Assembly (NCBI GenBank): GCA_018725565.1
Contig: QLUR01000028.1
Coordinates: 1 to 35,568, forward strand
Origin: Bacillota bacterium
GTDB lineage: Bacteria > Bacillota > Dethiobacteria > Dethiobacterales > Dethiobacteraceae
Direction: 5' to 3'
Length of the DNA stretch: 35,568 bases
Positions 1 to 35,568 of the stretch are shown piece after piece. Below the pieces are notes generated by a model. It was not told where the DNA came from. It saw only the letters and a program-made list of their open reading frames with translations, and searched no databases. Both the position numbers and the translations under genes were made by a program. Numbering within the stretch: the stretch's first letter is position 1; the number at the start of each line of letters is the position of its first letter.

Positions 1-15
1 CCGGCCTTTGGCCGG
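1..15. repeat. perfect short palindrome at window edge
   Basis: CCGGCC, a three-base loop, then GGCCGG form a perfect 6-bp stem at the first base of the window. It lies just before a tandem repeat of similar composition and may be the trimmed edge of a larger repeat. No function can be assigned. Confidence 0.6.
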
Positions 16-31
16 ATAAGATAAGAATGCC

Positions 32-97
32 GGCCGGATGGCGCAGGAACGGTGGCCGGATGGCGCAGGAACGGTGGCCGGATGGCGCAGGAACGGT
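32..97. repeat. three tandem copies of a 22-bp unit
   Basis: A 22-bp unit containing GGCCGGATGGCGCAGG is repeated three times without a mismatch (32-53, 54-75, 76-97). It is GC-rich while the next 200 bases are AT-rich. No open frame of interest crosses it. It resembles a small minisatellite. The remaining sequence up to about 270 holds only the hairpin at 131-175 and no supported gene. Confidence 0.9.
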
Positions 98-130
98 GGT
101 CTGAATTAACAAGAATAGCCAAAAGAAAGA

Positions 131-175
131 TAATCGTTAAAATTTGCACCGCTTTTTGAGGTGTATTTTAACGAT
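131..175. repeat. palindromic element, copy 1
   Basis: An imperfect inverted repeat begins ATCGTTAAAAT and ends ATTTTAACGAT, with an inner CACC/GGTG pairing around a T-rich loop. A related element with the same left arm and spacing lies at 5606-5658. The two copies are in the same orientation and bracket the first accessory block. It may be a dispersed REP-like element or a terminator. Confidence 0.6.
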
Positions 176-272
176 ACACCAACCCGTTAAAAGATGGCTC
201 TTTTTAGAGAGCCTATTAAATAGAGTACTCTTGTTTACCAGGGGGATTTACACCAAAATACGGGCTTGACTA

Positions 273-557
273 TTATTTACCTAAATAACACCAATAACTG
301 CATTCGCAATGACTTCCCAAGTCATGAACAAGGCGGTTTCGCAGTCCATAAATGCAGCGCCGGGGAATCTCCCCGTGCGTGGCAGTAAACGCTCAGTCCA
401 GTTTGTTGACCAGTTCGCCCATCTGGCTCAAATTAAAGACGCATGTCTTTACAAGCTTTGTATAGGCGATAAAGATGTCATAATTCCTGCCGTTACAGTA
501 ATTCATGATTTTTTCGATATAGCCAATCAGCTTTTGTATAACGACTTCATTTCTCAT
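273..557 (-). pseudogene. HepT-like (DUF86) toxin remnant
   Basis: The minus strand from ATG at 557 reads MRNEVVIQKLIGYIEKI, then NLSQMGELVNKLD. These are the typical HepT/DUF86 nucleotidyltransferase-associated helices. An in-frame TGA follows KLD, yet the same frame continues as GEIPRRCIYGLRNRLVHD, which contains the family's RN(x)4-6H-like catalytic region. After VHD the frame slips: the expected WEVI is readable only in another frame, consistent with a small deletion. The gene therefore carries at least a nonsense mutation and a frameshift and should not give an active toxin. The few codons just upstream (about 558-592, reading KRVTLYEK in the overlapping frame) look like the end of the partner MntA-type nucleotidyltransferase, whose body has been replaced by the uvrA-like gene. 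Confidence 0.75.
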
Positions 558-592
558 AGAGTGTCACCCGTTTCGCGGAGGCGCTCCATGCT

Positions 593-2848
593 TTATAAAA
601 CAGTTTTCAAAAACTGCCCGGTGTAGGAAGCAGGGCAGTTTATCAATTCTTCCGGCACCCCCTGAAACAGAATTTTGCCCCCGTTTTTGCCGCCCCCTGG
701 TCCCAGGTCGATAATCCAGTCGGCGAATTTAATTATGTCAAGGTTGTGTTCAATGATAATGACCGTATTGTCTCTATCTGTCAATGACCTGATAATTCCG
801 TAGAGCCTGGCGATATCCGACAGATGCAGACCGGTTGTAGGCTCATCCATAACATAAATATTGCCCTGTTTGTGCAGCTCTGCTGCCAGCTTGAGCCGCT
901 GTGATTCGCCGCCGGAGAGTGTGCTCAGGGATTGACCGATTTTCAGGTAGCCCAGTCCCACTTCTTTCATTACCTGCAGTCGTTTTAGAATTTCAGGCCG
1001 TTCAAAGAACGCCAGGGCACTGTCCACTGTCATGTCCAGCACATCGGCAATAGACCTGCCACTATAAGTAAACTCCAGAACATCCTGCCTGAACCGTGTA
1101 CCCTGACATACGTCACAAGTGGTTCTGACCGCGTCCAGGAAGTGCAGTTCCAGGGTAAGGAAACCCTGTCCGCCGCACATGGCGCAGGCGCCACCGGAAT
1201 TGAAACTGAAGAGTGAAGCGCTTTTACCTGTGGCCAAAGCAAACTCTTTGCGGATATAGCCAAACACGCCGCTGAAAGTTGCCGGGTTACCCCGTGAAGT
1301 CCTGCCTATGGCGGACTGATCAATAACCACGGCTGCGGGGTAGCGCTCAACAAAGCACTGGTTGATCAGGCTGCTTTTGCCGCTGCCGGCAACCCCGGTG
1401 ACACAGGTAAGCACACCCGTTGGTATTCGCACCGTTACATTCTGTAAATTATTCAAGCTGACATTTTCCAGCACCAGGTAATCTTTAGCCCGCTTGCGCC
1501 GGAGCTCCGGCTTTGGCCTGAGCTGCAGGTATTCTTCGGTAATGCCACCCGTATCCTTAAAATCCTGTGCCGGTCCCGTATAAACCAGCTTGCCCCCATC
1601 CTGGCCTGCTTTGGGCCCGATATCAACTATCCACTCAGCCGCCCTGATAATATCCGGGTCGTGCTCCACCACGAATACACTGTTTCCCCTGTCTTTCAGT
1701 TTATACAACAGAGAAAGCAGCCTCTCCGTATCCCTGGGGTGCAGTCCGATGGTTGGCTCATCCAGGACATACAGCAAGTCTGACAGGTTACAATCCAACT
1801 GCCGGGCCATCTTGACCCGCTGCGACTCACCGCCGGACAGCGTGGACACTGGCCTGCTCAACGTAAGGTAGCCCACACCGATTTCGATAAGTTGCTCCAA
1901 GAGATAGCGAGCTTTTCTTATTACCGGTACCGCCTTTTCATCCTCAATCCCTGCCAGAAAAGCGGCCACATCGGCCAGCTCCCAGTCGCACAACTCTCCA
2001 ATATTCACCCCATTAACCATAACAGATCTCGCTTGATCATTCAGGCGGGTGCCCCGGCAGGCAATGCACTCAAAATATATATAGTACTGCCTGTAAACGT
2101 CTTTCTGCTCATCCGGACGCTCATCTTCGGCCTTCTCCGCCACCAGTCTTTCCAGCCTCCGGGCAATTCCTTCAAAGTGTTTGGCATAGGTGCCGGAGCC
2201 GTGCGGCTTCGTAACAGGGACTGGTGCGGTATAAAGGAGCCTGCTTAGTTCCTCTGGCTTAAAATCCTTTAGCTTTTTATCCACGTCGAACAAATTGATG
2301 GCCACCAGCTCCCGCCAGTTCCAGCCGCCAACTTTCCACTCAGGGTGAACAATGCCCCCTTCGCGGATCGACTTCTCCTTATCCAGCAATAAGCTCACAT
2401 CGACCCTTACCTGCTTGCCAAGTCCGTGGCACTGGGCACACATCCCATCGGGGTGATTAAAGGAGAATAAAAAGGACGGGCCGATAAACGGCTTGCCGAA
2501 TCTGGAATAAAAAAGTCGTAAGTAAGTGTTGATTTCCGTGGCCGTCCCCACCGTGCTCCGCAGGTTGCTGCCCATTCTTTTCTGGTCAATCACAATAGCC
2601 GTGGAGAGGTTTTCAATATCGTCAACATCGGGCCGGGACAGCTTCGGCAGCCTGGCCCGGGCAAAGGTGGAAAAAGTCTCGATCAGCTGTCGCTGCGCCT
2701 CGGTGTAGATAGTATCAAACACCAGCGAAGACTTACCCGACCCCGATACCCCGGTAAAGACCACCAGCTTATGTTTAGGGATACTTACCGACAGATCCTT
2801 CAGGTTGTTGGTCCTAGCCCTTCTTACTATTATTGAATCATCAATCAA
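593..2848 (-). CDS. short UvrA-like ABC ATPase (drug-resistance type)
   Basis: A cytoplasmic protein of 751 residues with two UvrA-type ABC modules. Walker A motifs are at residues 33-41 (GVSGSGKSS) and 485-493 (GVAGSGKSS). Signature LSGGESQR motifs are near 337-344 and 650. Zinc-finger cysteine pairs are at 137/140, 261/264, 555/558 and 578/581. True UvrA is about 940 residues; this shorter class lacks much of the UvrB-binding and insertion regions and is usually annotated as UvrA-like or as a DNA-intercalator resistance protein. The start is TTG at 2848 and overlaps the end of padR by 8 nt, so the two are co-translated. A resistance or DNA-protection role is inferred from the family and the PadR partner. 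It is not the housekeeping excinuclease. Confidence 0.88.
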   Translation of the reverse strand: MIDDSIIVRRARTNNLKDLSVSIPKHKLVVFTGVSGSGKSSLVFDTIYTEAQRQLIETFSTFARARLPKLSRPDVDDIENLSTAIVIDQKRMGSNLRSTVGTATEINTYLRLFYSRFGKPFIGPSFLFSFNHPDGMCAQCHGLGKQVRVDVSLLLDKEKSIREGGIVHPEWKVGGWNWRELVAINLFDVDKKLKDFKPEELSRLLYTAPVPVTKPHGSGTYAKHFEGIARRLERLVAEKAEDERPDEQKDVYRQYYIYFECIACRGTRLNDQARSVMVNGVNIGELCDWELADVAAFLAGIEDEKAVPVIRKARYLLEQLIEIGVGYLTLSRPVSTLSGGESQRVKMARQLDCNLSDLLYVLDEPTIGLHPRDTERLLSLLYKLKDRGNSVFVVEHDPDIIRAAEWIVDIGPKAGQDGGKLVYTGPAQDFKDTGGITEEYLQLRPKPELRRKRAKDYLVLENVSLNNLQNVTVRIPTGVLTCVTGVAGSGKSSLINQCFVERYPAAVVIDQSAIGRTSRGNPATFSGVFGYIRKEFALATGKSASLFSFNSGGACAMCGGQGFLTLELHFLDAVRTTCDVCQGTRFRQDVLEFTYSGRSIADVLDMTVDSALAFFERPEILKRLQVMKEVGLGYLKIGQSLSTLSGGESQRLKLAAELHKQGNIYVMDEPTTGLHLSDIARLYGIIRSLTDRDNTVIIIEHNLDIIKFADWIIDLGPGGGKNGGKILFQGVPEELINCPASYTGQFLKTVL

Positions 2849-3389
2849 TGTCCTTCACCCCCAGCTCCGATAGAAACGAGTCCACCCACTGCATCTCCGC
2901 CTCCAGCAAAAACACGGGCCGCTTGGCCACCGCAAGGTGGTTCAATGTGCAGTTTAAGCCCCGCATAAACTCAATCAGCTCCCTGTATCCCTTAACTTTA
3001 TCCTCCAGTGAAACCCGGTACTTCTCCAGAGCATCCCTTACTTCTTCCTTCTTTAGCAAATGACTGTTATACGTCCCGATATCAACCTGCCACCTGGTAT
3101 GTTCAACAGCGCTCAAAATTTCCTTAATCTTTGCCTTCAACGCCTCCATGCCCATATTGCTGATACTGTAAAGCTTCCGCAGCCTGTTCTCCGTGCTGAT
3201 CTCACTTTTCAGCAAAACCATTCCTTCCTTCTCCAGCTTTCTCAACAGCTTGTAAATACCCGACATGGAAAGCTCCGTCCAAAAACGCATATCCCGGAAT
3301 TTAACCTCCCGCTCAATTTGGTAGGGATACATAGGCCCATCCGCCAGCAACCCCAACAGCGCAGCTTCCGCATTAGACAATCCAGACAT
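2841..3389 (-). CDS. PadR family transcriptional regulator
   Basis: The protein begins MSGLSNAEAALLGLLADGPMYPYQIEREV, the classic PadR winged-helix N-terminus. An IYKLLRKLEKEGMV recognition/wing region and a C-terminal coiled segment (KEEVRDALEKYRVSLEDKVKGY) follow. I chose the ATG at 3389 because GGAGG lies seven bases upstream (3397-3401); the longer frame to 3455 has no ribosome site. It is translationally coupled to the UvrA-like ATPase gene. PadR proteins usually repress an adjacent efflux or resistance gene and release DNA on binding a drug-like ligand, so this pair is probably an inducible resistance module. The length (182 aa) is normal. Confidence 0.88.
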   Translation of the reverse strand: MSGLSNAEAALLGLLADGPMYPYQIEREVKFRDMRFWTELSMSGIYKLLRKLEKEGMVLLKSEISTENRLRKLYSISNMGMEALKAKIKEILSAVEHTRWQVDIGTYNSHLLKKEEVRDALEKYRVSLEDKVKGYRELIEFMRGLNCTLNHLAVAKRPVFLLEAEMQWVDSFLSELGVKDID

Positions 3390-3466
3390 ATCTATACCTC
3401 CAGCAGCATAATACTTAACCAATATTGCATGTGTACAATATACCACATTTATCACTTTATCTTCAA

Positions 3467-3494
3467 GCCTTTTTTGATCAGGATTAAAAAAGGC
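3467..3494. terminator. AT-rich hairpin between padR and phage remnant
   Basis: GCCTTTTTTGATC and GATTAAAAAAGGC pair around a two-base loop with one wobble. The A/T runs lie inside the stem on both sides, so it could stop transcription weakly from either direction. The 145 bases from 3456 to 3600 hold this hairpin and no convincing gene. Confidence 0.35.
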
Positions 3495-3604
3495 GCGCTT
3501 CTAAACGCTCTCTTGGTCATAAAGGACCAATCAACATCCGTACCTTTAAAATCGTTGAAAGATTGCCAAATGAGAAACAGTCCGCTTGACCCACCCCACA
3601 TAGT

Positions 3605-4025
3605 CTACGGATTTTGCGGGGATTCCAGTGCGTCAGGTCGTGGATTTTCATATGTTATGCGACTACCTTCGCTCTCAAAGGTGGTGATATCCGCCGTGTC
3701 CGCCGCGAGCTCGGCGCTCCAGTTGAAGAAGCCGCCAGCCTGATCAACCTTGATGCTTTTGCCGCTGACCGTCACCGCGGCGCCTTCAGGCAGCGGCGCT
3801 AAAAACCGTACCGCGCCGCCTAAATGTTCTACGCTAAATCCGTCGCTGACCGACATATCGTTGACGTACACCACAATGGGCGTATTGTTGTCGATACCTC
3901 AAGGCTTCATTTTCAATTGCGTAGACCGTTCTTTCCGGGTTGCCTGCGGCGCTTTCCTTGATAAAGGCCACCGGCTCAGCCTCCGTCTGCAGGAACACCG
4001 CGCCCACTTTTCCAGCTAAAGGCAT
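3605..4025 (-). pseudogene. phage tail-type structural protein, N-terminal fragment
   Basis: From ATG 4025, with an ideal AAGGAGG ribosome site, the frame reads MPLAGKVGAVFLQTEAEPVAFIKESAAGNPERTVYAIENEALRY. A frameshift near 3890 follows. The next frame continues with the expected DNNTPIVVYVNDMSVSDGF and runs on to DTADITTFESEG at about 3670. After that the sequence is unrelated and soon stops. The repetitive beta-type composition and the match of its ending style to the fragment at 5301-5492 suggest a tail-tube-like or similar phage virion protein, but the exact family is inference. The gene is dead: one frameshift plus loss of the C-terminus. Bases 3600-3670 may belong to whatever replaced the 3' end. 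Confidence 0.6.
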
Positions 4026-4046
4026 GATTTCAACCTCCTTTCAAAC

Positions 4047-4070
4047 AAAAAGCACCCCTTGCGGAGTGCT
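4047..4070 (-). terminator. intrinsic terminator after the zinc-ribbon/HTH gene
   Basis: On the minus strand AGCACTCC and GGGGTGCT pair across a short loop, and TTTTT follows. It lies 20 bases past the stop of the minus-strand gene at 4093, where a Rho-independent terminator is expected. It ends just before the ribosome site of the phage tail fragment. Confidence 0.75.
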
Positions 4071-4092
4071 GATAAGTGAGCTGATATAGCGC

Positions 4093-5193
4093 TTATCTTA
4101 TATGGATAGTTGCCATGGAATTGGGCTTCTTGTTAAACCTTCCCAAAAAGATCTCCAGCTTGCGAAGCAGCGATTCCTTTCTTTCTCCCTCTGCTATCCT
4201 GAAATGATTCTTGAGCGCTTGTTCTGTAACCCGCCCATCCATACCGTCTCTGTACCCTAGTTGATAGGCACTCATATTCATCTCTTTGTAACCAATAAAC
4301 TTACTAGGGGCAAAGCCATCAACCTCATCAAAATAGTACCAATGCCTGAAAGTAGCAAGTCTATCCATTACTGTAGTATAATCTTTAATTTCTTTTAGAA
4401 AAGTCTTGGCATTTTTCAGAGCTTCCTCGTAGGACGAAACACACACGGTTTCTGGAACAATTTTCAATGTGGACCCCCTTTCATTAACTAATATTCCAAC
4501 CCAATCTAAGACTGCCGCAAAGATAAACCCGGGGCTAAAAGCAGAGCCGCCAATTTGCACCCCGTGTATTGCGTGGGCGATATACCCTTCTAAAGATGCA
4601 ACGGGTAATTTATCGCTGCCTAACTTGCCGGCCCTTGCATATCCTTTATAAAGCTCGCCATCCTGAGCCACTACTATGTCATAGGCAGCAACGAATGCTT
4701 CCCAAGTCAACTGGTTTGGAACTGGTATCTTATCACACTCTAACCCCGAGCCGTCTTGAGCAAACCATATCCTTGCTTCCTTGCCAGCAGAAATAAGGGG
4801 GATTACGGCAACACCTCCAGCCGCGATTAATTTCTCCTTGATCAACTTCACAACAAAGTGGTCACTCTCATTAACCTTAATGTCTTGCGTAATTTCAGTA
4901 GGGTAGCTTATTTCCCTATCACTATCACTTTTTAACTGCAATTTCACGAGTATTTCCGAGAGCATTTGTTTTGCCCTCTGGTAGCTAATGTTCAGCTTTG
5001 CCTGAACATCTTTAAAGCTTCCTTCACTTACAAGAAATAAAGCCACAAAGTCTTGCTCCTCCTTCGTTAAATAGGCATAGGGATTCAGCAAAAGATCTCC
5101 TGTTAGGTTAAGATCACATTTGTGACAGGTTAGTTGGGTCGCTATAAGCTTGCCATGACATACGGGACAAAAGCCAATAACTTCCTTCCCCAT
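4093..5193 (-). CDS. DUF2089-like zinc ribbon-HTH protein with unknown C-terminal domains
   Basis: Residues 1-90 look like DUF2089: a zinc ribbon with CPVC (9-12) and CHKC (23-26), then an acidic linker and a helix-turn-helix (about 58-80: GSFKDVQAKLNISYQRAKQML). The remaining roughly 275 residues are not DUF2089. A middle alpha/beta segment (about 105-255) contains HAIHGVQIGGSAFSPGFIF. A C-terminal segment contains WYYFDEVDGFAPSKFIGYKEMN, which reminds me of modules seen in restriction-type or modified-base-binding proteins; that is only an impression. I chose ATG 5193 because AGAGAGGTG precedes it, whereas ATG 5211 has no ribosome site. It has its own promoter and terminator and sits between two broken phage tail fragments, as a phage 'moron' cargo gene would. 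Function unknown; DNA binding is inferred. Confidence 0.7.
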   Translation of the reverse strand: MGKEVIGFCPVCHGKLIATQLTCHKCDLNLTGDLLLNPYAYLTKEEQDFVALFLVSEGSFKDVQAKLNISYQRAKQMLSEILVKLQLKSDSDREISYPTEITQDIKVNESDHFVVKLIKEKLIAAGGVAVIPLISAGKEARIWFAQDGSGLECDKIPVPNQLTWEAFVAAYDIVVAQDGELYKGYARAGKLGSDKLPVASLEGYIAHAIHGVQIGGSAFSPGFIFAAVLDWVGILVNERGSTLKIVPETVCVSSYEEALKNAKTFLKEIKDYTTVMDRLATFRHWYYFDEVDGFAPSKFIGYKEMNMSAYQLGYRDGMDGRVTEQALKNHFRIAEGERKESLLRKLEIFLGRFNKKPNSMATIHIR

Positions 5194-5215
5194 AAGCACA
5201 CCTCTCTCCATAAAT

Positions 5216-5260
5216 TTCTTATGGCTTACCTATATCATATGTATGCTTACATTGTCAATA
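5216..5260 (-). promoter_or_regulatory. promoter of the DUF2089-like gene
   Basis: On the minus strand a perfect TTGACA is followed after 17 bases by ATATAG, just upstream of the leader of the gene at 5193. The core promoter contains a partial palindrome around ATATCATATGTAT, and a GCTTAC-type 6-mer is repeated at a spacing of about two helical turns. This could be an autoregulatory operator for the HTH protein. Confidence 0.5.
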
Positions 5261-5283
5261 AGTAAAAATATATTTTATACATA

Positions 5284-5315
5284 TTAAGTTATGATTAATA
5301 CTAACCATAACTTAA
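5284..5315. repeat. perfect 10-bp inverted repeat at phage gene 3' end
   Basis: TTAAGTTATG and CATAACTTAA are perfect inverted copies separated by 12 bases. The element overlaps the stop codon of the phage tail C-terminal fragment and marks the switch to AT-rich sequence carrying the next gene. It may be a terminator-like stem or an insertion boundary. There is no T-run, so a classic terminator is not supported. Confidence 0.5.
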
Positions 5316-5492
5316 CGCGCCGGTGCCCTGGAACTCGAAGGAAATGCTCACCGTGTCGTCCACCGGGTCCTCCACGGACAGGCCGGAAATGTAGGCGTTT
5401 CCGGCGTAATAGTTTGCCGCATTGACAAAGAGCCTGAGCGAGACTTCCGTTCCGTTTAAGTACGCCTCCTGCAGACCATTCCCAACCAACAC
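5301..5492 (-). pseudogene. phage tail-type structural protein, C-terminal fragment
   Basis: The minus-strand frame ending at 5301 reads GLQEAYLNGTEVSLRLFVNA, then YYAGNAYISGLSVEDPVDDTVSISFEFQGTGALSYG. This is the typical ending of small phage tail-tube/major tail-type proteins (an 'F.G.G.L.Y' close). No plausible N-terminus precedes it: beyond about 5490 the sequence changes character. It lies upstream, in transcription order, of the N-terminal fragment at 3605-4025, so the two cannot be one simply interrupted gene. They are either parts of two tandem homologous genes or the product of a rearrangement. Confidence 0.6.
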
Positions 5493-5605
5493 AATCGTTG
5501 CTGCAATCTGTGACGCTTACGCAAGGATAATTAGAAATAAGGAATTTCATGACAAGTGAGAGTGCGAAATTATTACGAGAATACCTCAAGGGTGTGCAAG
5601 GCTTA

Positions 5606-5658
5606 TAATCGTTAAAACTTGCACCGCCTTGAAATCAGGAGCGGTGCATTTTATCAAT
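5606..5658. repeat. palindromic element, copy 2
   Basis: This copy shares the left arm ATCGTTAAAA-TTGCACCGC with the element at 131-175. It has a strong TGCACCGC/GCGGTGCA stem (5620-5627, 5641-5648) followed by TTTTAT, so on the plus strand it could also terminate transcription. The bases just upstream (5500-5605) encode only a short, unrecognised plus-strand peptide ending RNKEFHDK, perhaps the tail of an old transposase. Confidence 0.6.
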
Positions 5659-5687
5659 TCATTGTTACTTTGCCAGATAAACTTAAC

Positions 5688-5720
5688 AACCACGGGGATC
5701 ACAGCCTCCGTGGTTTTCTT
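5688..5720 (+). terminator. plus-strand intrinsic terminator
   Basis: AACCACGG and CCGTGGTT form an 8-bp stem with a 12-base loop, followed by TTCTTT. It lies downstream of the unrecognised plus-strand fragment that ends near 5555. The amidase-like fragment on the other strand converges on it. Confidence 0.55.
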
Positions 5721-5789
5721 TGGCCTTAGGGCAAAGAGGCAACTTGCAAACATTTTGCAAACGCAAAAAATGAGCCCGCTTTCGATGCG

Positions 5790-5935
5790 TCAAAGTGGGG
5801 CCAATATTTCCATAATGCTCTTAGCTTGCGTTTCTGCTAATCGCCGTAATTTCTTTGGGTTTTTCCGCCTTTCTTCGTCTTGCAGATTGTCATGGAAGCC
5901 TGACTCGACAAGGTACACCTGCGGACAGCCTGCCG
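5790..5935 (-). pseudogene. possible amidase_3 C-terminal fragment
   Basis: The minus-strand frame reads CPQVYLVESGFHDNLQDEER, then a basic helix LRRLAETQAKSIMEIL and a stop at 5790. The VESGFHDN segment resembles the catalytic-glutamate block of N-acetylmuramoyl-L-alanine amidases (amidase_3, typically VE.GF.sN), and the terminal helix fits that family. The upstream part of the frame does not look like the rest of an amidase, so only the end survives. With the tail fragments nearby it is plausibly a leftover prophage lysin. The identification rests on one short motif. Confidence 0.4.
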
Positions 5936-6034
5936 CCGCTATCAAGCAACACAGACGTTTCGCCATCGTTCCAAAAGGGCTACTGTTGCAGCTCTTTTTG
6001 CATCTCCAGCAGTGGGAAACCAATAATTTTGAAG

Positions 6035-6062
6035 TTGACATACGGAATATAATCCCTATAAT
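6035..6062 (+). promoter_or_regulatory. strong promoter of the Phd/RelE pair
   Basis: A perfect TTGACA (6035-6040) and a perfect TATAAT (6057-6062) are separated by 16 bases. The AT-rich stretch that follows contains short TATA/ATTATA symmetry where a Phd-type antitoxin could bind. AAGGAGGTGG (6069-6078) is the ribosome site for ATG 6084. Confidence 0.8.
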
Positions 6063-6083
6063 TATACTAAGGAGGTGGTTAAA

Positions 6084-6374
6084 ATGAATATTGACATGGA
6101 CGCAATGGTCAGCACGACCGCGATCTCTAAATCCTTCGGCAAATATTTGGCAGTATCCAAAAATAACCCGGTTTTTATTCTTAAAAACAATGAAATAGAG
6201 AGTGTTTTGCTTGACATAGACACATACAAAAAACTAGCGGAAGCCTACGAACTGGTACAGGATACTGTATTGGCAAGGGAAGTCTTTGAACAACCCACCA
6301 TCAACCCTGACGATCAAGATGTATTTGATATAATCCGGGAAGCCGGGGCTAAGGACAATGCAGGTAAAGCCTAA
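6084..6374 (+). CDS. Phd/YefM-type antitoxin
   Basis: A 96-residue protein beginning MNIDMDAMVSTTAISKSFGKYLAVSKNNPVFILKNNEIESVLLDIDTYKKL. This is the Phd/YefM fold: an N-terminal DNA-binding half, then an acidic, flexible C-terminus that would wrap the toxin. The start is ATG 6084, seven bases after a near-perfect ribosome site; an upstream GTG lies inside that site. The last 17 bases overlap the toxin gene, as in many type II modules, so translation is coupled. It is expected to repress its own promoter alone and more strongly with the toxin (family knowledge). Confidence 0.9.
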   Translation: MNIDMDAMVSTTAISKSFGKYLAVSKNNPVFILKNNEIESVLLDIDTYKKLAEAYELVQDTVLAREVFEQPTINPDDQDVFDIIREAGAKDNAGKA

Positions 6375-6633
6375 AAACGCCAGCCGTTTCCGGCATGAAT
6401 TTCAGTCGTTAGAACGCCAGGACAGGGAGCGGGTTTTTGAGGCCTTAAAAACTCTTGCAGAAACAGCCGTTCCCCAAAACGCCATTTGCCTGGAGAAAAA
6501 CTACTACCGGCTTAGAACAGGAGGCATCAGGGTTATATACCAGTTGATCAAAGAAGAAGACCTGATCCTTGTTGGGGCGATACTTAAACGGAATGAAAAA
6601 ACATACAAGGATTGGAAGCGGTATTTTAGATAA
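6358..6633 (+). CDS. RelE/ParE superfamily toxin
   Basis: A 91-residue basic protein. It has the helical N-terminus (RHEFQSLERQDRERVFEALKTL) and a C-terminal beta sheet with YYRLRTGGIRVIYQLIKEEDLILVGAILKR, which matches the RelE/ParE fold. The conserved R..Y..IY-type block and the basic end (KTYKDWKRYF) are intact, so the toxin could be active as an mRNA interferase or gyrase poison; the sequence does not decide which. It is coupled to the antitoxin by a 17-base overlap. A large hairpin follows immediately at 6636-6674. Confidence 0.85.
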   Translation: MQVKPKNASRFRHEFQSLERQDRERVFEALKTLAETAVPQNAICLEKNYYRLRTGGIRVIYQLIKEEDLILVGAILKRNEKTYKDWKRYFR

Positions 6634-6635
6634 AA

Positions 6636-6674
6636 AAGGACACCGTGGACGGTAATGTGCCGCACGGTGTCCTT
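6636..6674 (-). terminator. hairpin with minus-strand T-run after the TA pair
   Basis: AAGGACACCGTG and CACGGTGTCCTT form a perfect 12-bp stem. The T-run (CCTTTTTTA) follows the stem only when read on the minus strand, so it best terminates transcripts arriving from the carbonic anhydrase gene. It may still end the toxin mRNA less efficiently. Confidence 0.6.
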
Positions 6675-6751
6675 GACTTTAACCTTTGCTAAGCCTTACC
6701 TGGGGGATATGTCATGCAGCATACCCGCAAAAAAACATCTGGTTTTTAAAA

Positions 6752-6784
6752 AGCCCTACCCACACTTTTGGTGTGGGTAGGGCT
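6752..6784 (-). terminator. strong hairpin terminator, copy 1 of a hairpin pair
   Basis: AGCCCTACCCACAC and GTGTGGGTAGGGCT form a perfect 14-bp stem with a five-base loop. Read on the minus strand it is followed by TTTTT, placing it about 160 bases past the carbonic anhydrase stop. Loop, stem and the GGTTTTTAAAAA flank are shared with the hairpin at 8645-8681. The 310-base gap 6634-6944 holds two hairpins and no supported gene. Confidence 0.8.
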
Positions 6785-6944
6785 ACACGGCACAAAGATA
6801 GGGAAGTATGGACGCCTGCACAAGAGGCTGCATCTCTTTTCACTGAAGCGATAGCTCCATACCTGATAACAACCCCTGGTTCAAGTATCGTATCTTGATA
6901 TGCAGGCTAGACCTGAAACATATTTTGTAATCTACCAGGCGACA

Positions 6945-7718
6945 TCAAATATAATCATCGACGTTAGTGGCATCTACCCGGAATAATTCGCTGACAGTGC
7001 CATCAAACTTGACCTTAGCACCGATTACAATAACTTCTCCCCCTCGGATGGCATCGGTAATCCCAGATGCGTCTCTGATTATCTCCTCCGCAACTTTACG
7101 GACATTTACTGTTGTCGCATATTCTTTTAGCTCAATCTCGGTTTTCCCTGTAGCAATTGCTTCTACTGCTGCAGGGGTAATTTCGGTTACAACATACTTC
7201 AACTGGTCAGGCACAAATCCGGGTGGAAGCTCAAGTACTCCTTTTTTAGCATCTACAGTGGAAAATACCGCGCCGCAGCCCTCGTGGCCGAGCACAACTA
7301 TCAGGGGGGCGCCAAGCACATTGACTGAAAACTCAAGCGAGCCCAGTGCTATTTCATCTACTAAATTGCCCGCAGTACGGACTATAAAAACATCGCCGAT
7401 TCCCTGATCAAAGATTACCTCCGGAGCAAATCTGGAATCTGAACATGAGATAATGGAAACAAACGGCCATTGCCCAGCTGCATGCGCATCTCGCAATGCT
7501 GCCCAATCCCGAACAGCTTTTTCACCGGCAATGAACCGTGCATTACCCGCCACTAATTCCTGCCACGCTGCATCGGGATTTTGAGTTAGTTCAGCCGGTC
7601 GGGTGTAATATTCTACCGGACGAACTGCCGGACGAGCAGCGGGGCAACCCGTCAACATTGTTACGCTTACCATAAGCATCAGCCCGACTAGTAAGGCCGC
7701 TTTCCTAGTTCTTTTCAT
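6945..7718 (-). CDS. beta-carbonic anhydrase, predicted lipoprotein
   Basis: It catalyses CO2/bicarbonate interconversion. From ATG 7718 (AGGAG upstream) the protein has a basic n-region MKRTRK, a hydrophobic core and the lipobox LTGC with Cys25. It should be lipid-anchored on the outer face of the cell membrane. The beta-class zinc site is complete: CSDSR (Cys92, Asp94, Arg96) and GHEGCGA (His145, Cys148). The ORF can be extended to 7763, but that would bury the signal peptide. Most beta-carbonic anhydrases are cytoplasmic; exported versions are a minority. Length (257 aa) is usual once the leader is counted. It is monocistronic, between its terminators and a degenerate gene fragment. A role in capturing or releasing CO2 at the cell surface is inference. 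Confidence 0.88.
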   Translation of the reverse strand: MKRTRKAALLVGLMLMVSVTMLTGCPAARPAVRPVEYYTRPAELTQNPDAAWQELVAGNARFIAGEKAVRDWAALRDAHAAGQWPFVSIISCSDSRFAPEVIFDQGIGDVFIVRTAGNLVDEIALGSLEFSVNVLGAPLIVVLGHEGCGAVFSTVDAKKGVLELPPGFVPDQLKYVVTEITPAAVEAIATGKTEIELKEYATTVNVRKVAEEIIRDASGITDAIRGGEVIVIGAKVKFDGTVSELFRVDATNVDDYI

Positions 7719-7877
7719 CTTGACTTTCTCCTCTTCGTTTTTTAGATGGTGTACTTCCCCCAAAAGCTACCCAATACGCAATATCTACTTGCCGTCGATT
7801 AAATTGGCTATTTGCGCTTCCTCCCTTCACTAATTTACTTCCTATGGAGGCTATAAGCAGCAGGTCTCTTGCTTTAG

Positions 7878-8012
7878 TTACCATTCCGCCACCAGCCTGT
7901 ATAGCTCGGCAACAGCTTCCGCCCTCGTGGTGTTGTGGCCTGCCCGGAAAAGATTGCCGGGGAAACCGCGCACCAGGCCGCTTCTTGCAGCTCTCGCGAC
8001 CGCCTCCCTGTG
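7878..8012 (-). pseudogene. S-layer homology (SLH) domain fragment
   Basis: The minus strand reads REAVARAARSGLVRGFPGNLFRAGHNTTRAEAVAELYRLVAEW and stops at 7878. This is the second half of an SLH repeat (GL..GFP...F......TRAEAV..L.R). A stop codon immediately precedes it in frame and no signal peptide or other SLH repeat is present, so it is the stranded end of a lost surface protein. It lies between lemA and the carbonic anhydrase. The rest of the gap (7719-7877) shows nothing I can identify. Confidence 0.75.
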
Positions 8013-8031
8013 TTAGTTGATGCCGGGATTT

Positions 8032-8550
8032 CTACTGCCTTTCGCCTCCTTGCTTTTCCCCGAGCGGTTGTGCCCCTAAAATGACAGCCGCAAGATTGTT
8101 GGGGAAGACTTTCATTCGGCTGTCATAGCTGATTACCAGCTCCTGATAAAGTTCCAGCTGGCGGTGCAGGCCTTCTTCCAGCTCCGCCAATGGCAAAAGC
8201 AAGTCGGCCCATTCCGGGTCTTTATCTTTAATTAGGTCTGCCTTCAAGGCTGACAGGAAAGTCTGCACCTGATTGCTCAGTTCCAGGGAATACCTGATGA
8301 GCTGGGCAGTAGTCTCCGCCTCCTTTAAACTATTTCTTGCCAGCACCAATGGTTCCAGCGAGGAATTTGCAATATCTGCCCTCTGCGCCAGCTTTTCCAG
8401 CAATTCATTGCGCTTGATAAGCAGTAAGCTTAGCCGGTCCCAGGTATGATCAATCATGTCTTTCTTTGCTGTGATGAGGTTGTTAAAGGCAATCAGCCAC
8501 CCTGCAATTACTATGATCAGCAGAAAAAGAATGCCGACAACCGCATACAT
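8032..8550 (-). CDS. LemA family membrane protein
   Basis: A 172-residue protein with one N-terminal membrane helix (residues 4-25). It continues with the LemA core: FNNLITAKKDMIDHTWDRLSLLLIKRNELLEKL, corresponding to the family's YN.LV..r..v..aw.qIdvql.rR.dLipnL. The closing SYDSRMKVFPNNLAAVILGAQP matches the YN..i..fP.nl.a..fgf.p ending. The long middle is helical. ATG 8550 follows GGGGAGGG. The function of LemA proteins is poorly known; some act with membrane proteases or cell-envelope stress systems. It lies downstream of the LuxR-fused transporter on the same strand but is separated from it by two terminator-like hairpins. Confidence 0.8.
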   Translation of the reverse strand: MYAVVGILFLLIIVIAGWLIAFNNLITAKKDMIDHTWDRLSLLLIKRNELLEKLAQRADIANSSLEPLVLARNSLKEAETTAQLIRYSLELSNQVQTFLSALKADLIKDKDPEWADLLLPLAELEEGLHRQLELYQELVISYDSRMKVFPNNLAAVILGAQPLGEKQGGERQ

Positions 8551-8644
8551 GTCTACCCTCCCCGGCGCTGTTTTCTAGGACGCGCTAGCCTGAATATATC
8601 TCTATTTTGTTCTTTTCAACACACACAAAATGGGTGGTTTTTAA

Positions 8645-8681
8645 AAAAACCTACCCACACTTTTTGTGTGGGTAGGTTTTT
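8645..8681. terminator. bidirectional hairpin terminator, copy 2 of the hairpin pair
   Basis: AAAAACCTACCCACAC and GTGTGGGTAGGTTTTT form a perfect 16-bp stem around TTTTT, with T-runs on either strand. The upstream GGGTGGTTTTT could alternatively pair with AAAAAACCTACCC, giving two mutually exclusive folds. It is related in sequence to 6737-6784. Confidence 0.8.
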
Positions 8682-8690
8682 ACTCAGGAG

Positions 8691-8715
8691 AAAACCTGCG
8701 GTTTTTGCCGCTGGT
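8691..8715 (-). terminator. terminator of the LuxR-MFS gene
   Basis: On the minus strand ACC-A-GCGG pairs with CCGC-A-GGT across a loop of As, followed by TTTT. It starts nine bases beyond the stop of the gene at 8724. Confidence 0.55.
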
Positions 8716-8723
8716 GTAAAAAA

Positions 8724-10154
8724 TTACATAGAAGCCCGGTTGCCGGCAAACATACGGATCAGTTCCATTTTGCTATTTACTCTAAGCTTTTGATAAAGGT
8801 TTTTGATATGAAATTTCAGGGTGTTCTCACTGATGAGCAGGTGGTCCGAGATCGCCTTGTAGGTATATCCCCGGAGCAAAAGCTCGACCACTTCCCCTTC
8901 CTTGTCGGTTAATTGACAGGTTGCCTTGAATTCGGCTAAGGCTTTGTCGAAGTCCTGCTCTTCTCCGCTGGCAAATTCAATTAAAAAAGCGTGTCGCTTC
9001 AGCAGGCGGGTCAGTTGATAGTTCACTATCGGCAGCAGCAGCATCACTGTGAAAAGGACTGTCAAAGCTGCTTTCGATACCTGGGAATACCCGTCTTCCA
9101 AAGTCATGAGATAACCGCCAAGAAACCCTCCCAGGATGACGCCGAGCACATTCATGGACAGCCCAATGCCAAAAACTCGGGCAGGATTGTCGGTGAAGTC
9201 AAAAATACTGCCCAGGATACTCCACCAAAACAAGTCGCATACCCCGAAAGCGCCGAGCAGTAGGGTGTTAATAATAAGGTAACTGGCGACCGACCTGTCG
9301 AGCCACATGAAAGCAAGGTAGGCAAGTCCAATCATAATTATGGCCGCATATAACAGATAGGGGATGTTAATTTTTCTGGGCAAAATTCTGATAATTGCTA
9401 CGGCTACAGTGTAGGGAACCGCCCAATAATAAGCGGTCAGGACTTCGTGGTGGGCAAAAGCCGGTTTAACCACCTGGAACATGAAACCGGAATTAATGGT
9501 AAAGACCAGAATGAAGAAGGATAAATAGGCCAATGGCTTGTAGGTAGCGGCAATCTTTGCAGTGGTGCTGACGCGTGCTATCGCTTGTGCGGTTTTTCCC
9601 TCAGGATAGGGCTCTATTCTGAACGTTACTAACAAGCTACCGGCAAGCAATATTTGCAGAACCGCCAGGCTGGCTAAAGGGGAGAATTCTACCGCCAGGG
9701 CATTAACGGCGATCATTAATATATTGGTAAGAATCAATACGTCTGCAACCGTCCGCAGCCGCAGTTCAGAGGGGGTGTGCAATTTTAAAAAATATCCCCA
9801 ACTCGCCACAAAAAGAGCGGAGAAAAATCCCATGGCCACCAGGGAAATATACCAAAGCATAGAATAGGGCAGAAAAAAAATCAGGGTTCCGGAAAAACAG
9901 ACCACAGTGGCTGCAGTCATGGTCATTTTCCCCGCCGACGCTTTTTTGGCCAGAAAACCGCACAGGAATAATCCGGCAAAATGGGGCAAGACAGCCGCCT
10001 GGACAAGGAGGGTAATATTTGCATCGGCCTGGCCGGCAAGTTCGAGGAAAACGCGCCCTTTAAAGAGAAAAGATAAGAGCCAGGCGGAGAACAGCGAAAA
10101 ACTGAGGATAGATAATCTTCTCTGCCTGATGCTGCTTTTGGCCGGAACTATCAC
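8724..10154 (-). CDS. 12-TM MFS-like membrane protein fused to LuxR HTH
   Basis: The first about 400 residues are strongly hydrophobic, with roughly twelve membrane helices in MFS style. The last about 65 residues form a LuxR/GerE DNA-binding domain: LTDKEGEVVELLLRGYTYKAISDHLLISENTLKFHIKNLYQKLRVNSKMELI. This is a membrane-bound transcription factor in which the transporter-like part probably senses a ligand. Such fusions are common in Coriobacteria and some Clostridia. I prefer GTG 10154 because AAGGAGG lies nine bases upstream; ATG 10181 would place that ribosome site inside the gene. No target promoter is evident; neighbouring lemA is a candidate by position only. Confidence 0.85.
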   Translation of the reverse strand: MIVPAKSSIRQRRLSILSFSLFSAWLLSFLFKGRVFLELAGQADANITLLVQAAVLPHFAGLFLCGFLAKKASAGKMTMTAATVVCFSGTLIFFLPYSMLWYISLVAMGFFSALFVASWGYFLKLHTPSELRLRTVADVLILTNILMIAVNALAVEFSPLASLAVLQILLAGSLLVTFRIEPYPEGKTAQAIARVSTTAKIAATYKPLAYLSFFILVFTINSGFMFQVVKPAFAHHEVLTAYYWAVPYTVAVAIIRILPRKINIPYLLYAAIIMIGLAYLAFMWLDRSVASYLIINTLLLGAFGVCDLFWWSILGSIFDFTDNPARVFGIGLSMNVLGVILGGFLGGYLMTLEDGYSQVSKAALTVLFTVMLLLPIVNYQLTRLLKRHAFLIEFASGEEQDFDKALAEFKATCQLTDKEGEVVELLLRGYTYKAISDHLLISENTLKFHIKNLYQKLRVNSKMELIRMFAGNRASM

Positions 10155-10196
10155 ACCTGATTTCCTCCTTGCCGTCCCCATGGCTTGAGGGCATAT

Positions 10197-10361
10197 CTAG
10201 TTCGTCCTGAAAAACTCAGTTAAAAATGTCCCGAAATCCTTTGAAAAGTGCGGGTTTTCTTTCAAATAAGCAGGAGTTTCGCTTTGCCATTGCCGTTCCG
10301 GCGGTTCAGCAGCCAAATAGACCGGAAAAGCTCGGGGCAGCGCGATAACCTCATCCGCCAC
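10197..10361 (-). other. overlapping open frame, 54 codons, unrecognised
   Basis: A minus-strand frame from a possible GTG at 10361 reads ADEVIALPRAFPVYLAAEPPE, then a Gln/Trp stretch, YLKENPHFSKDFGTFLTEFF and a stop at 10197. It looks protein-like and extends past the stop of the overlapping RelE-like toxin, but has no clear ribosome site. It may be the end of another gene joined to the toxin by a deletion. Confidence 0.3.
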
Positions 10362-10507
10362 GTATCCTGGCTACCCTTTAATTTCTTTAAGTCTGCCGCC
10401 TGGGGGCAACTCAACAGTCTATCAAGTGCGGTTTTAACGCGCCTTTGGGTTTTCTTGTCAAGGTCGGCAAGGTCGTTTTCGGCCGACTTGGTTACCTCAA
10501 GCCTCAT
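10262..10507 (-). CDS. RelE-type toxin, probably defective
   Basis: The first 55 residues are typical RelE/ParE (MRLEVTKSAENDLADLDKKTQRRVKTALDRLL, then LKKLKGSQDTWRMRL). The next block should read like R.GDYRV.FR but reads SRCPELFR, so the conserved Tyr-Arg is gone. A GYRA reading is present only in the +1 frame at that place, which suggests paired indels or decay. The protein ends after 81 residues with an atypical tail. ATG 10507 overlaps the antitoxin stop (ATGA). It is probably inactive or a diverged variant. Confidence 0.65.
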   Translation of the reverse strand: MRLEVTKSAENDLADLDKKTQRRVKTALDRLLSCPQAADLKKLKGSQDTWRMRLSRCPELFRSIWLLNRRNGNGKAKLLLI

Positions 10508-10806
10508 ATTTTTAGTTCCTTTTTGACCTGCTCCCAAGGCTTGGTTTTCCCCTCGGACATCTCCCTTTTCGCCTCAGCAATATCTTTTATGTCTTCTTCC
10601 GTAAAGGGTTCGTCATCGTCTAGGGCAATTTCCAGAGTATGGCGAACTGGATCCAAAAACGCCTCCAGGTCGCTTTCCCTTATCCGCCAAAGGCTACCCG
10701 CCCTAACCCCTCTAAGCTTTCCTTGCCGTAGCCATCCCCGAACACTCTTAGGACTAACTGCCAACCGCTCGGCAGCTTGCTGTGGGGTTAGTAGTCGTTC
10801 GGCCAT
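10504..10806 (-). CDS. excisionase-type HTH antitoxin
   Basis: A 100-residue protein with an N-terminal MerR/excisionase-like HTH (LLTPQQAAERLAVSPKSVRGWLRQGKLRGVRAGSLWRI, residues 4-41). An acidic helical tail follows (DDDEPFTEEDIKDIAEAKREM) that suits toxin binding. ATG 10806 follows AAGGTGGTGG; an upstream in-frame ATG at 10818 falls before that site. The stop overlaps the RelE-like toxin start by four bases. Its DNA-binding domain should autoregulate the pair. The 230 bases upstream to the tRNA gene contain the tRNA terminator and otherwise nothing I recognise. Confidence 0.8.
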   Translation of the reverse strand: MAERLLTPQQAAERLAVSPKSVRGWLRQGKLRGVRAGSLWRIRESDLEAFLDPVRHTLEIALDDDEPFTEEDIKDIAEAKREMSEGKTKPWEQVKKELKI

Positions 10807-10985
10807 TTTAACCACCACCTTTTATCCCTCTTTGACCGTATTGTAACCTTTTTGTCAGTTCACATCAATTAGCACCTCCAAAAAATTATTTTGCGCAACC
10901 TTACCCTGTGAACCCACACCTTTTTTGGGTCCTACATAAAATCACTCCTCAAAAACAAAATCTGTCTTTTTTCTGTCCAAACACA

Positions 10986-11025
10986 AAACAAAGAGACCGG
11001 AGCAAAAACTCCAATCCCTTTGTTT
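10986..11025 (-). terminator. terminator of the tRNA-Arg gene
   Basis: On the minus strand AAACAAAG...GGAG pairs with CTCC...CTTTGTTT around a T-rich loop, followed by TTGTGTTTGG. It starts 13 bases after the tRNA 3' end. Confidence 0.7.
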
Positions 11026-11038
11026 ATGGGCTATATGA

Positions 11039-11114
11039 TGGTGCGCCTGGCAGGAATTGAACCTGCGGCCTGCGGATTAGGAATCCGTCGCTCTATCCCC
11101 TGAGCTACAGGCGC
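11039..11114 (-). tRNA. tRNA-Arg (anticodon CCT)
   Basis: The minus strand folds as a full cloverleaf: acceptor GCGCCTG with CAGGCGC, D arm GCTC/GAGC, anticodon loop TTCCTAA, T arm GCAGG-TTCAATT-CCTGC, and an encoded CCA end. Anticodon CCT reads the AGG codon. The first base pair of the anticodon stem is an A-C mismatch. It is a single gene with its own terminator. tRNA-Arg genes often serve as phage attachment sites, but I see no repeated 3' end in the window. Confidence 0.95.
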
Positions 11115-11261
11115 CCGCACCAGCATTATACCTGAATAAGACCGCTTAATCAAGGCCTGCATGTCGAAATTAACAGCTCCCGCGCACAAGCCGCTCGTAA
11201 TTCTGCCGGGATCAATATCGGCTCTCTGCGGCATAAAATTGCAGCTAGTGCAGCAATCGTA

Positions 11262-11289
11262 TTGACATACCTTATCTCTAAGGTATATA
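11262..11289 (+). promoter_or_regulatory. padR promoter with embedded perfect palindrome
   Basis: TTGACA (11262-11267) and TATATA (11284-11289) are 16 bases apart. Between them ATACCTTA (11267-11274) and TAAGGTAT (11279-11286) are perfect inverted repeats with a four-base centre. An operator placed exactly over the spacer of its own promoter is the usual autorepression design for PadR proteins. Confidence 0.8.
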
Positions 11290-11314
11290 TATAGAGGTAG
11301 AGGGAGGTTTTGCC

Positions 11315-11866
11315 ATGGCATTGCAGCACATGATTCTGGGTTGTCTGATGGAGTTCCCAACCTATGGTTACAAAATGCTAAAGTCTATTTACCGGGACTT
11401 TTACAGCCACGGGCCGGGAGTCAATGACGGTCAGCTATATAACACCTTAAAAAAAATGGAGCGGGATGGTCTCATTACCAGGGAAACCGTCTCCCAGGAC
11501 AGGTTGCCGAATAAAAAACTCATCTATATCACCGACAGGGGCAGGGAACAATTCCTGCTCTGGCTCGGTTCCACTGAAAATGAGGAAGCCGGGGCCCGGT
11601 ACGACTTTTTCAACGAGTACCGCTTCCTGAACAAATGCAACTTCTTTAACCATCTGCCGTCCTCCGTCAGCGAAGCCAAACTGAAAATAAGGCTGGAAGA
11701 GGCGAACAAGTCACTTGACAGCCTGCTGCAGGCAAGAATTAGCATGCAGAGAAGAAAGGTTTCCAAACACAGGGCGAAAATTCTTGACTACGGCATAGCA
11801 ATGCAGAATACAAGAATCAAATGGCTGGAAGAATTCCGGGAGCTCTGGATGGAGGAAAAAAGATGA
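11315..11866 (+). CDS. PadR family transcriptional regulator
   Basis: 183 residues. The N-terminus MALQHMILGCLMEFPTYGYKMLKSIYRDF and the wing DGQLYNTLKKMERDGLITRETV form a PadR winged helix. The C-terminal half (about 85-183) is the helical Vir_reg-type dimerisation region (LKIRLEEANKSLDSLLQARISMQRRK). GGGAGG lies eight bases before ATG 11315. Its promoter contains a perfect palindrome likely to be its operator. The stop overlaps the start of the next gene (ATGA), so it is co-translated with the AAA+ chimera, which is probably its regulated partner. Confidence 0.88.
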   Translation: MALQHMILGCLMEFPTYGYKMLKSIYRDFYSHGPGVNDGQLYNTLKKMERDGLITRETVSQDRLPNKKLIYITDRGREQFLLWLGSTENEEAGARYDFFNEYRFLNKCNFFNHLPSSVSEAKLKIRLEEANKSLDSLLQARISMQRRKVSKHRAKILDYGIAMQNTRIKWLEEFRELWMEEKR

Positions 11867-12804
11867 TGACGGAAAAGCCTGAAACATTATCGCCCGAGGG
11901 CCTTAAAGAGGGCTTGGGCCGACACGGATACATTTGCGACGATAATATTGCAACGGTGCTTTTCATGGCTGAAAAGCTGGCAAAGCCGCTCTTAATCGAA
12001 GGCCCTGCCGGAGTTGGCAAAACTGAATTGGCCCGAGCCTACAGCGACTTTAAAGACCGCCGTCTGATCAGACTCCAATGTTACGAAGGTCTCGATGAGA
12101 CCAAAGCCATCTACGAATGGAACTACAAAAAACAACTCCTTTATATCCAAGCGGAAAAGGAAAACAGCAACTGGCAGGACATCGAAGGTGACATTTTCAC
12201 CAAGCAGTTTTTGCTGGCACGCCCTCTCCTTGACTCCATCACTTCACCCGAACCGGCGGTGCTGCTGGTTGACGAACTGGACAAGGTGGACCAGGAGTTT
12301 GAGGCCATGCTTCTGGAGCTTTTGGGCGACTGGCAGATTACCATCCCGGAAATCGGGACCATCCGGGCCAGGCACGCACCGGCGGTGTTTCTCACCTCCA
12401 ACCGTTCTCGCGAAATATCAGAAGCCTTAAAGAGACGCTGTCTCTACCTCTACTCGGTTGTTGACAGCAAAACCATCCTCACAGCTATGCAGTCTAAATG
12501 CCGCAGCGCCCAAAACATACGCCGCGACGGCAAAGTGATGCTGACCGTCTGCGCAGAGGGAGACGTAGCCGCCGGCATCAAAGGCAAAGCGACCATGGTA
12601 TGTGAAATGACCGCCTTCCGAGGCGGTGCCATCTTCCAAATCGACGTGCTGGAAGTCAAGGACGATTCAGCCATCGACGTGGAAGTGGTCAGCGGTGTTG
12701 TCATGAAACTGCGCAGCCCTAAATGGAAAAAAATCATAGACGCCGCGTCTGCCGAACTGGACGCCGCGGCGGGAGTGGAAAAACAGGAGAGAGTGCTAGA
12801 ATAA
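11863..12804 (+). CDS. chimera: MoxR-type AAA+ ATPase fused to split-barrel flavoprotein-like tail
   Basis: Residues 1-196 are a MoxR/CoxD-type AAA+ module: Walker A GPAGVGKT (47-54), Walker B LLVDELD (134-140), DWQITIPEIGTI, the TSNRSREISEALKRRC sensor/arginine-finger region and LYLY. There the AAA+ module stops before its C-terminal lid. The remaining about 115 residues (SVVDSKTILTAMQSKCRSAQ, GKVMLTVCAEGD, AGIKGKATMVCEM) resemble the middle and end of small PNPOx-like split-barrel proteins, whose usual form is MQ.K.T..NI....V.LTV...GYQIKG. The N-terminal strand of that barrel is missing. The joint near nucleotide 12451 looks like an in-frame deletion between two genes. The start is ATG 11863, seven bases after GGAGG. 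The VWA partner (CoxE-like) normally next to such ATPases is absent. Whether the product is functional is unknown. Confidence 0.7.
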   Translation: MMTEKPETLSPEGLKEGLGRHGYICDDNIATVLFMAEKLAKPLLIEGPAGVGKTELARAYSDFKDRRLIRLQCYEGLDETKAIYEWNYKKQLLYIQAEKENSNWQDIEGDIFTKQFLLARPLLDSITSPEPAVLLVDELDKVDQEFEAMLLELLGDWQITIPEIGTIRARHAPAVFLTSNRSREISEALKRRCLYLYSVVDSKTILTAMQSKCRSAQNIRRDGKVMLTVCAEGDVAAGIKGKATMVCEMTAFRGGAIFQIDVLEVKDDSAIDVEVVSGVVMKLRSPKWKKIIDAASAELDAAAGVEKQERVLE

Positions 12805-12886
12805 AAAATAAGTTATACAGACAGGCACGAGGGGGATGATATTGACAATACAATGTTGACAGCAGAGTAAAGATGAGGAGATGCCG

Positions 12887-13999
12887 ATGAAAAAAGTAAC
12901 AAGCAGGTCGTTTTTTGCCGGAGGGAATACATGCATTGGATTTTACTCGCTGTTCGACTACATAACTGACCTGGAAAAGTGTGACCGGCGCTTGATCATA
13001 AAAGGCGGGCCGGGTACCGGAAAGTCCACCATGATGAAGAGAATCGGCGAATTGATGGCTGAACGGGGCTTTTACACAGAATTGTTCCACTGTTCTTCGG
13101 ACAACTATTCGCTGGACGGCTTGGCGGTGCCCGATTTAGGATTTACCATCGTTGACGGGACTGCCCCGCACACCATAGATCCATCTCTTCCCGGAGCGCG
13201 TGATGAAATTGTCAACCTCGGCGACTGCTGGGACACAGGCCGGCTGCGTTGCCACAGGAAAGAAATTGCTGACCTAATGCAGCAAAACGTCTTTTTTTTC
13301 GCCCAGACCTACCAGTTTCTGCAGGAGGCAGCTGTTGTGCTTGAGAGAATACGATATCTGATGAGCGGGGCCATGGATTATGACAGCCTGTCTGAAATGG
13401 CGCGTTCGTTAGTGGCGGAAACTGTGTCAGCACTGCCTCCCGTCCAGGGAGCGCCCCGCGAGCGTCGGCTCTTTGCCGGCGCCATTACCCCGCAGGGACT
13501 GGTCAATTTTTACCCATCCATCCTGCAGGGCATCTCCTCGTTTCATTTTCTTACAGGCGACCCCGGTTCGGGAAAATCGTTTCTGCTGGAACAGATTCGC
13601 AACGCCGTACTGCAGGCAGGCTACAGTGTAGAAGTATACAATTGCGCTTTTGACCCCCAGCGGATTGACGCCGTAGTAGTTCCGGACGGCAAGGCAGCCT
13701 TCCTTAAGGACACATATCCGCACTCATTCAGTTTCAGTCCGGCAGAAAAAGGTCACTCCCGGGACACTATCGCTTTAAGCCGTTATGCCAGGCCCCGTGT
13801 CTTGAAAAATACAGCTGCCGAACGTAACGAGACCCTGGATCGCTTCTGGCAATGCGTTCACAGGGCGGTGGAAATCCTTGGCAAGGCCAAATGTGTCCAT
13901 GACCGCCTTGAGGAATTATATATCCAGTCTATGGACTTTAAGTTAGTAGCAGATAAGCAGGAGGAAGCAATAAACAATGCTTTGTCTATCACTGCTTAA
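12887..13999 (+). CDS. double P-loop ATPase (PRK06851-like)
   Basis: 370 residues with two related halves, each starting with a P-loop: GGPGTGKST (residues 40-48) and GDPGSGKSF (about 224-232). Each is followed by a segment such as FHCSSDNYSLDGLAVPDLGFTIVDGTAPH or YNCAFDPQRIDAVVVPDGKAAFLKDTYPH, showing internal duplication. This matches the uncharacterised ATPase family PRK06851 found in spore-forming Firmicutes; its function is not known. I prefer ATG 12887 because GAGGAG is then six bases away; ATG 12881 would be too close. It lies about 80 bases after the AAA+ chimera with no terminator between, so it is possibly co-transcribed with padR and the chimera. Confidence 0.75.
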   Translation: MKKVTSRSFFAGGNTCIGFYSLFDYITDLEKCDRRLIIKGGPGTGKSTMMKRIGELMAERGFYTELFHCSSDNYSLDGLAVPDLGFTIVDGTAPHTIDPSLPGARDEIVNLGDCWDTGRLRCHRKEIADLMQQNVFFFAQTYQFLQEAAVVLERIRYLMSGAMDYDSLSEMARSLVAETVSALPPVQGAPRERRLFAGAITPQGLVNFYPSILQGISSFHFLTGDPGSGKSFLLEQIRNAVLQAGYSVEVYNCAFDPQRIDAVVVPDGKAAFLKDTYPHSFSFSPAEKGHSRDTIALSRYARPRVLKNTAAERNETLDRFWQCVHRAVEILGKAKCVHDRLEELYIQSMDFKLVADKQEEAINNALSITA

Positions 14000-14203
14000 T
14001 AAAGCTTACTCCAAACTTTTTGCGCGCCTGTCCCGCACACAATTGCTGCCCGGAGTTGCCTTAGCGTACTTCTTCAGTTGGGCGGCCGTCTCTGCCAGTG
14101 ACCCATAATCTCCTTGATTCCGGCATTCAATTACGACCAGTGTGACAGAGGTCAAGGGCAGCCAACACAAATAGCATGCCAGGCATGCCATTTGCTTAAC
14201 AAT

Positions 14204-14752
14204 CTATTTCCGAGGGGCTTGCTTAACCGCTGCTTCTGCTGTCCTGCTGGCATCAAACTGCTCAAGAACAGCTCCTCTTCTATCGACGAACGTCCACACC
14301 GTACGGCCTTTTTCCAATAAGACGTCTTTCAGCGGCAGAGTCACTACCTGGAAGTAGTCTCTTTTCGGATTAACTCTTACCCTGACCTCTAAATCCTGAG
14401 CTCCGGCAGGTGCTACCTGCACATGCTGAACTTCAGCATGCAGGCTAAAAAGAGCCACCTCGTGCTTTGGCTGAAAGGGGTACTGCGGCAGAGCAATTCC
14501 CCAGATACCTGCAACTTCCTTCCAGGCAGCCTGGTCTTTCACCAGGCGGAAGGTTGGTTGCTCCTTTCTTTCGCCCTTGTCGGCAACTGTAAACTTTACC
14601 TCGTTTCCGGTCTTCGCTTCACGCGGCCCGACAGCAGGTTGTGCCCTGAAAGTATCGTAGACTGAAAGAGATATCAAAAGTACAAGCAGAAACAACAGCG
14701 GGAGCAGCCGTCGTACTTCCACTACAACCATTTTTTTACCCAATTCCGCCAC
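14204..14752 (-). CDS. membrane-anchored PrcB-like protein
   Basis: 182 residues from GTG 14752 (or 175 from ATG 14731; neither has an ideal ribosome site). One membrane helix (about residues 15-31, LLPLLFLLVLLISLSVY) precedes an extracytoplasmic domain. That domain reads FRLVKDQAAWKEVAGIWGIALPQYPFQPKHEVALFSLHAEV..HVQVAPAGAQDLEVRVRVNP, in the style of the PrcB C-terminal (protease-inhibitor-like) domain: an ITS..W..LW-type strand, then F....V....G. The family match is from pattern only. It is monocistronic, and nothing nearby reveals a partner. About 200 bases downstream (14000-14203) I see only a low-confidence reading frame. Confidence 0.5.
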   Translation of the reverse strand: MAELGKKMVVVEVRRLLPLLFLLVLLISLSVYDTFRAQPAVGPREAKTGNEVKFTVADKGERKEQPTFRLVKDQAAWKEVAGIWGIALPQYPFQPKHEVALFSLHAEVQHVQVAPAGAQDLEVRVRVNPKRDYFQVVTLPLKDVLLEKGRTVWTFVDRRGAVLEQFDASRTAEAAVKQAPRK

Positions 14753-14891
14753 CCCTTTCCCAGGCTTTTCTCTAATAAGTATGTGGCAATAATTAAAACA
14801 TGCCTGGAAATTGGGCTGTTATTTAAAAAAGGATTCTTAATTTAGTCAATTATCAGAAACAATTAAACTCATAAAGGAAAATTTCGCCTGC

Positions 14892-14898
14892 TGTCGAA
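14892..14898. promoter_or_regulatory. possible Spo0A box upstream of the histidine kinase
   Basis: TGTCGAA is a perfect 7-base Spo0A box, 50 bases before the kinase start at 14949. A 7-mer this short occurs several times by chance in a window of this size (another is at 11162), so only its position next to a sporulation-type kinase gives it weight. Confidence 0.25.
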
Positions 14899-14948
14899 AT
14901 AGAAATAGCCGAAATATGTTTGCTGGTGTCTAAATTGGGAGTATGGCC

Positions 14949-16082
14949 ATGAAAATTGTAGCTTTAAAACAACTTTTCTTTAGGGAACGCAGCTCCCCCT
15001 TTATCGTGCAACTAGTCATTTTTTTTGCTACGGCAGCAATTTTTGGGGTCATATTTTTGTTGCACAGGAACGGGTGGCTTCCCCTTGAAGCTGTTCATCT
15101 TCTATTATATTTATTCTTTGCCTTGATTTATACAAATACGCTCTTTAACGGTTTTCTGTCAGGGATCTTGTTTGCATCAATGAGCAGTCTGCTGGCCGTA
15201 TATGTTTTATTGGCGGAAAGTTCGTCTTCATCGCTGCTCTCAACCGCTAAACTGCAGGTTTTCCCCTTTGTCACTCTATATTATCTGACAGCTATTATCA
15301 CCGATTGGTTTAGGCAGACAATCAACAAACTACGCATGCAAATCCAGGAGAACGAACGCCTGTGCCAGCAAGCGCGCCAGATGGAAAAACTGGCGCTGGC
15401 CGGAGAAATTGCCGCCGGCATCGCCCATGAAATACGCAACCCGCTCACCGTTATCCAGGGCTACATCCAATTGTTGCAAAAGTCAACTGCTGATACCAGC
15501 CGCGACTCTGAAACATATCTGGTGATTTTGGAGGAAATTCAGCGAACAAATGCCATCATCAGTGATTTTCTCCGTTTCAGCCGTCCGGACCAGCCACACG
15601 TTTCCATGGTTCAAATCAATGAACTGGTTGAAAACGCCGCCGCGCTTCTGTATGGTGAAACCTTGCGCAAAAACGTCAGGTTTCATTTATACCCGGACCC
15701 GGCTTTACCGCCGCTTCTTTTGGACAAAGACCAAATCATTCAGGTGTTTCTTAACCTGTTTACCAATGCCTTGCAGGCCATGCCTCTCGGCGGCAGCCTT
15801 TCGGTACTTACCCAGCTTGATAAAAAAAGAAACCAGGTGCTGATCCATATCAGCGATACCGGCCACGGAATCACGCCGGCCAATCTTGGGAAAATCTTCG
15901 CGCCCTTTTTTACCACCAGAGATGAGGGAACAGGAATGGGGTTATCCATCACCCATAACATTGTTAACGCGCACGCTGGTCAAATTTGCGTTGAAAGTAC
16001 GCCGGGGCAGGGCAGCCGGTTTACTATCAGCCTGCCTCTGACAGCTGACGGCATGACCGGCAACGAAAAGAAAGGCCTTTAG
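14949..16082 (+). CDS. membrane sensor histidine kinase (KinB/sporulation-kinase style)
   Basis: 377 residues. Residues 17-120 contain four to five membrane helices with little extracellular sequence. A short coiled linker follows, then the HisKA box AGEIAAGIAHEIRNPLTVIQGY with phospho-acceptor His160. The HATPase_c domain shows NLFTNALQAM (N box), ISDTGHGI (G1) and GTGMGLSI (G2). No PAS domain is evident. No response regulator gene is adjacent, so it is an orphan kinase; the layout resembles KinB-type kinases that feed the Spo0A phosphorelay. I chose ATG 14949 because GGGAGT is then correctly spaced; ATG 14943 would abut it. It converges on mtaB with only 11 bases between the stops and no clear terminator. 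Confidence 0.85.
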   Translation: MKIVALKQLFFRERSSPFIVQLVIFFATAAIFGVIFLLHRNGWLPLEAVHLLLYLFFALIYTNTLFNGFLSGILFASMSSLLAVYVLLAESSSSSLLSTAKLQVFPFVTLYYLTAIITDWFRQTINKLRMQIQENERLCQQARQMEKLALAGEIAAGIAHEIRNPLTVIQGYIQLLQKSTADTSRDSETYLVILEEIQRTNAIISDFLRFSRPDQPHVSMVQINELVENAAALLYGETLRKNVRFHLYPDPALPPLLLDKDQIIQVFLNLFTNALQAMPLGGSLSVLTQLDKKRNQVLIHISDTGHGITPANLGKIFAPFFTTRDEGTGMGLSITHNIVNAHAGQICVESTPGQGSRFTISLPLTADGMTGNEKKGL

Positions 16083-16093
16083 ACGCACTATAT

Positions 16094-17395
16094 TTAAGCG
16101 CCAACGGTCTCTCCGTACAGGCCCTCACGCTGAAGTCCGAGCACATGCACCTCAGCCAGTTTCCCAAGTGATATCTCCGGTACTTTGGCCGTAACACGGA
16201 GATAATGCTCCGTCAGCCCTGCCAGCCGCCCGTGCCCTGACTGCTCCTCAAACAGCACCTCCACCCTCTTACCGATAAAACCGGCCTGAAAGGTGACTGC
16301 CAGTCTATCGCCTAGCTCTCTCAGGCGCTTGCTGCGCTCTTCCTTAACAGCGGGCGGGACCTGATCCGGGAAGCCGGCTGCCGGAGTCCCGCGGCGCGGC
16401 GAGTATTTAAAGATGTGCAGGCGACTGAAACCACACAGCCGCACCAGCTCCAAAGTGTGGGCAAAATTTTCTTCCGTCTCACCGGGGAAGCCGGCCATAA
16501 CATCGGTTGTCAGCGCCAGGCCGGGAATTTCTGAGCGCAGCCAGCGCACAAGGTACAAGAACTCACTGGCGTTATACCGGCGATTCATCCGGCGCAATAT
16601 CTCATCGTTTCCGCTTTGCAGCGGGATATGCAGGTGCCGGCAGATTTTCCGGCAAGAAAGCAGGAGCTCAACCAGATGGGGAGTAATTTCCGTAGGCTCT
16701 ATCGAGGAAAGACGGATACGAGTTATTCCTTCAACCCGGGCCAGCTCTTTCAGCAAATCTCCAAGAAGCGCTGTCTGTCCGGGTAAGTCCAGGCCATATG
16801 AACCGAGGTTAATACCGGTCAGCACCAGTTCTTTATATCCTTGCGCAGCCAGCAGTTCCGCCTCTGTCACTGCTTCCGCCGGCGGCATGCTGCAGAGGGG
16901 ACCCCGTGCGTAAGGCACGATACAGTACGAACAAAACTGTTGGCAACCTTCCTGTACTTTGAGAAATGCACGAGTACGTTCCCCGCCCTGGCTGACGGGG
17001 AGCTTTTCAAAACCGCTTTTTTTATCGAGTGGCACGACCAGGTTCGCCCTGTTCTTTTTGGCATCCAATACCAGTTCAGGCAACCGTTCCCGGGCATGAG
17101 TCCCTATCACCAAATCCACCTCGGGAAGCCGCAATACTTCTGCCGGAGCCACCTGTGCCAGGCATCCGGTAACAACAATGAGTCCCTTAGGGTTGCTGCG
17201 CCTGGCCCGGCGGATTAACTGGCGGGATTTGCGGTCACTTAAGTGAGTGACCGTACATGTGTTTATAACGTAAACATCTGCACACGCAGCAAAAGCTACT
17301 GTTTGATAGCCTGCCCTGGCAAACAGCTCTTGCAAGGCAGCTGTTTCCGTCTGGTTTACTTTACAGCCGAGCGTCTGAAATGCTACCGTCTTCAT
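16094..17395 (-). CDS. mtaB: tRNA t6A37 methylthiotransferase MtaB
   Basis: A radical-SAM methylthiotransferase that converts t6A37 to ms2t6A in tRNAs reading ANN codons. The UPF0004 domain carries cluster cysteines Cys11, Cys47 and Cys78 (LGCKVNQTE, NTCTVT, VTGCLAQ). The radical-SAM motif CQQFCSYC is at 151-158. A C-terminal TRAM-like domain ends the protein. GCKVNQTETAAL is typical of MtaB rather than MiaB or RimO. Length (433) is normal. It starts four bases before the end of rsmE (ATGA overlap) and is the last gene of the heat-shock operon. Confidence 0.93.
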   Translation of the reverse strand: MKTVAFQTLGCKVNQTETAALQELFARAGYQTVAFAACADVYVINTCTVTHLSDRKSRQLIRRARRSNPKGLIVVTGCLAQVAPAEVLRLPEVDLVIGTHARERLPELVLDAKKNRANLVVPLDKKSGFEKLPVSQGGERTRAFLKVQEGCQQFCSYCIVPYARGPLCSMPPAEAVTEAELLAAQGYKELVLTGINLGSYGLDLPGQTALLGDLLKELARVEGITRIRLSSIEPTEITPHLVELLLSCRKICRHLHIPLQSGNDEILRRMNRRYNASEFLYLVRWLRSEIPGLALTTDVMAGFPGETEENFAHTLELVRLCGFSRLHIFKYSPRRGTPAAGFPDQVPPAVKEERSKRLRELGDRLAVTFQAGFIGKRVEVLFEEQSGHGRLAGLTEHYLRVTAKVPEISLGKLAEVHVLGLQREGLYGETVGA

Positions 17396-18135
17396 CCTTG
17401 CCCCCCCAGCTCGCCAGCCTGATAAAGCGCTAGGGCTGCGGCGGCAATAGCGCTCGTTTCTGCCCGCAAAATCCTGGGTCCTAATGTTACGATTAATCCG
17501 CCAAGGGCTCTGACCGCTGCTACCTCAGCAGTGGTGAAGCCGCCTTCCGGACCGGTAACCAACAAAACCCCGTCGCCCGGAAACAACCCGTGCAAAGCGG
17601 CCGATAACGGGAGGCATCCTTCCCCCTCAAAGAAAAGTATTGTTTTTTTATAGCGGGGGATTACGGCCAGAAACTCATCCCAGGTATGCAAAGGAGCAAT
17701 TTCCGGGAGCAAGTCCCGCCGGGCCTGACCGGCGGCGGCGCGGACGATTTTCTGCCAGCGGTTGGCCCTGTGCAGTTTTATTGATTCCGGACGCAGCACC
17801 GTGCGTTCGGAGTCGAAGGGCAGAAAACCGGCAAGACCAAGCTCAGTGCCACAGCGTAACAATAACTCATTTTTTTCGCCCTTTAGCAACGCAAACGCCA
17901 ATGTAAACCGGACAACCGTCTCCCGGCAGGGCAGCTCGTCTTTTAAAACGCAAGTCACGCCGTCACGGCTGATAGCTGCAATTTCCGCACAAAAACTGCG
18001 ACCTTTTTCGTCGCTAAGCTCAATTTCGTCCCCGACAGAACAGCGCAATACAGAGCGCAGATGGTGAGCATCATCATTATCAAGCTGGACACGGTCTCCA
18101 TACCGGCGTCCGTGAGAAAAGAAAAACCGGCTCAT
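17392..18135 (-). CDS. rsmE: 16S rRNA m3U1498 methyltransferase RsmE
   Basis: 247 residues. The N-terminal PUA-like half has the DDAHHLRSVLRCSVGDEIELSD motif. The C-terminal SPOUT/trefoil-knot half has LLVTGPEGGFTTAEV and LGPRILRAETSAIAA, the SAM-binding knot. It methylates N3 of U1498 in 16S rRNA. GGAG lies eight bases before ATG 18135. It follows dnaJ with a 48-base gap; in many relatives prmA lies between the two but it is absent here. Its stop overlaps the mtaB start. Confidence 0.93.
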   Translation of the reverse strand: MSRFFFSHGRRYGDRVQLDNDDAHHLRSVLRCSVGDEIELSDEKGRSFCAEIAAISRDGVTCVLKDELPCRETVVRFTLAFALLKGEKNELLLRCGTELGLAGFLPFDSERTVLRPESIKLHRANRWQKIVRAAAGQARRDLLPEIAPLHTWDEFLAVIPRYKKTILFFEGEGCLPLSAALHGLFPGDGVLLVTGPEGGFTTAEVAAVRALGGLIVTLGPRILRAETSAIAAAALALYQAGELGGQG

Positions 18136-18183
18136 TTATCCATCTCCAGAAACGTGCAGTTTTCACCTTCGCGCTGGTTAAGG

Positions 18184-19305
18184 TTACCTGCCACCCAGTG
18201 CGTCCTTCACCTTGCTTAATATTCCTTTGTCAGGCGGCGCAACTTCTTCGCCAACAAGGCGGGCATACTCGTAGAGCAGCTCTTTCTCTTTAACAGAAAG
18301 CTTCTGCGGTATTTTTACGGAAATTTTTACATGCTGGTCCCCGCGGCCATGTCCCCGCAGATAAGGTATTCCCTTGCCGCGCAGGCGGAAAAAAGTCCCC
18401 GGTTGTGTGCCTTCAGGAACTTTCAGGCGCGCCTTGCCGTCAAGTGTCGGCACCTCGATTTCAGTGCCCAAAGCCGCCTGAGCAAAGGAAACCGGAACTT
18501 CCAGGATGATATCGCTGCCCTCGCGTTTGAACAGTTCGTGCGGGCGAACTTTAAGGTAAATCAAGAGGTCTCCGGGTGGCCCGCCTCGCCATCCCGACTC
18601 TCCTTCGCCGGAAACGCGCATGGTGACACCGGAATCAACACCCGGAGGCACCTTAACCTCGATTTTTCTTTCGCGCTCTTTCCGGCCCCGGCCGTGACAG
18701 TCAAGGCAGCGTTCTTTAACCGTCTGACCGGCACCTTGACACGCTTCACATGTTTTGACGCTGATAAAGCGACCGAACGCCGTATTGCGGACCACCTGCT
18801 GCTGCCCGCTGCCATGGCAGGCAGTACAGGTTACAGGTGAGGTGCCCGGCTTGGCTCCGCTGCCCCGGCACGTTTCACATGTTTCAATGCGCCCTATATT
18901 TATAGTTGTTTCTAAGCCAAAAGCCACATCCTGCAGCGTTATCTCCAGGTCATAGCGCAGGTCGCTGCCTCGTTGCGGACCGGAAGGGCGACCGGTGTGC
19001 ATGCCCCCGCCAAAAAAAGTTTCAAATATATCGCCAAGGCCACCAAAGCCGGAAAAACCGCCAAAGCCGTTGCTGCCGGCTTCCTCTGCGGCATGGCCGA
19101 AACGGTCATAGCGCACTCGCCGTTCCTGATCGCCAAGAACATCGAAAGCTTGTTTAATCTCTTTGAATTTTTCGGCTGCCTTCGGGTCATTCTGGTTGAC
19201 ATCCGGGTGGTAACGCCTGGCCAGATTACGGTACGCTCTTTTAATCTCCTCAGATGTGGCTTCCCGGCTTACACCCAGTAGCTCATAATAATCACGTCTC
19301 ACCAT
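18184..19305 (-). CDS. dnaJ: chaperone DnaJ
   Basis: The co-chaperone that stimulates DnaK ATPase and delivers clients. The domains are in canonical order: J domain with HPD at 33-35, a Gly/Phe-rich linker (GFGGFSGFGGLGDIFETFFGGG), and a zinc domain with four CxxCxGxG repeats (CETCRGSG, CTACHGSG, CEACQGAG, CLDCHGRG). A C-terminal substrate-binding and dimerisation region follows. Length 373 is normal for a full type I DnaJ. It follows dnaK after 19 bases in the hrcA operon. Confidence 0.97.
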   Translation of the reverse strand: MVRRDYYELLGVSREATSEEIKRAYRNLARRYHPDVNQNDPKAAEKFKEIKQAFDVLGDQERRVRYDRFGHAAEEAGSNGFGGFSGFGGLGDIFETFFGGGMHTGRPSGPQRGSDLRYDLEITLQDVAFGLETTINIGRIETCETCRGSGAKPGTSPVTCTACHGSGQQQVVRNTAFGRFISVKTCEACQGAGQTVKERCLDCHGRGRKERERKIEVKVPPGVDSGVTMRVSGEGESGWRGGPPGDLLIYLKVRPHELFKREGSDIILEVPVSFAQAALGTEIEVPTLDGKARLKVPEGTQPGTFFRLRGKGIPYLRGHGRGDQHVKISVKIPQKLSVKEKELLYEYARLVGEEVAPPDKGILSKVKDALGGR

Positions 19306-19324
19306 TTACCTTCTTCCCCGCCGC

Positions 19325-21139
19325 TTATTTTTCCTTATCATCAACCACATGATATTCAGCATCTACCGTGTTGTCAGGCGCACTCTCAGGCGTGCCCTCC
19401 GCTTGCTTGGCCTGTTCGTAAAGAAGTGCTGACAAAGCATGCATCTCACTAGTCAATTCTTCAATAGCCTTACGGATAGCAGCTGCGTCCTCCCCGTCTT
19501 TAACTTCCTTGACTTTATTGATCGCGGACTCTACAGCTGTTTTCCTGGCCAGCTCAATCTTATCCCCCAGATCACGCAGCATCTTTTCCGTACTGTAGAC
19601 AAGTGTGTCAGCCTCATTGCGGACCTCCGCCAGTTCTTTCCGCTTCCTGTCTTCTTCCGCAAACGTCTGGGCCTCTTTGACCATTTGGTCTATTTCCTTA
19701 TCACTGAGGCCTGTTGAAGCAGTAATGGTAATTTTCTGCTCCTTGCCGGTACCAAGGTCTTTTGCTGAAACATTGACGATGCCATTCGCATCAATGTCAA
19801 AAGAGACCTCAATCTGTGGAATGCCGCGGGGGGCCGGCGGGATGCCGTCCAGGATAAAACGGCCGAGCGTTTTGTTGTTGGCAGCCATCGGACGCTCGCC
19901 CTGCAGCACATGAATTTCCACAGAGGTCTGGCTGTCGGCGGCAGTTGAAAAAATCTGCTTTTTGGAGGTAGGAATAGTCGTATTACGCTCCATAATTTTC
20001 GTAAATACTCCGCCCAGTGTTTCAATGCCCAGGGAAAGCGGTGTAACATCAAGCAACAGTACATCCTTGACCTCTCCCGCCAAAACACCGGCCTGGATAG
20101 CAGCCCCCAGCGCCACCGCTTCGTCCGGATTCACTCCTTTATGCGGTTCTTTGCCCAGCAATTTGCGGATAGCCTCTTGAACTGCGGGAATGCGGGTCGA
20201 GCCGCCAACTAAAATGATCTTGTCAATGCCCTCGGGACCAAGCCCGGAATCAGCCAACGCCCGGCGGGACGGCCCCATGGTCGCCTCCACCAGGTCGGCA
20301 GTCAATTCATCAAATTTGGCGCGGGTCAGTGTCAGGTCCAGGTGCTTGGGCCCTTCGGCAGTAGCGGTAATGAAGGGCAGGTTTATGTTGGTCGTCATCA
20401 CGTTGGACAGCTCGATTTTGGCCTTCTCAGCCGCTTCTTTCAGGCGCTGCAGCGCCATCCGGTCCTTGCGCAGGTCCACGCCTTCCAATTTTTTAAACTC
20501 TTCCGCCAGATAGTCTATTACACGCTGGTCGAAGTCGTCTCCGCCCAGGCGATTGTTGCCGCTGGTAGCCTTGACTTCAAAGACACCGTCGCCGAGTTCT
20601 AGAATGGAAACATCAAAGGTGCCGCCGCCGAGGTCAAAAACAAGTATCGTATGGTCTTCCCCTTTGTCTATACCATAAGCCAGAGCCGCCGCCGTCGGTT
20701 CATTGATGATGCGCAGCACTTCCAGGCCGGCAATTTTGCCGGCGTCCTTGGTTGCCTGCCTTTGAGCATCGGTAAAATAAGCTGGAACGGTTATCACCGC
20801 TTTTGTTGCTTTCTCGCCGAGATATGCTTCGGCATCGGTTTTCAGCTTTTGTAAAATAAAGGCGGAAAGTTCTTGCGGCGTGTAGTTCTTGTCATCTATC
20901 TTAACTTTGTAGTCACTGCCCATCTGACGCTTAATTGAAGCAATCGTCCGGTCCGGGTTGGTAATTGCCTGCCGCTTGGCCACTTGCCCTACCAGGCGTT
21001 CGCCGTTTTTACTGAAAGCCACCACCGAAGGCGTTAGTCTGTCGCCTTCAGCATTGGCAATAATTTCCGGCTCCCCTCCCTCCATCACAGCCACAACCGA
21101 ATTGGTCGTACCGAGGTCAATGCCGATCACCTTGCTCAT
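19325..21139 (-). CDS. dnaK: chaperone DnaK (Hsp70)
   Basis: The ATP-driven chaperone of the general protein-folding and heat-shock system. The nucleotide-binding domain begins [21 protein letters not shown] and contains [15 protein letters not shown] and the [14 protein letters not shown] motif. The linker [16 protein letters not shown] leads into the substrate-binding domain and lid. The C-terminus ends in the short acidic tail VVDDKEK. Length 604 is normal for Firmicutes. AGGAGG precedes ATG 21139. Expression is controlled by HrcA at the CIRCE site upstream of hrcA. Confidence 0.98.
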
Positions 21140-21166
21140 TAATTGCTTTCCTCCTGTTTCCTGTTC

Positions 21167-21721
21167 TTATTCTTCTTCGTGTTTTGCCCGGCCCGCAACT
21201 TTAACCAAACTGGCCCGCAGCACCCTGTCCTTTAAACGATAGCCCTTTTGCAGTTCCTCTACGACCGTGTTCTCCGGGTCTGCAGCTTCCACCTGCATGA
21301 TGGCATGATGCAAGGAAGGGTCAAACTGGATGCCGCAGGCTTCTATCATGTTCAGGCCATACTTCTCCAACACAGCTAGGAACTGCTTGTGAACCAATTC
21401 TACACCGGCCGAAAGTGATTCAGTAGAACCTGCAGCCTGCTTGGCACGCTCAAGGTTGTCAATCACTGGCAGCAGCTCCCGAACCAGGTCACAAAGAGAT
21501 TGTGTCGCCCACTCCTGCATCTCTGCCCGCACTCTTTTGCGATAGTTGTCGAAGTCGGCCTGCAGTCGTTGTAAGCGGGCAAAGAGTTGGGTATTCTCCT
21601 CACGCAATCGTTCTGTTTCTGCCTGCTCATTTTGCCCGGTTAATTCAGCCGCCTCAGGCTTGTCAGCAGCAGGCGCCTCCATGTTCTCCTTTTCTTCGCC
21701 GCGGTCTTCATTCCTAATCAT
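21167..21721 (-). CDS. grpE: nucleotide exchange factor GrpE
   Basis: It releases ADP from DnaK. 184 residues: an acidic disordered N-terminus (RGEEKENMEAPAADKPEAAE), a long coiled coil (ETERLREENTQLFARLQRLQADFDNYRKRV), then the compact beta domain with LNMIEACGIQFDPSLHHAIMQVEAADPENTVVEELQKGYRLKDRVLRASLVKVA, the GrpE signature. ATG 21721 follows GAGGTG. It lies between hrcA and dnaK in the operon. Confidence 0.97.
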   Translation of the reverse strand: MIRNEDRGEEKENMEAPAADKPEAAELTGQNEQAETERLREENTQLFARLQRLQADFDNYRKRVRAEMQEWATQSLCDLVRELLPVIDNLERAKQAAGSTESLSAGVELVHKQFLAVLEKYGLNMIEACGIQFDPSLHHAIMQVEAADPENTVVEELQKGYRLKDRVLRASLVKVAGRAKHEEE

Positions 21722-21783
21722 GCTTTCACCTCACTCTTTATGACGTCGATAATCCGTCCTGCATTTTCAACGTTGCGTATAAC

Positions 21784-22812
21784 CTACAAGCCCTTGACCA
21801 GTGCGTTTATTTTTTCCATAATCCTCTGCATAATAACTACCACCTTGCCATAATCCATCCGCGTCGGCCCCAGTACTCCCAAGGTGCCAAGAGGCCTGTC
21901 ATACAACATATAGCTAGCCGTGACCAAGCTGCATTCACTGACTTCCTGTAAAGGGTTCTCCGTGCCTATGCGGACGGAGAGCCCTCCCTGCAGTGGCTCA
22001 AGCAAGATACCGAGCGCCTCATCCTGCTCGAACAATTCCAGCAGATGTCCAAACTTTTCCACGTCCCTGAATTCCGGCTGCTTAAGAATATTGGCAGTGC
22101 CTCCCAGAAAAACCCGGGTACTGTCTTCCCGTGACATTTCTTCCAGCAGCAACAGCAGTTGGTCAACCAAGTCAATTTTAGCATAAAGACTTCTGCACAA
22201 TCCTTGCAAACGTAAAAGAGTCAGCTCTTCAATGGTTTGTCCTGCCAGTTGCTCATTCAGGTATTTGACTATCCTTGCCAGTTCCTCGCTGTTTAAAGCT
22301 TTGGGTAATTCCAGCGCTTTACTTCTCACATATCCGCTGTCAGTAAGCAAGACAACCAAGGCACGCTCTGCATCTAACGGAATTATCCGCAACTGTTTAA
22401 ACACACTGCGTTTGAACTGTGCGCCAAGGACAAGTGAAACGTAATTGGTCATCTGTGCCAAAACCTTGACTGTATGTTGAACAATCTGATCGATTTCACG
22501 CATTTTTTCCAGTTGTAAAAAAACGCGCGCCAAATAATTTTCTTCAGCTGTCGTAAGTTCCACCATATCCATCAGGCAGTCCACATAAAAGCGGTACCCG
22601 CGCTGAGACGGAATGCGCCCCGCGGAGGTGTGCGGCTGAGTCAGATATCCCAACTCTTCCAGATCCGCCATCTCGTTGCGGATGGTAGCCGCAGATAGGT
22701 CCATATGGTAGCGCCTGGAGATAGTCCTTGACCCGACAGGTTCAGCCGTATGGATATAATCTGTTACAACTGCGCGGAGAATCCTCTGTTTTCTCTCGCT
22801 CAAATCCTTCAT
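21784..22812 (-). CDS. hrcA: heat-inducible repressor HrcA
   Basis: It represses the grpE-dnaK-dnaJ operon by binding CIRCE, with activity maintained by GroEL. The 342-residue protein begins MKDLSERKQRILRAVVTDYIHTAEPVGSRTISRRY, the winged-helix domain. GYLTQPHTSAGRIPSQRGYRFYVD and a GAF-like/dimer domain follow, ending in ASYMLYDRPLGTLGVLGPTRMDYGKVV. I chose ATG 22812 because AGGAGG lies seven bases upstream; the longer frame to 22845 would run through the operator. CIRCE sits 18 bases before the start. Confidence 0.96.
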   Translation of the reverse strand: MKDLSERKQRILRAVVTDYIHTAEPVGSRTISRRYHMDLSAATIRNEMADLEELGYLTQPHTSAGRIPSQRGYRFYVDCLMDMVELTTAEENYLARVFLQLEKMREIDQIVQHTVKVLAQMTNYVSLVLGAQFKRSVFKQLRIIPLDAERALVVLLTDSGYVRSKALELPKALNSEELARIVKYLNEQLAGQTIEELTLLRLQGLCRSLYAKIDLVDQLLLLLEEMSREDSTRVFLGGTANILKQPEFRDVEKFGHLLELFEQDEALGILLEPLQGGLSVRIGTENPLQEVSECSLVTASYMLYDRPLGTLGVLGPTRMDYGKVVVIMQRIMEKINALVKGL

Positions 22813-22829
22813 GAGCAAGCCTCCTGATA

Positions 22830-22856
22830 TTAGCACTCTGCTCAAACGAGTGCTAA
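22830..22856. promoter_or_regulatory. CIRCE operator (HrcA binding site)
   Basis: TTAGCACTC, nine bases, then GAGTGCTAA is a perfect match to the CIRCE consensus. It lies between the hrcA promoter -10 and the hrcA start, so HrcA bound here blocks the whole heat-shock operon. Confidence 0.98.
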
Positions 22857-22865
22857 TTTAAATCA

Positions 22866-22894
22866 AAAATACCACTGTCATTGCTATTTGTCAA
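22866..22894 (-). promoter_or_regulatory. promoter of the hrcA operon
   Basis: On the minus strand a perfect TTGACA (22894-22889) and TATTTT (22871-22866) are 17 bases apart. This housekeeping sigma-A-type promoter lies right before CIRCE. It overlaps the last codons of hemW, so the heat-shock operon is independently driven. Confidence 0.8.
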
Positions 22895-24042
22895 GATTGT
22901 CCGCCAGAAATGAACTGAGTAAAAACTTCATTAGCCAGGTTTATTCCATTTGCTGCAAGTCTGATTCGGCTAAAGTCATACTCAATGAGCCCCAACCTCA
23001 AAAGATACTCAAGCTCCGCTGCAAAAACCCGCCTGATATCATAGCCGTGACGTGCGGTAAACTCTGAAAAGCCCACCCCTTTAAGCAAACGTAACCCCAA
23101 AATCAAAGTGTCTTCCATAGCCTCGCGCTCCGTAACCGCCCACTCCGTCTCAACAGGCGGCAACCCACTGTCAAGCAAAGCGGCGTAGGCAGACAGCGTT
23201 TTCGCGTTGGCCGACCGTTTCCCTCCCCAGTGGGAATGAGCCCCGAGGCCGACACCTATATAAGGCTTGTTCAGCCAATAAACAAGGTTATGGCGACAGG
23301 CGTGGCCGGGGAGCGCAAAGTTAGCGATCTCATAATGCTCATATCCGGCTTCTGCCAGGAGTTCCCTGGCAGCAAGCAACATGTCAGCTGTTTCATCATC
23401 CTCCGGCAACGGCAAGTTACCGGAAGCTACCGCAGCCGCCAGCGGTGTCCCCTCTGCCAGCTTCAGTGAATACAGGGACACATGGTCCGGACGCCACTCC
23501 AACACTTTGACCAAGGTAACAGCAAAATCGTCTGCCGCCTGCTGCGGCAGGCCGGCCAGCAGGTCAACTGCAACACTGGCGAAATTTTCACGGCACAGGG
23601 TAAAGGCGCGGCAGGCCTCAGCAGCTGTGTAAGTTCTGCCCAGCAGAGCAAGCCTGCTGTTGTCGAGGTCCTGTACACCAAGGCTGACGCGGTTTACTCC
23701 GTGCCGGGAAAGAACAAATGCCTTCCAGGGGTCAAGCGTACCGGGGTTGACTTCAACCGTCCACTCCGGGTTGGCAAGCGGCAAGTGGCGGAGACAGGAG
23801 CTAAGCAGGCGGTCGAGCTCGGCGCAGGTAAGTGCAGTCGGTGTTCCACCGCCAATGTACAAAGTTGTAACATTGTAACCGCCTGAGGCCAGTTCCCTGC
23901 CCCGCAGCGACAGTTCTGTTTCCAGGAGGCGCAGGTACTCTCCGGGAGCATGCCTGCCCAGGGAAAGCGGAAAAGAAAGAAAGTCACAGTAATGACATTT
24001 TGTTGCGCAATAAGGCACGTGGACATAAACAGCGGTCTCCAT
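22891..24042 (-). CDS. hemW: heme chaperone HemW
   Basis: A radical-SAM family protein, formerly called oxygen-independent coproporphyrinogen III oxidase-like. YCATKCHYCDF gives the CxxxCxxC iron-sulfur motif (Cys12, Cys16, Cys19). True HemN has an additional cysteine (CxxxCxxCxC) that is absent here: an aspartate and a phenylalanine follow Cys19. The body has TLYIGGGTPTAL, EVNPGTLD and VNRVSLGVQD. The C-terminal HemW domain is present. Length 383 is normal. It starts two bases after the lepA stop and is probably co-transcribed with it. Confidence 0.92.
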   Translation of the reverse strand: METAVYVHVPYCATKCHYCDFLSFPLSLGRHAPGEYLRLLETELSLRGRELASGGYNVTTLYIGGGTPTALTCAELDRLLSSCLRHLPLANPEWTVEVNPGTLDPWKAFVLSRHGVNRVSLGVQDLDNSRLALLGRTYTAAEACRAFTLCRENFASVAVDLLAGLPQQAADDFAVTLVKVLEWRPDHVSLYSLKLAEGTPLAAAVASGNLPLPEDDETADMLLAARELLAEAGYEHYEIANFALPGHACRHNLVYWLNKPYIGVGLGAHSHWGGKRSANAKTLSAYAALLDSGLPPVETEWAVTEREAMEDTLILGLRLLKGVGFSEFTARHGYDIRRVFAAELEYLLRLGLIEYDFSRIRLAANGINLANEVFTQFISGGQS

Positions 24043-24044
24043 AG

Positions 24045-25838
24045 TCAGTCAATCCCCAGGACCGCCATAAAAGCTTCCTGAGGAATCTCGATGCTCCCAA
24101 CCTGCTTCAGCCGCTTTTTCCCGGCTTTCTGCTTTTCCAATAGCTTGCGCTTACGTGTAATATCGCCTCCGTAGCATTTATCCAGCACATTCTTACGCAG
24201 CGCCTTTATCGTTTCCCGGGCAATAACCTTGTTACCGATTGCCGCCTGAACCGGCACTTCAAACAACTGTCGCGGGATAATCTCCCGCAGCCTGCCCGTT
24301 AGTTCACGCCCGCGCTGGTAAGCCCGGTCCACGTGCGAAATAAAAGAAAGTGCATCTAACGTCTCTCCGTTAATCAGGATGTCTACCTTTACCAGGCTTG
24401 CCTTGCGATAACCGAGCAATTCATAGTCCAGTGAAGCATATCCCCGAGTCCGTGATTTTAACAAGTCAAAAAAGTCAAAGATAATTTCACTGAGCGGGAC
24501 CTCGTAAGTAAGCAGGGCACGGTCCGCGGCCAAGTATTCCATATTGCTAAAGGTGCCACGCTTTTCCTGGCACAACTCCATCACCGCGCCAACATACTGA
24601 GTGGGAACAATTACCCTGCAATTAACGTAAGGCTCTTCAACAGAGGTTATCTCACCCGCTTTCGGCAGCAGTGCCGGGTTTTCTATCTGGCGCTCTTCCC
24701 CGCCGGCCATTTTAACACGGTAGACAACACTGGGTGCCGTAGTAATCAGGTTTAGGCCGTATTCGCGCTCCAGACGCTCCTGGATGATTTCCATATGCAG
24801 CAGGCCGAGAAAGCCGCAGCGAAATCCAAAGCCCAGGGCCGCCGATGTCTCCGGTTCATAGGTCAGTGCCGCATCATTTAAATTCAGTTTCTCCAGCGCC
24901 TCGCGCAAACTGTCATACTCTGCGCCGTCCACCGGATAAAGACCGCAATAGACCATGGGAACGGCTTTGCGATAGCCGGGCAAGGGTTCTGCGGCGGGTC
25001 TGACAGCATCGGTGATCGTGTCGCCTACCCGGCAATCCCTGACGTTTTTCACGCCAGCCACCACATAGCCGACCTCTCCTGCGACCAATACTTCGGACCG
25101 CGTCATCAGGGGGCGAAAATACCCAACCTCCGCCACCTCAAACACTTTTTCAGCCGACATCATCCTGATTTTCATCCGCGGGCGGATTTCACCATTCATA
25201 ACTCTTACATAGGCAATTACTCCGCGGTAAGAGTCGTAATGGGAATCAAATATCAGGGCCTGCAAGGGGTTGGCCTGCTTGCCGGACGGTGGGGGTATTC
25301 GGCTTACCACCGCCTCCAGCACGTCCTCCACACCGATGCCTTCCTTGGCCGAAACGAGCAGCGCCTCGTCCCCGGGCAAGCCGATAACATCTTCCAGTTC
25401 CTGCTTTACCTTCTCCACATCTGCGCTCTTCAGGTCGATTTTATTAATCACCGGGATAATCTCCAGGTTGTGTTCCAGTGCCAGATACAGATTAGCCAGC
25501 GTCTGTGCCTCAATCCCCTGGACTGCGTCCACAACCAGCAGTGCGCCTTCGCACGCTGCCAGGCTCCTGGAAACCTCGTATGTAAAATCGACATGTCCAG
25601 GTGTATCGATTAAATTCAGGATATATTCCTGCTTACTTCCGGAACGGTACGACAGGCGGACAGCCTGCAGTTTAATGGTAATACCGCGCTCCCGCTCCAG
25701 TTCCAGCTGGTCCAGCACCTGGTCGGTCATTTCCCTTGGCGAAAGCGCACCTGTAAACTCCAGCAGGCGATCCGCCAGAGTTGATTTGCCATGGTCAATA
25801 TGGGCGATAATACAGAAATTCCGGATCCTGTCCTGCAC
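24045..25838 (-). CDS. lepA: translation elongation factor 4 (LepA/EF4)
   Basis: A ribosome-associated GTPase thought to help translation or ribosome assembly under stress. G motifs: AHIDHGKST (G1), DTPGHVDF (G3), NKIDLK (G4). The typical LepA C-terminus with [35 protein letters not shown] is complete. I prefer the GTG at 25838: GGGAGG lies nine bases before it and the protein then begins [17 protein letters not shown] like other LepA. The ATG at 25871 coincides with an extended -10 box, so it would lie outside the transcript. Confidence 0.95.
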
Positions 25839-25869
25839 CCTTGCCAGCCTCCCACTTCGTTCCCAAACC

Positions 25870-25899
25870 ATTATAGCATTTGCTTAGGGAGGCTGGCAA
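25870..25899 (-). promoter_or_regulatory. extended -10 promoter of lepA-hemW
   Basis: On the minus strand TTGCCA (25899-25894) is followed after 18 bases by TGCTATAAT, an extended -10 (TATAAT at 25875-25870). The predicted transcription start would be about 25 bases before the preferred GTG start of lepA. Confidence 0.65.
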
Positions 25900-25914
25900 G
25901 CTGACCCTGACGCT

Positions 25915-26157
25915 TTAACTCGCTGCTATCTGGCGTAAAAGCTGCAGGAACGGTTCCGGATCCAGTACAATTCGCCGGCCGGTAAGAGTCAACACCCATG
26001 GCTCTTCTCCCAAACGGGTCAGCGCCAGCACGCCGGGATAGCCTGACAAGCCGCTCACCTCCTGCAGTCCGCGTTCACAGGCCAGCAGCCCCAGGATCAG
26101 AATAACCATCCAAAACAGGAGAAGGCTGGCACCGCATACTGCCTGTCTCACTGACAC
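25915..26157 (-). CDS. small membrane protein, unknown
   Basis: 80 residues or slightly fewer. An N-terminal hydrophobic helix (residues 7-26, VCGASLLLFWMVILILGLLAC) precedes a short domain ending GEEPWVLTLTGRRIVLDPEPFLQLLRQIAAS. The start is GTG (26157 or 26151) after a run of Gs that can act as a ribosome site. I do not recognise a family. The hydrophobic segment ending in Ala-Cys could be a signal anchor or a weak lipobox. Its place between spoIIP and lepA suggests a sporulation-linked gene, but that is only position. Confidence 0.65.
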   Translation of the reverse strand: MSVRQAVCGASLLLFWMVILILGLLACERGLQEVSGLSGYPGVLALTRLGEEPWVLTLTGRRIVLDPEPFLQLLRQIAAS

Positions 26158-26216
26158 CCCCCCTAATATTAAACAAACACCATAATTAAAAGGACACCAT
26201 ACTCAATTACTGTCCC

Positions 26217-27266
26217 TCATTCAGAAAAAGCTCTCTCGTCCATTTCAGAGTACAGCTTTGCCAGTGCCCTCACCAGATACGGCACGGCCCTCAGCGCTTC
26301 CGCCAGCGAATTCTCATGTCCCCCGATTTCAATCAGCAGCGAGCCGGGATGCAGGTGCTGGTTGAAGGAAAACGGTCGCTCCCGCACGCCGCGCGACAGG
26401 CCGGGGGCAATTTCCTCCAAGGTCTCGTGCAGAAACAAAGCTTTGGCAAAATTCCGCTGCCACCCGGGGTGACGCGACCCTACCACAAACAAAATTCTTC
26501 CCGCAGACTGCCCCCCCAGCAAGGTGGTGGAGATTTTCCTGTCCACACCATCCCTGTGCAGGTCAAGCAGCAGCAGCGCATCCGGGTGAGCCTCCAGCAG
26601 TTCACGAACCGTTGACAGCGCTACTTCATAGGCAGTGCTGCGCGGCAGGTCATGTATTTCCCGGCTGTGAACCACCGGGATGGCATGCTCTTCCCTGAGC
26701 AGGCGGGCAACCTCAGATCCGAGCCTGACCACAGTCTGAGCCAAATCCTCGGTAAACTTCTCCCCCGAAGTCGGCAGGAACGATTCTGTGGTATGGGCGT
26801 GATAAACGATTACCATACCTTTGTCCGGCAGTAGAATTTGCGGCATAAGATTCCCGGGTGCAGCCTCCGTCTCCCTGCTGACAAATTGCACAAGCGCCTG
26901 CGGCTGTTCTCCCGCTTCCGCCAGATAGGGGATTTGCGTCGCCAGGATTCTATATGGATGCAGAGCAGTACTTAATGGCCTTAACTCAACACCCGGCACT
27001 TTTTCGTTTTTCTCCCCGACAGCGGCAGGCAGTGCCACCCCCGGGATCACCTGCCGCAATGTGAACCGGTAAAACTCGCTTCGGGCCGGTAAAATGTCCG
27101 GCAACATCTGCGCGGCATGATGGGGAACAGCGGTTATCCAGTTCCAGAACAACAGGCCGGAAGTCAGCAAAACAACCAGAGAAAGATAGAACAGCCTGCG
27201 CGACCTGCTTTTTCTGCTCCAACGCCTTTTCCTGCGGCGAAAATAACTGCCTGCTTTACCTGACAA
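26217..27266 (-). CDS. spoIIP: stage II sporulation protein P (SpoIIP)
   Basis: A membrane-anchored cell-wall hydrolase (amidase/endopeptidase) that works with SpoIID and SpoIIM to degrade septal peptidoglycan during engulfment. A very basic N-terminus (RRRKRRWSRKSRSRR) is followed by a membrane helix (25-42). The SpoIIP domain has VYHAHTTESF (His156, His158, Glu161), LLLLDLHRDG and LIEIGGHENSLAEA, the conserved metal/catalytic motifs. The start codon is TTG at 27266, after GGGAGG. The order gpr-spoIIP is conserved in spore-formers. The 187 bases between gpr and spoIIP contain an imperfect hairpin near 27430-27450 and no clear gene. Confidence 0.93.
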   Translation of the reverse strand: MSGKAGSYFRRRKRRWSRKSRSRRLFYLSLVVLLTSGLLFWNWITAVPHHAAQMLPDILPARSEFYRFTLRQVIPGVALPAAVGEKNEKVPGVELRPLSTALHPYRILATQIPYLAEAGEQPQALVQFVSRETEAAPGNLMPQILLPDKGMVIVYHAHTTESFLPTSGEKFTEDLAQTVVRLGSEVARLLREEHAIPVVHSREIHDLPRSTAYEVALSTVRELLEAHPDALLLLDLHRDGVDRKISTTLLGGQSAGRILFVVGSRHPGWQRNFAKALFLHETLEEIAPGLSRGVRERPFSFNQHLHPGSLLIEIGGHENSLAEALRAVPYLVRALAKLYSEMDERAFSE

Positions 27267-27453
27267 AGCGCATCCCTCCCTGCGGCTACCCGGAAATCAG
27301 CGCAGAAGCATGGGCTTACATGAAGACCATGTAAAGCACCCTGTATATATTGATACGCCGGGAAAGCAGGGATATAACCGGGAAATTTCATTAGACAGCC
27401 GATCTTTTGCTAAACTCTCCAAAACAGCAAGAAGAGCGCCACGCTCCTCTTTG

Positions 27454-28449
27454 CTAATGCAAATATTTGCCCGGCTCCCCGCTGCCGATAGCCGGGTGCA
27501 GAGCGGCATTCAGCCCGCCCGCCATCAACCTGGCAATATCTTCGACCAAGGTGTCGATTTCCTTAGGCGTAACCATCAGGTTACCCCCATACGGGGCGGT
27601 CACCTCCTCAAGCACTGCCCTCCTGTCACCTTCAGCGATGGCTTTTACCACCGGATACACCGGCGAGCCGTCTGTTGCCTCCCGCATAATGGATGCCAGC
27701 AGATGTTCCAGCAGGTCGTCAGCAATCGTCACCGCATCGACCACCGTGGGCACACCGATCGCGATAACCGGGATACCGACAGTGTCCCGACTGATGCCCG
27801 GGCGTTTGTTGCCCACTCCGGACCCGGGGTGAATCCCGGTATCAGCCAGCTGTATGGTAGTATGCAGGCGCTGCAGTTTCCTTGCCGCCAGGGCATCCAC
27901 CGCAACCAGCAGGTCAGGCTTGATTTTTTCCACAAGTCCCTGAACTATCTCTCCGGTCTCGACACCGGTTATGCCCAGCACACCTGGAGCTATAGCCGCC
28001 ACGGGGCGGAAGCCGGCACCGAGCGTCTCTGGCTCATACTGCAGGATATGCCGGGTAACCATCAGGTCTTTGACCACTCTTGGACCAAGAGCGTCCGGTG
28101 TTACGTTCCAATTACCAAGTCCCACCACCAGAACAGTGGTGCCGGGATGAAGCTCCACCAGTCCCAAAAACTCTTTCGTCAGTTGCCCGGCAACCTGGTC
28201 TTGCAGGGCAGTGTTCTTTTTTCTTAAACCGGGTACTTCCAGCGTAACATAGCGTCCCTGCTTCTTGCCCATCCGCTCTTCAGCTTCCGGGGTCGAGATA
28301 TTTACCCGGGTGACGCCTATTTCTCCGATTTGTTCACTCGTAACCATCACGCCGGGAATCTCTCCACTGACTTCACCCATCAGCATCTCCCTGGCTTCAA
28401 TGGCCAAATCAGTGCGTAAATGGCGGCGTTTTTCCTTTAACCCAGTCAT
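27454..28449 (-). CDS. gpr: germination protease GPR
   Basis: An aspartic-type endopeptidase that starts degradation of small acid-soluble spore proteins during germination. The 331-residue zymogen carries near its N-terminus LRTDLAIEAREM, the propeptide region that mimics the SASP cleavage site. VLVVGLGNWNVTPDALGPRV and LVAVDALAARKLQRLHTTIQLADTGIHPGSGVGNKR are hallmark GPR motifs. GGGAGG lies six bases before ATG 28449. It is expected to be made in the forespore under sigma-G; I did not identify that promoter. Confidence 0.96.
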   Translation of the reverse strand: MTGLKEKRRHLRTDLAIEAREMLMGEVSGEIPGVMVTSEQIGEIGVTRVNISTPEAEERMGKKQGRYVTLEVPGLRKKNTALQDQVAGQLTKEFLGLVELHPGTTVLVVGLGNWNVTPDALGPRVVKDLMVTRHILQYEPETLGAGFRPVAAIAPGVLGITGVETGEIVQGLVEKIKPDLLVAVDALAARKLQRLHTTIQLADTGIHPGSGVGNKRPGISRDTVGIPVIAIGVPTVVDAVTIADDLLEHLLASIMREATDGSPVYPVVKAIAEGDRRAVLEEVTAPYGGNLMVTPKEIDTLVEDIARLMAGGLNAALHPAIGSGEPGKYLH

Positions 28450-28464
28450 AATCAGCCTCCCGCC

Positions 28465-28791
28465 TTAACGCAGTTCGGTAGGGACAAAAACATCAATCAC
28501 ACCGATGACCAGTGCCGCCAAAGCAGCACCAATGATACTGACCTCCATGGCGGGGACGATAAACTGCGCCAGATAAATAACCGCTGCCGACACAACAAAG
28601 CCAATAATACCACGGTTTTGCGGAGAAACTTTCTTGCCGAAAATACTCTCAGCGATAAATCCCAGCACGGCGATAACGATGGCGGCAATGATGGCGGCGC
28701 CAAAACCAAGCGTGGCGAAACCGGGCAGCAGAAAACTGACAAGCATCAGGACGAGGGCGGAGACGATAAAGCGGACAATTAAACCCAGCAT
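28465..28791 (-). CDS. YvlD/phage-holin-family membrane protein
   Basis: A 108-residue protein with four membrane helices: MLGLIVRFIVSALVLMLVSFLLPGF, AAIIAAIVIAVLGFIAE, GIIGFVVSAAVIYLAQFIVPAM and SIIGAALAALVIGVIDVFVP. This is the YvlD-like '4 TMS phage holin' family, mostly non-phage membrane proteins of unknown role. AAGGAGGTG precedes ATG 28791; the longer frame to 28860 has no ribosome site. It lies just upstream of gpr on the same strand, a common arrangement in Clostridia. Confidence 0.85.
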   Translation of the reverse strand: MLGLIVRFIVSALVLMLVSFLLPGFATLGFGAAIIAAIVIAVLGFIAESIFGKKVSPQNRGIIGFVVSAAVIYLAQFIVPAMEVSIIGAALAALVIGVIDVFVPTELR

Positions 28792-28868
28792 TTTTTCACC
28801 TCCTTCCCTTAACCTGTTTTGCGCAATTATAGAATAACCAATCAAACCGCGGCTATACATGGCGAATT

Positions 28869-28912
28869 AATATAGAGCGATGCTAATATAGAGCGATGCT
28901 AATATAGAGCGA
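28869..28912. repeat. 16-bp tandem repeat, 2.75 copies
   Basis: AATATAGAGCGATGCT occurs at 28869-28884 and 28885-28900, followed by 12 more bases of the unit. It lies at the junction between the conserved gpr block and the inserted restriction block. Confidence 0.9.
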
Positions 28913-28938
28913 ATCTTTGCTAATGCTTTAAACAATTT

Positions 28939-28966
28939 TTGAGAGGTATGCAGGTTTTGCTATAAT
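28939..28966 (+). promoter_or_regulatory. plus-strand promoter of the inserted block
   Basis: TTGAGA (28939-28944) is followed after 16 bases by TATAAT (28961-28966), with an upstream TG making an extended -10. It is the only good plus-strand promoter I see before the HicB remnant and the Type III res gene. From 28990 to 29100 there are small hairpins but no gene. Confidence 0.55.
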
Positions 28967-29109
28967 TTAAGTTGAAACTCAAAAAATTAGTGGCGAATGG
29001 CCACCCCGCTGCTTCGCACCACCCCTCCAAGGGTGGGGAATGACAAGCGGTTCAAGAGCAGCCTTCTCCGATGACGAAGGCGATTTTTTCCGCATTCACA
29101 AGCTGCACC

Positions 29110-29232
29110 CCAGAAATATTCTCAATTCAGCCGGAATTACACCGCAAAGCCTATCTCGCTGCGGCTGCTCGCGCTCTTTCTCTCAGTGCCTTTGTGGATG
29201 ATGCAATTCGTAATAATGTGAATCAACCATAA
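29110..29232 (+). pseudogene. HicB-like antitoxin C-terminal remnant
   Basis: The frame reads PEIFSIQPELHRKAYLAAAARALSLSAFVDDAIRNNVNQP and stops. PELHRKAYLAAAARALSLSAFVDDAI is the C-terminal Arc/ribbon-helix-helix part of HicB antitoxins. The N-terminal HicB domain and the HicA toxin are missing, and no start codon is evident. It is a relic upstream of the restriction gene. Confidence 0.65.
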
Positions 29233-29245
29233 AGAAGTCGTTGCC

Positions 29246-29298
29246 GTCCAAATAGCGTATTGGACGTGGACTCAACTATTAAGGATTTCTTAATAGTT
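29246..29298. promoter_or_regulatory. two perfect hairpins in the res leader
   Basis: GTCCAAATA/TATTGGAC (within 29246-29265) and AACTATTAAG/CTTAATAGTT (29274-29283, 29289-29298) are two consecutive inverted repeats just before the res ribosome site (AAAGGAG, 29322). The second is a perfect 10-bp stem. They may be operators or attenuating structures; no T-run follows. Confidence 0.5.
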
Positions 29299-29338
29299 CA
29301 ACAGAGGGCAGCCTCAGGGACAAAGGAGCCAAGGACAA

Positions 29339-32300
29339 ATGAAACTGCAGTTCAAACAACAGAAGTTCCAGGCGGACGCGGCGAAGGCTGTGTGTGACGT
29401 GTTTGCCGGACAGCCCTGCCTCACGCCCAGTTATATGATGGATAAGGGTTATGTAAAAAACGAGCAAATAGCGCTTGATGAAGCGGAACGCTTTACCGGG
29501 TTTGGCAACTCCAGGCTCGTGCCGGAATTGAACGACGGGATTATTCTCGAAAACATAAACAAAATCCAGCGCAGCCATCAGATTGAGCCTTCCAAGCAAC
29601 TGGAAGGACGTTACAACCTGACGGTGGAAATGGAGACCGGTGTCGGGAAAACGTATACATACATTAAGACAATGTACGAGCTGAACAAGCGATACGGCTG
29701 GAGCAAATTCATTATCGTAGTGCCCAGCGTCGCCATACGAGAGGGTGTATATAAATCGTTTCAGATTACCGAGGAACATTTCGCGGAGGAATACGGAAAG
29801 AAAATCCGGTATTTCATATATAATTCAGCGCAGCTTACCGAGATTGACCGCTTCGCTTCCGACAGCGCCATCAACGTGATGATTATCAATTCTCAGGCGT
29901 TTAACGCCCGCGGTAAGGATGCCCGGCGTATTTACATGAAGCTGGATGAGTTCAGAAGCCGTAAGCCCATTGATATCCTTGCCAGAACAAATCCCATACT
30001 GATTATCGACGAGCCTCAATCAGTGGAAGGCGCAGCCACAAAGGAGCGCTTACAAGAGTTTAATCCGCTGTTTACGCTGCGCTATTCGGCGACGCATAAG
30101 AAAGACAGCGTATATAATATGATTTACCGTCTGGACGCCATGGAAGCCTACAATAAGAAGCTGGTCAAAAAAGTTGCCGTCAAGGGCATTTCTGTTACGG
30201 GCAGTACGGCTACAGAAGGGTATGTATATCTGGAGGGTATTAACCTTTCCAAGGGAAACCCTACAGCTGCCATTGAGTTTGATATTAAGGGAGCAAGCGG
30301 CATCCGCAAGGCAAGACGCATTGTCGGCGAGGGGTATAACCTGTTCCCCAATTCCGGCGAGCTTGCCGAATATGAGAACGGATATACCGTGCTAAGGATT
30401 GACGGAAGAGACAGCTCCATCGAGTTTGTAAACGGCATCAAGCTGTTTGCCGGAGATGTTATCGGTGCGGTCAGCGAGGAACAGCTCAGGCGTATCCAAA
30501 TCCGCGAGACCATTCTCTCTCATCTCGAGAGGGAACGGCAGTTGTTCTACAAAGGCATTAAGGTGCTGTCGCTCTTCTTTATTGACGAAGTGGCCAAGTA
30601 CAAACAGTATGACGCAGCAGGTCTTGCCTTTAATGGCCTGTATGCTGATACATTCGAGGACGAATACAAGCAAGTTACCGGCAATCTTCAGCTTACAATC
30701 GGCGATGGCGGTGAGTATCTGAAATATCTTGACGGCATAACCGCAGACGATACCCATGCCGGGTATTTTTCCATAGACAAGAAGAGCCGTCGCCTGATAG
30801 ACAGCAAGCTGGGCGACAGGCGGGAGCGCACCTCCGATGATGCGGACGCGTATGACCTGATTATGAGGAATAAAGAGCGGTTGCTGGATCGCCGTGAACC
30901 GGTAAGGTTTATCTTCTCTCACTCTGCTTTGCGCGAGGGCTGGGACAATCCCAATGTGTTTCAGATCTGTACACTTAAACAGAGCGGCAGCGATGTCCGC
31001 AAACGTCAGGAAGTCGGGCGTGGACTGCGTTTATCCGTAAATCAAAACGGGGAACGCATGGACACAAACCTGCTGGGCGAGGATGTCCATAATGTAAATG
31101 TGCTTACCGTTGTCGCCAACGAAAGCTATGACAGCTTTGCCAAAGGGCTGCAAACCGAGCTTGCCGAGGCAGTAGCCGGCCGGCCTTGTATGGTAACGAT
31201 AGATTTTTTCAAGAACAAGGTCATTAAAAATGTTAATGGCACTGAGCAAGTTGTTGATATTGACCTTGCTCATAGTATTTATGAGGGTCTTATTACCGGC
31301 GGCTATGTTAAGAAGGGCGTTCTCACCGACAAATACTATGAAGATAAGAAAAACGGCAATGTTAAAATCGCCGAGGAAGCCGCAGGTGGCAGAGAGTCTG
31401 TCATAGCGATTCTCGACTCCATTTATGACAGCCGGGCCTTGCAACCGGAGAATGCGCGAAAAAACAACGTTGAATTGCAGCTGGACAAAGCCAAGCTGGG
31501 ATTGCCGGAATTTCAGAAGCTATGGGCTAGTATCAACGCCAAGTCCGTGTATGTGGTGGCGTTCGACCAGCAAGAATTGATTAATAAAGCAATATCTGCT
31601 TTGGACCGTGAACTCCGTATATCTAAAGTATTTTTTAAGGTCGAAACCGGGTCGATGACCGATATTCATTCACGGGAACAGCTGCAGCAGGGAGCCGCCT
31701 TTGTGAAAGAAAAGAACGCGGTTTATAAAACTGAGATTTCTTCCAGTGCAGCGGTGAAATATGACCTCATCGGAAAAGTAGTCGCTGAAACAGGGCTTAC
31801 CAGAAAAGCCGTTGTAAGCATCCTGTGCGGAATTAATAAGACTGTCTTTGGCCAATTTGCTCATAATCCTGAGGAATTTATCATCAAAGCGGCACAGGTC
31901 ATAAACGAGCAAAAAGCGACGACAATCATTCAGCACATTACCTACAATAAGCTGGATGCCGTTTATGATACCACTGTTTTTACCGAACCGACGTTAAAAG
32001 GACAGCTTGGTGTGAACGCAATGGCGGCAAAGAAGCATCTATATGACCATATCCTCTATGACTCCGCAAATGAGAGAAACTTTGCGGAAAGAGTTGATAC
32101 CAGTAATGAAGTGGCAGTCTATGTAAAACTGCCAAACGGCTTTTTTATCAGTACGCCGGTTGGGAAATATAACCCCGACTGGGCAATAGCTTTTTACGAG
32201 GGCAAAGTAAAACACATTTACTTCGTTGCCGAGACAAAAGGCTCACTGTCCACCATGGAGTTGCGCAAAGCGGAAGAAGCGAAAATCCACTGCGCCCGCG

Positions 32301-32386
32301 AACACTTTAAGGCTATCAGTACAGCTTCTGCTGTGTATGATGTTGTGGACAGTTATGCAGCCTTATTGGATAAGGTAATGTGTTGA
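29339..32386 (+). CDS. res: Type III restriction enzyme, Res subunit
   Basis: 1015 residues, full length for a Type III Res. The helicase part has METGVGKTYTYIKT (Walker A, 99-105), LIIDEPQSVEG (DExx box, about 223), LRYSATH (motif III) and a late RFIFSHSALREGWDNPNVFQIC...EVGRGLRL (motifs V-VI). The C-terminal nuclease has NPDWAIAFYEGKVKHIYFVAETKGS, giving the PD...ExK active site. It should be an ATP-dependent translocase/endonuclease acting with a Mod subunit that recognises and methylates DNA. No mod gene is present in the window; the neighbour upstream is only a HicB relic. Either Mod is encoded elsewhere or the enzyme is an orphan. The gene is inserted between gpr and rpsT, indicating acquisition. 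Confidence 0.93.
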   Translation: MKLQFKQQKFQADAAKAVCDVFAGQPCLTPSYMMDKGYVKNEQIALDEAERFTGFGNSRLVPELNDGIILENINKIQRSHQIEPSKQLEGRYNLTVEMETGVGKTYTYIKTMYELNKRYGWSKFIIVVPSVAIREGVYKSFQITEEHFAEEYGKKIRYFIYNSAQLTEIDRFASDSAINVMIINSQAFNARGKDARRIYMKLDEFRSRKPIDILARTNPILIIDEPQSVEGAATKERLQEFNPLFTLRYSATHKKDSVYNMIYRLDAMEAYNKKLVKKVAVKGISVTGSTATEGYVYLEGINLSKGNPTAAIEFDIKGASGIRKARRIVGEGYNLFPNSGELAEYENGYTVLRIDGRDSSIEFVNGIKLFAGDVIGAVSEEQLRRIQIRETILSHLERERQLFYKGIKVLSLFFIDEVAKYKQYDAAGLAFNGLYADTFEDEYKQVTGNLQLTIGDGGEYLKYLDGITADDTHAGYFSIDKKSRRLIDSKLGDRRERTSDDADAYDLIMRNKERLLDRREPVRFIFSHSALREGWDNPNVFQICTLKQSGSDVRKRQEVGRGLRLSVNQNGERMDTNLLGEDVHNVNVLTVVANESYDSFAKGLQTELAEAVAGRPCMVTIDFFKNKVIKNVNGTEQVVDIDLAHSIYEGLITGGYVKKGVLTDKYYEDKKNGNVKIAEEAAGGRESVIAILDSIYDSRALQPENARKNNVELQLDKAKLGLPEFQKLWASINAKSVYVVAFDQQELINKAISALDRELRISKVFFKVETGSMTDIHSREQLQQGAAFVKEKNAVYKTEISSSAAVKYDLIGKVVAETGLTRKAVVSILCGINKTVFGQFAHNPEEFIIKAAQVINEQKATTIIQHITYNKLDAVYDTTVFTEPTLKGQLGVNAMAAKKHLYDHILYDSANERNFAERVDTSNEVAVYVKLPNGFFISTPVGKYNPDWAIAFYEGKVKHIYFVAETKGSLSTMELRKAEEAKIHCAREHFKAISTASAVYDVVDSYAALLDKVMC

Positions 32387-32460
32387 CTTTCTGCATTTTT
32401 CTCAGACCGCTTACAGGGTGACAGTATCACAGTCCGTTCACAAAACCGCGGGGCTAGTTA

Positions 32461-32489
32461 TTGCATTTTCAAGAAGCACATGGTAGAAT
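32461..32489 (+). promoter_or_regulatory. rpsT promoter
   Basis: TTGCAT (32461-32466) and TAGAAT (32484-32489) are 17 bases apart, 32 bases before the rpsT start. rpsT can therefore be expressed independently of the restriction gene. Confidence 0.65.
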
Positions 32490-32520
32490 GTGTGTGCCTG
32501 AAGAGCGAGGAGGTGAACGT

Positions 32521-32796
32521 ATGCCAAACACCAAGCAAGCTTTAAAACGGATGAGAGTAACCGCAAAGCGGGCGGCGCGCAACCGTCATGTCAAGAGTAC
32601 CGTCAAAACCGCCGTGCGCCGCTTTGGCGAAACGCTGACCCAGGGCGACCTGGAAGCGGCCCGCGATAAATTTACGGGTGCCGTAAAAGCACTCGACAAG
32701 GCTGCCGGCAAAGGAGTACTGCACAAAAACACCGCCGCGCGTAAAAAATCCCGCTTGGCCCAACGACTCAACAAGCTGGTTTCGCACATATCGTAA
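32521..32796 (+). CDS. rpsT: 30S ribosomal protein S20
   Basis: 91 residues, beginning MPNTKQALKRMRVTAKRAARNRHVKSTVKTAVRRF and ending KNTAARKKSRLAQRLNKL, the typical very basic three-helix S20. It binds 16S rRNA early in 30S assembly. I chose ATG 32521, six bases after GAGGAGGTG; the longer frame to 32461 would begin inside the promoter. In relatives it sits beside holA and gpr; here restriction and iron-uptake genes have been inserted on its two sides. Confidence 0.97.
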   Translation: MPNTKQALKRMRVTAKRAARNRHVKSTVKTAVRRFGETLTQGDLEAARDKFTGAVKALDKAAGKGVLHKNTAARKKSRLAQRLNKLVSHIS

Positions 32797-32801
32797 AACA
32801 A

Positions 32802-32835
32802 AAACCCCCCGGAGTTGAGGGGGTTTACTCTTTTT
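32802..32835 (+). terminator. rpsT terminator
   Basis: AAACCCCC and GGGGGTTT form an 8-bp stem with a nine-base loop, followed by ACTCTTTTT. It starts five bases after the rpsT stop and overlaps the end of the convergent zinc-ribbon gene. Confidence 0.8.
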
Positions 32836-32992
32836 CGTGCCTTTCCGCGGCCTGTGGTTTGTTATAGGATGGGCACCGGCCACACTTCTGGCAGTGTTTA
32901 CGCTGCAAGTGCTCGCAACAGCGCGGACAGGTCAGTAATATCTGCTCTGTACGAAAGCCGCACTGCGGGCAATAACTTTCTTGTTGTTCCAT
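32825..32992 (-). CDS. small zinc-ribbon protein downstream of feoB
   Basis: 55 residues, MEQQESYCPQCGFRTEQILLTCPRCCEHLQRKHCQKCGRCP followed by a charged tail. Cysteine pairs CPQC, CPRC and CQKC plus an extra GRC suggest one or two bound zinc (or iron) ions. ATG 32992 follows GGGAG and lies 13 bases after the feoB stop, so it is the third gene of the feo operon. Small cysteine-rich proteins are often encoded at the end of feo operons; its role there (metal chaperone or assembly aid) is inference. Confidence 0.75.
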   Translation of the reverse strand: MEQQESYCPQCGFRTEQILLTCPRCCEHLQRKHCQKCGRCPSYNKPQAAERHEKE

Positions 32993-33005
32993 GCATGTAA
33001 CTCCC

Positions 33006-34853
33006 TTATAACAAGCGGGCCATGATGCCGCCGACCAGGAAAGCGACAACCAGCGAGCCTGCCCAGACCAAGGTGCCTTCTTTCCAGCCGCGCTCCTTGA
33101 CGATAACCATGATCGAGGCAATGCACGGGACAAACAGCGTGATAGTAATTAATCCCACCAGCGTCTGCACCGGTGTCAGGGCCATTCCATAAAAGCCCGC
33201 CGCGCCAAAATCACGGCGCACAATCCCCATGATAAAAGCGGTGGCAGCTTCGCCGGGCAAACCAAGCCAGCCTACCGTCAGCGGGGAGAGAGCAGTTTTC
33301 AGCCAGGCCAGCGCTCCGGTATATTGGAAGATAGTGATGACTGCCGCCGCCAGGACAAACAGCGGCGCCGCTTCCAAGATAAAAAATCTGGCCTTTGTGT
33401 AGGTTTTGTGCAGCACGTTACGCAGCCGGGGCACCCTAAGCGGCGGCAAGTCGATCAGCAACTGGGTCGATTCCCCCGGCAGCAGGCGATGCAGGATCGT
33501 ACCAAGAAAGACAAACACAGCAAAAATAGTCAACAGATAAATCAGCAGGTAGTTTAAGCCAAGCGGAGAAATCAGGCCGGCAATAACACCGATCTGTGCC
33601 GAGCAGGGAATGGTCAGGCACAACAGCGCTGTGGCAATCAGCCGCTCACGCTTGGAACCCAACAGACGCGTGGTGATGGTGGCCATCGTTACACAACCAA
33701 ACCCTAGGATAATAGGAATCACGGCACGGCCATTAAGTCCGATTCCGTTTAACATCCTGTCCACCAGCGTGGCTAAACGAGGCAGGTAACCTGAATCCTC
33801 CATTACCGACAGCGCCAGGTAAAAACCGATAACCAGCGGTAAAAGCAACCCCAGAAGGTAAATCGGCGCCATAGTCAGCACGCCGAACTCTCCGGCCAGT
33901 AAATCCCCCGGGAAAGACCCTTCCGCTAAAAAGCGATAGATCAAAGAAGTAATAAAAGTGCCATAATACCCGCTCATTATCAGTTCTTCAGTAATCCCCA
34001 CGACTGTCTGGGCTACAACAACGCCGACGAACCAGTACACAGCATACAAAACACCCAGCAGAATAGGAATCCCGGTTAACGGACGCACAGCCCACTGACC
34101 CAGGATTTTAGCCAACTTTCTCCCGGCACCTTTGTCAAGCAAAACTTGTTCTGCAATCTCGTTGGCCCGGTGCCGGCGCCGCAGGTAAATCTCCTCGCGC
34201 AGCGGCCGCGGCGCCTGGTTATGGCAGTGAGCGACTTCCCTGTCTCCCTCGAGGATCAGCACGGCATCACTGCGGCTGACACCGCTGTCGGCCAGTTTTT
34301 TAAGCTCCTCATCAAGCAGCGGATCGGCGTTTCCGCGTGCAGCCCGGGGGATGGCTGCCTTTAGTTCGGGCAGCCCTTTTTTGGTTACAGCCACAGTAGG
34401 AATAACCGGCACACCCAGCAAGCGGCTGAGCTTATTTACATCAATACTGGCACCGCTTGCTTCTGCTTCATCCATCATGTTCAGCGCGATTACCATTGGG
34501 ATGCCCATGTCAATAACCTGCAGTGTCAAAAACAGGTCTCTTTCCAGGTGCAATGCTTCCACAATATTAATGACCGTATCAGCGTGGAGTATAATATCAC
34601 GGGCTACCCTTTCCTCATCATTAAATGAAGAAACTCCGTAAACGCCCGGCGTATCGATCAATATATCATTGCCATAAGGGGCCCGATGAATTTCCACGGT
34701 TGTCCCCGGGAAGTTGGAAACGTCTACATAACGCTTTGTCAGTTCATTAAAAAAAACAGATTTCCCCACATTGGGATTGCCTACCAGGACGATACTGCGC
34801 TTACCGCGTGGCAATTCTATTGTTTCCGCCAGATTGTGACAATGCCGCTTCAT
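33006..34853 (-). CDS. feoB: ferrous iron transporter FeoB
   Basis: The inner-membrane Fe2+ importer with a cytoplasmic G domain. G1 is GNPNVGKS (25-32), G2 the NFPGTTVE switch, G3 DTPG (67-70), G4 NMMD (125-128). From about residue 265 there are multiple membrane helices with the FeoB gates (GYLPRLATLVDRMLNGIGLNGRAVIPIILGFGC and CLTIPCSAQIGVI). Length 615 is at the short end of the family (about 650-770), mainly from a shortened C-terminus. It starts 15 bases after the feoA stop. Confidence 0.96.
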   Translation of the reverse strand: MKRHCHNLAETIELPRGKRSIVLVGNPNVGKSVFFNELTKRYVDVSNFPGTTVEIHRAPYGNDILIDTPGVYGVSSFNDEERVARDIILHADTVINIVEALHLERDLFLTLQVIDMGIPMVIALNMMDEAEASGASIDVNKLSRLLGVPVIPTVAVTKKGLPELKAAIPRAARGNADPLLDEELKKLADSGVSRSDAVLILEGDREVAHCHNQAPRPLREEIYLRRRHRANEIAEQVLLDKGAGRKLAKILGQWAVRPLTGIPILLGVLYAVYWFVGVVVAQTVVGITEELIMSGYYGTFITSLIYRFLAEGSFPGDLLAGEFGVLTMAPIYLLGLLLPLVIGFYLALSVMEDSGYLPRLATLVDRMLNGIGLNGRAVIPIILGFGCVTMATITTRLLGSKRERLIATALLCLTIPCSAQIGVIAGLISPLGLNYLLIYLLTIFAVFVFLGTILHRLLPGESTQLLIDLPPLRVPRLRNVLHKTYTKARFFILEAAPLFVLAAAVITIFQYTGALAWLKTALSPLTVGWLGLPGEAATAFIMGIVRRDFGAAGFYGMALTPVQTLVGLITITLFVPCIASIMVIVKERGWKEGTLVWAGSLVVAFLVGGIMARLL

Positions 34854-34868
34854 CAGTTAATCACTCCG

Positions 34869-35093
34869 TTACGAGGCCAACTTAACCGCTATTTTTTTGG
34901 CCAGCCCCCGTCCGATGGCCATTTCCTGATGACCTTTGCGGATAACTACCGGCCCAGCCGGCAATTTTTCTGCACAGATAACCACAGCTCCTTCGCAGAC
35001 ACCGAAGCGGATGGCCTGCGCCCGGACCATTTCGTCAGCAATACGGCAGATTTCCACTTTTTGTCCTTTTTTCACCTTATCAAGAGTAAGCAA
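34869..35093 (-). CDS. feoA: ferrous iron transport accessory protein FeoA
   Basis: A 74-residue SH3-like protein: LTLDKVKKGQKVEICRIADEMVRAQAIRFGVCEGAVVICAEKLPAGPVVIRKGHQEMAIGRGLAKKIAVKLA. It is a cytosolic partner of FeoB needed for full Fe2+ uptake. The start is TTG 35093, five bases after GGGGAGG; the longer frame upstream passes through the operator region and has no ribosome site. Confidence 0.9.
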   Translation of the reverse strand: MLTLDKVKKGQKVEICRIADEMVRAQAIRFGVCEGAVVICAEKLPAGPVVIRKGHQEMAIGRGLAKKIAVKLAS

Positions 35094-35109
35094 GTTAACC
35101 TCCCCTTTA

Positions 35110-35124
35110 TGATAATAATTCTCA
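35110..35124. promoter_or_regulatory. Fur-box-like site 1 upstream of feoA
   Basis: TGATAATAATTCTCA matches the 7-1-7 Fur consensus TGATAAT-N-ATTATCA at all but one position. It lies between the predicted transcription start and the feoA ribosome site. Confidence 0.65.
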
Positions 35125-35146
35125 CTTATGCTTAAAAAGAAATAAT

Positions 35147-35161
35147 TGATACCTATTCTCA
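35147..35161. promoter_or_regulatory. Fur-box-like site 2 at the feoA promoter
   Basis: TGATACCTATTCTCA is a second, weaker 7-1-7 match. It abuts the predicted -10 box, an ideal place for repression by an iron-loaded regulator. Confidence 0.5.
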
Positions 35162-35189
35162 GGATAACAAAGTTGTGATGCCCTGTCAA
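35161..35189 (-). promoter_or_regulatory. feoA promoter
   Basis: On the minus strand a perfect TTGACA (35189-35184) is followed after 17 bases by TATCCT (35166-35161). The -35 box overlaps the stop codon of the holA remnant. Confidence 0.6.
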
Positions 35190-35321
35190 GCGCTTTTTTG
35201 CGTCTTCCCAAGTGCTATTATCAGCGTTTCCAGTATCAGCTTCTGGTTGGCCCGCCCGCGCTTTATATCTAAATCAGCCTGCAGCAAAAGGTCTACGCAC
35301 CTGTTAAGCCAAGACTGTTCG
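35186..35321 (-). pseudogene. holA: DNA polymerase III delta subunit (HolA), C-terminal stub
   Basis: The minus strand reads NEQSWLNRCVDLLLQADLDIKRGRANQKLILETLIIALGK, the end of HolA (clamp-loader delta), whose last helices carry LL.AD..iK.G......le.l. Only the last about 45 codons remain; at 35322 an insertion-sequence-like repeat begins. Because HolA is essential, an intact copy or an alternative end must exist elsewhere, or the join is an assembly artefact. The normal neighbourhood rpsT-holA supports the identification. Confidence 0.7.
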
Positions 35322-35396
35322 TTAGTTTGACAGCTTAGCTAAATACAGAAACCAAAAACCCCCTGCGGCATAAGGCTTCAGGGGAAAATTTTTTTT
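35322..35396. mobile_element. insertion-sequence-like left end, copy A
   Basis: About 75 bases starting TTAGTTTGACAGC and containing the CCCCTG/CAGGGG hairpin followed by a run of Ts are repeated at 35494-35568. After it comes an extended -10 promoter (TATAAT at 35440-35445), a GGGAGG ribosome site (35471) and an ATG at 35484 (Met-Tyr-Leu). This is the layout of a transposase gene start, with the hairpin acting as a shield against incoming transcription. The family is not certain. Confidence 0.55.
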
Positions 35397-35493
35397 AATT
35401 TTTAATCAAAAATATGTGGCATTATTTGGCACAATATGTTATAATAGAGATGTCGTCAGACTAAGCGATAGGGAGGCTTCTTTATGTATCTCG

Positions 35494-35568
35494 CTAGTTT
35501 GACAGCATAGTTCAATAGTAAATCCAAAAATCCCTTGCGGCATAAGGCTTCAGGGGATAAAATTTTTT
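35494..35568. mobile_element. insertion-sequence-like left end, copy B
   Basis: A second copy of the same end in the same orientation begins CTAGTTTGACAGC. It interrupts the putative transposase of copy A after three codons (Met-Tyr-Leu). The stem is kept by partly compensating changes. The window ends inside the T-run of this copy. Confidence 0.55.

Follow-up and report, generated by a model that had tools for sequence, protein, structure and literature searches.

The window analysed here is a 35,568-nucleotide stretch of DNA from a Bacillota bacterium, and at positions 11863–12804 of its plus strand it carries one open frame of 313 aa with zero stops, as a preliminary description of the locus had stated. 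The frame consists of a MoxR AAA+ core (residues 1–197) followed, from about nucleotide 12454, by a PNPOx-like tail, and a PadR gene lies directly upstream and overlaps its start. The closest relative of both halves was found in G004, a genome of the same family and another genus. The features of the locus are as follows:

11315..11866 (plus strand): PadR-family regulator, intact, 183 aa (Pfam PadR, E 2e-12); first gene of the cassette.
11863..12453 (plus strand): MoxR AAA+ ATPase gene reduced to its 5' two thirds; Walker A, Walker B, sensor 1 and the arginine-finger region remain, the lid/sensor-2 domain is missing.
12446..12466 (plus strand): probable deletion junction; the MoxR similarity stops at 12453 and the similarity to the PNPOx frame of G004 restarts at 12466.
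12454..12804 (plus strand): 3' part of a PNPOx-like gene, with its own reading frame kept and about the first 40–45 codons missing.

The junction had earlier been placed at about nucleotide 12451, which proved accurate to one codon: the DNA similarity to G004 breaks after 12453, and the 12 bases between 12453 and 12466 encode PNPOx-like (Y)SVVD. With regard to the surroundings, a tRNA-Arg gene (11039–11114, minus strand) ends approximately 150 bp upstream of the point where similarity to the G004 cassette sets in (11260). The next gene downstream (12881–13999) encodes a PRK06851-type protein with two P-loops; the G004 cassette does not include this gene, and by visual inspection G004 has a hemolysin III-like gene at that place.

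A Pfam profile search matched AAA_5 to residues 42–193 (E 3e-10), and among the NCBIfam models the MadB AAA-ATPase (NF047784) matched residues 12–196 with an E value of 7e-69. The latter match covers only profile positions 5–204 of 298; hence, the C-terminal third of the MadB profile is absent. We found no literature linking the MadB name with MoxR and VWA. Of the features that mark a MoxR protein, the AAA+ core with Walker A (GPAGVGKT), Walker B (LLVDELDK) and sensor 1 is present, the catalytic motifs being intact within the fused frame, and the core extends through the sensor/arginine-finger region as previously proposed. Two further features are absent, namely the C-terminal lid with sensor 2 (the match to a full-length relative stops at residue 197 of 292) and the adjoining VWA partner gene, no VWA frame being found at the window locus. 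AAA+/MoxR ring ATPases work with their lid domain.

When the tail alone was compared with family models, the match to Pfam PNPOx (PF01243) was weak (E 0.07) and those to the NCBIfam PPOX models had E values of 0.003–0.006. Used as a query against genomes, the tail matched full-length PNPOx-family proteins of about 150–170 residues across the remaining barrel, with E values down to 3e-16, and its closest full-length relative is a clear PNPOx protein (Pfam E 6e-11). A profile was made from an alignment of these full-length relatives in which the window tail was also included; it matched residues 194–302 at model positions 40–149 of 151 with a score of 126 bits. Model positions 1–39 are unmatched, and therefore about the first 40–45 residues of a PNPOx protein are missing, which leaves the complete barrel, including its first strands, as the membership feature that the tail lacks. 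Aligning the two halves separately to their families, a check that the preliminary description had proposed, thus confirmed MoxR AAA+ on one side and PNPOx on the other, the latter without its first strands as had been suspected. A full-length PNPOx relative was also observed in a Clostridia bacterium (L036, 2110–2586, minus strand); a MoxR-VWA pair lies about 1.3 kb away on the opposite strand, with another gene between them.

The comparison with G004 places the two halves of the fused frame in separate genes. On a single contig and in the same orientation as in the window, G004 has, in this order, a MoxR gene, a VWA_CoxE gene (385 aa, Pfam E 1e-31) and a PNPOx-like sequence in a frame of its own. 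Its MoxR protein is complete, with 292 aa, and is 92% identical to that of the window over 179 compared residues; its PNPOx-like frame has 106 aa and is 80% identical to the window tail over 105 residues. At the DNA level, identity to G004 is 77% for window positions 11620–12453 and 79% for 12466–12809, and these two matching segments lie 1.4 kb apart in G004 versus 12 bases in the window. What is absent from the window relative to G004 amounts to about 1.4 kb, made up of the VWA gene and the 95 MoxR codons that encode the lid with sensor 2; relative to the PNPOx family, about the first 40–45 codons of the PNPOx gene are absent as well. We consider the fused frame to be a deletion-made remnant of a decaying PadR-MoxR-VWA-PNPOx cassette, with a probability of about 0.9. 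The ancestral cassette would have comprised a PadR regulator, a MoxR ATPase, a CoxE-like VWA protein and a PNPOx-like protein, and the lost segment, of about 1.4 kb or more, would have begun at moxR codon 198, taken in the entire VWA gene and ended within the 5' part of the PNPOx gene. What was left on either side would then have been joined in frame by luck, giving a chimeric frame of 313 codons; one such join in three keeps the frame by chance, and selection would not be required.

A search of the other contigs of the same genome did not find the lost VWA gene, the MoxR lid or the PNPOx start, nor was a second copy of this PNPOx type found in the genome. The best matches came from a paralogous MoxR-VWA pair on another contig (26% for the VWA protein, 40% for the MoxR lid), and a more distant MoxR occurs on a further contig. 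The idea that the lost parts were merely relocated was thus ruled out, only distant paralogues being present elsewhere in the genome. The same result bears on the possibility of an assembly error, by which the 1.4 kb segment would exist in the organism and have been dropped by the assembler. Such an error could be entertained for a draft of 112 contigs with 4.7% estimated contamination, but neither the lost VWA gene nor the MoxR lid was found on another contig and there is no long repeat at the junction to mislead an assembler, and we regard it as very unlikely. The fusion is real in the assembly and ordinary in kind, most likely a deletion scar and not a new protein.

To see whether the junction recurs, as the preliminary description had recommended, other genomes were searched, and it was unique to one genome, which supports the deletion side of the two possibilities then raised. 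No conserved MoxR-PNPOx fusion was present among 60 relatives, nor among the best 80 of the 585 relatives that were confirmed in the genome collection; viral contigs yielded no conserved fusion, and one relative there matched in the MoxR part only. The MoxR frames in the fetched loci reach the C-terminal region in 121 of 124 cases, a few of these loci being repeats of one place, and two of the three exceptions are the window's gene, which was retrieved twice, the third being a frame truncated by the edge of its locus. A VWA frame is also present in 111 of the 124 loci, and a MoxR gene with VWA behind it is the usual arrangement in relatives. Apart from the window's gene, no MoxR gene carrying the tail was found in 98 genomes of the class, where the tail search returned only the separate frame of G004 as a close match and one distant full-length relative. 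None was found either in 398 genomes drawn from the phylum, where the matches were only PNPOx proteins of 26–38% identity, encoded by frames as long as is usual for PNPOx.

These results weigh on the second possibility, a new and functional two-domain protein under PadR control, whose AAA+ core would act on, or together with, a half-barrel that binds a cofactor. The open frame without stops, the intact Walker A and Walker B motifs and the conservation of both segments relative to G004 (dN/dS of 0.03 for the MoxR segment and 0.14 for the tail) are all compatible with such a protein. However, the fusion occurs in one genome alone, the ATPase has lost its lid domain, with sensor 2, as well as its VWA partner, and the first strands of the barrel are missing, so that this proposal is left unsupported and appears highly improbable. 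The low dN/dS values would mostly reflect the time before the deletion, which leaves room for some use of the product; that this one lineage expresses the fused frame and has retained it as a useful lidless MoxR core with a half-barrel seems, if anything, slightly less probable still. Returning to the deletion, its product would most likely be non-functional as a MoxR ATPase, because the product has neither a lid nor a VWA partner, and its barrel is without the first strands. The event was probably fairly recent, since the frame is still free of stops and conservation of the MoxR part remains high, with few unusual substitutions there. The earlier suggestion of a deletion that merged two unrelated genes is accordingly supported by the separate halves in G004, with the VWA gene between them, and by the uniqueness of the fusion among the genomes searched.

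The cassette of G004 is decaying too. Its PadR gene (L113, 6771–7140, minus strand) has an internal loss of approximately 240 bp that includes most of the DNA-binding domain, and the frame is broken, with a stop in the remaining part. Its PNPOx-like frame (L113, 4449–4805, minus strand) also lacks the first strands and starts near the third; its ATG shares bases with the stop codon of the VWA gene (TGATG). The PNPOx cuts in G004 and in the window lie no more than a few codons apart. Direct derivation of the window frame from a truncated PNPOx gene like that of G004 was considered and seems unlikely, as the 12 bases preceding 12466 agree with the end of the G004 VWA gene at only 2 of 12 positions. 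The same bases fit the PNPOx family pattern Y-x-x-x-D-x-K-T (YSVVDSKTIL versus FYAxDxKTLL). Because they fit the family and not the end of the VWA gene, the two truncations look like separate events; the nearness of the cuts would then be a coincidence that is explained in part only, possibly by a stretch prone to breakage.

These observations show a MoxR-VWA cassette going to pieces in two related genomes, and they call for caution, as an open frame that joins two domains may be a fresh deletion scar, which automatic pipelines would label as a new domain architecture.

MoxR proteins are ring ATPases that act with a VWA partner, and MoxR-VWA pairs such as NorQD and RavA-ViaA are described in three papers (PMC9976466, PMC13036017, PMC10585395). 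With the MoxR AAA+/VWA_CoxE (PF05762) pairs of the NorQ-NorD and RavA-ViaA type the window gene shares the AAA+ core and all of its N-terminal motifs; unlike them, it has neither the lid domain nor the VWA partner gene. The PadR-MoxR order of the window is as in Desulfallas and others, the full PadR-MoxR-VWA order having been recognized by eye in Desulfallas (L033) and in a Bacillota locus (L037). In relation to the PNPOx-like split-barrel flavoprotein family (PF01243), the window tail aligns along most of the full-length profile, but it differs from the family in being without the first strands and fused behind an unrelated ATPase.
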